A stretch of DNA of 64,000 bases from contig NZ_CP061913.1 in assembly GCF_019904175.1 (NCBI RefSeq), positions 1,736,001-1,800,000 of the forward strand, given 5' to 3'. Source of the stretch: Dactylosporangium vinaceum (GTDB lineage Bacteria; Actinomycetota; Actinomycetes; Mycobacteriales; Micromonosporaceae). The position numbers were made by a program, and so were the translations under genes. The notes under the pieces are model-generated. The model made no database searches. It was given only the letters and a program-made list of their open reading frames with translations, and had not been told where the DNA came from. Below are positions 1 through 64,000 of the stretch, piece after piece; positions within the stretch are counted from its first letter, which is position 1; each line of letters starts with the position of its first letter.

Positions 1-477
1 GCCGGCCTGGCCGACACCACGGTGGTCCTGCTGGCCCCGGGCATGGGCGACGCCATCCAGGCCGCGAAGGCCGGCGTCCTGGAGATCGCCGACATCTTCG
101 TCGTCAACAAGGCCGACCGCGACGGCGCCGACGCCACGTACCGCGACATCCAGGGCATGATCGGCCTGGGCACCCGAGCCCCGGGCGACTGGCGCCCTCG
201 CGTGGTCCGCTGCGTAGCCGCCCGCGGCGAAGGCATCGCGGACCTGGTCGCCGCCATCGACGAGCACCGCGCCCACCTCGCCGCTTCGGGCGCGCTGACT
301 CTGCGCCGCATCCGCCGCGCGGAGGCGGAGATCGAGGCGATCGCGCTCGGCGTCTTGCGCGCGCGGATGCAGGACCTGCACAGCGGAGACTCACTGACAA
401 CCCTGGCCCGCGAGGTGGCGGAGGGCCGGACTGATCCGTACGCGGCGGCCGACACCCTGCTGGCGCAGCTCAGCTGA
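1..477 (+). CDS. MeaB/ArgK-type GTPase chaperone of B12-dependent mutase (5' truncated)
   Basis: The frame is open from the first base of the window and ends at a TGA, so only about 158 C-terminal residues are present. The visible part contains the G4 motif VVNKADR (NKxD, guanine recognition), preceded by PGMGDAIQAAKAGVLEIADIFV, and a helical C-terminal tail, as in MeaB/ArgK GTPases. By family knowledge these load and protect adenosylcobalamin in methylmalonyl- or isobutyryl-CoA mutase. The Walker A and switch regions lie outside the window. A mutase large subunit (icmA) lies about 9 kb downstream, which fits the role but is not the same operon. The gene is followed directly by the repeat island. 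Confidence 0.85.
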   Translation, partial: AGLADTTVVLLAPGMGDAIQAAKAGVLEIADIFVVNKADRDGADATYRDIQGMIGLGTRAPGDWRPRVVRCVAARGEGIADLVAAIDEHRAHLAASGALTLRRIRRAEAEIEAIALGVLRARMQDLHSGDSLTTLAREVAEGRTDPYAAADTLLAQLS

Positions 478-2700
<2,223 letters not shown>

Positions 2701-2831
2701 TTTGAGGTGGCGACCCGCTGGTGTGGTCCAGGACTCAGCGCATTCGTAGCCATAACTCCCCCGGCCGGATTGGAAGGGGGCCCAGAGAAGGGCGTCGGCC
2801 TCTGGCTGGTGTTAAAGAAGCACAGCTCAGC

Positions 2832-2837
2832 TAAGGT
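2832..2837 (+). promoter_or_regulatory. Possible -10 element (TAAGGT) of the first ABC operon
   Basis: TAAGGT fits the actinobacterial TANNNT pattern and lies in a less GC-rich patch between the repeat island and the GTG start at 2881. A TTAAAG at 2812-2817 is spaced too closely to be a good -35. A G-rich ribosome-binding site (GGGGGCAGG) sits just before the GTG. Confidence 0.35.
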
Positions 2838-2880
2838 CTGCGCGTCAACCTTCCGGCTTGATCAGCAATTGGGGGCAGGC

Positions 2881-5800
2881 GTGACGGCGTGGACCGTCAT
2901 GTTGCGTGGCATCAGGTATCGGGGCGGGCGGTCGTTCGTGGTGTTTTTGCTGGCCGTCATGGCCACCACGGCGGCTGTGCTCGTGCCCGCGTACAGCAGG
3001 GCTGCGCAACAGTCCGTGCTCACCGACGGGCTCGCGGCCGCGTCCACCGACGCGACCGGGCTCACCGTGGGGGCTACGGGCACGAAAGAGAGTGCCGCGT
3101 ACATGGACCTGGCCGAGATCCGGCTGGCCGTGAACGCCGCCCTCGACAAGGACGGCCGGCTCAACGAGCGGCTCGACCGGCCCGTCGCGGCCATGGACAC
3201 CGAGGTCACCTACGCCGAGGCCGGCGGCAAGCTGGCCTTCCGCCAGGACGTCTGCCGGCAGCTCGAGATCGACGGGGCCTGCCCGGACAACCCGGGCGAG
3301 GTCGTTGTCAGCCGCCGGACCGCCGACGCGCACCATCTCAAACCCGGCGAATTCGTCACCGTCCACCTGGGGCCGGTCACGGGTGGCAAGGACAAAAGCT
3401 TCAAGATCTCCGGTTTGTACTCCCCAAAAGCCCCCAACTCCCCCTACTGGGGACGCACCGCCTACTTCAGTGCGGGCGCCGACAGTGAGGGTGAGCGCGC
3501 GGACGCGCTGTTCAGCCTCACCGAGGACGATCTGCGCGCCGAGCCGACGGCGACCCTGGCGACGCGGCTCGAGTACCCGCTGCGAAGCGACCGGGTCCAC
3601 CTCGATGATGTCGCGGGGCTGCGGGTGGACCTGCAGGCGCTCGCGGACAACTTGCGCGGGCGCGAGCTCGAGGTGACGAGCGCGCTGCCGTCGGTCCTGC
3701 GCGATATCGACCTGGATCAGGGGGCCATCGCGCGGACGGCGCCCGTCATCGCGGTACCGACGCTGCTGTTGTGCTGGTTCGTGCTCTTCCTGCTCGTCGC
3801 GTCGCTCACGGAGGAGCGGGGGCCGGAGATCGCGCTGGCCAAGCTGCGCGGGTATCCGGCCGGGCGGGCGGCGCGGTTCGGGCTCGGGGAGATCCTGCTG
3901 CTGACGGCGGCGGCGGTGCCCGTCGGGCTGGGGGCCGGGTTCGGGCTCGTCGAGCTCGCGGCGCGCACCCTGCTCGCGCCCGGGGTGCACGCGGAGGTGC
4001 GGTGGCCGGTGTTCGCGGCGGCCGGGATCGCGCTCGTGGCCGGGGTCGTCGCGGCGCTGCTGGCCGCGCGGCGGACCCTCGCGCGGCCGGTTCTGGGGCT
4101 GCTGCGGCGAGTGCCCGTGCGCGGTGGCTGGCGCGCGGGCGCGGCGGAGGGGGTGGTCGTGGCGCTGGCCGCGGCGAGTCTCGTCGCGGCCGCCGGAGAC
4201 CGGGCCGCGCCGCTGGCGCTGCTTGCCCCGCCGCTGCTGGCCCTGGTGCTCGGGATCGCGTCCGCGCGGCTGCTCGGGCTGTGGTCGGCCGCGCGGCTGC
4301 GGCTGGCCCGGCGCAGCGGGCGGATCGTGCCGCTGCTGTCCGCGGCGCAGCTGTCGCGGCGGCCGGGCGGGCAGCGGCTCGTCGTGGTGGTGACCGTGGC
4401 TGTCGCGCTGCTGGCGTTCGCCGCGACCGCGTGGGACGTGGCCGCGCGGGCGCGGGGCGACGTGGCCGAGGACGCGGTCGGGGCCGAGCGGGTGTACACG
4501 GTCAACGCCGCGCACCCGGGCGCGCTGGAGGCGGCGGTGGCCGCGGCTGACCCCTCGAAGCACTCGATGGCGGTGGTCCGGGCCAGCCAGCGCTTCGACA
4601 ACAGCCCCGTGGAGCTGCTCGGCGTGCAGGCCGACCGGCTCGCCGACGTCGCGGCCTGGCGCGGGCACGCCCGCGAGCAGGTGGGCGGCATCGCGGCCCG
4701 GCTGCATCCGGCGGCGGCCGAGCCGCTCACGCTGGGCAAGGACCTCAGCGCCGAGGTGACAGTCGACGCGCTGCCGGCCCGGCCCGCGCTCCGCCTGGCC
4801 GCCGTGGTGGCCGACCCGGGCCGGCCGCCGCGCACCGTGACGCTGGGGGCGCTGGCCAAGGGCACGCGGACGTACCACGCGGCGCTGCCTGGATGCGCCG
4901 GTGACTGCCGGCTCATCGGGCTGGCGGTCGGGCGGGCGGCCGGCGGCAGCGACCCGTATGCGGTCACGGTGGCCGTGCGCTCCCTCGCGACGGGCGCCGG
5001 ACCCCTTGACGCCGGATTCGACGTGGCCGGGCGCTGGCAGGCCCGGCCCGCGGCGGCCGGCGCGACAGTCGCCGTGCGCGCGGGCGCGGCGCTCGGCGTC
5101 GACGTCTCCGGGGCCGACCCGGCCGACGCCGTGGTCGAGCACGTGGACACGCCGGACGCGCTGCCGGCGGTGCTGGCGGGCGGGGCGCCGACCGACGATG
5201 CCCGCGCGGTCGCGTTCAAGCTGCCGGGCTTCTCGGACCAGCCGCAGCCGTTCACGGTCGCGGCCCGCACCGACAGCCTCCCGCGCGCCGGCCGCCGCGC
5301 GGTCATGTTCGATCTCGACTACGCCACTCGGATGGCCGAGCGCGGCTCCAGCCTGGCCGACAATGGCTCGCTGCGCTACGAGGTGTGGGCGGGCGCGGGC
5401 GCGCCCGCGGACCTGGCCGCCCGCCTCGGCACCCAGGGCATCCAGGTGCTGCAGACGGAGTCGATCGCGGGCGTCACCGACCGGCTGGCCCGGCGCGCGC
5501 CCGCGCTCGGCCTGTGGCTGTATCTGCTGGCCGGGGGTGCGGCGATTCTCCTCGCGCTCGGTGTGGTGCTGCTGAGCGCGTACGTCGGGGTGCGCGCCCG
5601 CCTCTACGAGATGGCGGCGCTGCGGGTCGCCGGGGTGCGGGCCGGGCAGCTGCGGCGGGCGGTGCTCCGGGAGTACCGGGCGCTGCTGGGCCTGCCGCTC
5701 CTGGTCGGCCTGGCCGCGGGGATCGCCGGCGCGCTCGTCATGCTGCCGGGGATACCGCTGGTGACGGTCGGCGAACCGGCGGGCTCGTTCTCCTACGAGC

Positions 5801-5925
5801 CGGCCCTCGGCGCACTGCCGGTCGCCGTGGTGCTGACGGTGCTCGGCCTGTCGCTCACGGTGCTCTTCGTCCTCCGGCTCTTGAGCCGGGCGACACCGCT
5901 GCGGCTTCGCGACGGTGCGCAGTGA
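2881..5925 (+). CDS. Large FtsX/MacB-type ABC transporter permease
   Basis: A 1014-residue membrane protein starting at GTG 2881, chosen because a G-rich ribosome-binding site precedes it, an N-terminal membrane segment follows (about residues 18-38) and both paralogues start at the equivalent place. The frame stays open upstream only through repeat DNA. A large extracellular domain is followed near residue 294 by the first FtsX core with the motif CWFVLFL...ERGPEIALAKLRG; three more helices close the protein (about 878-1000). The same CWFxLxxxV...LRG motif recurs in the permeases at 11401 and 14557. The stop codon overlaps the next start (GTGA), so translation is probably coupled to the two ATPases. 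The substrate cannot be told; export of a lipid, peptide or drug-like compound is typical of the fold. Confidence 0.9.
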   Translation: MTAWTVMLRGIRYRGGRSFVVFLLAVMATTAAVLVPAYSRAAQQSVLTDGLAAASTDATGLTVGATGTKESAAYMDLAEIRLAVNAALDKDGRLNERLDRPVAAMDTEVTYAEAGGKLAFRQDVCRQLEIDGACPDNPGEVVVSRRTADAHHLKPGEFVTVHLGPVTGGKDKSFKISGLYSPKAPNSPYWGRTAYFSAGADSEGERADALFSLTEDDLRAEPTATLATRLEYPLRSDRVHLDDVAGLRVDLQALADNLRGRELEVTSALPSVLRDIDLDQGAIARTAPVIAVPTLLLCWFVLFLLVASLTEERGPEIALAKLRGYPAGRAARFGLGEILLLTAAAVPVGLGAGFGLVELAARTLLAPGVHAEVRWPVFAAAGIALVAGVVAALLAARRTLARPVLGLLRRVPVRGGWRAGAAEGVVVALAAASLVAAAGDRAAPLALLAPPLLALVLGIASARLLGLWSAARLRLARRSGRIVPLLSAAQLSRRPGGQRLVVVVTVAVALLAFAATAWDVAARARGDVAEDAVGAERVYTVNAAHPGALEAAVAAADPSKHSMAVVRASQRFDNSPVELLGVQADRLADVAAWRGHAREQVGGIAARLHPAAAEPLTLGKDLSAEVTVDALPARPALRLAAVVADPGRPPRTVTLGALAKGTRTYHAALPGCAGDCRLIGLAVGRAAGGSDPYAVTVAVRSLATGAGPLDAGFDVAGRWQARPAAAGATVAVRAGAALGVDVSGADPADAVVEHVDTPDALPAVLAGGAPTDDARAVAFKLPGFSDQPQPFTVAARTDSLPRAGRRAVMFDLDYATRMAERGSSLADNGSLRYEVWAGAGAPADLAARLGTQGIQVLQTESIAGVTDRLARRAPALGLWLYLLAGGAAILLALGVVLLSAYVGVRARLYEMAALRVAGVRAGQLRRAVLREYRALLGLPLLVGLAAGIAGALVMLPGIPLVTVGEPAGSFSYEPALGALPVAVVLTVLGLSLTVLFVLRLLSRATPLRLRDGAQ

Positions 5926-6779
5926 CGGCGGGGCTCAGCGTGGTGTGCCGGGGGCTGGTGTACATCTATCGGCTGGACGGGTACGACATCGTGGCGTTGT
6001 CCGGGGTTGATCTGGACATCTCGGCCGGCGAGTCGGTGGCGTTGCTGGGGCCGTCGGGCTCGGGCAAGTCCACGCTGCTGGCACTGCTGGCCGGGCTGCT
6101 GGCGCCGTCGGCCGGGCGGCTCACCGTCGGCGAGCACGACCTGGTGCGGGCCACTGCGGCCGAGCTCCAGGCGATGCGGGCGGCCGATGTCGGGGTGGTG
6201 CTGCAGGGGGCGGGGCGTAACCTGCTGCCGTACCTGACCGCGGAGCAGAACGTGCGCTTCGCCCAGCGCGGCGTCCCCGCCGAGCGGCGCCGGTCGCTGC
6301 CCGACCCGCGCGAGGTGCTCACGACTGTCGGCCTCACGGGGCGCGGACGCAACCGGCAGCGCCCGCAAAGACTCTCTCCTGGTGAGCGTCAGCGGTTGGC
6401 GCTCGCCGTGGGACTGGCCGGCCGGCCGGGCCTGCTGCTCGCGGACGAGCCGACCAGCCAGCTCGACACCCGGGCGCGCGACGAGGTACTGCTGGCCCTC
6501 GACGCCGTCCGCCGGGCGGGCACGACCGTGGTGGTCGTGACCCACGACCCGGACGTGGGGCGCCGGATGGGCCGGACGGTCACCATCCGCGACGGCCGGG
6601 TCGGAGCGGAAGGGCGCCGCGGAGAGGACTACGCGGTCGTGGGCCGCGACGGTACGGTGCATCTGCCGCAGGACGTGCTGCGCATGTTGCCGCCGGGCAC
6701 GCTGGTGGGCGTCGAGCCCCAGCCCGACGGCACGGTGCTGCTGGTCCCGGCTCGAGCCAACGTGGAGGGTGTGCAGTGA
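5922..6779 (+). CDS. ABC transporter ATPase with altered signature motif and AbrB-like tail
   Basis: A 285-residue ATPase beginning at GTG 5922, four bases inside the upstream stop. It has Walker A GPSGSGKST, a Q-loop VVLQGAGRN, Walker B GLLLADEPTSQLD and the H-loop THDPD. The signature reads LSPGERQ instead of LSGGQ, so the composite ATP site it contributes to may be impaired. After the nucleotide-binding domain (about residues 1-225) comes a roughly 50-residue extension of the form DGTVHLPQDVL...PPGTLVGVE, which resembles the swapped-hairpin AbrB/MazE pattern; this likeness is my inference. The paralogue at 17774 has the same tail. It probably pairs with the canonical ATPase at 6776 to drive the permease at 2881. 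Confidence 0.9.
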   Translation: MTAGLSVVCRGLVYIYRLDGYDIVALSGVDLDISAGESVALLGPSGSGKSTLLALLAGLLAPSAGRLTVGEHDLVRATAAELQAMRAADVGVVLQGAGRNLLPYLTAEQNVRFAQRGVPAERRRSLPDPREVLTTVGLTGRGRNRQRPQRLSPGERQRLALAVGLAGRPGLLLADEPTSQLDTRARDEVLLALDAVRRAGTTVVVVTHDPDVGRRMGRTVTIRDGRVGAEGRRGEDYAVVGRDGTVHLPQDVLRMLPPGTLVGVEPQPDGTVLLVPARANVEGVQ

Positions 6780-7429
6780 AGACGCTGACGGTCGACGGGG
6801 TGACGGTCGCGTACGAGCGGGACCACCCGGTCCTGAACGACGTGTCGGTCGTGGTGTCCCCGGGCCAGATCCTGGCCGTGACGGGACCCTCCGGCGCGGG
6901 CAAGACGACGCTGCTGTGGGCGATGGCGGGCCTGCTGCGCCCGGCCGCGGGCAGCGTCTCGGTCGACGCCACCCCCCTGCGCGACCGCGATCACGCCGTG
7001 GCCGAGCGGGTCGTGCTGATCCCCCAGGACAACGGCCTGGCCGCGATCCTCACCGCCCAGGAGAACATCCAGGTCGCCATGATCGCCGGCGGCTCGCCCC
7101 CGGCCGACGCCCGCCGCGCCACCGTGGCCTCCCTGGAGCGCCTCGGCCTGGCCGGCCAGGCCGACCAGCTGGTCGAGGAGCTCTCCGGCGGCCAGCAGCA
7201 ACGCACGGCGATCGCCCGCGGCATCGCCCTGCACGGCGACATCCTCCTGGCCGACGAGGTCACCAGCGAGCTGGACGCCACCAACCGCCAGAAGGTCATG
7301 GAGCTCCTGCAGGAGGAGGCCCGCCGCGGCGCCGCGGTCGTCTTCGCCACCCACGACCCCGAGGCCGCGGCCGCCTGCGACCGCGAACTGCACCTCTCCG
7401 ACGGCACCGCCGAGCTGATCCGCGGCTGA
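6776..7429 (+). CDS. ABC transporter ATPase, canonical
   Basis: A 217-residue ATPase starting at GTG 6776, overlapping the previous stop by four bases. It carries Walker A GPSGAGKTT, Q-loop VLIPQDNG, an intact signature ELSGGQQQR, Walker B ILLADEVTSELD and H-loop THDPE. In contrast to its partner at 5922 every catalytic motif is present. Together they make a three-gene operon that would give a permease with an asymmetric ATPase heterodimer, one good and one degenerate signature. The family is the MacB/LolD-like branch normally coupled to FtsX permeases. A hairpin follows at 7444-7482. Confidence 0.92.
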   Translation: MKTLTVDGVTVAYERDHPVLNDVSVVVSPGQILAVTGPSGAGKTTLLWAMAGLLRPAAGSVSVDATPLRDRDHAVAERVVLIPQDNGLAAILTAQENIQVAMIAGGSPPADARRATVASLERLGLAGQADQLVEELSGGQQQRTAIARGIALHGDILLADEVTSELDATNRQKVMELLQEEARRGAAVVFATHDPEAAAACDRELHLSDGTAELIRG

Positions 7430-7443
7430 GGCCGCACGCGCAG

Positions 7444-7482
7444 CCGGTCGACCGCGCGTCCGGCATTGCCGCGGTCGACCGG
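7444..7482. terminator. Perfect 13-bp inverted repeat after the ABC operon
   Basis: CCGGTCGACCGCG and its exact complement CGCGGTCGACCGG are separated by 13 nt. There is no T-tract, so it may stop transcription in the actinobacterial U-less way, protect a 3' end, or be a protein site. Confidence 0.55.
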
Positions 7483-7615
7483 GCCGGTGGCCGGGGCCGG
7501 TGGCTGGGGCCGCGGGCCGGACAAGGCCCGCGATCCGGGCACCGGGGGACTTCTCGGGAGCAATCACAGCGTATGGTGAGCGACGTTTGTGAATGCCTGA
7601 AACGGGAGGTCCGGC

Positions 7616-8806
7616 ATGCGGAAACGGATGTTCGTCGCGGCTGCGGTCGCCGCGCTGGGGGTCGGGGTCGTTGCGGTGCCGGAGGCGCTGGCGGCGGCCG
7701 GGCCCGCGGTGCTGCCGGCCGGGCAGTTCACGCTCGCGGCCGACTACCACAGGTACGACGAGCTCAACAGCGCGCTCGTCGCCAAGCTGGGGACGGCGGC
7801 CGTGCACACGGTCATGGACAACGCCAACCACGACCGTGGTGCGATCACTGACTCGCTCGGCGTGGCCGGATACCAGACCGGGTTCACGTTCGACAGCGGC
7901 GACAACAGCGACTGTGCCAACTACCCGCAGGGCATCACCACCAGCCGGGATGCCGTCGGCACGGCGAACGGTGGCAACTACGACGGGCATCAGCTGGTGC
8001 TCGTGAGCTGGTACACCAAGGACGGCTGCGACGGCGCGTCCGCGCGCAGCCGGATCACGCTCGTCGACTGGGACGCCACCTACCCCAACAAGTACCGGAA
8101 GATCCTGCTCGTCGAGGCGACCGGTACCGCCGCCGCGCCGAACTTCCGGGACGTCAAGGTCCATGCCGGCGGGGTGTCGTGGTACGGGGACTACCTGTAC
8201 GTCGCCGACACCGGGCACGGGATGCGCGTGTTCGACATGCGCAAGATCCTGAAGACGGACACCGGCGGGAGCGCGGAGCAGATCGGGCGGCAGGCGGACG
8301 GGTCGACGTACTACGCGCACAACTACGCCTACGTGCTGCCCCAGGTCGGCACCGTCACCGCGGCCACGACGTCCGGCACGCCGCTTGCCTGGTCGAGCAT
8401 CTCGCTGGACCGGGTCAGCCGGTCGATCGTGATGAACGAGTACACGTGCGCGTCCGGCTGCACCGACTACCCCAACCGGGCGCCGCGGGCCGTGCGGTTC
8501 CCGTTCGCGGCGGGCGCGACGACCTTCGCCGCGGCCACGAGCGCTTCGGAGGCGCTGCAGCTGCCCTGGTACAGGCTGAACGGCGTTGCTTCACACAACG
8601 GTCGCTGGTGGTTCAACTCCTCGGGCTCCAAGCAGCTGTACTACTGGACGCCGGCCGACGGGGCGCACACGTACGCGTGGGTGAGCGGCGGGGAGAGCAT
8701 CAGTTACTGGGAGGATGCGGACTCGGCGGACCTGCTCTGGTCGCTGCAGGAGAGCGTCGGGCACCGGAATGTCTTCGCTGTGACTCAGGCGACCTACGGG
8801 GCCTGA
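7616..8806 (+). CDS. Secreted protein of unknown function
   Basis: A 396-residue protein with a Sec-type signal peptide (MRKRMF, then a long Ala/Val core, cleavage likely near residue 26 at ALA-A). The start is fixed by the strong site GGGAGG seven bases upstream of ATG 7616. The mature part is rich in Tyr, Trp, Asp and Gly, with stretches such as VKVHAGGVSWYGDYLYVADTGHGMRVFDM that look like the blades of a beta-propeller; this is inference. Four cysteines could pair. No catalytic motif was recognised. A possible -10 TATGGT lies at 7572-7577, and a classical hairpin with a T-run follows the stop, so the gene is probably transcribed alone. Unknown secreted proteins of this kind are common in actinomycetes. 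Confidence 0.85.
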   Translation: MRKRMFVAAAVAALGVGVVAVPEALAAAGPAVLPAGQFTLAADYHRYDELNSALVAKLGTAAVHTVMDNANHDRGAITDSLGVAGYQTGFTFDSGDNSDCANYPQGITTSRDAVGTANGGNYDGHQLVLVSWYTKDGCDGASARSRITLVDWDATYPNKYRKILLVEATGTAAAPNFRDVKVHAGGVSWYGDYLYVADTGHGMRVFDMRKILKTDTGGSAEQIGRQADGSTYYAHNYAYVLPQVGTVTAATTSGTPLAWSSISLDRVSRSIVMNEYTCASGCTDYPNRAPRAVRFPFAAGATTFAAATSASEALQLPWYRLNGVASHNGRWWFNSSGSKQLYYWTPADGAHTYAWVSGGESISYWEDADSADLLWSLQESVGHRNVFAVTQATYGA

Positions 8807-8808
8807 TT

Positions 8809-8831
8809 CGCGAGTACGCTCGCGTCGTTTT
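8809..8831 (+). terminator. Rho-independent terminator
   Basis: Stem CGCGAG/CTCGCG with loop TACG, followed by TCGTTTT. It directly follows the stop codon of the secreted protein. The loop and the TACGCT within it could also serve as a -10 for the next gene. Confidence 0.65.
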
Positions 8832-8863
8832 CAGGACCTGGGTGACGATGGGGAGAGAACGGC

Positions 8864-9535
8864 ATGAGCGAGACCACGGCCGGGTTTCCGGCCCGCACCG
8901 ACATCGACGATCCCGATCTGACCGGTGACGCACTGTCCACGGTCGAGCCGGCGTCGGGTGTGACAGTACCGTCGCAGGGCGGCGCGCCCGAGCAGGAGCA
9001 GTCGCGCTTCGACGAGGCGGCGGAGAAGGTCGGCGCGTTCGCCTCCACCACCGCGGACCGGGTCGGGGAGTTCGCGACGAGCACCGCCGCCGCGTCCGGG
9101 CGGGTCGCGTCGCAGGTCGTCGACCGGCTGCGCAACAACGCCGAGCTGACCGCGGATCGCGGCACCACGACGATCGCCGACGAGGTCGTCGAGAAGATCG
9201 CCGGCATCGCCGCGCGGAAGGTCGAGGGCGTGTACGACCTCGGCGGCGACGTCGCCCGGGTGTTCGCGGCCGTGCGGGACCGGATCGGGCTCGGCGACGA
9301 CGAGAAGGAGAACGGCAACCGCGGCGTCACCGTGCGTCTCGAGGGCCGCAACGCGACCGTGCGGGTCACGCTGGTGATCGAGTACGGCTACGTCGTGTAC
9401 TCCGTCGCCGAAAAGGTCCGGGCCCAGGTCATCACCTCGGTCGAGAACCTCCTCGGACTCGAGGTCACCGCGGTGGACATCGTGGTCGACGACGTGCACG
9501 TGGACGATGAGGACAAAGAGCCGAAAGCCGCCTGA
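8864..9535 (+). CDS. Asp23/Gls24 family envelope-stress protein
   Basis: A 223-residue protein starting at ATG 8864 after GGGGAGAG. Residues 1-100 are acidic and Ala/Thr-rich, probably flexible. Residues about 105-215 form an Asp23/Gls24 domain: RGTTTIADEVVEKIAGIAARKVEGV at its start, then two beta-rich stretches with VTVRLEGRNATVRVTLVIEYGY and VTAVDIVVDDVHV at the end. In Gram-positive bacteria members lie under the membrane and respond to envelope or alkaline stress. No amphipathic membrane partner (AmaP) is next to it. A hairpin follows at 9552-9575, so it is likely a single transcription unit. Confidence 0.88.
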   Translation: MSETTAGFPARTDIDDPDLTGDALSTVEPASGVTVPSQGGAPEQEQSRFDEAAEKVGAFASTTADRVGEFATSTAAASGRVASQVVDRLRNNAELTADRGTTTIADEVVEKIAGIAARKVEGVYDLGGDVARVFAAVRDRIGLGDDEKENGNRGVTVRLEGRNATVRVTLVIEYGYVVYSVAEKVRAQVITSVENLLGLEVTAVDIVVDDVHVDDEDKEPKAA

Positions 9536-9551
9536 GGGGGTACCGCACGCG

Positions 9552-9575
9552 CCCGCGCCGGGGATCCGGCGCGGG
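9552..9575 (+). terminator. 10-bp GC-rich hairpin terminator
   Basis: CCCGCGCCGG, loop GGAT, CCGGCGCGGG, with no U-tract. It lies between the Asp23-family gene and the icmA promoter. Confidence 0.6.
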
Positions 9576-9602
9576 ACCTTAGCGATCGTTCAGGTGGACC
9601 GC

Positions 9603-9608
9603 TAGCAT
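9603..9608 (+). promoter_or_regulatory. -10 element TAGCAT, leaderless promoter of icmA
   Basis: TAGCAT fits TANNNT and lies seven bases before ATG 9616, so transcription would begin at or next to the A of the start codon. No usable ribosome-binding site exists for either the ATG or the GTG at 9610. Confidence 0.6.
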
Positions 9609-9615
9609 CGTGGGT

Positions 9616-11304
9616 ATGGACGCCCACGACATCGCCGCGGGGCGCGCCCGCTGGCAGCGCCGATACGACGATGCACGCAAGCGGGACGCCGACTTCACCA
9701 CGCTGTCCGGCTCGCCGGTGGAGCCGGTCTACGGGCCGCCCGAGGGCGTCGAGGTGCCCGGGTTCGAGCGGATCGGCTGGCCGGGCGAATACCCCTACAC
9801 CCGCGGCCTGCACCCGACCGGCTACCGCGGCCGCACCTGGACGATCCGCCAGTTCTCCGGGTTCGGCAACGCCCAGCAGACCAACGCGCGCTACAAGATG
9901 CTGCTCGGCGCGGGCGGCGGCGGGCTCTCCGTGGCCTTCGACATGCCGACGCTCATGGGCCGCGACTCCGACGAGCCCCAGTCGCTGGGCGAGGTCGGGC
10001 ACTGTGGCGTGGCGATCGACTCCGCGGCCGACATGGACATCCTCTTCGACGGCATCCCGCTCGCCGACGTGACCACCAGCATGACCATCTCCGGGCCGGC
10101 GGTGCCGGTGTTCTGCATGTACCTGGTCGCGGCCGAGCGGCAGGGCGCCGACCTGAGCAAGCTGGACGGGACGCTGCAGACCGACATCTTCAAGGAGTAC
10201 ATCGCCCAGAAGGAGTGGCTCTTCCCGCCCGAGCCCCACCTCCGGCTCATCGGCGACCTGATGGAGTACACCGGAGCGAACATCCCGCGCTACAAGCCGC
10301 TGTCCGTGTCCGGGTACCACATCCGGGAGGCGGGCTCGACCGCCGCGCAGGAGCTCGCGTTCACCCTGGCCGACGGGTTCGGGTACGTCGAGCTCGGCCA
10401 GTCGCGGGGCCTTGACGTCAACGCGTTCGCGCCCGGGCTCAGCTTCTTCTTCGACGCCCACGTCGACTTCTTCGAGGAGATCGCCAAGTTCCGGGCCGCG
10501 CGGCGGATCTGGGCCCGGTGGCTGCGCGACGTCTACGGCGCGACGAACGAGAAGGCGCTGTGGCTCAAGTTCCACACGCAGACCGCGGGCGTGTCGCTGA
10601 CCGCGCAGCAGCCGTACAACAACGTCGTGCGCACCGCCGTGGAGGCGCTCGCGGCCGTGCTCGGCGGCACCAACTCGCTGCACACCAACGCGCTCGACGA
10701 GACGCTGGCGCTGCCGACCGACGAGGCGGCCGAGATCGCGCTGCGCACCCAGCAGGTGCTCATGGAGGAGACCGGGGTCACGAACGTCGCCGACCCGCTG
10801 GGCGGCTCCTGGTACGTCGAGGCCCTCACCGACCGCATCGAGGCTGAGGCCGAGGCCATTTTCCAGCGGATCCGCGACATGGGCGCGAACGACACCAACG
10901 GCGGCGGGACGATCACCGCGGGCATCCTGCGCGGGATCGAGGACGGCTGGTTCATGAGCGAGATCGCCGACTCCGCCTTCATCTACCAGCAGGCCTTGGA
11001 GAAGGGCGACAAGCGGGTCGTCGGCGTCAACGTGCACACCGGCTCGGTCACCCGCGACCTCGACATCCTGCGCGTCTCGCACGAGGTCGAGGTCGAGCAG
11101 AACCGGCTGCTCAGCGCCCGCCGGGCCGGCCGCGACAACGCGGCGGTCAAGGAGCGGCTCGAGCGCATGGTCGCGGCCGCGCGGGGCGGGGAGAACATGA
11201 TCCCCGCGATGCTCGACGCGTGCCGGGCCGAGGCGACCCTCGGCGAGATCTGCGGTGCGCTGAAGGCCGAGTGGGGCATCTACCGCGAACCCGCCCGTTT
11301 CTGA
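9616..11304 (+). CDS. icmA: Isobutyryl-CoA mutase large (substrate-binding) subunit
   Basis: A 562-residue TIM-barrel subunit that, with a small B12-binding subunit, interconverts isobutyryl-CoA and n-butyryl-CoA, linking valine and fatty-acid metabolism. Length and the absence of a C-terminal cobalamin domain match IcmA rather than methylmalonyl-CoA mutase. The specificity residues agree: Phe80 in TIRQFSGFG and Gln198 in EYIAQKEW, where methylmalonyl-CoA mutase has Tyr and Arg. With ATG 9616 as start the numbering falls exactly on 80 and 198; an in-frame GTG at 9610 would add two residues. Motifs [20 protein letters not shown] and [11 protein letters not shown] are typical. The icmB partner is not in the window. 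A MeaB-type GTPase ends 9 kb upstream. Confidence 0.93.
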
Positions 11305-11400
11305 ACCATAACCGCGTTACAGAACCGCAATACAAGACCGCAACCGGCTTCACCCCCCGCTGGTCTTCTAACGACGACCTTGACCAACGGGGGAGGGGCT

Positions 11401-14382
11401 TTGCTGGCTCTCGTGCTCGCAGCGTTGCGTGCCCGGCGCGTCCAGGCACTGACGTTGGTGCTGCTCAGCACCCTCGCCGCGGCCGCTGCGGCGGCGTCGC
11501 CCTGGTATGTGCTGGCCTCCACCGAGCGGATCGCCACGCGGCACGTGGAGAGCGCCCCGATCCAGGAGCGGTCCCTCGAGGCGATCGGTGAGGGTGTGGT
11601 CGAGGGTGGGTCGGTCGAGGCGCAGCTGGACGCGACCGCCCACCTGACCCAGCGCATCGTGGGGCTGCCCGGCTTCGTGACGTACACCGAGGCGTACCTC
11701 TCCGGGCAGGCGACCACCGGCAGCGGCAAGTCCAGCGGCGGCGCGGCCACCGGCGGCACCGACGCCCGCAGCACCGACTCCCAGCTCGTGGCCCGCACCG
11801 ACGCCTGCACCCACGCGACCTTCGAGGGCCGGTGCCCGGCCGCCGCGGACGAGGTCGCGGTCAGCTACCGCACCGCCCGCTGGCTGCGGGTCAAGGCCGG
11901 CGACACGCTCTCCTACGCCGCGTCGGGGCTGCCCCGGCCGCTGGAGCTGAAGATCGTCGGCGTCTACCGGCCCGACAACGCCAACGCCCCGTTCTGGACG
12001 AGCAACAACGACCTCGTCGCCAAGTCGCTGCCGACGAGCGCCGCCCCGGAGATCACCGAGCCGGTCGACGACGCCATGCTGTCCGCACCCGCGCTGTTCG
12101 ACAAGAGCCTGGCCACCGTCTCCATCCGCACCGCCGTCGACATGGTCGCGCAGCCGTCGCTGCTCGTCGACAACGCACCCGAGGACGTCGCCGCGCGCAT
12201 GGCCGGGGCCACCGTCGAGGCCGGCAACAACCGGCTGACCCTCAACACCCAGCTCCCGGCGACGATCGACAAGGTCGAGCGGGACCGCCGGCTCGTGTCG
12301 CTGGGCGTGCCCGTCGGCGCGTTCCAGCTGCTCGTGCTGTGCTGGTTCGCCCTGTATCTGGCGGTCAAGTACACCGGCGAGGAGCGGCGCCCGGACATCG
12401 GGCTGGTGAAGCTGCGCGGCGCCACCCGGCTGCGCACCTGGGCCCTGGTGAGCGGGCAGAGCGCCCTGCCGATGCTGGCCGGGGCGGTGCTGGGGCTGCC
12501 GATCGGGTACGCCGCCGCGACCGCCGTCACCGGCACCATCAAGGACGCCGGCGTCAACGCGCAGGCGGCCGAGCTGTCCGTCGGCGCGGCCGCGGTGGCC
12601 GTGCTCGGCGCGCTGCTGGCCGCCCTGCTGGCCGAGCGGCGCGCGCTGTCCTCCAGCGTGTCCGAGCTGCTGCGCCAGGCCTCGGCCCGCTCCCGGGTCT
12701 GGCGCGACCTGTTCGACCTGCTGCTCGTCGCGCTCGCGATCGTCGCGGTCTGGCAGGTCAAGAACCGCGCGTCGGGTGACGCGGCCGGCCTGGCGCTGCT
12801 CGCGCCCGGGCTCGCCGCGCTGGCCTTCGCGCTTGTCGCGGCCCGCGTCATCACGTTCAGCGCGAGCCGGATGGTCGAGGGTGCGCTGCGCCACGGGCAC
12901 CCGGCCCGCGCGCTCACCGCCATCTACCTGGCCCGCCGCCCCGGCGTCCACCGGCTCGCGGCGCTGATGATCGCGACCGTGGCCCTGCTGACCACCTCGG
13001 CCCTGACCTGGAACACCGGGCGCGTCGCCGGCGAGACCCGGGCCGAGATGGAGGTCGGCGCCGACCGGGTGCTGACCGTCCGGGCCGAAAACCGTCTGGC
13101 CCTGCTCACCGCGGTCCGGGCGGCCGACCCGGGCGGTGAGCACGCGATGGCCGCGGTCGAGTCGGTGCTCAGCGGCAACGACCGCGTCCTGCTCGTCGAC
13201 AGCCCGCGGCTGGCCAAGGTGGCGACCTGGCGCCCGGAATACGGCCTCAGCGCCGAGCGCACGGCGGCGCTGCTGCACCCCGAGGCGCCCGCCCCGATCA
13301 CCGTGACCGGCGGGGACCTGTCCGTCGATCTGACGACGCACTTCACAACGACAGAGGCGAGCCGTCTGGTGTACCTCGATGTCGTGCTGGCCGACCCGAA
13401 GGGTGCGCGGGTCGCGGCGCGCCTCGGCCCGCTCGCCGAGGGGCAGCAGACCCTGAAGGCGTCCCTGCCCGGCTGCGCGGCCGCGCCCGGGTGCCGGCTC
13501 AGCTCGCTGCAGATCACGCAGACCACCCAGGACCAGAAGATCTTCTTCGCGGCCCGGCCCGGGGTCGACCTGACAGTGCACGCGATGACCGCGGGCGGCC
13601 GGCCGGCGCTCAGCAAGGAGCAGCTTGTCGACCGCACCCGGTGGCGCCTCGGCGTCAACGGCAACCCGCCGAACCTCATCGCCGGCCCGGCCGCCGACGG
13701 GCTGCAGTTGAGCGTCGCCCCGATCCGCAGCAGCGGCATCAGCGACCCGGGCGTGTACCCGATCGACACCCCGGCCCCGCTGACCAGCCTGCGCGCCACC
13801 AAGTTGCAGACGCGGCTGGTGGGTGACCAGCGGGTCAGCTTCGGCTCCGTCTCGATGTCCGAGCAGATCGCCGGCATCGTCCCGGCCCTGCCCCGGCTGG
13901 GCACCAAGGGCGTGCTGCTCGACCTGGAGTACGCGGACCGGCTCGGTGCCGACTTCGGCGCCGGGGAGTCCCTGCAGGTCTGGCTCAACGCGGGCGCACC
14001 GGCCGACATCGTCAAGCGGCTGCAGGACCAGGGGCTGCTCGTGCTCGGCGACGATTCGATAGCCGGCGTCACCAAGCAGTACGCCTCGTTCGGCCCGCCG
14101 CTGACCCTGCAGTTCATGCTGCTCTCGGCGATGGTCGGGCTGATCCTGGCCATCGGGACCGTGTCGGTCGTCGCCGCCGTCGAGCGAAGGCCGAGAGCCC
14201 GGGAGCTCGGCGCGCTGCGGGCCCAGGGCGCCCCGGCCCGGCTGGTCGCGCGGGTGGGCCGCGAGGGCTACCTGGTGCTGGCGATCACCTCGCTCGTGTT
14301 CGGCCTGATCCTGGCCGCCGTGATCCGCGCCTACATCGGCGACGTCCTGCCCTACTTCGCCGACGGTTGGAGCAAGCCGTGA
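11401..14382 (+). CDS. Large FtsX-type ABC permease, first of a tandem pair
   Basis: A 993-residue paralogue of the permease at 2881. I take TTG 11401 as start because GGGGAGGGG lies four bases upstream and the sequence then aligns with the next permease (LALVLAALRARRVQALTLVLLS against IGLVLSMVRARPGQALTAFLLS); an upstream TTG at 11380 is in frame but poorly placed. One N-terminal helix, a large external domain, the core VLCWFALYLAVKYTGEERRPDIGLVKLRG near residue 315, further helices, a second external domain, and about three C-terminal helices. The TGA stop is part of a GTGA overlap with the first 30-codon bridging ORF. It probably forms a heterodimer with the permease at 14557, using the ATPase at 17774. 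Confidence 0.88.
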   Translation: MLALVLAALRARRVQALTLVLLSTLAAAAAAASPWYVLASTERIATRHVESAPIQERSLEAIGEGVVEGGSVEAQLDATAHLTQRIVGLPGFVTYTEAYLSGQATTGSGKSSGGAATGGTDARSTDSQLVARTDACTHATFEGRCPAAADEVAVSYRTARWLRVKAGDTLSYAASGLPRPLELKIVGVYRPDNANAPFWTSNNDLVAKSLPTSAAPEITEPVDDAMLSAPALFDKSLATVSIRTAVDMVAQPSLLVDNAPEDVAARMAGATVEAGNNRLTLNTQLPATIDKVERDRRLVSLGVPVGAFQLLVLCWFALYLAVKYTGEERRPDIGLVKLRGATRLRTWALVSGQSALPMLAGAVLGLPIGYAAATAVTGTIKDAGVNAQAAELSVGAAAVAVLGALLAALLAERRALSSSVSELLRQASARSRVWRDLFDLLLVALAIVAVWQVKNRASGDAAGLALLAPGLAALAFALVAARVITFSASRMVEGALRHGHPARALTAIYLARRPGVHRLAALMIATVALLTTSALTWNTGRVAGETRAEMEVGADRVLTVRAENRLALLTAVRAADPGGEHAMAAVESVLSGNDRVLLVDSPRLAKVATWRPEYGLSAERTAALLHPEAPAPITVTGGDLSVDLTTHFTTTEASRLVYLDVVLADPKGARVAARLGPLAEGQQTLKASLPGCAAAPGCRLSSLQITQTTQDQKIFFAARPGVDLTVHAMTAGGRPALSKEQLVDRTRWRLGVNGNPPNLIAGPAADGLQLSVAPIRSSGISDPGVYPIDTPAPLTSLRATKLQTRLVGDQRVSFGSVSMSEQIAGIVPALPRLGTKGVLLDLEYADRLGADFGAGESLQVWLNAGAPADIVKRLQDQGLLVLGDDSIAGVTKQYASFGPPLTLQFMLLSAMVGLILAIGTVSVVAAVERRPRARELGALRAQGAPARLVARVGREGYLVLAITSLVFGLILAAVIRAYIGDVLPYFADGWSKP

Positions 14383-14471
14383 GGGGTTCCGAGCGCAGCG
14401 AGGAGGCCCCTCACCAGGGACACAGTTGGGTGCTCGCGTCGGCACCGGAGCTTGCGGAGGTGGCGGCGTGA
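14379..14471 (+). CDS. 30-residue bridging mini-ORF, copy 1
   Basis: Reads GTG...TGA, 30 residues beginning MRGSERSEEAPHQGHSW and ending ELAEVAA. It overlaps the upstream permease stop by GTGA and the next mini-ORF by GTGA. No homology to a known peptide is recognised. Its likely use is translational coupling: ribosomes leaving the permease could reinitiate here and pass on. Whether the peptide itself matters is unknown. The strong Shine-Dalgarno-like GGAGGTGG near its 3' end serves the following start rather than its own. Confidence 0.4.
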   Translation: MRGSERSEEAPHQGHSWVLASAPELAEVAA

Positions 14472-14556
14472 GGGGTTCCGAGCGCAGCGAGGAGGCCCCT
14501 CACCAGGGACACAGTTGGGTGCTCGCGTCGGCACCGGAGCTTGCGGAGGTGGCGGC
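14379..14556 (+). repeat. Two exact tandem copies of an 89-bp coupling cassette
   Basis: Copies at 14379-14467 and 14468-14556 appear identical. Each begins with GTGAGGGG, forms a hairpin with CCCCTCAC (14379-14414 and 14468-14503, loop containing GAGCGCAGCGA) and ends with the ribosome-binding sequence GCGGAGGTGGCGGC just before the next GTGA. The upstream permease stop, both cassette junctions and the downstream permease start all use GTGA. The 25 bases ending each unit (14447-14471, 14536-14560) recur exactly at 61844-61868. Confidence 0.9.
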
Positions 14557-14560
14557 GTGA
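14468..14560 (+). CDS. 30-residue bridging mini-ORF, copy 2
   Basis: Identical in sequence to copy 1. Its GTG start overlaps the stop of copy 1, and its TGA overlaps GTG 14557 of the second permease. It is preceded by GCGGAGGTGGCGGC, a good ribosome-binding site, which makes translation plausible. The second copy is also open in the frame of the downstream permease, so a gene caller may wrongly extend that permease upstream to 14452. Confidence 0.42.
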   Translation: MRGSERSEEAPHQGHSWVLASAPELAEVAA

Positions 14561-17500
14561 TCGGGCTCGTGCTGTCGATGGTCCGGGCCCGGCCGGGGCA
14601 GGCCCTGACCGCGTTCCTGCTGTCGGTGTTCGCGCTGGCGGCGGCCGTCAGCGCGCCGGTGTACTCCGCGACCGCCGACCGGGCCGTGGTGCACAGCGAG
14701 GTCCAGTCCGCGCCCGTCGGGGACCGGGTCGTGCAGGCCCGGCGGACCTCGCCGTCGCCCACCGACCGCGACTTCGAGAACGTGCTGCCCCAGCTGTTCA
14801 CCGGCAACGGGTTCAGCAGCGTGTTCAGCACCGAGTTCGACACGCTCATCGAGCCGGCGGCCCCGGACGGCGCGGAGATCGCGCCGCGGTTCGTCTACCG
14901 TGACGACCTCTGCGCGCACGTGCGGATGACCGCCGGGCGCTGCTTCATCAGCGAGACCGAGGTGATCCTCAGCCCCGCCCAGGCCGACAAGCTCAAGCTG
15001 CGCGTCGGGGCCACGTTCCCGGCGACGTTCGCGAAGATCTCGGGGGAGGGCGACTACGTCGCGGCCGGGCCGCCGCTCGTGCTGACCCTCGTCGGCACCT
15101 ACGAGCCGCTGAACAAGTCCGAGCAGTACTGGTCCGACCTCGACTACTTCAACCCGCGCGCCAGCAACCGCTACACCACCGAGCCGATGTTCGCCGGCCG
15201 GCTCACGCTGGAGGCGGTGCCGCAGCACGGCCCGGAGAAGCAGGCCCTCGACGTCGTCATCGACGACTCGGCCATCAGCCGGGAGTCGCTCGACGCCATC
15301 AACGCCCAGGTGCAGACCGGCAAGGAGAAGCTGGAGGCGCTGCCCGGCCGGCCGGTCGTCAGCACCGGGCTGCCCAACCTGCTCAAGCGGATCGACGGCG
15401 ACCGGAGCCTCGTCGCCCAGGTCGTGCCCGTGGCGGCGGTACCCCTCGTGCTCCTGTGCTGGTTCGTGCTCTTCATCGCCGTGGCCGCCGCGACCCAGGA
15501 GCGGCGCCTGGAGCTGGGCCTGTTCTCGCTGCGCGGCATCACCGTCTCGCGGCGCTGGTGGCTCGCGGCCGGCGAGAGCATCGTGCCGATCCTGGCTGGC
15601 GCCGTCGCCGGCTTCTTCCTCGGGCACTACCTGGTCCGGCTGGCCGCGTACCTGCTGCTGAGCGCCTCGTCCGACGTGCCGATCGGGGCCGGCCTCAACC
15701 TGTGGGCGTTCGTCTCCCTCGCGGGCGTGCTCGTCGCCGCACTGCTGGCCCAGCGGGCCGAGCTGGTCAAGCGGACCGTCGACCTGCTGCGCAACGTGCC
15801 GAGCCGGGCCTCGCGCTGGAACGCGCCGGTGTTCGAGGTCGTCGTCGTGGTGCTGGCCGTCGTCGCCGTCGTCCAGCTGCGCCGGGGCGGCGGCGGGCTC
15901 ACCGGGTTCGCGCTCGTCGCCCCGTCCGCGGTGGTCATCGCGGTGGCGCTCGTCGCGGCCCGGCTGGTGCTGCCGATCGCCGAGGTGATCGGCCGCCGGG
16001 CCGCGCGCCGCGGGCGGATCGGGCCCATGCTGGCCGCCTACGCGCTCTCCCGGCGCCCCGGCACCCAGCGGATCCTCGCCCTCTTCGTCGTCGCGATAGG
16101 CCTGACCGTCTTCGCCGCGACGGCGGCCGGCGCGGCCGGCGACGCCCGCACCCGCCGGGCCCAGGTCGAGCTCGGCGCGCCGCGGGTGCTCAGCGTCGAC
16201 CCGCTCAGCCGGTCCTCGATGCTGGCCAAGGTCCGCGCGGTCGACCCGGACGGCAAGTTCGCGATGGCCACGGCGATGCTGCCGGTCTCCGAGGACAACG
16301 TGCCGCCGATGCTGGCCGTGGACAGCCGCGCGCTGGCGTCGGCGTCGCTGTGGAGCGACCCGAAGATGTCCGCCGAGCAGGCCCACGAGCTGCTGCACCC
16401 GGGCACGCCGCGCGACTCGATAATCGTCGACAACAAGGAGCTCGCCCTCGACGTCACCATCACGAGCCTCGGCGACGCGTTCCGGGTGCACTGGGTCGCC
16501 GTCGTCGTGCCCGAGGACGGCACCGGCGTCGGCCGGGTGGACCTGGGCAAGGTGGTCGCCGGGCGGCAGACGTACGTGCGCAACCTGCCGATGTGCGTCA
16601 ACAAGTGCCGGCTCGCCGCGCTGGAGCTGGAGCAGCCGGAGGGCCGCGGCTTCGACGCCGACATGGTGGTGCACAGCCTCAGCCAGCACGGTGACAAGCT
16701 CGTCGACGAGGCCGCGTTCGCCCGGGCCGACGACTGGCGGGTGCCGGAGACGCCCGGGCCGAAGCTCCTGGTGCCCGAGCTGGCCGGCGTCCAGGACGGG
16801 CTGCGGGCGACGATCTCGGGGTACAAGGGCGCCGACACCGCTTTCAAGATCTTGCCGACCGACGTGCCGAGCCCGCTGCCGGTCATCGCGGCCCGCACCG
16901 CCGGAGTCGGCGACCACATGACGGGCTTCGACGAGTCGCGGCAGGCGATCGACATCGTCGGCGAGGTCGAGACCGTGCCGCGGCTGGGCTACAGCGGCGG
17001 CATCGTCGACATGGAGTACGCCGAGCGGCTGTCCACGGACGGCGGTGACACGGAGTACGCCCAGATCTTCCTCGGCCCGAACGCGCCCGCGGACGTCGTG
17101 GACCAGCTGCGTAAGCAGGGCATCACGGTGAGCGGCGACCGGTCGATCGGGCCGGTCCGCGACGTGCTCGACGAGCAGGGGCCGGCGATCGCGCTGCGCT
17201 TCCACGAGATGGCCGGCATCCTCGCGGTGATCCTGGCCGTCGGCGCGCTGTGGCTGGTCTCGAGCCTCGACCGGCTGCGCCGCGCGGGTGAGCTGCGGGC
17301 GCTGCGGGCCCAGGGCATCGCCCGCCGCGACGCCGCGGCCAACGGATATCTGGCGCTCGTCGGCACGGCCGCGGTGCTGGCACCGTTCGCAGCCCTGGCG
17401 AGCTGGCTCGTGGTGCGCGAGTATCTTCCGGTGTTCAGTGACAACCCGGAGGGCTTCACGGCGTCATACTGGCCGTCACCCCTTCCGGTCGCCGTCGCCT

Positions 17501-17583
17501 GGGCAGCGGGCTCGGCGCTGCTCGTCGTCGCGGCGGTCGTCGCCGGGATACGCCTGCGATCCGCGACACAGCGCCGGCGATAG
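14557..17583 (+). CDS. Large FtsX-type ABC permease, second of a tandem pair
   Basis: A 1008-residue permease starting at GTG 14557 just after GGAGGTGGCGGC. The order of parts matches its neighbours: N-terminal helix (about residues 8-28), external domain, the core LLCWFVLFIAVAAATQERRLELGLFSLRG near 297, a helix-rich middle, a second external domain with VVPEDG and NLPMCVNKCRL cysteines, and C-terminal helices with the WLVSSLDRLRRAGELRALRAQG loop. It is clearly paralogous to the permeases at 2881 and 11401. The gene ends with TAG and is followed after 11 nt by a small ORF that bridges to the ATPase. Confidence 0.9.
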   Translation: MIGLVLSMVRARPGQALTAFLLSVFALAAAVSAPVYSATADRAVVHSEVQSAPVGDRVVQARRTSPSPTDRDFENVLPQLFTGNGFSSVFSTEFDTLIEPAAPDGAEIAPRFVYRDDLCAHVRMTAGRCFISETEVILSPAQADKLKLRVGATFPATFAKISGEGDYVAAGPPLVLTLVGTYEPLNKSEQYWSDLDYFNPRASNRYTTEPMFAGRLTLEAVPQHGPEKQALDVVIDDSAISRESLDAINAQVQTGKEKLEALPGRPVVSTGLPNLLKRIDGDRSLVAQVVPVAAVPLVLLCWFVLFIAVAAATQERRLELGLFSLRGITVSRRWWLAAGESIVPILAGAVAGFFLGHYLVRLAAYLLLSASSDVPIGAGLNLWAFVSLAGVLVAALLAQRAELVKRTVDLLRNVPSRASRWNAPVFEVVVVVLAVVAVVQLRRGGGGLTGFALVAPSAVVIAVALVAARLVLPIAEVIGRRAARRGRIGPMLAAYALSRRPGTQRILALFVVAIGLTVFAATAAGAAGDARTRRAQVELGAPRVLSVDPLSRSSMLAKVRAVDPDGKFAMATAMLPVSEDNVPPMLAVDSRALASASLWSDPKMSAEQAHELLHPGTPRDSIIVDNKELALDVTITSLGDAFRVHWVAVVVPEDGTGVGRVDLGKVVAGRQTYVRNLPMCVNKCRLAALELEQPEGRGFDADMVVHSLSQHGDKLVDEAAFARADDWRVPETPGPKLLVPELAGVQDGLRATISGYKGADTAFKILPTDVPSPLPVIAARTAGVGDHMTGFDESRQAIDIVGEVETVPRLGYSGGIVDMEYAERLSTDGGDTEYAQIFLGPNAPADVVDQLRKQGITVSGDRSIGPVRDVLDEQGPAIALRFHEMAGILAVILAVGALWLVSSLDRLRRAGELRALRAQGIARRDAAANGYLALVGTAAVLAPFAALASWLVVREYLPVFSDNPEGFTASYWPSPLPVAVAWAAGSALLVVAAVVAGIRLRSATQRRR

Positions 17584-17594
17584 GGGCGGGGACA

Positions 17595-17777
17595 ATGGGC
17601 CGGTTCACCGGGGAAGGCGCGACACCCACCGCGGCGTCGCGCCCGCGCGGCGACCGTCCCGGCGGGGTGGTCATCGCCGATCGTGTCGAGGGTGAGGCGG
17701 ACGTGGTGAGCGCCGAACGCCGGCGATCGGTGAGGCTGAGCGAAGCGATGAGGGCTGAAGGGATGGGGACGCGGTGA
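17595..17777 (+). CDS. 60-residue bridging small ORF before ATPase
   Basis: ATG 17595 follows GGGGCGGGGAC and the frame ends in a TGA that overlaps GTG 17774 (GTGA). The product is Arg/Glu-rich (MGRFTGEGATPTAASRPRG... then RRRSVRLSEAMRAEGMGTR) with no recognised domain; internal in-frame GTGs at 17706 and 17730 are alternative starts. It contains GTGAGGCTGAGCGAAGCGA (17730 onward), which resembles the hairpin loop of the 89-bp cassette upstream. It may be a real small protein, a translational bridge, or leader sequence. Confidence 0.35.
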   Translation: MGRFTGEGATPTAASRPRGDRPGGVVIADRVEGEADVVSAERRRSVRLSEAMRAEGMGTR

Positions 17778-18646
17778 ACGGATTGGCGGTCGCCTGCCGG
17801 CGGGTCGTGCACATCTACCGGGCCGAGGCGGGTGACGTCGTTGCCCTGGCCGGTGTGGACCTGTCGATCGGGCCGGGGGAGACGCTCGCGCTCGTCGGGC
17901 CGTCCGGCTCGGGCAAGTCGACGCTCATCGCGCTGCTCGCCGGGCTCATGCGCCCGTCGGCCGGCCGGGTCAACATCGGCACCTACGACATGGGCAAGCT
18001 CTCCGACGGCGAGATCGCCCGGCTGCGCGGCACCGAGATCGGCGTGGTCCTGCAGGGCGCGGCGCGCAACCTGCTGCCCTATGCGTCGCTGCACCGCAAC
18101 ATCTGGCTGGCCCAGCGGCGGGCCGCCCGCACCGAGGGCATCAAGCTCGACGACCCCGACCGCATCCTCGACCTCGTCGGCCTGCCCGGCCTCGGCCGCG
18201 CCCGGATCGACGAGCTGGCTCCCGGCGCCCGGCAGCGGGCCGCGCTCGCGGTCGGCATCGCGGCCGGCCCCGGCCTGCTCCTCGTCGACGAGCCCACCAG
18301 CCAGCTCGACACGCACGGCCGCGACGAGGTCCTCGAGGCCCTGGAGACGGTCAACCGGGAGCGCAACACCACGATCGTCGTCGTCACGCACGACAGCGAC
18401 GTCGGCACCCGGCTCGGGCGCGCGGTGACCATCCGCGACGGGCGGGTCGGCGCCGAAGGCCGCGACGGGCAGGACTTCGCGGTGGTGGCGGGAGACGGCA
18501 CGGTACAGCTGCCGCCGGAGGTTCTTGGAGACTTCCCGCCGGGAACGCTCTTCACCGTCGAGCACATCGACGGGTCCGTGACACTGGTGGCGGGTGGATC
18601 CGACCGGTCGCTTGCGGCAGATCACCACGGGCACGTGCAAAACTAG
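17774..18646 (+). CDS. ABC transporter ATPase with altered signature motif and AbrB-like tail
   Basis: A 290-residue paralogue of the ATPase at 5922. Start GTG 17774 follows GGGATGGGGA. Walker A GPSGSGKST, Q-loop VVLQGAARN, Walker B GLLLVDEPTSQLD and H-loop THDSD are intact, but the signature is LAPGARQ, even further from LSGGQ than its paralogue. The last 60 residues (DGTVQLPPEVLGDFPPGTLFTVE) repeat the AbrB-like extension. No canonical partner ATPase is encoded next to it, so it may act as a homodimer with two weak sites or borrow the subunit from the 5922-7429 operon. It completes the transport operon that starts at 11401. Confidence 0.9.
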   Translation: MNGLAVACRRVVHIYRAEAGDVVALAGVDLSIGPGETLALVGPSGSGKSTLIALLAGLMRPSAGRVNIGTYDMGKLSDGEIARLRGTEIGVVLQGAARNLLPYASLHRNIWLAQRRAARTEGIKLDDPDRILDLVGLPGLGRARIDELAPGARQRAALAVGIAAGPGLLLVDEPTSQLDTHGRDEVLEALETVNRERNTTIVVVTHDSDVGTRLGRAVTIRDGRVGAEGRDGQDFAVVAGDGTVQLPPEVLGDFPPGTLFTVEHIDGSVTLVAGGSDRSLAADHHGHVQN

Positions 18647-18650
18647 GGCC

Positions 18651-19547
18651 ATGACCGACCCACGCCAGTCTCAGTCGATCTTCACCCGCGGGGCGGTGGA
18701 CCTCGGCGCCCTGGCCGCGAGGAACACGGCCGCCGCGCAGCGGCCCGCCCCGTCCGATACTCCGGCGACCCCTGCGGGGGCCAACGTGATCGAGGTCACG
18801 GAGGCCACCTTCCAGGCGGACGTGATCGAGCGTTCGCTCACGGTGCCGGTCGTCATCGACTTCTACGTCGCCGGCAGCGCGCCGGATCTGCAGTTCTCGC
18901 CGCTGCTGGTCAAGCTCGCGACCGAGAGTGCGGGAGCGTGGGTGCTCGCCCGGGTCGACGTCGAGACCAGCCCGCGGCTGGCCCAGATGTTCCGCATCCA
19001 GAACATCCCGTTCATCGTGGCGATCGTCGGCGGGCAGCCCGTCGACGCGTTCAACCAGGCACTGCCCGAGCCGCACCTGCGCCAGTGGATCGACGCGGTG
19101 CTCAAGGCGGCCGGCGTCGAGGTCGAGCAGCCCGAGGACCCGCGGATGCTCGCGGCCGACGACGCCATGGCCGAGGGCGACCTGGAGGCGGCCGAGGCGG
19201 CCTACCGCAAGATTCTCGACGAGACCCCCGGTGACATCGTCGCCGAGTCCGGCCTGGCCCAGGTCGGCCTGCTGCGCCGCACCGACGGCGTGGACATCGC
19301 CGGCGCGCTCGGCGCGGCCCAGGCCGCCCCGGACGACGTCGCGGCGCAGCTGCTCGCGGCCGACGTCGAGGTCCTGACCGGCGAGGCCGACCAGGCGTAC
19401 GCGCGCCTGGTCGCCCTCATCCGCCGCACGGCGGGCGACGACCGCGAGACAGTGCGCAAGCACCTCGTCTCGCTGTTCACCGTCGCCGGCCCCGACGACC
19501 CCGCGGTCGCCAAGGCCCGCCGGGCTCTGGCGAGCGCGCTCTTCTAA
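18651..19547 (+). CDS. Thioredoxin-fold/TPR co-chaperone, YbbN-like, without CxxC
   Basis: A 298-residue cytoplasmic protein. ATG 18651 is preferred over upstream in-frame codons; AAAACT at 18639-18644 lies six bases before it and could be a leaderless -10. Residues about 50-150 are a thioredoxin fold (VPVVIDFYVAGSAPDLQFSPLLVKLA...NIPFIVAIVGGQPVDAF), but the usual WCxxC is replaced by YVAGSAPD, so it cannot act as a disulfide reductase. Residues 165-298 are helical repeats of TPR type (MAEGDLEAAEAAYRKILDETPGD). This matches the actinobacterial YbbN/CnoX-like family, proposed to hold clients for chaperones. The arginase-fold gene begins 11 nt downstream. Confidence 0.85.
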   Translation: MTDPRQSQSIFTRGAVDLGALAARNTAAAQRPAPSDTPATPAGANVIEVTEATFQADVIERSLTVPVVIDFYVAGSAPDLQFSPLLVKLATESAGAWVLARVDVETSPRLAQMFRIQNIPFIVAIVGGQPVDAFNQALPEPHLRQWIDAVLKAAGVEVEQPEDPRMLAADDAMAEGDLEAAEAAYRKILDETPGDIVAESGLAQVGLLRRTDGVDIAGALGAAQAAPDDVAAQLLAADVEVLTGEADQAYARLVALIRRTAGDDRETVRKHLVSLFTVAGPDDPAVAKARRALASALF

Positions 19548-19558
19548 AGGCGCCCGCC

Positions 19559-21829
19559 GTGCGCCGGATCGCCGTCGTCGACGCGCCGAGCAACCTGGGC
19601 CTGCGGCCACCGACCGCGAGCTCGGTGCCCGGCTGCGCCAAGGCGCCCGGCGCACTGCGCGACCACAACCTGCTGGCCCGCCTCGGCGCGCGCGACGCCG
19701 GCTGCATCACCCCGCCGCGGTACGACCCGGCGGGGTGGCAGCCGGGCGACGGTGTGGCCCAGTCGGCCGAGATCGCCGTCTTCGTCAAGCGCCTGGCCGA
19801 CCGCATCGGCTCGGTGCTCGGCGCCGGCGACTTCCCGCTCGTGCTCGGCGGGGACTGCTCGATCCTGCTCGGCGCGGGCCTGGCCATGCGCCGCTTCCAG
19901 CACGAGGCCGGCGGCCGGATCGGCCTGGTCTACGTCGACGGGCACTCCGACTTCCGCCACGAGGGCAACGCCTCCTACGTCGGCGCCGCCGCGGGTGAGG
20001 CCCTCGCCCTCGCCACCGGCCGCGGCCAGGCCAACCTCGCCTCGATCGAACAGCGCCGGCCGTACTTCCGCGACGTCGACGTGGCCCTGCTCGGCATCCG
20101 CACCCACGACGAGTACCGCCTCGACCTCCAGGCGGCCGGCATCGTCGCCCGGGCCGTGCCGGAGCTCCGCTCGGACGGGGCCGCCCGGTCCGCCCAGTGG
20201 GCCCGCGACCAGCTGCGCGACTGCGCCGGCTTCTGGGTCCACATCGACGTCGACGTCCTCGACCCGGCCGTGATGCCCGCCGTCGACGCGCCCGACGTGG
20301 GCGGCATCGCCTACCGGGAGCTGGAGATCCTCATCTCCGGCCTGGTCTCCGACCAGCGCTGCCTCGGCGCGCAGGTGACGGTGTTCGACCCGGACTACGA
20401 CCCCGACGGGCAGTACGCGGCCGAGGTCGCCGACGTGCTCGTCGCCGGGCTGGAGCCGCTGATCACGTCATCGGCCCTGGTCGCCGCCTCACCCGACCCG
20501 GTGATCTCGGCGCCGCCGTTCGCGGCTCCGATCTCGGCCCCGCCGATCTCCGCACCGCCCCTGTTCACCCCCATGGCCAGACCGATACCCCCGACCGTCG
20601 CCCCACCCCGACCGGCACCCGAGCCCGTCACGCCGCCCGAGCCTGTCACGCCGCCCGCGCCACAGCCCGCCACCTCGTCGCCGCCTCAGTCCGGCACGCC
20701 GATCGAGTCGCCACCACAGCCGGCCACCCTGTCGCGGCCGGCCCCCGAGTCCTTCACGCCGTCGTGGTCGGCGCCCGCGTCCGTCCGGCCGCTGGAGCCT
20801 GTCGCCCCGTACGAGCCGGCACCGGAGCCGGTCACGCCGGCCGAGCCCACGCTGAGGGCCGTTCCGCCGCCCGCCGCGCCGACGCCTACCGCCGCACCCG
20901 TTGCCGCGCCTGCGCCGGTTTCCGCGCCGTCGTCTCCCGGGCCCGGTGCTCGGTGGCGTGAGTCGTCTGCGTCGAGCGAGGAGGGGGATGACTCGGTCGC
21001 GCCAAGTGCGGCGTGGGGCGAGTCGTCCGCGTCTGCGCCGTTATCTCCTGCGCCCGGGCTGCCGGCGTCCGATGCGGAGCCGGACGAGTCGTCTGCGGGC
21101 GGTGTCGAGCACGATGGGTGGTCTGCGTCTGGTGCCGAGCACGATGGGTCGCCTGCGGGCCGGGCCGAGCAGGACGAGTGGTCTGTGGGCGGTGTCGAGC
21201 CCGACGAGTCGTCTGTGGGCGGTGCCGAGCGCGGTGGGTGGTCTGCGGGTGGTGGTGAGCGGGGCGAGTCGCTTTCGGGTGGTGGTGAGCAGGGTGAGGC
21301 GGGGTTCTCGGGCGGGCGCGAGGAGTCGGCGGCGGGCTTCGGCTTGCGTGGTGGCCCGGGCCCTGGTGAGCCGGCGGGTGCCGGGCAGCCCGACGAGAAC
21401 GACATTTCCGAATTGTCGGGCATCTGGATCGCCGATCAGCCGGCGCCGATCGAGGTGGAGGACGACGAAGCCGACGGGGCTGAGGCTGAGGAGCTCGGGG
21501 TCGACGAGTTCGCGGTCCTCGACGGGCGGGGTGGGGCCGACTTCGGGGTTGTCGGCTCGCTCGATGATGTCGAGCCGGCGCGGGATGGGCCGGTGCCGAG
21601 GGCTGAGAAGCCGGCGTGGTTCCTGAGGGGGTACAGCCGGAACAGCGCCTTGTCCTTGGACGGGCTGCCCAGGGACTCGGTCGGGCCGGGCGGGCTCGGG
21701 CCGCGCAACGGGGCGTTCGTGCCCTCGCAGGCGGCTCGGCGGGACGGGGCGGAGCTGCCCGAGTCGCCGTTGACGGATGTGGTGCCCGCGGCCCGTACTC
21801 CGGTTGAGGAGGACGAGACCGCGGGCTGA
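19559..21829 (+). CDS. Arginase/ureohydrolase-fold protein with 450-residue disordered tail
   Basis: A 756-residue protein starting at GTG 19559. Residues 1-305 are a ureohydrolase domain: LGGDCS (97-101), YVDGHSD (125-131) and HIDVDVLDP (about 227-235), i.e. the metal-binding Asp residues are kept but the first ligand His of GGDHS is Cys. A Mn-dependent amidino or formimidoyl hydrolase is likely; the substrate is open. The rest is low complexity: Pro-rich (310-450), then eight acidic 10-residue repeats (511-590), then an acidic segment and a basic end. Family members are usually about 300 residues, so the tail is a late addition. It faces the PBP gene tail-to-tail with 14 nt between. Confidence 0.82.
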   Translation: MRRIAVVDAPSNLGLRPPTASSVPGCAKAPGALRDHNLLARLGARDAGCITPPRYDPAGWQPGDGVAQSAEIAVFVKRLADRIGSVLGAGDFPLVLGGDCSILLGAGLAMRRFQHEAGGRIGLVYVDGHSDFRHEGNASYVGAAAGEALALATGRGQANLASIEQRRPYFRDVDVALLGIRTHDEYRLDLQAAGIVARAVPELRSDGAARSAQWARDQLRDCAGFWVHIDVDVLDPAVMPAVDAPDVGGIAYRELEILISGLVSDQRCLGAQVTVFDPDYDPDGQYAAEVADVLVAGLEPLITSSALVAASPDPVISAPPFAAPISAPPISAPPLFTPMARPIPPTVAPPRPAPEPVTPPEPVTPPAPQPATSSPPQSGTPIESPPQPATLSRPAPESFTPSWSAPASVRPLEPVAPYEPAPEPVTPAEPTLRAVPPPAAPTPTAAPVAAPAPVSAPSSPGPGARWRESSASSEEGDDSVAPSAAWGESSASAPLSPAPGLPASDAEPDESSAGGVEHDGWSASGAEHDGSPAGRAEQDEWSVGGVEPDESSVGGAERGGWSAGGGERGESLSGGGEQGEAGFSGGREESAAGFGLRGGPGPGEPAGAGQPDENDISELSGIWIADQPAPIEVEDDEADGAEAEELGVDEFAVLDGRGGADFGVVGSLDDVEPARDGPVPRAEKPAWFLRGYSRNSALSLDGLPRDSVGPGGLGPRNGAFVPSQAARRDGAELPESPLTDVVPAARTPVEEDETAG
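21089..21328 (+). repeat. Eight 30-bp coding repeats in the arginase-fold gene tail
   Basis: Translated units follow (S/W)S(A/V)GG(V/A)E(H/P)DG with variation, for example SSAGGVEHDG then WSASGAEHDG. The period is 30 nt, so the frame is kept. The units are diverged, which suggests old slippage. Confidence 0.7.
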
Positions 21830-21843
21830 GCGTGAGGGTTGGA

Positions 21844-23733
21844 TCAGCCGGTGGTCTGGAAGAACTTGCCGGCGATCGGGACGGCGGCCGCGGTTGAGGC
21901 GCCGCCGTTCTCGACGAACACGCAGAAGGCGATGTCGCCGCGGTAGCCCATGAACCACGAGTGGGTGTGGGCCGGGTCATTGTCGTACTCGGCCGTGCCC
22001 GTCTTGCCCCGCAGGTCACCCGGCAGGTTCTTGAGCTGGCTGGCCGTGCCCTCGGTGACGACCTCGCGCATCATCTGCCGCAGCGCGTCCAGGGACGCCT
22101 GGTTGAGCTGCGGGCCGTCGGCGGCCGGGCTCTTCGGCGCGGGTTCGAGCACCAGCTGCGGCTGCTTCCACTGGCCGCGGGCGACGCCGGCCGCCGCGGC
22201 CGCCATGACGACCGGGGAGACCAGGTTGGTGCCCTGGCCGAACGCGGCCGCCGCCTGCTCGGACTTGCTGCCGTTCACCGAGATCTTGCCGGTGAACACG
22301 TCGGCGCCGAGGTCCCACGGGATGCCCAGGCCGAGCGTGGCCGCGGTCTTGCCGAGGCCGTCCGGGGCGATCTGCGGTGCGAGCGAGGCGAACGCGGTGT
22401 TGCACGACTTGGAGAAGTCGGTGCGCAGCGGGACGTTGCCCAGCTCCTCGTCATGGGAGTTCTTGAACGTGCGGCCGTCGACCGTGAGGTTCTTCGGGCA
22501 GGCCACGACGGACTCGCCGGTCATGCCCTTGTCCAGCACCGCGAGGGCGGTGACGGTCTTGAGCATCGAGCCGGGCGGGGTCTGCCCGACGAGGGCGAAG
22601 TTGTTCGGCGCCGCGCCCGGGCCGTTGGCCACCGCGACTATCGAGTTGGTGCTGACCCGGATGGCGACCAGGGCCGAGCGCCGCTGCTCGCCGGCGAGGG
22701 CCTGCTCGGCCGCGTTCTGCATGCCCTGGTCGATAGTGATCTTGATGCCGGTGCCGGTGGTGGGATCGGTGGTGAACAGCTCCTTGTCGGGCGTGCCCTG
22801 CGGCATGGAGACGATCACCTTCACACCCGGCTTGCCCTGCAGGACCGAGTCGTACTTCTGCTGGAGGCCGGCCAGCCCCACGACGTCCCCGACCTGGTAC
22901 TTGCCGGGGTTCTTGTCCATGATCTCCTTCGTCACCTCGCCGGTCGTGCCCAGCAGGGCGCGGGCGAACTGGGCCGAGGGGGCCAGGGACTGGGTCGACT
23001 TGCGGGTGATCACGCCCGGCGTCGAGTTGAGCTTGTTGGCGATCTGGTCGTAGACCTCCTGACGGAGGGTGACGATCTGCACGAACGCGTCGGGCGCGGC
23101 CGCCTTCACCTTGGCCGGCAGGCCGGACACGTCGACGTCGACCTTCGCCGCCGAGAACGCGTCTGTCAGATTTTTGACCACGATGTTGATGTCGGTGATC
23201 GAGCGGGGCTGCACGCCGACGATCACGACGGGCTTGCTGCTCACGATCGGCTGGCCGGAGCCGTCGAGGATGCTGCCGCGGGCGCCGGCCGTCTTGCGGA
23301 TCGAAAGCTTGTCGGTGGCCTCAAGCTTGGGATTGATGGTCTTGGCGTCGAAGACCACCGTCCACTCCTTGTCGACGCGCTTGGCGTTGACGGTGGTGTC
23401 GTACTCCCAGGACGAGTCCGCGACCGGCCAGGCCACGTGCACGACCGACGTGCTGTTGTCGTCCTTGACCACCGGCGCGCCCTTGGCGGTAAGCGTCGGC
23501 GGCTTGGCCGCCAGGTCGCCCGCGACAGTCGTCCACAGCTTCTGCGCCGCGTCGCCGGAGAGCGCTTTACCGTCCGGACTCAGGAACTTCAGGCCGGCGA
23601 TGTTGCCCTTCTGCCAGGCCTCCAGGAAGGTCTTGAGTGAGTCGTCCGGCGGCTTGCTGGAGCACGCCTGGAGCGTGCCGAGCATCGCCAGGGCGGCGAC
23701 GAGTGCGGTGACGCGACGGATTGAAACGGCCAT
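21844..23733 (-). CDS. Penicillin-binding lipoprotein (class B transpeptidase, MecA_N type)
   Basis: A 629-residue peptidoglycan transpeptidase. ATG 23733 is chosen because it gives a lipoprotein signal (MAVSIRRVTALVAALAMLGTLQAC, lipidated Cys24); longer starts bury it. An NTF2-like MecA_N domain (about 28-145) and a dimerisation domain (to about 330) precede the transpeptidase, with catalytic Ser389 in SMLK, SCN at 443-445 and KTG at 577-579, all intact. This arrangement matches the mycobacterial penicillin-binding lipoprotein Rv2864c. A CAGAAT hexamer seven bases upstream of the ATG suggests a leaderless mRNA. Confidence 0.92.
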   Translation of the reverse strand: MAVSIRRVTALVAALAMLGTLQACSSKPPDDSLKTFLEAWQKGNIAGLKFLSPDGKALSGDAAQKLWTTVAGDLAAKPPTLTAKGAPVVKDDNSTSVVHVAWPVADSSWEYDTTVNAKRVDKEWTVVFDAKTINPKLEATDKLSIRKTAGARGSILDGSGQPIVSSKPVVIVGVQPRSITDINIVVKNLTDAFSAAKVDVDVSGLPAKVKAAAPDAFVQIVTLRQEVYDQIANKLNSTPGVITRKSTQSLAPSAQFARALLGTTGEVTKEIMDKNPGKYQVGDVVGLAGLQQKYDSVLQGKPGVKVIVSMPQGTPDKELFTTDPTTGTGIKITIDQGMQNAAEQALAGEQRRSALVAIRVSTNSIVAVANGPGAAPNNFALVGQTPPGSMLKTVTALAVLDKGMTGESVVACPKNLTVDGRTFKNSHDEELGNVPLRTDFSKSCNTAFASLAPQIAPDGLGKTAATLGLGIPWDLGADVFTGKISVNGSKSEQAAAAFGQGTNLVSPVVMAAAAAGVARGQWKQPQLVLEPAPKSPAADGPQLNQASLDALRQMMREVVTEGTASQLKNLPGDLRGKTGTAEYDNDPAHTHSWFMGYRGDIAFCVFVENGGASTAAAVPIAGKFFQTTG

Positions 23734-23740
23734 GTGGGCG

Positions 23741-23746
23741 ATTCTG
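23741..23746 (-). promoter_or_regulatory. -10 element CAGAAT for the PBP gene
   Basis: On the minus strand CAGAAT ends seven bases before ATG 23733. It matches only the A2 and T6 positions of the consensus. The spacing equals that of the better TANNNT examples in this window. Confidence 0.4.
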
Positions 23747-23884
23747 CGCCATGAAAGCACGGAACCGCATTCCCAAGATCGCAACAAGTAGGACAATTCT
23801 GTGCGCCGATCTCCGCTTGATCGGGTACACGACGATGGTGAACCGGACTGAGGCGGTCCCCCCTCCGGCATTTTCTGGGCGGAC

Positions 23885-23890
23885 TAGCCT
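23885..23890 (+). promoter_or_regulatory. -10 element TAGCCT for the glutamate dehydrogenase gene
   Basis: TAGCCT fits TANNNT. It would give a leader of about 40 nt, consistent with the strong ribosome-binding site AGGGGAGAA before ATG 23937. No good -35 is visible. Confidence 0.4.
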
Positions 23891-23936
23891 GGCGCATGGA
23901 CAACCCACAACGTCGTGGGCGAGGGGAGAACAACCG

Positions 23937-26900
23937 ATGAATCGGCCTGGGGCAACCCCGGTGAAGGACGGCACGCAGGGTTTACGCGACGGGCGGAACC
24001 CGGATGCGATCGAGGACGACGAGCTGGAGCAGTCAGTGCCCAACGCGGAGCATCTCGTCGCGGAGGCGGTCGTACTGGCCACCGCGCAGAACGCCGATCC
24101 GGAGCTGGTCGCGGCCTACTGGCGCCTGGTGCCCGACGAGGAGCTGGCGGGCTGCAACGTCGTCAAGATGGTCGCGGCCACCCAGTCGCACCTCGAGCTC
24201 GCCCAGCAGCGCACCCCCGGCGAGCTGAAGCTGCGCCTCGGGCTGAGCGTCACCGGCGGCACCTCGGTGGAGATCGTCACCGACGACATGCCGTTCCTGG
24301 TCGACTCGGTCACCAGCGCGCTGTCCTCGCGCAACATCGACGTCAACCTCCTCGTGCATCCGCTGGTGGTCGTGCGGCGGGCCCCGCTCGGTGCGCTCGA
24401 GGCGATCCGCATCGGCGTCGAGCCCGAGGACGCGCTGCCCGGTGACGTCGTCGAGAGCTGGATCCGCATCGAGGTCGACCGCATCCGCGACGAGGCCGAG
24501 CTGGAGGAGCTGCGCACCGACCTGACCCGGGTGCTCGTCGACGTCCGCGAGGCCGTCGAGGACTGGGGCAAGATGCGCACCCAGGCCCTGGCGCTGGCCG
24601 ACGAGCTCGGCTCCGCGCAGCTGCCCGTCCCGGACAAGGACATCACCGACTCCGTCGAGCTCCTGCGCTGGCTGGTCGATGACCACTTCACGTTCCTGGG
24701 CTTCCGGCAGTACAAGCTGATCAAGGGCGAGCACGGCGAGGAGCTGCTCCAGGCGGTCCTGGGCACCGGCCTGGGCATCCTGCGGGCCGACCAGGTCAGG
24801 CCGCGGGCGCTGTCGTCGATGACGGCCGAGGCCTACGCGAAGGCCCTGGAGAAGCGGCTGCTGATCATCACCAAGGCCAACTCCCGGGCGACGGTGCACC
24901 GCTCGGCGTATCTGGACTACATCGGCTTCAAGATGTTCGACACCGACGGCAACGTGATCGGTGAGAAGCGCTTCCTGGGGCTGTTCTCGTCCGCGGCGTA
25001 CCGCACCAGCGTCCGCGACCTGCCGGTCGTCAAGCGCAAGGTCGCCGAGGTGGTGGAGCGCTCCGGCCTGTCGCCGCGCTCCCACTCCGGCAAGGACCTG
25101 ATGGAGACGCTCGAGACGTATCCGCGCGACGAGCTCTTCCAGATCGGCACCGACGAGCTCTACAAGGCCGTCATGGGCGTGCTGCGGCTGGCCGGCCGCC
25201 GCCAGCTGCGGGTCTTCCTGCGCCGCGACGCCTACGGCCGGTTCATCTCCTGCCTGGTCTACCTGCCCCGGGACCGGTTCACCACGGCCAACCGGCTGCG
25301 CATCCAGCAGATCCTGCTGGCCGAGCTCAACGGCGTGGGCGTGGACTACACCACCCGGGTCAGCGAGTCGAAGTTCGCGCGCGTGCACTTCATCGTGCGC
25401 ACCGAGCCCGGCAACCCGCCCGGCTGGGTCGACGTCGACGACCTCACCGAGCGCCTGTCCGAGGCGACCCGCCTGTGGGACGACGACTTCCGGCTCGTCC
25501 TGGAGCGCAAGCTCAACGACGAGCACCAGGCCAAGGTCCTCTACCAGCGCTACGGCGGCGCGATCTCCGACACGTACAAGGACGAGCACACGCCCTACGA
25601 GGCGGTGAAGGACGTCGCCAAGCTCGAGCTGCTCGACGAGCCCGGGCAGCTGGTCATGCACGTCTACCGCCGCCGCCAGGACGAGTCGGACATCCGCTTC
25701 AAGGTGTTCCGCTACGGCGAGCCCATGCTCCTCTCGGCCGTCCTGCCCGTGCTGCACTCCCTCGGGGTGCGGGTCACCGACGAGCGCCCCTACGAGGTCG
25801 TGCGGGCCGACGGGACCATCTACCTGTACGACTTCGGCCTCCAGCTGCCGCCGGACTCGCGGGCGATCGCCGACGTGCGGCCCCACCTCGAGAACGCGTT
25901 CTCGGCGACCTGGCGGGGTGAGGCCGAGGTCGACAACTTCAACTCCCTCGTGCTCAAGGCCGGCCTGACCTGGCGCGAGGTCGTGGTGCTGCGGGCCTAC
26001 GCGAAGTACCTGCGCCAGGCCGGCACTGTCTTCTCGCAGGACTACATGGAGACGACGCTGCTGGCGTACCCGGCGATCGCCTCCAAGCTCGTCGCGCTCT
26101 TCGCGGCCCGGTTCGACCCGCGGCTGCAGCTGTCCGAGGCGACCCGCTCGGTGCAGTCGAAGGAGCTCGTCGCCGCGATCCACACCGAACTCGATGAGGT
26201 CACGAGCCTCGATCAGGACCGGATCCTGCGCTCGTTCCTGCACCTGATCCAGGCGACGCTGCGCACGTCGTTCTTCCAGCGGGGCGACGGCGGCCGGCCG
26301 AAGTCCTACACCGCGATCAAGCTCGACCCGCAGTCCATCCCCGACCTGCCCGCTCCCCGGCCCCGCTTCGAGATTTTCGTGTACTCCCCCCGCTTCGAGG
26401 GCGTGCACCTGCGCTTCGGCTCCGTGGCCCGGGGCGGCCTGCGCTGGTCCGACCGGCGCGAGGACTTCCGGACCGAGATCCTCGGGCTGGTCAAGGCGCA
26501 GATGGTCAAGAACGCCGTGATCGTGCCGACCGGTGCCAAGGGCGGGTTCGTGCTCAAGCAGAACCCGGGCGACCGCGACGAGGCCGTGGCCTGCTACCAG
26601 CTGTTCATCTCGGCCCTGCTCGACGTGACCGACAACCTCGACGGCGGCAAGATCGTGGCGCCGCCGGACGTGGTGCGCCACGACCCCGACGACCCGTATC
26701 TCGTGGTCGCGGCCGACAAGGGCACGGCGACGTTCTCCGACATCGCGAACGAGATCTCGGTGCGGTACGGCTTCTGGCTCGGCGACGCGTTCGCCTCGGG
26801 CGGGTCGGCCGGCTACGACCACAAGAAGATGGGCATCACCGCCAAGGGTGCCTGGGAGTCGGTCAAGCGGCACTTCCGCGAGCTCGGCGTCGACACCCAG

Positions 26901-28817
26901 ACGACCGAGTTCACAGTGGTCGGCGTGGGCGACATGTCGGGTGACGTGTTCGGCAACGGGATGCTGCTCTCGGAGCACATCCGCCTGGTGGCCGCGTTCG
27001 ACCACCGGCACATCTTCATCGACCCCTCGCCCGACGCGGCCACCTCGTTCCAGGAGCGGTCCCGGCTCTTCGCGCTGCCGCGATCGTCCTGGGACGATTA
27101 CGATAAATCGCTCATCTCGCCCGGTGGCGGCATCTTCTCGCGCGCGGCGAAGTCCATCGCGCTGTCCGACGAGGCCCGGGCCGCGCTCGGCATCACCGCG
27201 ACCGGCCCGCTCACGCCCAACGACCTGATGCACGCGATCCTGGCCGCGCCCGTCGACCTGTTCTGGAACGGCGGCATCGGCACCTACGTCAAGGCGACGA
27301 GCGAGTCGCACGTCGAGGTGGGGGACAAGGCCAACGACTACATCCGGGTCAACGGCCGGGAGCTGCGGGCCAAGGTCGTCGGCGAGGGCGGCAACCTGGG
27401 CCTGACCCAGCGCGGCCGCATCGAGTACGCCCTTAACGGCGGCCGCATCGCCACCGACTTCATCGACAACTCGGCCGGCGTCGACTGCTCCGACCACGAG
27501 GTCAACATCAAGATCCTCCTCGACCGCGCGGTGGCCGCGGGCGAGCTGGCGTCGGCCGACCGCAACCCGCTGCTGGCCGAGATGACCGACGAGGTCGGTG
27601 AGTTGGTCCTGCGCGACAACTACGACCAGGCCACGGCCTTGGGCAACGCGCGCGCCCAGTCTCGCTCGCTGCTGCCCGTCCACAAGCGGCTGATCGCCGA
27701 CCTGGAGCGCCGCGGCCAGCTCGACCGCGCCCTCGAGGGCCTGCCGACCGACGAGCAGCTCGACGAGCGCGCCGCCACCGGCGTGGGCCTGACCTCGCCG
27801 GAGTTCGCGGTCCTGCTCTCCTACGTCAAGATCGTCCTGGAGCACGAGATCCTCGACTCGGAGCTGCCGGACGAGGCGTGGACGACCGAGGTGCTCGTCG
27901 AGTACTTCCCGACCGCCCTGCGCGAGCGCTTCGCCGAGGCGATGGCCGAGCACCCGCTGCGCCGCGAGATCGTCACCACCGCGGTCGTCAACGCGGCAGT
28001 GAACCGGGGCGGCACCTCGTTCTTCCACCGCGCCTCCGAGGAGACCGGGGCGGGCGCGGCCGACATCCTGCGCGCGTCGGTCGTGGTCAACGAGGTCTTC
28101 GGCCTCAGCGAGCTGCGCCGCGCGGTCGAGTCGCTCGACAATGTGATCCCGACCCAGTCGCAGACCGCCGTCTACCTGGAGATGCGCCGCCTCCTGGACC
28201 GGGCGGTGCGCTGGCTGGTCTCCAACCGCCGGCTGCCGATCGACGTCCCCGCCGAGATCGCCCGCCTCAAGCCCGGCATCGCCCGGCTGCTCCCGCAGCT
28301 GGACACCCTGTTCCGCGGCCGCGAGCGCGACGCCCTGCGGGCCAACGCGGAAGGCCTGCAGGAGCTGGGCCTGCCGGAGGAGATCGCCGACAGCACGACC
28401 CGCATCATGTACGGCTTCGGCCTCCTCGACATCGTGGAGGTCGCCGCCACCACGGGCCGCGACGTGAACGAGGTGGCGACGGTCTACTACCTGCTGTCCG
28501 AGCGGTTCCGGGTCGACGACCTGCTGTCGCGCATCTCGGACCTCCCGCGCGAGGACCGCTGGCAGACGCTGGCCCGGATGGCACTGCGCTACGACCTGTA
28601 CGCCGCGCTGGCCGCCCTGACCGCCGAGGTCCTCAACGCCACGTCGCCGGAGCTCGACACCGAGGCCCGGGTGCACGAGTGGGAGCAGAGCAACGCCACG
28701 TCGATCGCCCGGACGCGCAACGCGATAGGCGAGTTCGGCGAGTCTCCCGGTGATCTGGCCGCGCTGTCGGTGCTGCTGCGGCAGATCCGCACGCTGGTGC
28801 GGGCGTCGGCCGCGTAG
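23937..28817 (+). CDS. NAD-specific glutamate dehydrogenase, large (180 kDa) type
   Basis: A 1626-residue enzyme that deaminates L-glutamate to 2-oxoglutarate with NAD, supporting glutamate catabolism and anaplerosis. Start ATG 23937 follows AGGGGAGAA; the frame is open further upstream but without a ribosome-binding site. The N-terminal half has ACT-like regulatory segments. The catalytic core shows RGGLRWSDRREDFRTEILGL and KAQMVKNAVIVPTGAKGGF (about residues 832-870, with the substrate lysines), and the Rossmann part GVGDMSGDVFGNGMLLSEH lies near 997. Length and motifs match the L_180 family of mycobacteria and streptomycetes. A perfect hairpin follows the stop. It is divergent from the PBP gene, with about 200 bp between them. 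Confidence 0.95.
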   Translation: MNRPGATPVKDGTQGLRDGRNPDAIEDDELEQSVPNAEHLVAEAVVLATAQNADPELVAAYWRLVPDEELAGCNVVKMVAATQSHLELAQQRTPGELKLRLGLSVTGGTSVEIVTDDMPFLVDSVTSALSSRNIDVNLLVHPLVVVRRAPLGALEAIRIGVEPEDALPGDVVESWIRIEVDRIRDEAELEELRTDLTRVLVDVREAVEDWGKMRTQALALADELGSAQLPVPDKDITDSVELLRWLVDDHFTFLGFRQYKLIKGEHGEELLQAVLGTGLGILRADQVRPRALSSMTAEAYAKALEKRLLIITKANSRATVHRSAYLDYIGFKMFDTDGNVIGEKRFLGLFSSAAYRTSVRDLPVVKRKVAEVVERSGLSPRSHSGKDLMETLETYPRDELFQIGTDELYKAVMGVLRLAGRRQLRVFLRRDAYGRFISCLVYLPRDRFTTANRLRIQQILLAELNGVGVDYTTRVSESKFARVHFIVRTEPGNPPGWVDVDDLTERLSEATRLWDDDFRLVLERKLNDEHQAKVLYQRYGGAISDTYKDEHTPYEAVKDVAKLELLDEPGQLVMHVYRRRQDESDIRFKVFRYGEPMLLSAVLPVLHSLGVRVTDERPYEVVRADGTIYLYDFGLQLPPDSRAIADVRPHLENAFSATWRGEAEVDNFNSLVLKAGLTWREVVVLRAYAKYLRQAGTVFSQDYMETTLLAYPAIASKLVALFAARFDPRLQLSEATRSVQSKELVAAIHTELDEVTSLDQDRILRSFLHLIQATLRTSFFQRGDGGRPKSYTAIKLDPQSIPDLPAPRPRFEIFVYSPRFEGVHLRFGSVARGGLRWSDRREDFRTEILGLVKAQMVKNAVIVPTGAKGGFVLKQNPGDRDEAVACYQLFISALLDVTDNLDGGKIVAPPDVVRHDPDDPYLVVAADKGTATFSDIANEISVRYGFWLGDAFASGGSAGYDHKKMGITAKGAWESVKRHFRELGVDTQTTEFTVVGVGDMSGDVFGNGMLLSEHIRLVAAFDHRHIFIDPSPDAATSFQERSRLFALPRSSWDDYDKSLISPGGGIFSRAAKSIALSDEARAALGITATGPLTPNDLMHAILAAPVDLFWNGGIGTYVKATSESHVEVGDKANDYIRVNGRELRAKVVGEGGNLGLTQRGRIEYALNGGRIATDFIDNSAGVDCSDHEVNIKILLDRAVAAGELASADRNPLLAEMTDEVGELVLRDNYDQATALGNARAQSRSLLPVHKRLIADLERRGQLDRALEGLPTDEQLDERAATGVGLTSPEFAVLLSYVKIVLEHEILDSELPDEAWTTEVLVEYFPTALRERFAEAMAEHPLRREIVTTAVVNAAVNRGGTSFFHRASEETGAGAADILRASVVVNEVFGLSELRRAVESLDNVIPTQSQTAVYLEMRRLLDRAVRWLVSNRRLPIDVPAEIARLKPGIARLLPQLDTLFRGRERDALRANAEGLQELGLPEEIADSTTRIMYGFGLLDIVEVAATTGRDVNEVATVYYLLSERFRVDDLLSRISDLPREDRWQTLARMALRYDLYAALAALTAEVLNATSPELDTEARVHEWEQSNATSIARTRNAIGEFGESPGDLAALSVLLRQIRTLVRASAA

Positions 28818-28824
28818 TCCGGTG

Positions 28825-28856
28825 ACGGCCCCGGCGCTCTCTGGTGCCGGGGCCGT
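28825..28856 (+). terminator. 11-bp perfect hairpin after glutamate dehydrogenase
   Basis: ACGGCCCCGGC and GCCGGGGCCGT are separated by GCTCTCTGGT. There is no T-tract. It starts eight bases after the stop codon. Confidence 0.7.
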
Positions 28857-29449
28857 CCCAGGCCGGCTCTCCGGTTGCCGCGGTTTCGGCTCCTCCGGTC
28901 GTCGCGGTTTCGAGTGCTCCGGTCGTGGCGGTGCCGGGTGCTGCGGCTGGAGGGGCACCGCGTTGTGGGCTCGGCCGATGGGAACCACCGGATTAGCGTG
29001 GGCGCGGTCGTAGTCTGGCTGCGGTGCATCGGCAGGGTTCCGTGGGCCGGCGGCGGGTCCGTCGTGGTCGTCATTCGGTGGTGCCGGGCCGCGGCGCCTG
29101 CGGCGGCAAAGGAGATTCCGGCTCGTTGTCGGTAGCGTTTCGAGCGCCTGGAGGCACAGTTCTTGGAACAGTCCGAGGATTGTCGTGCCGGCGGCGCGCG
29201 CAGGAATTTTGCGGCCCGAACCGAATAGGAAACCGTACGCTGCTTGTATCGCCGCAGGCGCCCACGAGCCATTGCCACCGAACGATGACCACGGCGGGCC
29301 CGGCACGACCCCGCCGACCCCTGCCGATGCGCGGCGACCGGACAACGGTCCGGACCACGCTACCCGGTTCTTGGCCCGCGCGGACGTCACGTTTTGCGGT
29401 GCCGGTCCGGCCGGGCTCTCTTCTCGCGCGAACTCGGCATCCGGTGCAG
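28857..29449. other. Gene-poor stretch, about 0.6 kb
   Basis: No gene with a credible start and composition was found. The first 100 bases hold three imperfect copies of a CTCCGGT(C/T)G(T/C)CGCGGTTTCG-like unit. From about 29030 the GC content falls below that of the flanking genes. On the minus strand the frame of the possible gene at 29663 runs through it without a stop, so the remains of a longer gene cannot be excluded. Confidence 0.5.
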
Positions 29450-29663
29450 GCGCGGCAGCAGCACTCGGCGCCTCGGTCGGCGAAGGCGAAGCATCACGGA
29501 GGCGCCGGAGCTCGGCCCCATGCCGCTGCGCCGGCTCCCAGTCCCGATGCCAGGCATGGTCCCGGCGAAACTCCTTGTGCAACGGAGAGCCATTCCGCGC
29601 CCGAGTGCGGTCGCGCAGCAAAGCGGTTGCCGCCCGATCGAACAAACTCAGCTGCCCAGCCAC
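29450..29663 (-). pseudogene. Possible small gene or remnant: N-terminus without a clear end
   Basis: From GTG 29663 the minus strand reads MAGQLSLFDRAATALLRDR followed by a basic, charged helix-like stretch (RARNGSPLHKEFRRDHAWHRDWEPAQRHGAELRRLRDA) and then Pro/Ala-rich sequence. The first 60 residues have normal protein composition, unlike the antisense shadows nearby. The frame has no stop for more than 5 kb, so the true 3' end must be lost by frameshift or the reading is spurious. A 10-bp palindrome and AT-rich promoter-like sequence lie 46-100 bp upstream, which supports transcription. No function is recognised. Confidence 0.3.
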
Positions 29664-29708
29664 ACGGCAATCGTCGCAGCCCCGATGTTAACCGGGCGTT
29701 AGCGAAGT

Positions 29709-29731
29709 TTGCGCCATTGCAAATGGCGCAA
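29709..29731. promoter_or_regulatory. Operator-like perfect palindrome
   Basis: TTGCGCCATT, spacer GCA, AATGGCGCAA: 10-bp arms, exact. It lies in the most AT-rich part of the 28.8-29.9 kb gap, 46 bp upstream of the GTG at 29663 on the minus strand and about 170 bp from the end of the GH3 gene. The shape suits a dimeric HTH regulator. The T5 run 15 bases further on is too distant for a standard terminator. Confidence 0.5.
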
Positions 29732-29901
29732 GCCTTATGCCTTAAACCTTTTTCACTACGGACGCCGAAGGGAGGCGCCCCAGCGCCGACCGCTTCGCCT
29801 ACTCTGGCTCGATGGGCTTCGCATTGACCGACCCAGAGCAGGCGCTGACGGGAGCAGCGGACCGCAAGAACCGCGGACCCGAGTAAAAATCCTTCGCTTG
29901 C

Positions 29902-31353
29902 TCAGGCCGCCAGGCCAAGCGTTTCAGCCGCTGCGCGGCCGTTCGCGTGGCTCGCCCCCCACGTGGTGATGAAGGCGCGCGCCCCCGCCGGCCGCCACGA
30001 GGATGGCCAGCCCATCTCGACCACCGTCACCGCGTGGGTCGAGGCCAGCGCGTCGACGAGCGTCCGCGCGCCCGGCAGGCGGTGGACGTTGCGGCCCACG
30101 ACCACGATCGGGCGGCTGCCCGCGCGGGTGCGCAGGGCAGCGAGGTCGGCCTGGGCGGCGACGACGCGGATCTGCTCCGTGCCGTTCACGTGCGGGCCCA
30201 GGCCCCACGGCACGCGGCCGGCGGCGATCGAGGACTCGGACTCCAGCTGGACGATCAGCGGGGCGGCGGCGCGGTCGTGGCTGCCCTCGATGCGGACGGC
30301 GCCGAGGGCCGCGGGGTAGCCCAGGCCCGGCTCCTCGCGGTCGGTGCGGTCGCCGCTGGTGGTCCAGGCGGCCAGGTCGGTCACGCGGGCCACGGCCTCC
30401 TCGACGCGGGCCAGCGGGAGGCGGCCGTCCTGGACGGCGGTGACGATCGCGTCCGCGCAGGCGTTGGTGACGGCCTCGTCGATGTCGGCGCCGATGCAGA
30501 GCAGGTCGGCGCCCGCGGCCAGGGCCAGGACGGCGCCCTGGGGGATGCCGCCCGCATACTTGGCCGCGCCGACCATCTCCAGCGCATCGGTCACGACGAC
30601 GCCGGTGAAGCCCAGCTCGCGACGCAGCAGGTCGTCGAGGACGCGCGGGCTGAAGGTGGCCGGGGCGTCGCCGGTGAGCGCAGGGACGCGAATGTGCGCG
30701 GACATGATCGACTTGGCGCCGGCCTCGATCGCGGCGATGAACGGGGGGAGCTCGCGGCTGCGCAGTTCCGCGGCGGTGATGTCGACGGTCGGCAGTTCGC
30801 GGTGGGAGTCGGCGAGCGTGGCGCCGTGGCCCGGGAAGTGCTTGGCGCAGGCGGCGACGCAGGCTCCCTGCAGGCCCAGGACGGCGGCGGCGGTGTGGGT
30901 GGCGACGACGATCGGGTCGGCGCCGAAGCTGCGGGTGCCGATGATCGGGTTGTCGTCGGCCGTGTTCACGTCGACGGTCGGGGCGAGGTTCAGGTTGATG
31001 CCCAGCGCTTCGAGCTCGGCGCCGATGGTGCGGTACACCCGCCGCGTCACCGCGGGATCGCCGAGCGCGCCCAGTGCGGCGTTGCCGGGGTAGGGGCTGC
31101 CCGCGCGGTGGGCCAGGCGGGTGACGTCGCCGCCCTCCTCGTCGATGGCGATGAGGACGCCGTCGCGGGCGGCGTGCAGGCTCTTGGTCAGCGCGGCGAC
31201 CTGCTCACGCTCGACGATGTTGTAGCCGAACAGCACGTGGCCGGCCATTCCCTCGGCGAGGAGGTCCACGGCCCAGGCTGGGGCCTGTTCCCCGCGGAAG
31301 GCGCCGAGCAGCGTGCCCAGGGCCAGGCGGCGGAGTCCGGGATCGGTCGACAC
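29902..31353 (-). CDS. Glycoside hydrolase family 3, NagZ-like beta-N-acetylhexosaminidase
   Basis: A 483-residue enzyme with no signal peptide, so probably cytoplasmic, releasing N-acetylglucosamine from muropeptides or chitooligosaccharides during cell-wall recycling. GTG 31353 follows AGGGGGGAAC. The GH3 barrel shows the NagZ loop KHFPGHGATLADSH (171-184, with the catalytic Asp182/His184 pair) and the nucleophile Asp256 in VVVTDALEM. Residues 340-483 form an additional alpha/beta domain with QLESESSIAAGRVPWG, as in longer actinobacterial members. It is divergent from a ROK repressor, the family that often senses amino sugars, and the two may share the operator in between. Confidence 0.9.
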   Translation of the reverse strand: MSTDPGLRRLALGTLLGAFRGEQAPAWAVDLLAEGMAGHVLFGYNIVEREQVAALTKSLHAARDGVLIAIDEEGGDVTRLAHRAGSPYPGNAALGALGDPAVTRRVYRTIGAELEALGINLNLAPTVDVNTADDNPIIGTRSFGADPIVVATHTAAAVLGLQGACVAACAKHFPGHGATLADSHRELPTVDITAAELRSRELPPFIAAIEAGAKSIMSAHIRVPALTGDAPATFSPRVLDDLLRRELGFTGVVVTDALEMVGAAKYAGGIPQGAVLALAAGADLLCIGADIDEAVTNACADAIVTAVQDGRLPLARVEEAVARVTDLAAWTTSGDRTDREEPGLGYPAALGAVRIEGSHDRAAAPLIVQLESESSIAAGRVPWGLGPHVNGTEQIRVVAAQADLAALRTRAGSRPIVVVGRNVHRLPGARTLVDALASTHAVTVVEMGWPSSWRPAGARAFITTWGASHANGRAAAETLGLAA

Positions 31354-31451
31354 GTTGTTCCCCCCTCAGCCCGTCCGATCGCTACCACGATCGTAGGAGC
31401 TTCATGACCGGTTGGGCGTAGGCCGACCGGTTGCTCGGCCGTACGCTCTGT

Positions 31452-31502
31452 CCTAATAGGTTGCGAGTGGCACGCTAATAGGAAAGTTTCCTAAATACTA
31501 GG
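31452..31502. promoter_or_regulatory. Operator/promoter between GH3 and ROK genes
   Basis: CTAATAGG occurs at 31453-31460 and 31475-31482, exactly 22 bp apart. The second copy runs into the palindrome TAGGAAA-G-TTTCCTA (31479-31493). TAAATACTAGG follows and could hold a -10. This AT-rich 50-bp block, in otherwise 70+% GC DNA, looks like an autoregulatory site of the ROK protein. Confidence 0.6.
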
Positions 31503-31515
31503 GGTCTTCGTCACC

Positions 31516-32688
31516 ATGAGTTCCACCCGACTGCCCGGCACGCCTCGCCTGCTGCGCGCCCTCAACGACCGTGCCGCCCTGGAGCTGCTGCTCAGCCGCG
31601 GCCCGCTGACTCGCGCGCAACTGGGCGAGCTGACCGGGCTGTCCAAGGTCACCGCGTCCCAGCTTGTCGAACGGCTGGAGGAGCGCGGGCTGGTGACGCG
31701 CGTCGGCGAGCAGGCCGGCGGCCGCGGGCCCAACGCGCAGATGTATGCGGTCGTGCCGGCCACCGCGTTCGTCGTCGGCGTTGATGCCGGGCCCGGGCAC
31801 GTGGTGGCCGGCGTGGCCGACATCACGGGCAACATCGTCGGGCGCACCGACGTCGCCATCGGCGAAGGCGACGACCCGGTCAAGGTCGTGCACGCCGCGG
31901 TCGTCGAGGCCGCGGGCGCCGCCGGGGCCCCGATCGACCGCATCCGCCGCATCGTGCTCGGCACCCCCGGCCTGGTCGACCCGGGCAGCGGCGAGATCAC
32001 CTTCGCCTGGGACCTCCCGCGCTGGCACCGCGGCCTGCTCACGGCCCTGCGCGACGACCTCGGCCGGCCCGTCATGTTCGAGAACGACGTGAACCTGGCC
32101 GCCATCGCCGAGCAGCACTCCGGCGCCGCTGTCGGGACGAAGGACTTCGTGCTGGTCTGGCTGGACCGGGGCGTCGGCACCGCCGTCGTGCTCGGCGGGC
32201 GCCTGCACCGGGGCGCGGCCGGGGCGGCGGGCGAGATCGGGTACCTCCCCGTCGCCGGCACCCAGGTCAGCCGCGACGTGTCGCGCCGGTCGAAGAACGG
32301 CTTCCGGACCCTCGTCGACGCCGCGGCCGTGCGCGCGATCGCCAAGACCCACGGCTTCAAGTCCACCGGCGCGGCCGACGCGGTCCGGGCCGCCATCGCC
32401 GCCGGCACCGCGGGCAGCCCGTTCCTGGACGAGCTGGCCCGCCGGATCTCGCTGGGCGTGGCCTCGGTCGGGCTCGTGCTCGACCCGGAGCTGGTGGTCC
32501 TGGCCGGCGACGTCGGGCAGGCCGGCGGGGCGGACCTGGCCCAGCGGGTGCAGCACGAGGTCGCGGCGATCGCCGTCGTCTCGCCCCGCGTGGTGCCGAC
32601 CGAGGTGGGCGCGGAGCCGGTCCTGCACGGGGCGATCCTGACCGGGCTCGACGCCGTCCGGGAAGAGGTGTTCGGCTCGACGGCGTGA
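31516..32688 (+). CDS. ROK family transcriptional regulator
   Basis: A 390-residue protein with an N-terminal winged helix-turn-helix (about residues 14-65; PLTRAQLGELTGLSKVTASQLVERLEERGLV) and a ROK sugar-kinase-like domain (DAGPGHVVAGVADITGNIV, GTPGLVDPGSGEI, ENDVNLAAIAE, GVGTAVVLGGRLHRGAAGAAGEIGY). The CxCGxxGC zinc motif typical of the family is absent after GEIGYLPV, a feature of many actinobacterial regulators. Repressors of this kind bind sugars or amino sugars and often control neighbouring hydrolases, so the divergent GH3 gene is a likely target. The start ATG 31516 has only a weak, distant AGGGG. The gene ends 12 nt from the convergent ABC permease. Confidence 0.9.
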   Translation: MSSTRLPGTPRLLRALNDRAALELLLSRGPLTRAQLGELTGLSKVTASQLVERLEERGLVTRVGEQAGGRGPNAQMYAVVPATAFVVGVDAGPGHVVAGVADITGNIVGRTDVAIGEGDDPVKVVHAAVVEAAGAAGAPIDRIRRIVLGTPGLVDPGSGEITFAWDLPRWHRGLLTALRDDLGRPVMFENDVNLAAIAEQHSGAAVGTKDFVLVWLDRGVGTAVVLGGRLHRGAAGAAGEIGYLPVAGTQVSRDVSRRSKNGFRTLVDAAAVRAIAKTHGFKSTGAADAVRAAIAAGTAGSPFLDELARRISLGVASVGLVLDPELVVLAGDVGQAGGADLAQRVQHEVAAIAVVSPRVVPTEVGAEPVLHGAILTGLDAVREEVFGSTA

Positions 32689-32700
32689 AAGTTTCGGGTT

Positions 32701-33687
32701 CTACCTCGCGTCGCGGCGGTTCATGGCGAGAAATGCGACGGCCGCGACGGCGAGCGCCGCGAGCGCGATCACCGCGCCGGACGCGCCCCAGCTCGGCTCG
32801 AACCGGGGCCGCAGGGTGCCGCCCTCCACGTTCTGCGTGACCTTGTCCAGGCCCATGCGCAGCCAGGAGTGGGCGTAGGTGGACAGGCGGTACGGCTCCG
32901 CGTAGTCCCGGGGCGTCTGGACCACGGTGAAGACCAGGGTGCTGCCGAGCTCCCACAGCAGCAGGTACGAGATCCCGACCCCGAGCGCGGCCGACGTGTG
33001 CCGGCCGATCGAGGCGATCGAGAAGCCGAGGGCCGCGCCCGCCATCGCCAGGAGGATCACCCGCAGGGCGGTCAGGGCCAGGGAGCCGAACTCGCCCGCC
33101 GTGAACCCGGCGGCGTCGCCCGCGGCCGCGATGGCGATGAAGGCCACGGTCCACAGGGTGAGGTACACCGCGGTTATGGTGCCGACCCCGGCCATGGCGG
33201 CCAGCAGCTTCGCCCCCAGGACCCGCGAGCGGCGGGGCGCCCACAGCAGCAGCCCGGCCATGCCGCCGGAGCTCCACTCGACGCCGACGAACGACGCGCC
33301 GAGCACGAACCCGGCCAGCGTCAGCAGCAGCGCGGCGCCGTAGAACAGCGACGGCCACTGGCGCTGGAACGAGAAGCCGTAGTCCAGCAGCGAGTCGCGG
33401 GTCGGGCGGGGGCCGTAGTCGCAGTTCCTCGGCAGGTCCTCGTTCGGCCCGGCCTGCTCCAGGCCGCTCTGGACCTTGCCGCAGTGGTCGGTGCGCTGGT
33501 CCCACAGCTGGCCCAGGCTCACCGCGCGCTCCGCGGCCCTCGCCTGCTCGGCCGGGGTGGGGGAGCTGCCGGTCAGGGTGTATCCGAACGTGAGGAAGGC
33601 CAGGGCCGTGCCCACCAGGATGAGCGTCACGAGCGTGACCCGGCGGCTGAACAGGCGGGTCCACTCCGCGGCGAACAGGTGCGTCAT
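32701..33687 (-). CDS. ABC-2 type transporter permease
   Basis: A 328-residue membrane protein with about six helices. The first (VTLVTLILVGTALAFLTFGY) follows the cytoplasmic MTHLFAAEWTRLFSRR typical of ABC-2 permeases; an external loop of about 80 residues with two cysteines comes next, then LFYGAALLLTLAGFVLGASFVGVEWSSGGM and four more helices. ATG 33687 overlaps the TGA of the upstream ATPase (ATGA), so the two are translated together as an exporter. The substrate is not evident. Confidence 0.88.
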   Translation of the reverse strand: MTHLFAAEWTRLFSRRVTLVTLILVGTALAFLTFGYTLTGSSPTPAEQARAAERAVSLGQLWDQRTDHCGKVQSGLEQAGPNEDLPRNCDYGPRPTRDSLLDYGFSFQRQWPSLFYGAALLLTLAGFVLGASFVGVEWSSGGMAGLLLWAPRRSRVLGAKLLAAMAGVGTITAVYLTLWTVAFIAIAAAGDAAGFTAGEFGSLALTALRVILLAMAGAALGFSIASIGRHTSAALGVGISYLLLWELGSTLVFTVVQTPRDYAEPYRLSTYAHSWLRMGLDKVTQNVEGGTLRPRFEPSWGASGAVIALAALAVAAVAFLAMNRRDAR

Positions 33688-34658
33688 GATGCCCGGTGCT
33701 CCTCGGGGGTCCAGTCGGAGTTGTCGACGGGGCGGAAGGCGCCGGGGCGGGGGCCGCCGCCGGTGATCGTGAGGAACGCGTCCTCCAGCTGGGCGACCGG
33801 GGCCAGCTCACGCACCCACATGTCGTTGACGCCGAGCGTGTGCGACACCCAGGCCGGATCGGCCAGGTCGTACACCACGATGTGGTCGCCGGCGACGCTC
33901 ACCTCCGCGCCCGCCCCGGCCAGGATCTCCGCGGCGCGCTGGTGGTCGTCGACGCGCACGCGGTACGCCCCCTTGTCGGCGACCGCGAGGACCTCGGAGA
34001 CCGGGCCGGCGGCGACGGTACGGCCGCGGGAGATGATCGTGACGGTGTCGCAGATCTGGTGGATCTCGGCCAGGATGTGGCTGGAGATGACGACCGTCTT
34101 GCCCCGGTCCGCGTGGCCGCGCAGCAGATCGCGCATCTCCCGCACGCCGGCCGGGTCGAGCCCGTTGTTCGGCTCGTCCAGGATCAGCAGGTCGGGGTCC
34201 TTGAGCAGGGCCGACGCCACCGCGAGCCGCTGGCGCATGCCCATGGAGTAGGACCGCACCAGGTCTTCGGAGCGGTCCGACAACCCGACCTGATCAAGAA
34301 CAACCCCGACCCGCTGCTTCGGTACCCCACCCGCCTTCGCCAGCAGCGAGAGCGTCTTGTACCCGCTGAAGTTGCCGAAGAACGCGGGCGCCTCGACGAT
34401 CGCACCCACCCGCGGGGCGACCTCGGCCTGCCTGCGGGGCACCGGCTCGCCGAAGATGGCCATCCGCCCGCCGTCGGCTCGCAGCAGCCCCAGCAGTGTC
34501 TTGAGCGTCGTGGACTTGCCGGAGCCGTTCGGGCCGAGGAAGCCGTGGATCTGCCCCGGCTCGACCACCATGTCCAGGCGGTCGAGGGCGGCCCGTGGCT
34601 TGCCGAACACGCTCTGGTAGGTCTTGACCAGACCGTCGATTTCCAGTGCCGGTGTCAT
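33684..34658 (-). CDS. ABC-2 transporter ATPase
   Basis: A 324-residue ATPase. ATG 34658 gives the usual beginning MTPALEIDGLVKTYQ; the frame is open 128 codons further but that part is antisense to the divergent gene. Walker A GPNGSGKST, signature YSMGMRQRL (the M replacing G is common in this DrrA/CcmA-like branch), Walker B LLILDEPNNGLD and H-loop SSHIL. A C-terminal domain (about 215-324) with VRVDDHQRAAEILAGAGAEV follows. TATTGT on the minus strand eight bases before the ATG could be a leaderless -10. It is coupled to the permease by ATGA. Confidence 0.9.
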   Translation of the reverse strand: MTPALEIDGLVKTYQSVFGKPRAALDRLDMVVEPGQIHGFLGPNGSGKSTTLKTLLGLLRADGGRMAIFGEPVPRRQAEVAPRVGAIVEAPAFFGNFSGYKTLSLLAKAGGVPKQRVGVVLDQVGLSDRSEDLVRSYSMGMRQRLAVASALLKDPDLLILDEPNNGLDPAGVREMRDLLRGHADRGKTVVISSHILAEIHQICDTVTIISRGRTVAAGPVSEVLAVADKGAYRVRVDDHQRAAEILAGAGAEVSVAGDHIVVYDLADPAWVSHTLGVNDMWVRELAPVAQLEDAFLTITGGGPRPGAFRPVDNSDWTPEEHRAS

Positions 34659-34737
34659 CGCAGCGCACAATACGTCCTCGCCCACGCGCGCGGGGCCCCG
34701 GCAGCCGTCGATATCTCCGGCGTGGTTGGATTGGCAT

Positions 34738-35520
34738 GTGTCAGATGACCTTGTCATTGCGGTGGAGCACGCGACCGTCACCCGCAACGGCAACCACCTC
34801 ATCCATTCGGTGAGCTGGCAGGTCGAGCTGGACGAGCGCTGGGTGATCCTCGGCCCGAACGGCGCCGGCAAGACCACGCTGCTCAACCTCGCCGGCGCGC
34901 GCCTGCACCCGACCCGCGGTACCGTCGACGTCCTCGGCGAGCGCCTGGGCCGCACCAACATCGCCGAGCTCCGGACCCGCCTCGGCTTCACCTCCAACGG
35001 CCTGCCCCTGCCGGCCGAGGAGACCGCCCGCAACGTGGTCATGACCGCCTCGTGGGGCGTGGTCGGCCGCTACCGCGAGCGCTATGACCGCCTGGACGAG
35101 GGCCGCGCGCAGGCGCTCCTGTCGCAGCTCGGGGTCGCGAACCTGGGCGACCGCCTCTACGGCACCCTCTCGGAGGGCGAGCGCAAGCGGGTACAGATCG
35201 CGCGGGCCCTCATGACCGACCCCGAGCTCCTCCTGCTGGACGAGCCCACGGCGGGCCTGGACCTGGGCGCCCGCGAGGACCTCGTGCGCCGCCTGTCCGA
35301 GCTGGCCGAGGACCCGGACGCCCCCGCCATCGTCCTGGTCACCCACCACGTCGAGGAGATCCCCCCGAGCTTCACCCACGCCATGCTCATGCGCGACGGC
35401 GCCGTGGTGGCCCAGGGGCTCCTGCGCGACACGATCACGGCCGACAACCTCTCGACGGCCTTCGGCCTGCCGCTGAAGCTGTCGACCATCGACGGACGGT
35501 TCCACGCCCAGGCGGCCTGA
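34738..35520 (+). CDS. Orphan ABC transporter ATPase
   Basis: An ATPase of about 260 residues. I place the start at GTG 34738 (VSDDLVIAVEHATVTRNG), since everything upstream in frame is antisense to the neighbouring ATPase; the exact start is uncertain. Walker A GPNGAGKTT, signature LSEGERKRV, Walker B LLLLDEPTAGLD and H-loop THHVEEI are intact. No permease is encoded beside it. Such single ATPases with THHVEEIPP are widespread in actinobacteria; the role is unknown. Head-to-head with the exporter at 34658, with 79 bp between. A hairpin follows the stop. Confidence 0.85.
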   Translation: MSDDLVIAVEHATVTRNGNHLIHSVSWQVELDERWVILGPNGAGKTTLLNLAGARLHPTRGTVDVLGERLGRTNIAELRTRLGFTSNGLPLPAEETARNVVMTASWGVVGRYRERYDRLDEGRAQALLSQLGVANLGDRLYGTLSEGERKRVQIARALMTDPELLLLDEPTAGLDLGAREDLVRRLSELAEDPDAPAIVLVTHHVEEIPPSFTHAMLMRDGAVVAQGLLRDTITADNLSTAFGLPLKLSTIDGRFHAQAA

Positions 35521-35529
35521 TCACGAGGG

Positions 35530-35544
35530 GGAGGCTTCGCCTCC
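35530..35544 (+). terminator. Short hairpin after orphan ATPase
   Basis: GGAGGC-TTC-GCCTCC lies ten bases after the stop, flanked by G- and C-runs that could lengthen the stem. There is no T-run. Confidence 0.5.
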
Positions 35545-35611
35545 ACCCACACCCCCTCACGATCTCCGCCGGCAGTTCCAGGCCGCAGAGGTCGTCCTGC
35601 TTGCGCATCGC

Positions 35612-37082
35612 CTAGGCGGGAGGTGCCACGGGCGGCTGCGCACCATTGTGATTTCGGAGCTTTTGGAACAGCGGTGAGCGCCTTCCGACGCCGAAGGCGT
35701 CATACACGTCATTCAGAACCTTCTCGCTGTAGCAGATCATCACTGACGCATCGGCCACCACGATGACTGCCGCGGTCGTGAACGTGATCCATGGCCCGAG
35801 GCTGTGGGGACGCTCCCGTCAGTGCGAACGTCGCGAAAGCGATCCACCAGGCGACCGGGCGCTGCAGAAGGTAGGCCGGAACGATCTCGGCCACACCGAG
35901 AGCGAATGGTATGGCGGTGTCGCGAAACGTCGGCGCCCATCGTGCGATCGTTGTGAACCACAGATATTCGTACGATACGATGATCAGCCCGGCTAGGTTC
36001 AGAGCCGACTGTGCAAGGGCAGGCGCCATCGCCGTCGGTGAAATGGAACTGATGTACCGGGTGGACTCGCTGACGATCGCTGCCAGTGCTACGCCCTGAA
36101 TGATGCTGATGATCATCAGGTAGCCCTGTGGGAAGATCTCGATCGAGCGCCGCACCAATGTGTCGGTATCGAGGGGTTCGAGGATGCCGGCCCGGATCCG
36201 ATCTGCGGGCTGCTGCTCGGCTTGCCTCATCGCAGTTGCGATGGACTCCGCGCTCGCCGCCGGCGGTGCCGTCTTGACGCCTTGGGCGCGATAGGTGGGG
36301 TATCCACCCGCGGACCACGAGCTCAGTAAGGAGAATGCGGCGACCGCGGTCAGGCTGACCGCCGGCACTGCATCACTGATGTGATGATCGCTCGAGGTCA
36401 AGGTGATCTGGGCGGCGGCGCCGATCAGTGAGATGAGGGCGAGCCCGATGGCAAGCTGGGTGATGACACGAACGCTGGCGGTGCCGGCTTGTCGCTTGAT
36501 GGACCGGACCTTGCGGATGGTCAGAGCCAGGATTGCAACCGATGTGAGCACACTGGCGGAATACCAGTCGAGCCATTGATGGAACGGGCTCGACTCCTGA
36601 TGGTTCTGATGCAGGTGGTCGGCTACCCCCGCCCACATCAGGAGGACGACGAGTGGTGGCAGTACCCAGACGAGGATGTTCCGGAGGAGCTCAACTGACT
36701 CTGATCCGATGTCGTTCGCCCAGGTGTCGTCCTGCTGGAGGTCGGCCATCAGCGCCAACATCGAATAGAAGAGCATGATGCCGGCGACCGAGAACCCCAG
36801 GCCTGCGGTCGTCTGGAGCGACGCAACGCGCGATGTGCCCTGCGGCTCACCGGAAAGCAATGCAAAGTCAAGACTGGAAGCAACTAGCCCGACGAAAGCG
36901 CCGAGCAGAGGTGCGATGCTGCGCAATGGTTGCCGGCCGGCCCGGTTGCTGCGGCGTTGCATCGTCAGCAATGCAGTGAGGCCCGCGAATGAGAATCCGG
37001 CCAGAAGGCCGGCCAGTTGAGAATAGTAACCGGCGACCTGCGGCAGATTGTTCGGAGGATCGAACAGCAGAAGCTCGCGCAC
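35612..37082 (-). pseudogene. Multi-pass membrane protein of unknown function, frameshifted near the C-terminus
   Basis: About nine or ten hydrophobic helices (SQLAGLLAGFSFAGLTALL, FVGLVASSLDFALLS, LVWVLPPLVVLLMWAGV, ALNLAGLIIVSYEYLWF and others); no known domain recognised. GTG 37082 has GAGGCGAGG upstream; GTG 37103 is an in-frame alternative. Read straight, the protein ends in non-membrane sequence at 35709. Removing one base from the G4 run at 35806-35809 gives instead HSLGPWITFTTAAVIVVADASV and continues to a TAG at 35612, adding a helix and a cytoplasmic tail. A recent frameshift or a sequencing error is likely. GC content is visibly lower than in neighbouring genes, which suggests acquisition by transfer. 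Confidence 0.7.
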
Positions 37083-37342
37083 GGCCGCCTCGCCTCGTGT
37101 CACTGCTCAGAATTTCGACACGCATCAGAACCATCACCTCTGGCGAGGCGTTGTCCGCTATAAAGGTATCGAAATACGTGCTGGAATCCGTCCTCCTGAT
37201 GGTCGACGGTGCTCGACTGTACGTTTGGATCCGCTCCCGGCATCGAGTGCTCCGACGAGCGCAAAGCTTGGGCACGAAGGCGGGACCGCCCGAGGCGAGG
37301 CGCGGCCTCCCGCCGCGAGCGATCCCGCCGCTGGCGGAAGTC

Positions 37343-38125
37343 TCAGCGGCCCTTGAAGGTGGGTTTGCGCTTCTCGACGAAGGCGCTCATGCCCTCGGCC
37401 TTGTCCTCGGTGGCGAAGAGGCCCGCGAAGAGCTGGCTCTCCCAGGTCAGGGCCGAGGCCAGGTCCATCTCCAGGCCGCCGTCGACGGCCAGCTTCGCCG
37501 CGCGCAGGGCCAGGGCCGGGCCGTTGACGTAGGGGCGGACCAGGTCCACGGCGGCCGCGTACACGTCGTCCTTCGGCACGACGCGGTCGACCAGGCCGAT
37601 GGCGAGGGCCTCCGGGGCCGCGACGAAGCGGCCGGACATGATGAGGTCCTTCGCGCGGGCCGGGCCGATGAGGCGGGACAGGCGCTGGGTGCCGCCGGCG
37701 CCCGGGATGATGCCCAGGGTGATCTCGGGCTGGCCGAGCTTGGCGTCCTCGGCGGCCACTCGCCAGTCGGCGGTCAGGGCCAGCTCGCAGCCGCCGCCGA
37801 GGGCGAAGCCGGTGATCGCGGCCACCACCGGCTTGGGGATGCGGGCCACCGCGTCGAAGGCGGAGGTGAGCCGGCCCGCGCGGGCGGACATCTCGGCGTA
37901 GCCCATGCCGGCCATCTCCTTGATGTCGGCGCCGGCCGCGAAGACCTTCTCGCCCCCGTAGACGACCACGGCGCGCACGTCGTCGCGCGCGGATGCGTCC
38001 TCGGCGGCCGCCCGCAGCTCCTCCTGGAGCTGGATGTTCAGGGCGTTCATCGGCGGCCGGTCCAGCCGGATGGTGCCGATGCCGTCCGCGACCTCCAGCC
38101 GCACGAGCGGGGTCTTCGAGTCCAC
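37343..38125 (-). CDS. Enoyl-CoA hydratase/isomerase family protein
   Basis: A 260-residue crotonase. GTG 38125 is chosen because TGAGGAGAC lies just upstream; the frame extends much further only as antisense of the Hsp70 gene. The oxyanion-hole stretch KVFAAGADIKEMAGMG and both catalytic glutamates (GGGCELA and QPEITLGIIPGAGGTQRL) are present, so it should hydrate 2-enoyl-CoA in fatty-acid or amino-acid breakdown. Highly similar actinobacterial proteins are annotated as short-chain enoyl-CoA hydratases. It is transcribed away from the DUF6232-like gene, with 63 bp between the two starts. Confidence 0.93.
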   Translation of the reverse strand: MDSKTPLVRLEVADGIGTIRLDRPPMNALNIQLQEELRAAAEDASARDDVRAVVVYGGEKVFAAGADIKEMAGMGYAEMSARAGRLTSAFDAVARIPKPVVAAITGFALGGGCELALTADWRVAAEDAKLGQPEITLGIIPGAGGTQRLSRLIGPARAKDLIMSGRFVAAPEALAIGLVDRVVPKDDVYAAAVDLVRPYVNGPALALRAAKLAVDGGLEMDLASALTWESQLFAGLFATEDKAEGMSAFVEKRKPTFKGR

Positions 38126-38188
38126 GAGTGTCTCCTCAACGTCGTTGTCGTTGCCCGGAGCGTATTCCGCTGTACCTTCAGAGGTGCC

Positions 38189-38659
38189 ATGGCCACCACG
38201 TACTACCGCGACAACGTGGTGCACATCAGCTCCGGCGGTGTGCGCGTCGCTGAATCCTGGTATCCCCTCGACAGCCTCACCTACATCTGGCACGAGCGCA
38301 CGGGACGGCTCCGCCACGGGTTCTACATGCTCGGCACGCGCGGAGGCGCCATCCTGCTGGTGCTCGGCCTGCTGGTCGCGGCCGGGATCTTCGCCCGCCG
38401 GCTGGACTTCAGCGGCGAGAAACGCACCATGTACATCGCGGGCGGCATCCTCGCCGTGGTCGTCGTCGGCGGCATCCTCGCCTTCGCCCTGGAGGGCCTG
38501 CTCGACCTGCTCGATCGGGCCCATGACCACGGCAAGGGAGTACACGAGATATGGGTCCGGACCACATCGGGTGACGCAATGATCTATTCGACGACGGATT
38601 CCCCCAAGTTCGGGCAGATCTATCGCGCGCTCCAGCGGGCGGTCGAGCAGTCCGCCTAG
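38189..38659 (+). CDS. DUF6232-like small membrane protein
   Basis: A 156-residue protein: an N-terminal beta-rich part (TYYRDNVVHISSGGVRVAESWYPLDSLTYIWHE), two membrane helices (about 52-68 and 80-100), and a C-terminal part ending TTSGDAMIYSTTDSPKFGQIYRALQRAVEQ. The pattern matches the actinobacterial DUF6232 family as I remember it; no function is established. TACCTT at 38173-38178 may be the -10, and GAGG lies close before ATG 38189. The stop codon overlaps the -10 of the next gene, so the downstream Hsp70 gene has its own promoter inside this reading frame's end. Confidence 0.75.
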   Translation: MATTYYRDNVVHISSGGVRVAESWYPLDSLTYIWHERTGRLRHGFYMLGTRGGAILLVLGLLVAAGIFARRLDFSGEKRTMYIAGGILAVVVVGGILAFALEGLLDLLDRAHDHGKGVHEIWVRTTSGDAMIYSTTDSPKFGQIYRALQRAVEQSA

Positions 38660-38662
38660 ACT
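38657..38662 (+). promoter_or_regulatory. -10 element TAGACT, leaderless promoter
   Basis: TAGACT, then exactly seven bases, then ATG 38670. The TAG is also the stop codon of the preceding gene. The same hexamer and spacing precede the second Hsp70 gene. Confidence 0.6.
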
Positions 38663-38669
38663 GCGGCGC

Positions 38670-40466
38670 ATGGTGGCCTTAGGGGTGGACTTCGGCACGT
38701 CACACACCGTGGCGGTGGCCCGATGGCCCGACGGGCGGGCCCGGCCGCTGCTGTTCGACGGCTCGCCGCTGCTGCCCTCCGCCGTGACGCTCGAGGAGCA
38801 GGGGCTGGTGGTCGGGCGCGATGCCGTGCACGCGGCGCGGCGCGCGCCCGAGCGCTTCGAGCCCAACCCCAAGCGGCGCATCGACGACGGTGCGGTGCTG
38901 CTCGGCGACAGCGCGGTACCGGTGCCGGAGATGGTCACAGCCGTGCTCCGGCGGGTGCTGGGGGAGTTCACCCGGACCGCCGGAGGTCCGCCCGACGCGG
39001 TGACCGTGACGCACCCGGCCGGGTGGGCCGCGACGCGGCGGGCCACGCTCGCCGAGGCGGTCCGGCAGGCCGGGCTGCCCGCGGCCGCGCTGGTGCCGGA
39101 GCCGGTCGCCGCGGCCACGTACTTCGCGCACGTCCTGCGCCACCTCGTGCCCGTCGGGTCCGCGGTCGTGGTGTACGACCTGGGCGCGGGCACGTTCGAC
39201 GGCAGCGTGGTCGCCCGCACGGACGCGGGGTTCGACGTGCGCGCGGTCGGCGGGCGGGACGATCTCGGCGGCCTCGACTTCGACGAGCTCGTGGTCGGCC
39301 TGATCGCGAAGGCCCTGCCCGCGGCCGACTGGGCTCGCGTGAGCGGGGATCCGCGTGTGTACCGCCAGCTGCGCGACGAGGCGCGCGAAGCGAAGGAGCG
39401 GCTGTCCCGGGCCGCGTCAGTCACCGTGCTGGTGCCGGGGCTCGATGTGGACGTACAGCTGACAAGGGACGAATTCGAGGCCTCCGCGCGCCCGCTCGTC
39501 GAGCGCTCGGTGGCGTCGCTGGCCGAGACGTTGCGGCTGTCGCGGCTGACGTCCGAGCAGGTCGCGGGGATCTTCCTGGTCGGCGGGGCGAGCCAGATGC
39601 CGCTTGTCGCGACCGAGCTGCACCGCGAGTTCGGGCGGGCGCCGGTGACGATCGAGCAGCCGGAGCTGGTCGTGGCCGAGGGCAGTGTGCTCGTCGCCGC
39701 GCCCGCGCCCGCGCGTTTGCCCGCGCCCGCGCGGGCGCCCGCGCCCGCGCGGGCGCCCGAGCCGAGGACCGCTCCGACGCAGCCGGTCGCCACCCCCTCC
39801 GGCACCACGCCGTCCGTCGCCACGCCCTCCGTCTCGGCCCTGCCGGTCTCGCCGGGGCCCGTCGCGCCCGTGAGCCCCCTGCCGGTCAGCCCGCCGATGC
39901 TGCAGCGGCAGCCCTACCCGGTGCCGTCGCGGCCGGTCTACCTGCCGCCACCGCCGCCGCCTCAGGTCCTGTACTACCCGGTGGTGCCGCCGCCGATGAT
40001 GCCGATGATCCCGCTGCGGAAGGGCCCGTGGTCCATCCGGTGGCCGGCCGGCTTCATGACGGCGTACGCCGTGGTGCTGTACGTCGGCGGCGGTCTGCTC
40101 CTGCTGTTGGCGGGTGTCCTGAACCTGTTCAACCCGCCGCCGGACGAGAACATCAGCGCGGAGGACATCGAGCGGTTCAAGGTCGACGGCCTCGAGTGGG
40201 GCGCGATCGGGCTGGTGGCGGCGACGCTCCTGATCAACGCGGCCGCGCGGGCGCGCCGGCCGGCCCGCGGGCATCACTGGTATCCGCTGGCGCTGTGCGT
40301 GATCGTGGCGGTCAGCAACCTGGCGCTGTCCGCCCAGACCCGCCAGGCCGGGTTCCTGATCGCCGCTGTGATCTTCATCCTGTCCACGGCGATGCTGCTG
40401 CTGCCCGGCTCGCGCCGGTGGATGCGCCGCCCGCCCAGGCCGCCGCAGGCCCCGGCCCGCTCGTAA
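38670..40466 (+). CDS. Hsp70-like ATPase fused to Pro-rich linker and four membrane helices (paralogue 1)
   Basis: A 598-residue protein. Residues 1-345 are an actin/Hsp70 nucleotide-binding domain: phosphate 1 GVDFGTSHTVAVARW, phosphate 2 VVYDLGAGTFDGSVV, and adenosine FLVGGASQMPLV. There is no DnaK substrate-binding domain; instead come a Pro/Ala/Val-rich linker (about 350-445, with PPPPPP) and about four helices (455-590). It should therefore sit at the membrane with its ATPase in the cytoplasm. Kinship with the next gene (shared LLFDGSPLLPSAV, RFEPNPKRRIDDG) shows tandem duplication. No J-domain or GrpE gene is near. The biological role is unknown. Confidence 0.88.
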   Translation: MVALGVDFGTSHTVAVARWPDGRARPLLFDGSPLLPSAVTLEEQGLVVGRDAVHAARRAPERFEPNPKRRIDDGAVLLGDSAVPVPEMVTAVLRRVLGEFTRTAGGPPDAVTVTHPAGWAATRRATLAEAVRQAGLPAAALVPEPVAAATYFAHVLRHLVPVGSAVVVYDLGAGTFDGSVVARTDAGFDVRAVGGRDDLGGLDFDELVVGLIAKALPAADWARVSGDPRVYRQLRDEAREAKERLSRAASVTVLVPGLDVDVQLTRDEFEASARPLVERSVASLAETLRLSRLTSEQVAGIFLVGGASQMPLVATELHREFGRAPVTIEQPELVVAEGSVLVAAPAPARLPAPARAPAPARAPEPRTAPTQPVATPSGTTPSVATPSVSALPVSPGPVAPVSPLPVSPPMLQRQPYPVPSRPVYLPPPPPPQVLYYPVVPPPMMPMIPLRKGPWSIRWPAGFMTAYAVVLYVGGGLLLLLAGVLNLFNPPPDENISAEDIERFKVDGLEWGAIGLVAATLLINAAARARRPARGHHWYPLALCVIVAVSNLALSAQTRQAGFLIAAVIFILSTAMLLLPGSRRWMRRPPRPPQAPARS

Positions 40467-40474
40467 CGGCCGCC

Positions 40475-40480
40475 TAGACT
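40475..40480 (+). promoter_or_regulatory. -10 element TAGACT, leaderless promoter
   Basis: Same hexamer and seven-base spacing to the ATG (40488) as for paralogue 1, though the bases around it differ. This argues that the element is conserved, not a relic of the duplication. Confidence 0.6.
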
Positions 40481-40487
40481 CTGGGCC

Positions 40488-42344
40488 ATGCCTACGCCAG
40501 GAATCCGGCTCGGGGTCGACTTCGGGACCTCGAACACCGTCGCCGTCGTACGGTGGCCGGACGGGCGCTCCCGGCCGCTCGTCTTCGACGGGTCGCCGCT
40601 GCTGCCCTCGGCCGTCTACGCCGAGCCGGGCGGGGCGATCATCGTCGGCCGCGACGCCGTGCACAGTGCCCGGCTCGAGCCGGCCCGCTTCGAGCCGAAC
40701 CCGAAGCGGCGCATCGACGACGGAACCGTCCTGCTCGGTGACCGTGAGATCCCCGTCGGTGAATTGATTGCGGCGGTACTGCGGCGGGTCCGCGACGAGT
40801 GGGCGCGCAGTGTGGGCGGGGCCGCACCGGACGTGACGATCACCGTACCGGCCTCCTGGGGCGCGACCCGGCGCCTCCAGGTCGCCGACGCCGCGGTGGC
40901 CGCAGGCCTCGGCCAGGTCCGGCTGGTCCCCGAGCCGGTCGCCGCGGCGGCCTACTTCACCCAGGTCCTGGGCCACGACGTGAAGGTCGGCTCGGTCGTC
41001 GTCGTCTACGACTTCGGCGCCGGCACGTTCGACGCCAGCGTTGTCGCGCGCACCGCCGAGGGGTTCGAGGTGCTCGCCGTCGACGGGCGCGACGACATCG
41101 GCGGCATCGACTTCGACAACGCGGTCGTGAAGCACATCGGCACCATCTGCGAGCCGCGGGCGCCGCAGGAGTGGGGCCGCCTGATGAACCCGCAGACCGT
41201 CGAGGACCGCCGGCACCGCCGCCTGCTCTTCGACGACGCGAAGGTGGCCAAGGAGCGCCTGTCCCGCCAGCCGGCTTCGGACCTGACGATCCCGCTGCTC
41301 AACTTCGACGTGCACCTGACCCGGGAGGAGCTCGAGCGCCTGGCCCAGCCGATGATCGAGCAGACGATCCGGGTGACCAAGGGCGTGATGCGCTGGGCCC
41401 AGCTGAGCGAGGGCGCGGTCGCGGGCGTGTTCCTGGTCGGCGGCTCCAGCCGGATGCCGCTCGTCGCGACGCTGCTGCACCGGATGCTTGGCACCGCGCC
41501 GACCGCCATCGAACAGCCCGAGCTCGTGGTGGCCGAGGGCAGCATGCTGGCCGGCTCCCGGCCCACGCAGGCGACCGCGAAGCCCGCGCCCGGGCCGGCT
41601 ACCGGCGTGCTGCCGCAGGTGCCGGGCTTCGAGTGGCAGCGCCCGGAGCCGGGTTCGGCCCCGCCGGTTTCGGCGCCGCCCGTGTCCGCGCCGCCGGTGT
41701 CGGGGTCTCCGGCCTTCTCCACGCCTCCGCCGAGCAGCCGGTTCGGCTCGCCCGTCTCGGCTCCTCCGGTCTCCACCCCTCCGGCGTCCACCCCTCCCGT
41801 CTCCGCCCCTCCGCTCTCCGCCCCTCCTGTCTCCACCCCTCCCGCGAACGGCCCGGTGTGGCCGCAGCACCAGCAGGCGGTCGCTCCGGTGTCCGTCCCG
41901 CCGCCGGTGTCCGCGCTGCCGCCGGTGTCCGCGCCGCCGGTCTCGGCGCCCCCGAACCGGCCGGTCAGCAGCGGGCGGGTCTACCAGAGCACACCGGAGC
42001 CCTCGACCCGATACGACGAGTACGGCCGGCCGTTCAATGCCGACGCCGCGTCGCCTCCGCGCGCGACGCCGCCCACGAGGCCACCGGCGAGGCCGTCCCA
42101 GGCCGCGACCCGCCCGATGCCGCCGCGGTCCGAGCCGCGGGTGCAGGCGCCGCCGCCCGCCGACTACGCGAAGGTGTACGAGGGTGGCCGCCGCCCCGGC
42201 CCGGGCGTCCGCGCGCTGCGAACGCTGCTCGTGATCGTGCTGCTGGTGACCGTGCCGCTGGCCGCCGGCATCGTCTCGTTCTACTTCACCACCGACCACT
42301 GGCCCGCGTTAGTCCAGGACTGGCTCGGCGGCAGCACCCCGTAG
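40488..42344 (+). CDS. Hsp70-like ATPase with SAPPV-repeat linker and one membrane helix (paralogue 2)
   Basis: A 618-residue protein. The nucleotide-binding domain (1-360) has GVDFGTSNTVAVVRW, VVYDFGAGTFDASVV and FLVGGSSRMPLV. From about 385 to 490 there are many S(A/T)PPV five-residue repeats, then a Pro/Arg-rich stretch, and a single helix near 583-603 (LRTLLVIVLLVTVPLAAGIVSFYF) before a short external end. The catalytic phosphate and adenosine motifs are intact in both paralogues, so both are probably active ATPases; only the membrane part differs, four helices against one. They may form a hetero-complex. The following TPP enzyme has its own leaderless promoter. Confidence 0.88.
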   Translation: MPTPGIRLGVDFGTSNTVAVVRWPDGRSRPLVFDGSPLLPSAVYAEPGGAIIVGRDAVHSARLEPARFEPNPKRRIDDGTVLLGDREIPVGELIAAVLRRVRDEWARSVGGAAPDVTITVPASWGATRRLQVADAAVAAGLGQVRLVPEPVAAAAYFTQVLGHDVKVGSVVVVYDFGAGTFDASVVARTAEGFEVLAVDGRDDIGGIDFDNAVVKHIGTICEPRAPQEWGRLMNPQTVEDRRHRRLLFDDAKVAKERLSRQPASDLTIPLLNFDVHLTREELERLAQPMIEQTIRVTKGVMRWAQLSEGAVAGVFLVGGSSRMPLVATLLHRMLGTAPTAIEQPELVVAEGSMLAGSRPTQATAKPAPGPATGVLPQVPGFEWQRPEPGSAPPVSAPPVSAPPVSGSPAFSTPPPSSRFGSPVSAPPVSTPPASTPPVSAPPLSAPPVSTPPANGPVWPQHQQAVAPVSVPPPVSALPPVSAPPVSAPPNRPVSSGRVYQSTPEPSTRYDEYGRPFNADAASPPRATPPTRPPARPSQAATRPMPPRSEPRVQAPPPADYAKVYEGGRRPGPGVRALRTLLVIVLLVTVPLAAGIVSFYFTTDHWPALVQDWLGGSTP

Positions 42345-42360
42345 CACGGCAAAACGTGAG

Positions 42361-42366
42361 TAGGAT
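42361..42366 (+). promoter_or_regulatory. -10 element TAGGAT, leaderless promoter
   Basis: TAGGAT, six bases, ATG 42373; no Shine-Dalgarno sequence in between. Confidence 0.6.
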
Positions 42367-42372
42367 TCGCGC

Positions 42373-43995
42373 ATGACGACGATCGACGGGCACGGCGGGG
42401 ATCTCGCGCTGGCGGCGCTGCGCGGCTTCGGGGTCAACGAGATGTTCACGCTCTCCGGCGGGCACGTCTTCCCGCTGTACGACGCGGCCAAGCGGGCCGG
42501 CGTGCGCATCGTCGACGTGCGCCACGAGCAGTCCGCCGTCTTCGCCGCCGAGGCGGTCGCCAAGCTGCAGCGGCGCCCCGGCCTGGCCGTGCTCACCGCC
42601 GGCCCCGGCGTCACCAACGGCGTCTCCGGCCTGACCAGCGCCCTGTTCAACGGCGCGCCGGTCGTCGTGCTCGGCGGCCGCGCGCCGCAGTTCCGCTGGG
42701 GCTCCGGCAGCCTCCAGGAGATGGACCACCTGCCGATCGTGCGGGCGGTCACCAAGCATGCCGAGACGATCTTCTCGACCGACGAGGTCTACGCGCGGAT
42801 GCGGGCCGCGGCCCTGACGGCGCTCACCCCGCACCGCGGCCCGGTCTTCGTCGACCTGCCCCTCGAGGTCGTCTTCTCCACTGCCGACGGCATCGAAGTG
42901 CAAGACGCAGCGGTGGTACCGCCACAAGAAGCGGACCCCGACGAAATCCACCGCGCGGTGAGTCTGCTGGCCGCGGCCGAGCGCCCCGTCATCGTGGCCG
43001 GCTCGGACGTGTGGGCCGGCGACGCCACGGCCGCCCTGCGCGAGGCCGCGGAGGCGCTGCGCATCCCGGTCTTCGCCAACGGCATGGGCCGCGGCTCCCT
43101 CCCGCCGTCACACCCCCTGGCGTTCGCGCGGGCGCGCAAGCCCGCCTTCGGCGGCGCGGACGTCGTCGCGGTCATCGGCACGCCGCTGGACTTCCGCCTG
43201 AACTTCGGCGACTTCGGCGGCGCCCAGGTCGTCCACGTCACCGACGCCCCGTCGCAGAAGGCCGGCCACGTCACCCCCGCCGCCGCGCCCGTGGGCGATC
43301 TGCGGCTGGTGCTGTCGGCTTTCGCGGGGTACACCGGGATGATCGCGGACCACGAGGAGTGGATCGCCACCCTGCGCGCCGCCGAGAACGCGGCGAAGGG
43401 CCGCGAGACGGAGGCCCTGGAGGCCGACACCGACCCGATCAAGCCCAGCCGCATCTACGGCGAGCTGCGCAAGGTGCTGGCCGAGGACGCGGTGACCATC
43501 GGCGACGGCGGCGACTTCGTGTCCTACGCCGGCAAATACCTGGAGCCGTCCCGCCCCGGCACCTGGCTCGACCCGGGCCCGTACGGCTGCCTCGGCACCG
43601 GGATGGGCTACGCCATGGGCGCGCGGGTGACGTACCCGGACCGCCAGATCTGCGTCCTCATGGGCGACGGCGCGGCCGGCTTCTCCCTCATGGACGTGGA
43701 GTCCCTGGTCCGCCAGAACCTGCCGGTCGTCATCGTCGTGGGCAACAACGGCATCTGGGGCCTCGAGAAGCACCCGATGCGCCAGATCTACGGCTACGAC
43801 CTGGCCGCCGACCTGCAGCCCGGCCTGCGCTACGACGACGTGGTGAAGGCGCTCGGCGGCGCCGGAGAGACGGTCGAGAAGCCCGGCGACCTGGCCGGCG
43901 CCCTGGGCCGCGCCTTCTCGGCCGGCGTGCCCTACCTGGTGAACGTCCTGACCGACCCCGAGGACGCCTACCCACGCTCGTCCAACCTGGCCTGA
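42373..43995 (+). CDS. Acetolactate-synthase-like thiamine-diphosphate enzyme
   Basis: A 540-residue ThDP enzyme with the three usual domains. Glu52 in VDVRHEQSAVFAAE activates the cofactor; the Mg/ThDP motif is GDGAAGFSLMDVESLVRQNLPVVIVVGNN. The closest family I recognise is mycobacterial IlvG/IlvX (FTLSGGH, LTAGPGVTNG, VVLGGRAP, SLQEMDH). These are annotated as acetolactate synthase large subunits, but no regulatory IlvN lies beside it, and the true substrate of this branch is unsettled. FAD-binding cannot be judged from the sequence. It is the last gene before the second repeat island. Confidence 0.85.
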   Translation: MTTIDGHGGDLALAALRGFGVNEMFTLSGGHVFPLYDAAKRAGVRIVDVRHEQSAVFAAEAVAKLQRRPGLAVLTAGPGVTNGVSGLTSALFNGAPVVVLGGRAPQFRWGSGSLQEMDHLPIVRAVTKHAETIFSTDEVYARMRAAALTALTPHRGPVFVDLPLEVVFSTADGIEVQDAAVVPPQEADPDEIHRAVSLLAAAERPVIVAGSDVWAGDATAALREAAEALRIPVFANGMGRGSLPPSHPLAFARARKPAFGGADVVAVIGTPLDFRLNFGDFGGAQVVHVTDAPSQKAGHVTPAAAPVGDLRLVLSAFAGYTGMIADHEEWIATLRAAENAAKGRETEALEADTDPIKPSRIYGELRKVLAEDAVTIGDGGDFVSYAGKYLEPSRPGTWLDPGPYGCLGTGMGYAMGARVTYPDRQICVLMGDGAAGFSLMDVESLVRQNLPVVIVVGNNGIWGLEKHPMRQIYGYDLAADLQPGLRYDDVVKALGGAGETVEKPGDLAGALGRAFSAGVPYLVNVLTDPEDAYPRSSNLA

Positions 43996-44039
43996 CCGCC
44001 AGCTCCACCCAGACCCCGCCCCGACGCTGTCCCTAGGAC

Positions 44040-44880
44040 GCCTGCGTCCCGACCTGCCTCCCGCCGCCGGACAGCACAGTCACGACGCGACGCGGACGTC
44101 CACCCGCCTGGGCGTCCGCACGTTCGCCCGCGCGTTTGTGCGCCCGCCCGCTACGCGTCCGCCCGCTACGCGCCCGCCCGCTACGCGTCCGCGCGTTCCC
44201 CCGTGCTTGTGCGTCTGAGTGCCTCGCGTCCGAGCTGCCTCGCGCGCTACGCGTCCGCGCGCTACGCGTCCGCGCGCTACGTGTCCGCGCGCTACGTGTC
44301 CGCGCGCTACGTGTCCGCGCGCTACGTGTCCGCGCGGCGTCTGCGTGCCTCGCGTCCGGGCGTTCCCCCGCGCTTGTGCGTCCAAGCGCGTCGCGTCCGT
44401 GCACCTGGCGTCCGTGCACCTTGCGTGGTTCGCCCGCCCGCTTACGCGTCCGCGCGCTACGCGTTTACGTGCCGCGCGTCCGCGCGTCCCCCCGTGCCTG
44501 TGTGTCCGAGTGCCTCGCGTCCGAGCGTCCCGCGTCCGAGCGTCCCGCGTCCGTGCGCCTCGCGCGTTGATCCGCCCGCATACGCGTCCGCGCGCTACGC
44601 ATTCGCGCAGCATCTGCCTGCCTCGCGTCCGCGCGCATCGCATCCGCGGGCTACGCGTCCGTGCGCCTCGCGCGTTCGTCGTCCGAGCGCTCGCGTCCGT
44701 GCGCCTCGCGCGTTCGTCGTCCGCGCGCTACGCGTCTGAGCGGCGTCTGCGTGCCTTGCGTCCGCGCGCTACGCGTCCGAGCGCTCGCGTCCGAGGGCCT
44801 CGCGCGGTCGCCCGTCCGCTTGCGCGTTCGCGCGCTACTCGTCCGCGCGTTCGCGGGGTGCGGGTGTTGTTTCTTCGGGC
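44040..44880. repeat. Second GC-rich repeat island with a clean 15-bp array
   Basis: Six consecutive copies of GCTACG(C/T)GTCCGCGC start at 44246, 44261, 44276, 44291, 44306 and 44321. Looser versions fill the rest, with GCGTCCGAGC and TACGCGTCCGCGC words. Open frames in all directions reflect composition only. No gene lies in the 1 kb between the TPP enzyme and the HAD gene. The core word is shared with the islands at 0.5-2.7, 58.4 and 60.3 kb. Confidence 0.8.
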
Positions 44881-45002
44881 GTGCGCGGTTTGGCGTCCGC
44901 TTGGCTGGTCGTCGCGCGTCCGTGCGGTTTGGCGTCCTTATGGGGCGGGCGTGGGGTGTCGCGTGTTCGGGTGCCGGCGTGGTCGGGCGGCTGCTGGTTG
45001 GG

Positions 45003-45683
45003 CTACTCCAGGCCCAGTAGGCGGGGTAGGGAGCCGATCGAGCCGATGACCTCGTGGGCGCCGGCGGAGTGCAGGGCCTGGCGGTCGCCGGCGCCGGTCA
45101 GGACGCCTACCAGGAGGCCCGCGCCCGCGCGTTGGCCGGCGATGAGATCTAGGGGAGTGTCGCCGACCACGACCATGCGGCGGACGTCCTCCACGCCGAG
45201 TTTGAGGGCGGAGACCAGCATGAAGTCGGGGAAGGGACGGCCGCGACCGGCGTCGGCCGGGGACAGGACCAGGTCGACCTGGCCCCACCAGCCCAGGGCG
45301 TCGATGATGGCCTCCTGGGTGGCGCGGGCGAAGCCGGTGGTGAGAGCCACCTTGATGCCGTTGGCGCGCAAGGTCTTGATGGCCTCGATGGCGCCCGGGA
45401 TGGGCAGGACGGCGCCCTCGTCGACCAGCAGGCCGTACGCCTCCTCGAACGTCTCGTTCGCGGCCTGGGCCCGCTTCTCGTCGCCGTCCAGGAGGAGGCG
45501 GAACACCTCGATGCGGCTCTGGCCCATTGTCTTGCGGACTACGGCGAGCATGCGCTCGTGCTGAGGGGTGCCCGGAGCCACGCCCTCGCCGGCGAACGCC
45601 ACTGTGAATGCCTGCTCGACAAGGCCTTCATCACGCACCGTAGTGCCTGCCATGTCGATGCAGGCGAGTTGCCACGCGGTCAT
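45003..45683 (-). CDS. HAD-superfamily phosphonatase-like hydrolase
   Basis: A 226-residue HAD phosphatase. ATG 45683 is taken as start; a GTG directly before it (45686) would add one residue. Motif I is ACIDMAGTTVRDEG, with the nucleophile Asp and the Ala-Gly-Thr of the phosphonoacetaldehyde-hydrolase-like branch; motif II ALTTGFA; motif IV VVVGDTPLDLIAG. The helical cap lies at about residues 18-95 (VRKTMGQSRIEVFRLLL). The phosphonatase Schiff-base lysine is not obvious, so a general phosphomonoesterase activity is possible. No phosphonate gene is close by. Its 3' end borders the repeat island. Confidence 0.85.
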   Translation of the reverse strand: MTAWQLACIDMAGTTVRDEGLVEQAFTVAFAGEGVAPGTPQHERMLAVVRKTMGQSRIEVFRLLLDGDEKRAQAANETFEEAYGLLVDEGAVLPIPGAIEAIKTLRANGIKVALTTGFARATQEAIIDALGWWGQVDLVLSPADAGRGRPFPDFMLVSALKLGVEDVRRMVVVGDTPLDLIAGQRAGAGLLVGVLTGAGDRQALHSAGAHEVIGSIGSLPRLLGLE

Positions 45684-45734
45684 CACGCGATATGAGCACG
45701 GCCAGAAGACCGGAGAGTGAACGGCACAAAACCG

Positions 45735-47252
45735 TCAGAATTCATCGGTTCGCCGCATGGGGCGCGGCCGGCCGTCGGGGTCGTGGACGAGGCGGTACAG
45801 GACCCCTGACCACTGGCGGGTCCACCAGGTCAGGCTGGGTGCGTCGTACCGCAGCACGCGGCCGGGTGGTCGATCACCTACCTTTCCGGCGGCGTACCAG
45901 TTGGAAAGATTCGCGGCCGCTTGCTCGAACGCGGCGATGAACGTTTCGGGGTCATCATCATCAATGTCGATACCGAGGTGCTCGCGCGCGAGGCGGCGCC
46001 GCAGTGACCGTGTGTACTCGCCGGTAGGGTCGGCGACGGCGCAGGTGAGCTCCGAGTCGTGCGTCCACGAGCGCAGGCTCACGTTGTCGGAGCCCACGGT
46101 GGCCCAGGCGTCGTCGGCGATGCAGACCTTGGCGTGCACGTAGATCGGTGTGCCGTGGGCGTTCTCGGGGCTGAAGACGTGCACCCGGTCCCCGCCCGCC
46201 GCGTTGATCATGGCGAGGGCGCGCTCGCGGCCGTACAACTGCGGCGTCTTGGCTATTTTGCCTGGCGCGTCGGGATGGCGCGGGACGACGGCGACCAGGT
46301 GCAGGTCCGGCGACGTGCGCAGGGCGTCGGCGAAGCACTCCGCGACCTGGGGTGACCACAGGTACTGGTCCTCGACGTAGATGAGGCGCCGCGCGCGTCC
46401 GAGCGCCTTGCGGTAGCCGCGGGCGACGGTGCGCTCGCCGTCGGGGGCGAACGGGTACGCGCCCGTGCGGCGGTGCGGATAGGTGCGTAGCAGCTGTACG
46501 GCCAGGTCACCCGCGGGTGGTGGGTCGGGGAGCTGCTCGGGGAGGGGGTCGGCGTGCGTGTCCTCGCGGTAGATCAGGTCGTGCAAGCGGAAGAGCGGGT
46601 TGCGCGACAGCGGCGTCGGGTCGGTCCAGCGCTCCCGGAAGGTTGCCTCGACCTGCCCGACCGCGGGGCCGCGCAGCTCGACCTGGACGTCGTGCCAGGG
46701 CGGGCGCGGGCCGTACACGGGCGCCATGGGCACTGCCTGCGGGTCGCCCTCGTGCTCGCTGGAGTCGCCGCGGCCGTGGCAGAGGTCGATCCCGCCGACG
46801 TACGCGACGTCGTGCTCGGGGCGGCCCGGGTGGCGCAGCACGATGAACTTCTGGTGGTGTGAGCCGCCGGTGCGCACCCGCATGTCGCGCAGGCACTCGC
46901 CGCCCGCCTTCTCGATCTCCTCACCCAGGTGCTGGTTCTCCTCCTCGCTGAACTGGAGCCGGTCGAGGTGCGAGCGCCAGATGAGGCCCTTGACGATGAC
47001 GCCCCGGCGGGCTGCGTCGCACAGCACCTCCCGGATCTCCGTGCCGGGGCCGTCGAGGCGCTGATCGGGGTCGCCGCGCCAGTCGGTGAACAGCAGTAGG
47101 TCACCGCGCTGCATGCGGCGTACGGCGGGCAGGAGCGCCCCGTAGTACTCGCGGCCGTCGATCAGGGGCCGCGCGGCGTTGCCTTCGGTCCAGGCTTCGA
47201 GCTTCGAGTGGGGGTTGCCGCGCTCCCGCGCGGTCAGGAACCAATCGGTCAT
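45735..47252 (-). CDS. Phospholipase D family protein
   Basis: A 505-residue protein with two HKD-type motifs: SHHQKFIVLRHPGRPEHDVAYVGGID (His133, Lys135) and YVHAKVCIADDAWATVGSDN (near 373). It is similar in build to cytosolic actinobacterial phospholipases D / cardiolipin-synthase-like enzymes; no signal peptide. Hydrolysis of a phospholipid or phosphatidyl transfer is likely. ATG 47252 overlaps the TGA of the upstream double PAP2 gene (ATGA), so both act together, perhaps in phospholipid turnover. No independent ribosome-binding site is seen, consistent with coupling. Confidence 0.88.
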   Translation of the reverse strand: MTDWFLTARERGNPHSKLEAWTEGNAARPLIDGREYYGALLPAVRRMQRGDLLLFTDWRGDPDQRLDGPGTEIREVLCDAARRGVIVKGLIWRSHLDRLQFSEEENQHLGEEIEKAGGECLRDMRVRTGGSHHQKFIVLRHPGRPEHDVAYVGGIDLCHGRGDSSEHEGDPQAVPMAPVYGPRPPWHDVQVELRGPAVGQVEATFRERWTDPTPLSRNPLFRLHDLIYREDTHADPLPEQLPDPPPAGDLAVQLLRTYPHRRTGAYPFAPDGERTVARGYRKALGRARRLIYVEDQYLWSPQVAECFADALRTSPDLHLVAVVPRHPDAPGKIAKTPQLYGRERALAMINAAGGDRVHVFSPENAHGTPIYVHAKVCIADDAWATVGSDNVSLRSWTHDSELTCAVADPTGEYTRSLRRRLAREHLGIDIDDDDPETFIAAFEQAAANLSNWYAAGKVGDRPPGRVLRYDAPSLTWWTRQWSGVLYRLVHDPDGRPRPMRRTDEF

Positions 47253-49003
47253 GGAGCGATCACCGCGTTCGGGCTCGGGTTCGGGCTCGGGCTTTGGGCC
47301 GCCCTTGTGGTCTCACTTGGGCTCGGACTTTGGATTGTGCTCTCGCTCGGGCGCGTCCGCGCGGGAGCGGGCTCCTCGGCCAGGTCGTGGTTGGGGCGCA
47401 GCAGCCACCAGGCGGCGAACACCCAGAGGCCCGCGAGGACGCAGCTGCCGAGGATGTCGGTGGGGTGATGCATGCCGCGGTACATCCGCGAGACCGCCAC
47501 CCACAGCGGCATCAGCACCGCCGCCGCCACGGGCAGCCAGCGCCACCACGCGCGGGTGCGCGGCATGACCAGCACGGCCGCGACGAGCCAGATGCAGATG
47601 GTGGCCGCGACGTGCCCGGACGGGAAGCTCGACGTCGGCATCGGCCCGTCCATGTTCTCCACGTCCGGCCGGGCCCGCCCGACGATCGCGGCGCTGCCCA
47701 GGAAAAGGCTGAGCTCGCCGAACATGACAGTGACCAGAAAGACGACCGGCCGCCAGCGGCGTATCACGGCCAGCGCCAGGGCCCCGATCGCCAGGCCGAT
47801 GGCGAGGATGGCATGGGTGTTGCCGACCTCGCTGCCGACGATTGTGACGTGTCCGAGCGCGTCCGTACGGTGCCCGGCGAACCAGTGCGGGATCGTGCTG
47901 TCGCCCAGAATGTTGCCGTTGCCGGCGCGGTAGCGGGCCAGCGGGACGCCAAGCCCGACGAGCGCGCCGAACGTCAGCACCCATGCCACGCCGAGCCCGG
48001 CAACAATCCACCCCCGCCCACGCCTGCTCTCGCTTCCGCGCGGCGTGCCGCTTCCGCGCATGGGGTCGCTTCCGCGCGTGGTCGCCGCGTCGCCGTCCGT
48101 GCGCGCGGCGGCGAGGTCGCTTCCGCGCGGCGTGCCGCTCCCGCGGGTCAGGCCGCTTCCGCGCGGCGAGTCGCTCCCGCGCGTGGTCGCCGCGTCGCCG
48201 TCCGCGCGCGCGGGAGCGTCGTCGCTTCCGCGCGAGTGGAGGAGCGGCAGCTCACGCTCGGGGATGGGCGGGTGCGACGAGGTCAGCTGGAGGTCGTCGG
48301 CGGCCTCGGGCGCCAACCCCACGACCAGCGGCGCGGTGACCTGCTCGCCGCGCTCGTACCGCCACAGCTCGAACGCCCCCGCGCACAGCCCCACCCAGGC
48401 CACGGCCAGCGACCAGCCGCCCAGGACGTCGGAGAGGAAGTGCACGCCGAGCGCCAGCCGGCTGAACCCGATGAGGGCCACCAGCGCCCCCACCGCGATG
48501 AGCAGCGGCCGCCGCCACCGCGCGGGCAGGGCCGGCAGGAAGACCAGGACCAGCGCCGCATAACAGATGAACGAGTTCAGCGAGTGGCCGCTGGGGAAGC
48601 TGTTGCCGCCCCCGTGCGCGACGGGCTGCTCGACGACGGGGCGCAGGCGGCCGACCGCGATCTTGAGTACCGGGTCGAGGACGAGGCCCCCGAGCGAGGT
48701 GGCCAGCAGGAAGAGGGCCAGGCGGAATTGTCGGCGCACCAGCAGTACCACCGAAGCAATGGCAATGAACCAGCCGAGCACGCCGAAGCTGCCGAGCCGG
48801 CTGATGCCGCCCATGAGCTGGACGAGGGCGTCACTCGGCGCGACCAGGCGATTCAGGCTGTTCGCGACGCCGCGGTCGATCGACTCCATCGGCACCCAGC
48901 GCACCCGCACGGCGATCACCAGCACGGTGAACAGCAACGCCGCGGCGCTGAACGCGGAGATGCGTAGAAGTGTCGCCTTGTCACGTCTCACGTTTGATGG
49001 CAT
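47249..49003 (-). CDS. Membrane protein with two PAP2 phosphatase domains
   Basis: A 584-residue fusion of two PAP2/DedA-unrelated lipid phosphatase domains. ATG 49003 (MPSNVRRDKATLL) starts before the first helix; the frame upstream is antisense. Domain 1 has KIAVGRLRP (114-122), NSFPSGHS (135-141) and SRLALGVHFLSD (181-192). Domain 2 has GRARP, SSFPSGHVAA and SRMYRGMHHPTD, so both active sites look complete. Known relatives dephosphorylate phosphatidic acid, undecaprenyl diphosphate or similar lipids; one domain per chain is the rule. The linker (about 250-330) is a Ser/Arg/Gly/Asp repeat. The C-terminal tail is Ser/Pro-rich. Confidence 0.88.
   Translation of the reverse strand: MPSNVRRDKATLLRISAFSAAALLFTVLVIAVRVRWVPMESIDRGVANSLNRLVAPSDALVQLMGGISRLGSFGVLGWFIAIASVVLLVRRQFRLALFLLATSLGGLVLDPVLKIAVGRLRPVVEQPVAHGGGNSFPSGHSLNSFICYAALVLVFLPALPARWRRPLLIAVGALVALIGFSRLALGVHFLSDVLGGWSLAVAWVGLCAGAFELWRYERGEQVTAPLVVGLAPEAADDLQLTSSHPPIPERELPLLHSRGSDDAPARADGDAATTRGSDSPRGSGLTRGSGTPRGSDLAAARTDGDAATTRGSDPMRGSGTPRGSESRRGRGWIVAGLGVAWVLTFGALVGLGVPLARYRAGNGNILGDSTIPHWFAGHRTDALGHVTIVGSEVGNTHAILAIGLAIGALALAVIRRWRPVVFLVTVMFGELSLFLGSAAIVGRARPDVENMDGPMPTSSFPSGHVAATICIWLVAAVLVMPRTRAWWRWLPVAAAVLMPLWVAVSRMYRGMHHPTDILGSCVLAGLWVFAAWWLLRPNHDLAEEPAPARTRPSESTIQSPSPSETTRAAQSPSPNPSPNAVIAP
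48010..48235 (-). repeat. Repeat insertion in the linker of the double PAP2 gene
   Basis: The + strand shows repeated GCTTCCGCGCG and GTGGTCGCCGCGTCGCCGTCC words; the protein reads DGDAATTRGSD twice and RGSGTPRGS twice. The composition matches the intergenic repeat islands. The insertion keeps the reading frame and falls between the two domains. Confidence 0.65.
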
Positions 49004-49027
49004 GCCCAACCTGGGGATTGGCAGAAC

Positions 49028-49810
49028 ATGAGGAACAACGATCTGCTCAAGTACCTGACAAGGGTGGGGTTCACCGGCTATGGGCTCTTGCACCTCGCGC
49101 TCGCCTGGGTCGCCGCGCAGATCGCGTTCGGCGGCGGCGGCGAGGAGGCGGACCAGTCGGGTGCCTTCCAGAAGCTCGCCGACCAGCCGTTCGGCGCCAT
49201 CCTGCTGTGGTTCGTGATCGTCTGCCTGGTGGCGCTCGCGGTGTGGCAGGCGATTCTCGCCATTTGGGGTCATACGGACTCGCACGGCAAAGAGCGCATT
49301 TTCGAGCGGGTCGCCTCCGGCGCTCGCGTGATCGTCTACTGCGGCCTCGCGTGGACGGCCGGCAAGGTGGTCCTGGGCACGCCGTCCTCCAGCGCCCAGC
49401 AGCAGCAGGACGCGGCCGCGGGCATCATGGCCAAGCCGGCGGGGGAGTGGCTCGTCGGGCTGGCCGGTCTCGTGGTCATCGGCTTCGGCATCGGCATGAT
49501 CTACTACGGGTACAAGAAGAAGTTCGAAAAGAAACTGCAATTTGCTGCGGGGGTACGTCACCAGGCCGCCGTCCGCGCGGGCCAGATCGGCTACGCGGCG
49601 AAGGGTGTGGCGTTCGGCATCGTGGGGTACCTGCTGCTCGACGCCGCGATCACGAACGACCCCGGCAAGTCGCGGGGCCTGGACGCGGCGCTGCACACCC
49701 TCGCCGGGCAGCCCTACGGCAAGTTCCTGCTGCTGGCGGTCGCGCTCGGGGTGGCCGCGTTCGGCGTGTTCTGCTTCTTCCAGGCGAGATACCGCAAGGT
49801 GGGGTCATGA
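49028..49810 (+). CDS. DUF1206 membrane protein
   Basis: A 260-residue protein built from three repeats of a two-helix unit, each with a basic R(V/A)G(F/Q)xGYG/A motif: TRVGFTGYGLLHLALAW, ARVIVYCGLAWTAGK and RAGQIGYAAKGVAFGIVGYLLL. This is the DUF1206 pattern, found in many bacteria with no assigned function. It is divergent from the PAP2 gene, with 24 bp between the two starts. Its TGA overlaps the ATG of a 20-codon bridging ORF, which links it to the diacylglycerol-kinase-like gene. Confidence 0.88.
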   Translation: MRNNDLLKYLTRVGFTGYGLLHLALAWVAAQIAFGGGGEEADQSGAFQKLADQPFGAILLWFVIVCLVALAVWQAILAIWGHTDSHGKERIFERVASGARVIVYCGLAWTAGKVVLGTPSSSAQQQQDAAAGIMAKPAGEWLVGLAGLVVIGFGIGMIYYGYKKKFEKKLQFAAGVRHQAAVRAGQIGYAAKGVAFGIVGYLLLDAAITNDPGKSRGLDAALHTLAGQPYGKFLLLAVALGVAAFGVFCFFQARYRKVGS

Positions 49811-49869
49811 GCGACGCCGGCGAGCCCGGGGTGAAGGCCGCGACGACGCGGGCGGGGGTGCCGGCGTGA
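49807..49869 (+). CDS. 20-residue bridging mini-ORF
   Basis: ATG 49807 overlaps the DUF1206 stop (ATGA) and its TGA overlaps GTG 49866 of the next gene (GTGA). The product would be MSDAGEPGVKAATTRAGVPA, with no recognised similarity. Its role would be to carry ribosomes across the 55-nt gap. It differs in length and sequence from the 30-codon bridges. Confidence 0.4.
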   Translation: MSDAGEPGVKAATTRAGVPA

Positions 49870-50756
49870 CCGTCAAGTCCGCGATCGTCATCAACCCGTC
49901 AAAGGTCCTCGATATGGACGAGCGGCGGCGTGAGCTGTTCGGCGCGGTCGCGGACGCGGGCTGGCCCGAGCCGCTCTGGCTGGAGACGACGCCCGAGGAC
50001 CCCGGCTGCGGCATGGCCCGCGCGGCCGCGGCGGAGGGGGTCGAGGTGGTGCTTGTCTGCGGCGGCGACGGTACCGTCATGGCCGTCGCCGGCGAGCTGG
50101 CCGGCACGGACGTCGCCGTCGCGCTCATCCCCTCCGGCACCGGCAATCTGCTCGCCACCAACCTCGGCATCCCGCGCGACGTCGCGGAGTCGGTCGCCGT
50201 CGCCATCACGGGCAAGCGGCGCCGGATCGACGTCGGCGAGGTCGACGGGTGCGGCATCTTCACGGTCATGGCCGGGATGGGCTTCGACGCGGCGATGGTG
50301 GGCGACACGCCCGACTCGGCCAAGGCGAGGTTCGGCTGGGCCGCGTACGTCGCGACCGGGCTGCGCAACCTCACCCGGCGCCGCGCGTCGGTGCGCATCC
50401 GGCTCGACGGCGGCAAGTGGCTGCACCGGCGGGCCAGCACCGTGCTGGTGGCGAACGTGGGGCGGCTGCAGGGCGGCCTGCCGCTGCTGCCGGACGCCGA
50501 GCCGGACGACGGCTGCCTGGATGTGGCGGTGCTGACGCCGCGCCATGTCGGCGACTGGCTGCGGCTGGCCGGAGGGGTACTGCTGCGGCGCGGAAATGAT
50601 ACTCACGGACTGGAGACGTTCCGGGCGCAGTCGGTCGAGGTCCAGGCGGCCCGGGACGAACCGCGGGAGCTCGACGGGGACGTCATCGCGCCCGCGCGGC
50701 AGCTGACCGCCCGGGTCCGGCCCGGGGCGCTCGTCGTCTGTGTGCCTGCGGACTAG
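49866..50756 (+). CDS. Diacylglycerol/lipid kinase family protein
   Basis: A 296-residue DAGK-catalytic-domain protein. GTG 49866 (MTVKSAIVINPSKV) gives the standard N-terminus. The ATP site GGDGT is at 66-70 and the SGTGN stretch at 90-94, both intact. The C-terminal beta-sandwich includes GMGFDAAMVGDTP and a basic RRRASVRIRLDGG. Relatives phosphorylate diacylglycerol or other lipids. Its neighbours are a double lipid phosphatase and a phospholipase D, so a lipid-phosphate cycle is a fair inference. It is linked to the DUF1206 gene through the 20-codon bridge. Confidence 0.9.
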   Translation: MTVKSAIVINPSKVLDMDERRRELFGAVADAGWPEPLWLETTPEDPGCGMARAAAAEGVEVVLVCGGDGTVMAVAGELAGTDVAVALIPSGTGNLLATNLGIPRDVAESVAVAITGKRRRIDVGEVDGCGIFTVMAGMGFDAAMVGDTPDSAKARFGWAAYVATGLRNLTRRRASVRIRLDGGKWLHRRASTVLVANVGRLQGGLPLLPDAEPDDGCLDVAVLTPRHVGDWLRLAGGVLLRRGNDTHGLETFRAQSVEVQAARDEPRELDGDVIAPARQLTARVRPGALVVCVPAD

Positions 50757-50785
50757 GGCTCAGGGCGGCGGCGCGGGCGCGTCAG

Positions 50786-51145
50786 CTATTTGCCTGGATT
50801 GTCATCATCCGGGCGCTTCAGGTCTTCTTCCCAGCTGCGCAGCAGCTCGGCGTCGCGGCGCGACTGCGCGGTGTCGATCCCGCGCAGGAAGTCCGGGTCG
50901 TCGTCCGGCGCCGTGACCTTCTTGCGGCTGCGGCCGCCGGCGACCACGCCCGCGCGCTGCTCCAACGACACCGGCCGACCGGCGAAGAACCAGGCCACCG
51001 GGCCGATGACCGGCACGAGCAGGATGATCAGAACCCAGACGGTCTTGGGCAGCCCGCGGATGTCCTCGCGCTCCGAGGACAGACAGTCGATCAACGCCAG
51101 CAGCGTCGCGACAAGCACGATCAAGAAGGGCAATGCACGTCCCAT
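50786..51145 (-). CDS. PLDc_N-type small membrane protein
   Basis: A 119-residue protein with two helices (LPFLIVLVATLLALIDCL and VWVLIILLVPVIGPVAWFFAG, with the LPKTVW...P.IGPVAWF signature of the phospholipase D N-terminal/PLDc_N domain) and a charged cytoplasmic tail (KKVTAPDDDPDFLRGIDTAQSRR). These stand-alone domains are frequent in actinobacteria, function unknown. Convergent with the kinase gene, 29 nt apart. Confidence 0.85.
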   Translation of the reverse strand: MGRALPFLIVLVATLLALIDCLSSEREDIRGLPKTVWVLIILLVPVIGPVAWFFAGRPVSLEQRAGVVAGGRSRKKVTAPDDDPDFLRGIDTAQSRRDAELLRSWEEDLKRPDDDNPGK

Positions 51146-51172
51146 GGCGCAATGATGACTCAGCCGAGGGGG

Positions 51173-51454
51173 TCATGACACCAGCAACAGGGTGCCCATC
51201 GCGCAGTACAGCAGGATGAGCCCGACCAGGGCGGGCAGTTCTCGCCCGACGGGGGTGGTCATGCGGCTCGTCCGGTGCCGGCTGAGCGCGACCGCGCCCG
51301 CCCACACGAGCCCCGTGGCGGCGACGACGAGCCCGGCCGCCATCGACTCCAGGTGTACCGCGGACAGGCGGGCCAGCAGCAGCGCGACGACGGTCATCGA
51401 GATCAGCGTGCGGCGCCACGAGAGCTGGGTGCGCTCGGTCTGGGTCTCCTTCAC
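51173..51454 (-). CDS. DUF202 membrane protein, short
   Basis: A 93-residue protein: QTERTQLSWRRTLISMTVVALLLARL is the DUF202 signature (ERT.L.W.RT), followed by two more helices. GTG 51454 overlaps the TGA of the upstream DUF202 gene (GTGA), so they form a coupled pair. Function unknown; such pairs are common in actinobacteria. Confidence 0.85.
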   Translation of the reverse strand: MKETQTERTQLSWRRTLISMTVVALLLARLSAVHLESMAAGLVVAATGLVWAGAVALSRHRTSRMTTPVGRELPALVGLILLYCAMGTLLLVS

Positions 51455-51822
51455 GCGAGCGTGGCGATCAGCAGTGCGACCGCGCCCGCGGTGATCACGA
51501 GGGCAAGGGCTGCGGGGAAGCGGGACGGGGGCAGCGCCGCGCCCGTGCGCATCGCCTTCTCCGAGCGAGCCCAGTGATCGACCGCCCGGATTGCGACGAG
51601 GGCGCCGAGCGCAAGGAGTGCCACCGCGATCACGACGCGTAACCGGTGCTCAGGAAGGAACTGCGCGACCGCGAGACCACCGCCGATCAGCGCCAGCGCG
51701 GTGCGCAGCCAGGCCAGGAAGGTGCGCTCGTTGGCCAGGGAGAAGCGGTAGTCCGGTGTGGTCCCGACCGAGCGGACCTCGTCAGGGTCGAACCAGAGGC
51801 GAACCGCGGACCACATGGACAT
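51451..51822 (-). CDS. DUF202 (YidH-like) membrane protein
   Basis: A 123-residue protein with SLANERTFLAWLRTALALIGGGLAV, the YidH/DUF202 signature, and three helices in all. ATG 51822 is the first start; an ATG two codons later (51816) is possible. Divergent from the FtsX gene with only 32 bp between start codons, so the promoters overlap. Confidence 0.87.
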   Translation of the reverse strand: MSMWSAVRLWFDPDEVRSVGTTPDYRFSLANERTFLAWLRTALALIGGGLAVAQFLPEHRLRVVIAVALLALGALVAIRAVDHWARSEKAMRTGAALPPSRFPAALALVITAGAVALLIATLA

Positions 51823-51842
51823 GAACTGTCAGACTCCCTCAG

Positions 51843-51848
51843 TACTCT
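51843..51848 (+). promoter_or_regulatory. -10 element TACTCT, leaderless promoter
   Basis: TACTCT, six bases, GTG 51855. No ribosome-binding site precedes the GTG. Confidence 0.6.
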
Positions 51849-51854
51849 CGGCTC

Positions 51855-54389
51855 GTGCTTCGAACGACGCTCGCCGGACTGCGTGCTCACAAGGTACGTC
51901 TTGTGCTGACCGCCGTCGCCGTGATGATCGGTGTGGGATTCCTCGCGGGGACCCTCGTCTACGGCGACACGGCGCGCGCCGCCTTCTACGACGACCTGGC
52001 CCGGGCGGCCCGCAACGTCGATGCGTCGGCCGGGCCGGAGCGGGTGCCGTTCGGCGACCAGACATCCGGCTTCACCGAGTCCAGCCGCCGCCTCGGCTTC
52101 GACGACCTCGACGCGGTCCGCGGCCTGCCGCAGGTGCTGCGCGCGGACGGGCGGATGGCCGAGCGGCTGTCGATGCTCGACCCCGGGGGTCGCCTGATCG
52201 CTAACTTCGGCAAGGTCGGCTGGGCCGTGTCCACCCCCGGCGATCACGCGCTGAGCATGTTCGACACCGCGACCGGGCGGCTGCCGCAGCGGGACGGCGA
52301 GATCGCCATCGACTCGGTGACGGCGGAGGTGTACCACTTCGGCCCCGGCGCGTCCGTCGACGTCATCGGACCGGACGGCCGCCAGGTCGCCCTGACCCTG
52401 GTCGGCACCTTCGACCTCGGCGCCAACAAGCGCTTCGCCGGCCTGAGCGTCGCCGCCCTCACTCCCGGCGACATGCGCGCGGTCGCGGGCGCGACCGGCT
52501 ACGCCGAGGTCGTCGCGTCGGCGCGCCCGGGCGTGACCGAGGCCGCCCTCGCCGCTGCGATGCGAGAGCGCCTCGGTGCCGGCCCGCGCGTGCTGAGCGG
52601 CGAGCGGCTGCGCGGCATCTACGCGACGGCGGCGGCGAAGTACGTCAACGGCTTCCTGGTCGTGCTCTTCGCATTCGGCCTCGTCGCGCTGGCCGTGTCG
52701 GTCTTCGTGATCGCCAACACGTTCGCCATCCTCGTCGCCCAGCGGGTCCGCGAACTGGCCATGCTGCGCTGCGTGGGCGCCTCGCGGACGCAGCTGTTCG
52801 GCTCGGTGGTCCTCGAGGCGTTCGTCGTCGGCCTCGTCGCGTCCGTGGGCGGCCTGGTGGCCAGCGCCGGGGTCGGCTGGGTGCTGCTGGTCGGCCGCGA
52901 CGCGCTCGGCAAGTCCATCCAGATCGACCGCCTGGTCGTCGCGCCCACCACCGTCGCCGTCGCCCTGACCGCCGGCACCGTCTGCACCGTGCTCGCCTCG
53001 CTGCTGCCCGCGCTGACCGCGAGCCGGGTCCCGCCCATGGCCGCGCTGTCCGCCGCGCCGGTGGAGGCGGTCCTGCCGGGGCACCGCCGGCTGCGCCTGG
53101 GCGGTGCCTGGACCCTGGCGGGGGCTGGCGCGCTGCTCATCGCGGGCGGCACGCAGGCCCCGGGCTTCTTGGGTGTACCCGTAGTGTTTCTCGGCGCCAT
53201 CTCGCTCTTCGCGGCCGCGGTCGCCGCCGGCCCGTTCGTCATCGGCCGGGTCACCGCGTGGGCGGGCTGGCTGCCGTCCCGGCTGTTCGGCGCGCCCGCG
53301 CGGCTGGCCGTCCAGGGCGCCCGGCGCAACCCGAAGCGCGTCGCCGCCACCACCGGGGCGCTGGCGGTCGGCCTGGCGCTGATGAGCCTGTTCGCGGTAC
53401 TGCTGGCCACGACCAGGGCCCAGTCCGAGCGCGAACTCGACGAGAACTTCGCGGTCGACTACGTGGTCACCGGCGGCTTCGTCTTCAACGAGCGCACGCC
53501 GGCCATCCCCGCCACCGTCGTCACCGCCCTGCATGCCCGCACCGAGTTCGCCGCCGTGTCCGGCGCCCGCAGCAGCCGCACCGACGTGGACGGCCGCCCC
53601 ACCGAAGCCTGGTCGATGGAGCCGGGCGCGCTCGGCACCGCGCTGCGCCCGGAGGTCATGCGCGGCTCGGTCGCGCAGTTCGGCCCCGGCGACGCGGCCC
53701 TGAAAGGCTCCCTGGCGTCCGCCGTGGGCGCCGAGGTCGGCTCGAACGTCACGCTGGAGGGCCGGACGCTGCGCGTGGTGGCCATCTACGACGACGCCCC
53801 GTCAACCGGCGAGATCCTGCTGGACTGGACCGACTTCGCCACCGCCTTCGGCGCCCGCGGCCCCGACTCGGTGCTTGTCAAGGCCGCGGAAGGCGTTCCG
53901 TCGCAGACCTCCCGGGCCGCGGTGGACGACGCCGTACGCCAGGAGCCGCGCCTCCAGGTCTCCAGCCAGGCCGAGTGGCGGGCCAAGGTCACCGAGACCC
54001 TCGACCGCCAGCTCCTGGTCTTCTCGGCCCTGCTGGGCATGTCGATAGTCATCGCCCTGACCGGCATCGCCAACACGCTGGCCCTGTCGGTGCTCGAGCG
54101 CTCCCGCGAATCGTCATTGCTGCGAGCGCTCGGCCTGTCGCGAGCCCAGCTGCGGTGGACATTGATCCTGGAGTCGGTCCTGATGGCCGTCGTCGGCGCC
54201 GTGGTCGGCCTCGGCCTGGGCGTGGTGGCCGGCGCGGCGGCGGCGGTCGGCCTGATCCGCCAGTACGGCCACGGCTACCCGGTCATCCCGGTGGGTCAGC
54301 TGGCGCTCTACGCGCTGCTGGCCACGGCGGCCGCGGCCCTGGCTGCCCTACCCCCGGCCCGCCAGGCGATGCGAACAACCCTGCCGTGA
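51855..54389 (+). CDS. Two-FtsX-domain ABC permease without adjacent ATPase
   Basis: An 844-residue protein starting at GTG 51855 (MLRTTLAGLRAHKVRLVLTAVAVMIGVGFLAG). An N-terminal helix and external domain come first, then FtsX core 1 (about 255-390, VANTFAILVAQRVRELAMLRCVGASRTQLFGSVVLEAF, read as IANTFAI in the sequence), further helices, a second external domain, and FtsX core 2 (IANTLALSVLERSRESSLLRALGLSRAQLRWTLILES). It resembles actinobacterial two-domain exporters that normally sit next to a MacB-type ATPase; none is within reach here, so it must use one encoded elsewhere. It is a different branch from the permeases at 2881-17583. Confidence 0.88.
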   Translation: MLRTTLAGLRAHKVRLVLTAVAVMIGVGFLAGTLVYGDTARAAFYDDLARAARNVDASAGPERVPFGDQTSGFTESSRRLGFDDLDAVRGLPQVLRADGRMAERLSMLDPGGRLIANFGKVGWAVSTPGDHALSMFDTATGRLPQRDGEIAIDSVTAEVYHFGPGASVDVIGPDGRQVALTLVGTFDLGANKRFAGLSVAALTPGDMRAVAGATGYAEVVASARPGVTEAALAAAMRERLGAGPRVLSGERLRGIYATAAAKYVNGFLVVLFAFGLVALAVSVFVIANTFAILVAQRVRELAMLRCVGASRTQLFGSVVLEAFVVGLVASVGGLVASAGVGWVLLVGRDALGKSIQIDRLVVAPTTVAVALTAGTVCTVLASLLPALTASRVPPMAALSAAPVEAVLPGHRRLRLGGAWTLAGAGALLIAGGTQAPGFLGVPVVFLGAISLFAAAVAAGPFVIGRVTAWAGWLPSRLFGAPARLAVQGARRNPKRVAATTGALAVGLALMSLFAVLLATTRAQSERELDENFAVDYVVTGGFVFNERTPAIPATVVTALHARTEFAAVSGARSSRTDVDGRPTEAWSMEPGALGTALRPEVMRGSVAQFGPGDAALKGSLASAVGAEVGSNVTLEGRTLRVVAIYDDAPSTGEILLDWTDFATAFGARGPDSVLVKAAEGVPSQTSRAAVDDAVRQEPRLQVSSQAEWRAKVTETLDRQLLVFSALLGMSIVIALTGIANTLALSVLERSRESSLLRALGLSRAQLRWTLILESVLMAVVGAVVGLGLGVVAGAAAAVGLIRQYGHGYPVIPVGQLALYALLATAAAALAALPPARQAMRTTLP

Positions 54390-54442
54390 CGCTCCCGGCG
54401 ACGCATCCGCGCGGCTCAACGCAGGGCCGGTGGGCGGCCCGC

Positions 54443-54643
54443 TCAGTGAGATTCGTCCAGGTGCCAGAGTTCGCGGATCGTGTCGGAGACGCAGGCCTCG
54501 CGGGGTCGTCCGCAGGTGCAGAGGTGCTCGTCCGGGTGGTCGCGGCGGCGGTGTGTGACCAATTCCGCAGCGTGCTGGGCGACCGCAGCCGACAGCGGAC
54601 GCTGGACCTCGATGATGACGGATTTTTGCGACAATTCCTCCAC
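54443..54643 (-). CDS. Small Cys-containing protein of unknown function
   Basis: A 66-residue protein from GTG 54643: MEELSQKSVIIEVQRPLSAA, then a His/Arg-rich helix AAELVTHRRRDHPDEH and LCTCGRPREACVSDTIRELWHL. The CxC...C cluster with nearby His could bind a metal. Composition and hydrophobic pattern look like a real protein, unlike other frames here. It faces the FtsX gene tail-to-tail and is divergent from etfB. No family name is recognised. Confidence 0.6.
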   Translation of the reverse strand: MEELSQKSVIIEVQRPLSAAVAQHAAELVTHRRRDHPDEHLCTCGRPREACVSDTIRELWHLDESH

Positions 54644-54815
54644 CCCCGCGTCTCATCGTGCGCCCGGTTCGTGATGCTTTTCACCGCCATCCTGAACCTA
54701 CTCCTGAGTAACATCGTGGAGGCGAACCTGTTTCGGCTCGGTGTGAGCCGTAACGTGGGGCGCATGTCGCCAGCGACGGCGCGGTGACTGTCAAGCAGGA
54801 GGACCTCGGACCACG

Positions 54816-55595
54816 ATGAAGATCGTCGTACTCGTCAAGCAGGTGCCGGACTCCGGCGCGGAGCGCAACCTGCGCAGTGACGACAACACCGTCGACCGCG
54901 CGTCGGCGAACAATGTGATCAACGAGATGGACGAGTACGCCATCGAGGAGGCGCTGCGCCTCCAGGAGGCGCACGGCGGCGAGGTCGTCGTCCTGACCGT
55001 CGGCCCGGACCGCGCGACGGAGTCCATCCGCAAGGCCCTCTCCATGGGCCCGGACTCGGCCGTCCACGTGACCGACGAGGCGCTGCACGGCTCGTGCGCG
55101 GTCGCGACCTCGAAGGTGCTCGCCGCGGCCATCGGGCAGCAGCAGGCGGACCTGATCATCTGCGGCGCCGAGTCGACCGACGGCCGCGTCCAGGTCCTGC
55201 CGCACATGATCGCCGAGCGGCTGGGCATCGCCGCGCTGACCGGCGCCCGCAAGGTCACCGTCGAGGGGTCCCAGCTGACCATCGAGCGGCAGACGGATGA
55301 GGGCTACGAGGTCGTCACCGCCGCGACGCCGGCGATCGTGAGCGTCTGGGACACGATCAACGACCCGCGGTACCCCTCCTTCAAGGGCATCATGGCCGCG
55401 AAGAAGAAGCCGCTGCAGACCCTGTCGCTGGCCGACCTGGGTGTCGCGGCCGACAAGGTCGGCTCCGCCGGTGCGACGAGCGCCGTCGTCGAGCACAGCA
55501 AGCGGCCGCCGCGCCAGGCCGGCAACAAGGTCGACGCGGGCGACGACGGTGGCGTGAAGCTCGTCGGGTACCTCGCTTCCGAGAAGTTCGTGTAG
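54816..55595 (+). CDS. etfB: Electron transfer flavoprotein beta subunit
   Basis: A 259-residue subunit of the ETF heterodimer, which accepts electrons from acyl-CoA dehydrogenases and passes them to ETF-quinone oxidoreductase. It begins MKIVVLVKQVPDSGAERNLR and carries the ETF-beta signature region VTAATPAIVSVWDTINDPRYPSFKGIMAAKKKPL. ATG 54816 is preceded by AGGAGG, with a somewhat long spacing of 12. etfA follows after 14 nt, so this is the usual two-gene operon. It supports beta-oxidation or branched-chain amino-acid breakdown, in keeping with icmA and the enoyl-CoA hydratase. Confidence 0.96.
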   Translation: MKIVVLVKQVPDSGAERNLRSDDNTVDRASANNVINEMDEYAIEEALRLQEAHGGEVVVLTVGPDRATESIRKALSMGPDSAVHVTDEALHGSCAVATSKVLAAAIGQQQADLIICGAESTDGRVQVLPHMIAERLGIAALTGARKVTVEGSQLTIERQTDEGYEVVTAATPAIVSVWDTINDPRYPSFKGIMAAKKKPLQTLSLADLGVAADKVGSAGATSAVVEHSKRPPRQAGNKVDAGDDGGVKLVGYLASEKFV

Positions 55596-55609
55596 GGGAG
55601 ACGTCACTC

Positions 55610-56563
55610 ATGGCTGAAGTTCTGGTCGTTGTCGAAGCCTCCTCGCAGGGCGGCATCAAGAAGGTCACGCTCGAGATGCTGACCCTCGCCCGCACGCTGG
55701 GCGGCGACGTCTCGGCCGTCGTGTTCGGGGACGTCTCCGCGGTCGAGGCCAAGCTCGGCGAATACGGCGCCACCAAGATCTACAACGCGACCGGTGCCGA
55801 CCTCGACGAATACCTGGTCGCGCCGAAGGCCACCGTCCTGGCCGCGCTCATCCAGCGGGTCTCGCCGTCGGCGGTGCTCGTCGCCTCCTCGCAGGAGGGC
55901 AAGGAGATCGCGGCCCGGGTCGCGGTCAAGCTCGACAACGGCATCCTGACCGACGTGGTGGCGCTCGACGCCGACGGTACCGCCACGCAGGTCGTCTTCG
56001 CCGGCTCGACAATCGTGAAGTCCAAGGTCACCAAGGGCCTGCCGATCGTCACGGTGCGCCCCAACTCCCTCACCCCCGCGCCCGCGCCCGCGACCCCCTC
56101 GGTCGAGGCGGTCGAGGTTGCCGTCGAGGACAAGGACCGGCTGGCGAAGGTCGTCGAGCGCAAGGTCGAGGCCAAGGGCGCCCGCCCCGAGCTGGCCGAG
56201 GCGTCGATCGTCGTCTCCGGCGGCCGCGGCGTGGCCAGCGCCGACAACTTCAAGCTCGTCGAGGAGCTGGCCGACCTGCTCGGCGGCGCGGTCGGCGCGT
56301 CGCGGGCCGCCGTCGACTCCGGCTTCTACCCGCACCAGTTCCAGGTCGGGCAGACCGGCAAGACGGTGTCGCCGCAGCTGTACCTCGCGCTCGGCATCTC
56401 CGGCGCCATCCAGCACCGGGCCGGCATGCAGACCTCGAAGACGATCGTGGCGGTCAACAAGGACGCCGAGGCGCCGATCTTCGAGCTGGCCGACTTCGGC
56501 GTGGTGGGTGACCTGTTCAAGGTCGTCCCGCAGGCCGCCGAGGAGATCCGCAAGCGCAAGTAG
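55610..56563 (+). CDS. etfA: Electron transfer flavoprotein alpha subunit
   Basis: A 317-residue FAD-binding ETF subunit. ATG 55610 follows GGGGAGAC. The C-terminal FAD domain (about 190-317) has the signature [18 protein letters not shown] and [25 protein letters not shown] Pro/Ala linker (APAPATPS) separates the domains. A good terminator follows. It is the partner of etfB in one operon. Confidence 0.96.
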
Positions 56564-56577
56564 TCGCGCACGCTCGG

Positions 56578-56617
56578 AAGCGCCCGCCCGGTCCCCGGCC
56601 GCGGCGGGCGTTTCGTT
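56578..56617 (+). terminator. Rho-independent terminator after etfBA
   Basis: CGCCCGCC and GGCGGGCG pair across 14 nt, extended by A-T pairs, and are followed by TTTCGTTT. Confidence 0.7.
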
Positions 56618-56643
56618 TACAGCAGCGTCCGTGCGTCCGTGGC

Positions 56644-56846
56644 GGGCCGGAGTGGGGCTTCAGCGGCTCTTGGTCGCCGCGCGATGGGCCCGCTCGACCC
56701 GCGCCCGGCAGGGCGGCCACCAAGGCGTCCACGTCGGCCGTAGTGGGCCGGAGTGGGGCTTCAGCGGCTCTTGGTCGCCGCGCGATGGGCCCGCTCGACC
56801 GCACCCGGCAGGGCGGCCACCAAGGCGTCCACATCGGCCATCGTGG
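56644..56846. repeat. Imperfect 101-bp tandem duplication at the 3' end of the cysteine desulfurase gene
   Basis: Copy A (56644-56744) and copy B (56745-56846) are nearly the same; copy B encodes the last 28 or so codons of the desulfurase. Copy A lies beyond the stop codon, with a one-base length difference in the CGACC(C)GC run and a few substitutions. Confidence 0.85.
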
Positions 56847-57924
56847 AGGTGTGGCCGAGCGTGAAGCGCAGCGACGAGCGCGCCCGCGCGTCGTCGGCGC
56901 CCATGGCCAGCAGGACGTGCGACGGCTGCGCCACACCCGCCGAACAGGCCGAGCCGGTCGAGCAGGCGATGTCCTGAGCGTCCAGGAGGAGCAGCAGCGC
57001 GTCGCCCTCGCAGCCCGGGAAGGAGAAGTGGGCGTTGCCGGGGAGGCGGTCGGTGGGGTCGCCGTTGAGGATCGCCTCGGGCACCGTGGCCCGCACCCGC
57101 GCGACAAGCGCGTCGCGCAGCCGGCCGATCCGCTCGGCCGACTCCCGCTGCGTCTTGACCGAAAGCTCCAGCGCCACCGCGAACGCCACGATCCCGGGCA
57201 CGTCGAGGGTTCCGGAGCGTACGTCGCGCTCCTGCCCCCCGCCATGCGCCAGCGGCGTGCAGTCGACCTCACGGGCGAGCAGGAGCGCGCCCGCGCCGAT
57301 CGGACCGCCGAGCTTGTGGCCGCTCACCGTGAGCGCGGCCGCGCCGCTGGCCGCGAAGTCGACAGGCACCTGGCCGACAGCCTGCACGGCATCGGTGTGG
57401 AACGGCACCCGCGCGGCGACGGCCAGGGCGGCCAGCTCGGCGACGGGCTGGATAGTGCCGACCTCGTTGTTGGCCCACATGGCGGTGACCACCGCGACGT
57501 CACCCCCGGCCAGCACCTCGGCCAGGGCCTCCGGGTGCACGCGCCCGGCCGCGTCGACCGGCAGCCAGGTCACAGCGGCGCCCTCGTGGGACTCGAGCCA
57601 GGCCACCGAGTCGAGGACGGCGTGGTGCTCGACCGAGGTGGCCACGACACGGTTGCGGGCCGGGTCGGCGGCGCGGCGGGCCCAGAAGATGCCCTTGACG
57701 GCGAGGTTGTCGCTCTCGGTGCCGCCGCCGGTGAAAATCACCTCCGACGGCCGGGCCACAAGCGCGGCGGCGATCCGCTCCCGCGCCTCCTCGATCCGGC
57801 GACGGGCGTGGCGCCCGGGTGCGTGCAGCGATGAGGCGTTGCCGACTTCCCGCGCGGTCGCGGCGTAGGCGTCGAGCGCCTCCGGAAGCATCGGCGTGGT
57901 GGCAGCATGGTCGAGGTACGGCAT
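56761..57924 (-). CDS. Cysteine desulfurase (IscS/NifS family)
   Basis: A 387-residue PLP enzyme that moves sulfur from cysteine for Fe-S clusters or tRNA thiolation. ATG 57924 gives [17 protein letters not shown], the standard start; the frame upstream is spurious. PLP-binding Lys204 sits in [10 protein letters not shown], His101 and Asp178 are in place, and the persulfide Cys327 lies in [17 protein letters not shown]. Actinobacterial relatives with this spacing usually feed the tRNA thiouridylase MnmA; that gene is not visible, as the etf operon adjoins instead. The C-terminal end has been duplicated downstream. TAGGCT on the minus strand eight bases before the ATG may be the -10. Confidence 0.93.
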
Positions 57925-58757
57925 CGGGGCCAAGCCTAACGGCCTGCCACCCCTTACCACCTCTCCGGTATGGCAGCGTTCGCGCCACTCCCGAACCCAC
58001 CGGGTCCATGACCGCACCGGTGACGGCACCGGGCGTAACGGGCGTGCCGCAATCATCGGCCGGCAGCGATACTGGTCGGCCTGCCGAAAGCGCCCGGGCA
58101 CCGCCATCCGCCCACTACTGAACGTGATTGCGTAGGGGCGATGTGCCACGTTCCTGAAAATGTCCGATGCGGTGCGCATCGACGCAATTACGAATAGCAA
58201 GTTTCTCGCCAGGTGCATCCAACGGCGGGCCAGACTCCGAAACATCCTCGAGAACGACCATCGTTACCGCACTCACTCCAGGACGTGCCCGTGCGACGGC
58301 GGCGATCGCAGCCACCGAGCGGACCCCGGACAGCACCCGGGCGCCCGCTGGACAACCGCGCCCGGCGAGGGCCACGCAAGCGCACCCGCCTGACACCGCT
58401 TTCGAGCGCCGCGACGCCACCGCGTCCGAGCGCTTGGCCGCCGCTTCCGAGCGCCGGGCCGCCCCCGTGCGCCATTGCCTGGCCTGCGTCGCGTCCGAGC
58501 GTCGAGCCGGCGCCGCGCGCCATGGCCTGGCCTGTGTCGCGTCCGAGCGTCGAGCCGGCGCCGTGCGCCAGCGCGGAGCTTGTGTCGCGTCCGAGTGGTG
58601 GGCCCGTGTCGCATCCGAGCGCTGAGCTGACCTCGCGCGCCCGTGCCCGTGCCCGTGCCCGCGCCATCGCCATCGCCATCGCCGAGCTTGCGGCGCGTCC
58701 GAGCGCCGGCGCGACGCTGCGGACAAGCGCCCGGTCACCGCGGCACGACGGCATCCG
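57925..58757. other. Non-coding region with third repeat island
   Basis: No intact gene. The part 57940-58270 is mixed sequence with an AT-rich patch at 58160-58205. The part 58400-58700 holds degenerate repeats: GCGTCCGAGC at 58491, 58539 and 58587 gives a 48-bp period, with looser copies outside. Both strands show long but meaningless open frames. Confidence 0.6.
58165..58181. promoter_or_regulatory. Operator-like palindrome
   Basis: CGATGCG-GTG-CGCATCG, exact 7-bp arms, at the edge of an AT-rich patch between the cysteine desulfurase and the ECF sigma gene. No promoter could be tied to it. Confidence 0.35.
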
Positions 58758-58823
58758 CCCACTGCCGCACATGAGCCTCCACCCACTGCCGCACATGAGA
58801 GTCAGCCCAGTGCCGCACATGAG
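58758..58823 (+). repeat. Three 24-bp-spaced direct repeats upstream of the sigma factor
   Basis: CCCA(C/G)TGCCGCACATGAG at 58758, 58782 and 58806, one copy with a single substitution, ending 51 bp before the sigma-factor start. The equal spacing suggests iterated protein-binding sites. Confidence 0.6.
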
Positions 58824-58874
58824 CGTGTGCCCCGAGACGCCCGGTAGCGCCCACCGCAAGCCCCGGGGCCGCCG

Positions 58875-59513
58875 GTGACCGCCGAATACACCGACAACGG
58901 TCGCCAGCGCGACGGGCGCGACGGCGACGTCTCCGACGACGGCTTCACCGACCTCTTCAGGGCGGGCGACGAGCGCGCGCTGCGGATGGCGTACGAGCGC
59001 TTCGGCCCCGCCGTGTACCACCTCGCCGTCCGCGGGGTCGGCAGCGTCACCGACGCCGAGGACGTGACCCAGGCGGTGTTCGTGGCGGCGTGGCTCGGAC
59101 GCGAGGGCTTCGACCCGGACCGCGGCTCGCTGCTCGGCTGGTTCCTCGGCATCGCCCGGCGAAAGGTCGTGGACCAGATCCGCGCGTCCGCGCGCGACGG
59201 CCGCATCACCGAGGAGGTCCGCCGCCTGGCCGGGCCCGTGCGCGAGGGCGCGGGCGACGCACCACCGGACCGGATCATCGACCGGCTGGTGCTGGCCGAC
59301 GAGATGGCCCACCTCCCGGGCGAGCAGCGCCGCGTGCTCGAGTTGGCGTTCTACGACGACCTGACCCATGCTCAGATCGCCGCCCTCACCAGGCTGCCGC
59401 TCGGCACTGTGAAGAGCCACCTGCGGCGCGGGATGGCCCGGCTGCGCACCCGATGGGAGGTGGACGGTGCCGCATTTGGAACCCGAGCGGCTGGTACTCC
59501 TGGCGCTCGGTGA
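58875..59513 (+). CDS. ECF-type RNA polymerase sigma factor
   Basis: A 212-residue sigma factor from GTG 58875. Region 2 (about 28-95): RAGDERALRMAYERFGPAVYHLAVRGVGSVTDAEDVTQAVFVAAW, then LLGWFLGIARRKVVDQIR. Region 4 (about 145-200): LPGEQRRVLELAFYDDLTHAQIAALTRLPLGTVKSHLRRGMARLR. The next gene, an RskA-type anti-sigma factor, begins 47 bases before its end, so the pair is translationally coupled and resembles SigK/RskA. The signal is probably envelope or redox stress. Three 24-bp repeats lie directly upstream. Confidence 0.93.
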   Translation: MTAEYTDNGRQRDGRDGDVSDDGFTDLFRAGDERALRMAYERFGPAVYHLAVRGVGSVTDAEDVTQAVFVAAWLGREGFDPDRGSLLGWFLGIARRKVVDQIRASARDGRITEEVRRLAGPVREGAGDAPPDRIIDRLVLADEMAHLPGEQRRVLELAFYDDLTHAQIAALTRLPLGTVKSHLRRGMARLRTRWEVDGAAFGTRAAGTPGAR

Positions 59514-60255
59514 AGAGGCCCTGGACCAGCACGAGACCGGACACCTGGACACCTGCGAGCAGTGCCGCACCGACATGGACTCGCTGCGCAATGTCGCGGG
59601 CCTGGCCCGGCAGACCTCACGCCTCCGCGCGCTCCCACCGCCGCCGGAGTACGTCTGGCAGCGCATCCGCGCGGAGCTCGCCGCTTCCGGGCGCAACACG
59701 CCGCCACCGGCTGTCGGCCTGTTCACTGACCCTCCGGGGGAAAACCACAAACCGGCAAATCTGGCATTTGTACTGCCACAGCGTCGCAAGCCCACCTGGA
59801 GAACCACTGTCGCCATCGCCGCCGCGGCCGCGGTCCTCGCAGCCGCAGGAGCGACGGTTGGCACGGCCCTCTGGCTGCGACCGAGCCGGACCGGCACCAC
59901 CGACGTGGCCGACTGCCGGCCCCAGGACAGGCGCGTCGAGCTCCAAGCGCTCCCGGAGGCCCCAAACGGCGCCGCGGGCTACGCCTGCCTGCGCATCGTC
60001 GACGGCGAACGCACCCTCGTCGTCCACGCCGCCGGCATGCCCGCCCAGCCGGACGGCGACTACGAGGCGTGGCTGCTGAACCGCGACCAGCCGACCCGCA
60101 TGGAGGCGCTCGGCATACTCGGCCGCAACGGCGCGTTCAACGTCCCGGCGAAGCTCGACCTGTCGGAGTACAACATCATCGACATTTCGGTGGAGCCCCA
60201 CGACGGGAACTCGACGCACTCGGGGCACAGCATGCTGCGGGGCACGCTGCCGTAG
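59467..60255 (+). CDS. RskA-type membrane anti-sigma factor
   Basis: A 262-residue protein from GTG 59467, with GGGAGG six bases upstream inside the sigma gene. The zinc-binding anti-sigma domain has H26xxxC30xxC33 (HLDTCEQC). One membrane helix follows (about 113-137, TVAIAAAAAVLAAAGATVGTALWL), and the extracellular RskA domain (150-262) has VHAAGMPAQPDGDYEAWLLNRD and FNVPAKLDLSEYNIIDISVEP. It should hold the neighbouring sigma factor at the membrane until proteolysis releases it. The C-terminus is complete. Confidence 0.92.
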   Translation: MPHLEPERLVLLALGEEALDQHETGHLDTCEQCRTDMDSLRNVAGLARQTSRLRALPPPPEYVWQRIRAELAASGRNTPPPAVGLFTDPPGENHKPANLAFVLPQRRKPTWRTTVAIAAAAAVLAAAGATVGTALWLRPSRTGTTDVADCRPQDRRVELQALPEAPNGAAGYACLRIVDGERTLVVHAAGMPAQPDGDYEAWLLNRDQPTRMEALGILGRNGAFNVPAKLDLSEYNIIDISVEPHDGNSTHSGHSMLRGTLP

Positions 60256-60750
60256 ACCACAACCACCCGGCCCGCGGGCGCACACACCCGATCTCCCGCA
60301 TACACGCGGACGGGCGCACCGATGCTGGCTGCGAGCTCTCGCCGACGCGCGGACGCGGGCACTGATGCTGGCTGCGAGCTCTCGCCGACGCCCGGGCGTA
60401 GGTGCTGGAAGTCCGCCGACGCGCGGACGCGGGTGCTGGGAGTCTGCTGGCGCGCGGACGCGGGTGCTGGGAGTCTGCCGGCGCGCGGTCGCGGACACGG
60501 CTGGTGGCTGCGAGCGCCCGTCGCCGCGCGGATGTCTCACCCTTTCGCCAACGCGCGGACGCGGGGCGCGGGCGCTGCCGGCTTCTGCCGCGGCGCGGAC
60601 CGCCTCCGCACCGGCGCTGCCAGCTCCTGCCACCGCGCGGATTGCCTCCGCGCTGGCGCTGCGGTCCCCTCCGCGCGGCGCTTTCGGTGGGGCTGCCGAG
60701 TGGGTAATCGCGCGGGCGCGGGATGGGGAGAGGGGGCGAAACAGGGCATC
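60256..60750. repeat. Fourth repeat island, inverted orientation
   Basis: Two copies of GATGCTGGCTGCGAGCTCTC start at 60321 and 60364 (43 bp apart), and two copies of GCGCGGACGCGGGTGCTGGG at 60421 and 60452 (31 bp apart). The core reads GCGCGGACGC, the complement of the GCGTCCGCGC seen in the other islands. No gene. From about 60780 the DNA becomes AT-richer and leads into the next promoter. Confidence 0.7.
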
Positions 60751-60978
60751 GTCGGGCTGGCGGAACCGGTCGCCGACCGGATGAAATGGCATCATCTGAA
60801 CGGCTATGACCCCGGGTGAGCTACCGGTGAGGAACGCCGTACGTGGTCGGTCGACGGGGTGAATCCGATCGGGTGAATTAATACCGAGCCTCACCGATAT
60901 GACCAGCTAGCGCCACGGTGGATTTGGTTACGGCCATTCTTATTCGTTTTTCCTGCGGCTTAAGTCGGCCGCTCACCC

Positions 60979-60984
60979 TATGTT
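60979..60984 (+). promoter_or_regulatory. -10 element TATGTT, leaderless promoter
   Basis: TATGTT, six bases, GTG 60991. It lies at the end of a 200-bp AT-richer block. This is the best match to TANNNT among the leaderless examples here. Confidence 0.65.
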
Positions 60985-60990
60985 TGCGCG

Positions 60991-61779
60991 GTGCCAGTCG
61001 AAACCACTTCCATGGATGAAGCCACCGAGATCATTGCGGTCAACGATCTCTCGTCGCCGGTATTCGTCGATGCTTCGGGTCGCCGGGGAAGGCGAATCCG
61101 AATTGTTTTCGGCGCGCTCGGTGCGGCGACGCTTGTCTATGGCGCGCTGGTCGCCACGAGCCTTGTCGGCGGACCGCTGAAGCCGCAGCAGCTGCTGCCG
61201 TTCCCGGAGCTGGTGAACAACCTGCCGGGCGTCGAGCAGCCGCCGCCCGCGGCCCAGCCCGGGTCCAACAACCAGGCCGTCAAGCCGCCCGCGGTCACGA
61301 CGGCGAAGAAGATCAAGAACGCCAACAAGCCGGCGCAGAGCGGTGCCATCGCGGTGCCGTCGGCGACGTCTACCGGCGCGCCGGTTCCCGGTACCACCAC
61401 AACCACGGCACCGCCGCCCGCGGAGGCCACTGTCGCCCCGCCGACGGCGCTTCCGAGCGCCACGCCGACCAAGGCGGCGGACCCCGGCAAGAGCCCGACC
61501 GGTGGTCCGGGGACCGATCCGACCGGGACGCCGACGCCCACGGCGACCCCGGCCAGCGAGGGCACGGCGTTCCCGGGCGGGAACGCCACCGGCTCGGGGG
61601 CGAAGCCGTCGGCGGACACGGTGCCGGTCGGAGAGACCCAGACCCAGACGCAGCCTCCGGCCGCGACGCCGGCCGCCACCAGCACGGGTGGCGGCGGCAC
61701 GGGGACCAGAGGCACGGGGTCCGGCGGGACGGGTACCGGTGCCACGCCTAGCGCCACCGCGAGCCTGGGCCCGGCGTGA
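60991..61779 (+). CDS. Membrane-anchored Pro/Thr/Ala-rich protein in a MatAB-like operon
   Basis: A 262-residue protein from GTG 60991: a cytoplasmic N-terminus of about 35 residues, one helix (IRIVFGALGAATLVYGALVATSLV, about 37-60), and an external part of 200 residues rich in Pro, Thr, Ala and Gly (TTTTTAPPPAEATVAPP and the like). No catalytic domain. Its position before a deacetylase-glycosyltransferase recalls matA of Streptomyces matAB, which is needed for the extracellular glycan that clumps mycelia; similarity in sequence is not shown. The TGA overlaps the GTG of a 30-codon bridging ORF. The Thr-rich part could be O-glycosylated. Confidence 0.75.
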   Translation: MPVETTSMDEATEIIAVNDLSSPVFVDASGRRGRRIRIVFGALGAATLVYGALVATSLVGGPLKPQQLLPFPELVNNLPGVEQPPPAAQPGSNNQAVKPPAVTTAKKIKNANKPAQSGAIAVPSATSTGAPVPGTTTTTAPPPAEATVAPPTALPSATPTKAADPGKSPTGGPGTDPTGTPTPTATPASEGTAFPGGNATGSGAKPSADTVPVGETQTQTQPPAATPAATSTGGGGTGTRGTGSGGTGTGATPSATASLGPA

Positions 61780-61868
61780 GCCGTCCGCAGCGGACCGGAA
61801 CGACCGCCCGCCGGCGGCTCGGAGCTGAGCTCGCACCGGCGAAGGAGCTTGCGGAGGTGGCGGCGTGA
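61776..61868 (+). CDS. 30-residue bridging mini-ORF, related to the cassette at 14379
   Basis: GTG 61776 overlaps the upstream stop (GTGA), and the TGA overlaps GTG 61865 of the glycosyltransferase (GTGA). The product is MSRPQRTGTTARRRLGAELA then PAKELAEVAA, exactly 30 residues like the bridges at 14379 and 14468. The last 25 bases are identical to those bridges and contain the GGAGGTGGCGGC ribosome-binding site; the first two thirds differ. This shows a shared 3' module at two unrelated operons. Confidence 0.45.
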   Translation: MSRPQRTGTTARRRLGAELAPAKELAEVAA

Positions 61869-64000
61869 GCCGCAAGAAGAAGGACGCGCGGAAGCGTTTC
61901 TCGTTCACCCGGCTGATCTTCGGCATCGTCCTGCTGACCATGCTCGCGGGCGTGCTGTTCGTCGAGGCGTACGTCAACGCCGAGTTCCACCCTGATCACA
62001 GCGAGAGCGCCGGCAAGCAGACGACGGTGCCGCAGTCGGTCATCGACGGCGGCCCGATCATCGACACCCGCAACAACCAGGTGCACTCGTACTCGCTGCC
62101 GAAGAAGACCATCGCCCTCACCTTCGACGACGGCCCCGACCCGCAGTGGACGCCGCAGGTCATGGACGTGCTGCGCAGGCACAACGTGAACGCGACGTTC
62201 TTCGTCGTGGGCACCCAGGTGACCCGGCACGCCGACCTCGTCTCCGAGCTCGCGCGCGGAGGCGACGAGATCGGCATCCACAGCTTCACGCATCCGCGCC
62301 TGGACCAGCTCTCCCAGTGGCAGCGCGAGCTGGAGTACTCCCAGACCCAGCTCGCCGTCGTCAAGGCGACCGGGCAGAAGTCGGCCCTCCTGCGCCTGCC
62401 CTACTCCTCCAGCGCCGACGCCATCGATGACGCCAACTGGCCCTTGATCAAGGAGGCCGGTCGCCTCGGGTACCTGTCGATCATGACGGACACCGACAGC
62501 CGCGACTGGAGCCTCCCGGGCGTGGACAAGATCGTGCAGGGCGCGACGCCCGAGGGCGACAAGGGCTCGATCGTCCTCATGCACGACGCCGGCGGCGACC
62601 GCCGGCAGACCATCGAAGCGCTCGACCGGTTCATTCCGATAATGCAGCAGCGGGGGTACTCCTTCACGACCGTCTCCGGCGGCCTGGCCAAGACGCTCTC
62701 AGGCCAGAACATCGCGTTGGAGGCGCCCGCCACAGTGCGGGACCAGCGCCGGGCCTTCGCGCTCGTGACGGCCGTCGGCGTGGCCGACTGGATCATGGAA
62801 CTGCTCCGCGTGCTGTTCCTGATCGTCGGAATCCTCACCATCGGCCGCACTGTCGCGCTGTTCCTGCTGGCCGGTCGGCACGCGCGGAAGCGTCGCGACA
62901 AGGCGTGGCAGTGGGGTCCGCCGGTCGAGGAGCCGGTGTCGGTGATCGTGCCCGCGTACAACGAGAAAGAGGGCATCGAGGCCGCCGTACGCTCCCTCGC
63001 GGGCGGCGACCATCCCGGCGGCATCGAGGTCGTGGTCGTCGACGACGGCTCGACCGACAACACCGCGGACCTGGTTGCCGCGATGCACCTGCCAAACGTC
63101 CGCGTCGTGCGCATTCCCAACGGCGGCAAGCCGAACGCGCTGAACGTCGGCGTGGCGATGGCCCGGCACGACCTCATCGTCATGGTCGACGGCGACACCG
63201 TTTTCGAGCCGGATGCGGTACGCCACCTTGTCCAGCCCTTCGCGGACCCCACGGTCGGCGCCGTCGCGGGCAACGTCAAGGTCGGCAACCGTGACACCAT
63301 CGTCGCGCGGTGGCAGCACATCGAGTACGTCATCGGCTTCAACCTCGACCGCCGGCTGTACGACATCCTGCAGATCATGCCCACGATCCCGGGTGCCATC
63401 GGAGCCTTCCGCCGCCGGGCCCTGGCCGACATCGGCGGCATCAGCCACGACACGCTCGCCGAGGACACCGACGCCACCATGGCCCTGTGCCGCACCGGCT
63501 GGCGCGTCGTCTACGAAGAGCGCGCCCGCGCGTGGACGGAGGCGCCGAGCAAGCTGCGCCAGCTGTGGCTGCAGCGGTACCGCTGGAGCTACGGCACGAT
63601 GCAGGCGATGTGGAAGCACCGCCGGTCGATCGTGGACCGCGGTCCCTCCGGCCGCTTCGGCCGCTTCGGCCTGCCTTTCATCGCGTTCTTCGGCATCGCC
63701 CTGCCGCTGCTGGCCCCGCTTATCGACATCCTGCTCGTCTACGGCCTGTTCTTCTCGAGCTGGAAGATCACCACGGCCGCCTGGCTGGCGATGTTCACGA
63801 TGCAGCTGGTGACCGCGATCGTCGCGTTCCGCCTGGACAAGGAGAAGCTCCGCCCGCTCTGGGTCCTGCCGCTCCAGCAGTTCGTGTACCGCCAGTTGAT
63901 GTACATCGTCCTGATCCAGTCGATGGGCACGGCCCTGACCGGCGCCCGGCTCCGCTGGCACAAGCTGCACCGCTCGGGCTCCGCGGGCGCGAGCGCGGGA
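61865..64000 (+). CDS. Polysaccharide deacetylase-glycosyltransferase family 2 fusion (3' truncated)
   Basis: 712 codons are present and the frame is open at the window edge. GTG 61865 follows GCGGAGGTGGCGGC. Order: N-terminal helix (about 15-35), NodB deacetylase domain (TFDDGPD 86-92, HSFTHP from 139, then MHDAGGD), a helix near 320, a processive GT2 domain (VIVPAYNE, DDGSTDNT, VDGDT, AEDTDA, QRYRW) and C-terminal helices. It should polymerise N-acetylglucosamine and deacetylate it at the outer face, like MatB of Streptomyces, the bifunctional enzyme of a PNAG-like glycan. Both catalytic centres look intact. Little is missing: MatB-like proteins are about 730 residues. Confidence 0.92.
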   Translation, partial: MSRKKKDARKRFSFTRLIFGIVLLTMLAGVLFVEAYVNAEFHPDHSESAGKQTTVPQSVIDGGPIIDTRNNQVHSYSLPKKTIALTFDDGPDPQWTPQVMDVLRRHNVNATFFVVGTQVTRHADLVSELARGGDEIGIHSFTHPRLDQLSQWQRELEYSQTQLAVVKATGQKSALLRLPYSSSADAIDDANWPLIKEAGRLGYLSIMTDTDSRDWSLPGVDKIVQGATPEGDKGSIVLMHDAGGDRRQTIEALDRFIPIMQQRGYSFTTVSGGLAKTLSGQNIALEAPATVRDQRRAFALVTAVGVADWIMELLRVLFLIVGILTIGRTVALFLLAGRHARKRRDKAWQWGPPVEEPVSVIVPAYNEKEGIEAAVRSLAGGDHPGGIEVVVVDDGSTDNTADLVAAMHLPNVRVVRIPNGGKPNALNVGVAMARHDLIVMVDGDTVFEPDAVRHLVQPFADPTVGAVAGNVKVGNRDTIVARWQHIEYVIGFNLDRRLYDILQIMPTIPGAIGAFRRRALADIGGISHDTLAEDTDATMALCRTGWRVVYEERARAWTEAPSKLRQLWLQRYRWSYGTMQAMWKHRRSIVDRGPSGRFGRFGLPFIAFFGIALPLLAPLIDILLVYGLFFSSWKITTAAWLAMFTMQLVTAIVAFRLDKEKLRPLWVLPLQQFVYRQLMYIVLIQSMGTALTGARLRWHKLHRSGSAGASAG

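Follow-up and report, generated by a model that had tools for sequence, protein, structure and literature searches.

Tandem units at a junction of two permease genes

The window analyzed here is a 64,000-nucleotide stretch of the Dactylosporangium vinaceum genome. Within it, two genes encoding FtsX-type ABC permeases, which lie in the same cluster as a gene for an ABC ATPase, are joined by an exact tandem of two 89-bp units (14378-14466 and 14467-14555) with 100% identity. The GTG of the first unit overlaps the stop codon of the upstream permease gene (TGA 14380-14382, within GTGA 14379-14382), and the TGA of the second unit overlaps the start of the downstream permease gene (GTG 14557, within GTGA 14557-14560). 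Tandem duplication inside the array is the most likely origin of the exact second copy. A third, diverged unit in the window is situated 3' of an ORF of 262 amino acids (60991-61779) and 5' of an ORF beginning at GTG 61865. Table 1 lists the coordinates of these features.

Table 1. Units, hairpins, ribosome-binding sites, and genes considered in the window
Feature	Position	Strand	Remarks
Upstream FtsX-type ABC permease	11380..14382	+	Pfam FtsX, E 1.1e-9; start codon uncertain
Unit 1 / mini-ORF 1	14379..14471	+	GTG 14379 to TGA ending 14471; 30 codons; period 89 bp
5' hairpin of unit 1	14379..14414	+	GTGAGGGG / CCCCTCAC, GCGCAGC tip; predicted fold; both-side changes support the helix
3' hairpin of unit 1	14436..14469	+	Encloses the ribosome-binding site; predicted fold, both-side changes
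Shine-Dalgarno GGAGG	14456..14460	+	7 nt before GTG 14468
Unit 2 / mini-ORF 2	14468..14560	+	GTG 14468 to TGA ending 14560; 30 codons; identical to unit 1
5' hairpin of unit 2	14468-14503	+	Predicted; identical to unit 1 hairpin
3' hairpin of unit 2	14525-14558	+	Predicted; identical to unit 1 hairpin
Second Shine-Dalgarno GGAGG copy	14545-14549	+	7 nt before GTG 14557
Downstream FtsX-type ABC permease	14557..17583	+	Pfam FtsX, E 2.5e-7; start GTG agrees with orthologues
ABC ATPase	17774..18646	+	Same gene cluster as the two permeases
Third, diverged unit	61776..61868	+	GTGA to GTGA

The sequence-only reading of this locus had described tandem 89-bp units with 30-codon ORFs in GTGA overlaps, each unit folding a 5' hairpin and ending in a strong ribosome-binding site. 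The units and their overlaps were confirmed as read from the sequence, a GGAGG indeed precedes each start by 7 nt, and the hairpin is present in the predicted fold of the unit. At -45.2 kcal/mol in total, the unit is not unusually stable (the mean for shuffles was -39.5 with a standard deviation of 3.6, giving a z score of -1.6), and 18 of 200 shuffles of the unit folded equally well. Covariation was judged from changes on both sides of a pair in the 5' and 3' helices: among 62 distinct D. vinaceum units, these were found at 7 pairs in 29 cells, compared to 2.5 and 9.9 in shuffles, and among 80 matches from relatives, which had been aligned without structure, they were found at 10 pairs in 42 cells. 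For the relatives, shuffles gave 4.2 and 10.6, and slid versions did not exceed 6 and 13. In roughly half of these units (26/60 and 31/~61 cells with letters), the two outermost TGA pairs of the 5' hairpin are not formed. The both-side changes thus support the 5' helix, its outermost pairs only in part. RNAalifold, run on the 62 units, chose a different consensus fold and not the single-sequence hairpins. A GCGNAGC tip is found at the 5' hairpin in 60 of the 62 units, and hairpin tips of this type are very stable. An Rfam scan of 14300-14650 returned only a chance-level match. In the main subfamily of one relative (G001, L095-L113), the 5' loop, read by eye, ends in GGCTGCGAATC, which leaves the RTGAN arm without a pairing partner; the sequence would permit a shifted stem, CGCAGC/GCTGCG.

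A dispersed family placed at start codons

BLAST with a 94-nt unit gave 68 matches in the 11.96-Mb D. vinaceum genome. Moreover, a sequence model built from the alignment of the 62 distinct units (80 places had been fetched, yielding 74 clusters) gave at least 151 matches genome-wide, fragments included. This recurrence indicates that the 89-bp tandem is not a product of chance. Of the 62 distinct full-length units, 61 have RTGA at each end; the units measure 93 nt in 58 cases, 91 nt in 2, and 94 nt in 2; in the four units of 91 or 94 nt, the mini-ORF is fused in frame with the following sequence and is not terminated. The family includes subfamilies with periods of about 81 to 90 bp. Complete arrays, 51 in all, contain one unit (23 arrays), two (15), three (8), four (3), or five (2), and identity is 93% within arrays versus 82% between arrays. 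RTGA-bounded mini-units of ~33 bp were also seen (L110, 970-996; L113, 1177-1203; L100, 1158-1188); they appear as if the middle had been lost by recombination between two internal GGAGC-GCGGAGG motifs.

To describe placement, we trained a codon model on four genes of the window and scored the 51 complete arrays of the 74 clusters, leaving out 23 clusters with incomplete ends. The last RTG was the start of the best-scoring downstream frame in 49/51 arrays, the first TGA was the stop of the best-scoring upstream frame in 38/51, and both held in 37/51; in 13 of the 51, no in-frame upstream gene was scored ahead of the array. The start codon is thus the common feature, and overlap with a stop, though frequent, is not found throughout. 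A possible stop/start relay from the first RTG to the last is unbroken in all 51 arrays, by way of overlaps in 48 and of in-frame fusion in 3, compared to a mean of 26.7 and a maximum of 36 when the interiors were shuffled with RTGA sites kept (200 rounds). A Shine-Dalgarno-like motif precedes the last start in every complete array but the first start in only 27. Furthermore, premature stops are absent from all 58 units of 93 nt, versus 19% for column-resampled units. The synonymous share of single-base codon changes was 55/323, or 17% versus 27.5% expected, a comparison that structural constraint on the DNA could distort. The frame of the mini-ORF is kept, and conservation of the peptide is not apparent.

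Two further claims of the sequence-only reading bear on these results. It had proposed a modular element, to be checked by looking for further copies, and the units do recur genome-wide at RTGA junctions of unrelated operons. It had also held that translational coupling stays unbroken across the inserted units, which agrees with the possible relay in all complete arrays.

The sequence model matched 7/7 Dactylosporangium genomes. It matched 15 of 121 genomes of the family (the 7 Dactylosporangium genomes and 8 others) and, under strict filters, 2 of 296 genomes of the class, namely, D. vinaceum itself and one false match. A pattern scan of genome contigs, with the D. vinaceum genome excluded, gave 63 stretches, 62 from Dactylosporangium and 1 from Virgisporangium. 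The relatives include Dactylosporangium fulvum, D. roseum, D. sucinum, and Dactylosporangium sp. AC04546. A match outside the family (G271) was rejected, as it has no RTGA ends. True RTGA-bounded tandem 89-bp units were observed in another genus of the same family (L260, G042:C1:303700-304800), where they have a lower G+C content and AAGGAG as the ribosome-binding site. A literature search, outside of which subscription papers largely fell, found no paper on such an element in Dactylosporangium.

Empty junctions and the RTGAN end

The joined gene ends of 12 junctions were used as queries in the 7 genus genomes, and 7 of the 12 junctions were followed. The 32 junction sequences obtained comprised 22 bare overlaps (20 with RTGA and 2 with TGATG), 6 with a unit, 3 with a spacer but no unit, all of these at one junction, and 1 cut by a contig end. 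At the permease junction of the window, five of six relatives are empty (GTGA in G002, G003, G005, and G006; ATGA in G004), and the sixth, G001, carries one unit of another subfamily. Different species would thus have gained units at the same junction. Insertion is favored over deletion because 22 sequences are empty versus 6 filled and because different subfamilies occupy one junction; reversion by deletion to a bare overlap is possible at individual junctions. Since most orthologous junctions are empty, the units are better read as dispersed insertions than as a conserved control device.

We then compared the first unit with the start of the downstream gene in 84 arrays, 46 from D. vinaceum and 38 from relatives (101 rows minus 15 unit-like and 2 nonfamily rows; the unit-like filter dropped at least one row, L169, that is perhaps a gene and would have matched). 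Base 1 of RTGAN matches in 76 arrays, where 55.9 would be expected with stratification, and base 5 in 67, where 36.5 would be expected (P = 1e-5 each). The counts at bases 6, 7, and 8 (63, 44, and 27 arrays) are in line with expectation, and the permutation test is weak at these bases because the unit hardly varies there. The unit has C at base 6 irrespective of the target, which suggests that base 5 is the last base of the repeat. In 27 further arrays, bases 1 and 5 both match in 18 versus 10.6 expected (P = 2.5e-4); taken singly, base 1 gave P = 0.024 and base 5 gave P = 0.012. This replication set came from 40 stretches, 5 of them without a usable row, and 8 of the 35 arrays were removed as previously used sites; at least one of its rows looks miscalled at the right end. 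Right ends were called as the first RTGA with a Shine-Dalgarno motif and an open frame. Among 12 arrays at six junctions whose empty state is known, base 1 matches in 9 and base 5 in 8. The window site itself shows agreement at base 1 but not at base 5.

The matching at RTGAN, which is statistical only, suggests that a 5-bp target is duplicated or that insertion is guided by sequence identity; some sites, that of the window among them, are exceptions. No inverted pair joining the unit ends was found, such as the terminal inverted repeats of a MITE of a DDE transposon. A model in which the right arm of the hairpin acts as a guide and picks the target was disfavored: in 8 arrays with arms that differ at base 5, the left arm matches in 6 (one of which, L160, is of questionable family membership) and the right arm in none.

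Interpretation and relation to known repeats

Altogether, we consider it very probable that the units represent a dispersed mobile repeat, similar to MIRUs, that restores the stop/start overlap at each junction where it lands. The repeat would consist of a core of about 84 bp plus an RTGAN end and would insert at RTGA start codons, usually within the 4-bp stop/start overlap of two genes, leaving RTGA on both sides. The RTG of the unit would take over the upstream stop, the 30-codon stop-free frame would carry the ribosome to the unit's own GGAGG, and the terminal TGA would overlap the next start. Ribosomes may use this stop/start relay, and a passing ribosome may open the 3' hairpin over the next ribosome-binding site. 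Insertion could proceed via single-strand or identity-guided recognition of RTGAN, and the element may be neutral or selfish. The results fit a mobile repeat that is tolerated because it leaves coupling unbroken, and insertions can accumulate in this way within operons without obvious polar breaks.

A further proposal, which we put forward tentatively, is that of a nonautonomous family specialized for translation starts, in which RTGAN is recognized, its 5 bases are duplicated or paired, the overlap is rebuilt at both ends, and a mobilizer perhaps acts on single-stranded DNA or RNA. If true, an element specialized for translation starts could pile up in operons without breaking coupling, and its mobilizer would link translation-start architecture to transposition. 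Searches for Y1_Tnp and RVT_1 in the D. vinaceum and genus genomes identified no mobilizing enzyme. RVT_1 matches occur in 7/7 genus genomes. A reverse transcriptase of ~450 amino acids with PQGAP[ST]SP and YADD motifs, which we take to be retron-like, was observed in 6/7 Dactylosporangium genomes (L251, G000:C1:11694832-11695383, and L252 to L256); it was rejected as a demonstrated mobilizer because G003 has 26 element matches but not this enzyme.

In a rival view, which follows the sequence-only reading, the units are a regulatory cassette under selection to adjust the relative expression of neighboring genes. Such a cassette would account for the conserved Shine-Dalgarno motif before the last start (51/51), the preserved relay, the two covarying hairpins around the start and the Shine-Dalgarno motif, and the variation in copy number from 1 to 5 units between arrays. 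However, orthologous junctions are mostly empty (22 of 32, with 6 filled), filled ones can hold another subfamily, and the insertions lie between unrelated gene pairs. The tuning claim is also not supported at the locus for which it was made, where five of six relatives have no unit and the sixth has another subfamily, and 13 of 51 arrays have no scored upstream frame. We thus regard a tuning role as unlikely.

Movement of a REP-like element by a Y1 (IS200/IS605, RAYT) transposase appears less probable still. Here the hairpin adjoins a fixed tetranucleotide target, terminal inverted repeats are not seen, and the very stable-looking GCGNAGC tip (60/62 units) would suit such an enzyme, which could since have been lost; nonetheless, Y1_Tnp had no match in the D. 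vinaceum genome and matches in only 1/7 genus genomes, with 5/14 control genomes positive. Least credible is a gene for a small peptide, secreted or regulatory, that multiplies and disperses, with the 30-residue peptide (consensus MSGTERSGVAAHQCCRAELRPAPELAEVAA) as the selected product. The lack of premature stops in the 58 units of 93 nt would be expected of such a gene, but synonymous changes are not enriched (55/323), the middle of the peptide varies freely, and 4 of 62 distinct units fuse the frame instead of ending it.

Returning to the mobile repeat, its closest known kind is the mycobacterial MIRU. We class it as a variant of the MIRU type, with no claim of shared ancestry, because it has the anatomy described for MIRUs, which are mobile repeats that sit at start codons and contain an internal ORF with -4 coupling. 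MIRUs are short tandem repeats of 40 to 100 bp at 41 places in Mycobacterium tuberculosis H37Rv (PMC2734929); they look mobile, are inserted at start codons, and contain an internal ORF coupled with a -4 spacing (PMC12548453), and lengths of 77 and 53 bp are given (PMC4213456). Likewise, the Dactylosporangium units stand in tandem at tens of places (89-bp period, 1 to 5 units per array), are inserted at start codons (49/51) with an internal ORF, a 4-nt overlap, and a relay (51/51), and are absent at orthologous junctions of related species (22/32 empty, 6 filled). The quoted lengths of 77 and 53 and those of 89 and 83 here all leave a remainder of 2 on division by 3, as the relay requires. In contrast to MIRUs, the Dactylosporangium repeats occur in Micromonosporaceae and not mycobacteria, have covarying hairpins and RTGAN end matching, and occupy more places than the 41 quoted. 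Among the MIRU functions proposed by Supply et al. in 1997, as told in PMC2734929, is differential translation in operons, an idea that the sequence-only reading shares and that stays a proposal for MIRUs and here alike.

A second lineage with many copies, empty and filled states in named relatives, and an RTGAN signature makes insertion site, direction, and hairpin role testable in nonpathogens; to our knowledge, how MIRU-type repeats move is unsolved. REP/RAYT elements resemble the units as dispersed hairpin repeats of <100 bp that have a short invariant sequence at their base. However, REPs lie between genes and are not known to carry an ORF, whereas the Dactylosporangium units carry one, and the Y1 transposase is absent from the D. 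vinaceum genome. Rickettsia palindromic elements (RPEs) are likewise short hairpin repeats in coding frames that stay unbroken; RPEs insert within genes, in frame, whereas the Dactylosporangium arrays lie at start codons in 49/51 cases.

The window also contains many imperfect GC-rich tandem repeats with periods of about 15 to 109 bp (876-2497, 44140-44804, 48031-48234, 58394-58665, and 60305-60662), which look like low-complexity decay outside the 89-bp family. A 101-bp repeat at 56637-56846, with two copies that are 93% matching, was unrelated to the 89-bp unit in the sequence-model scan.
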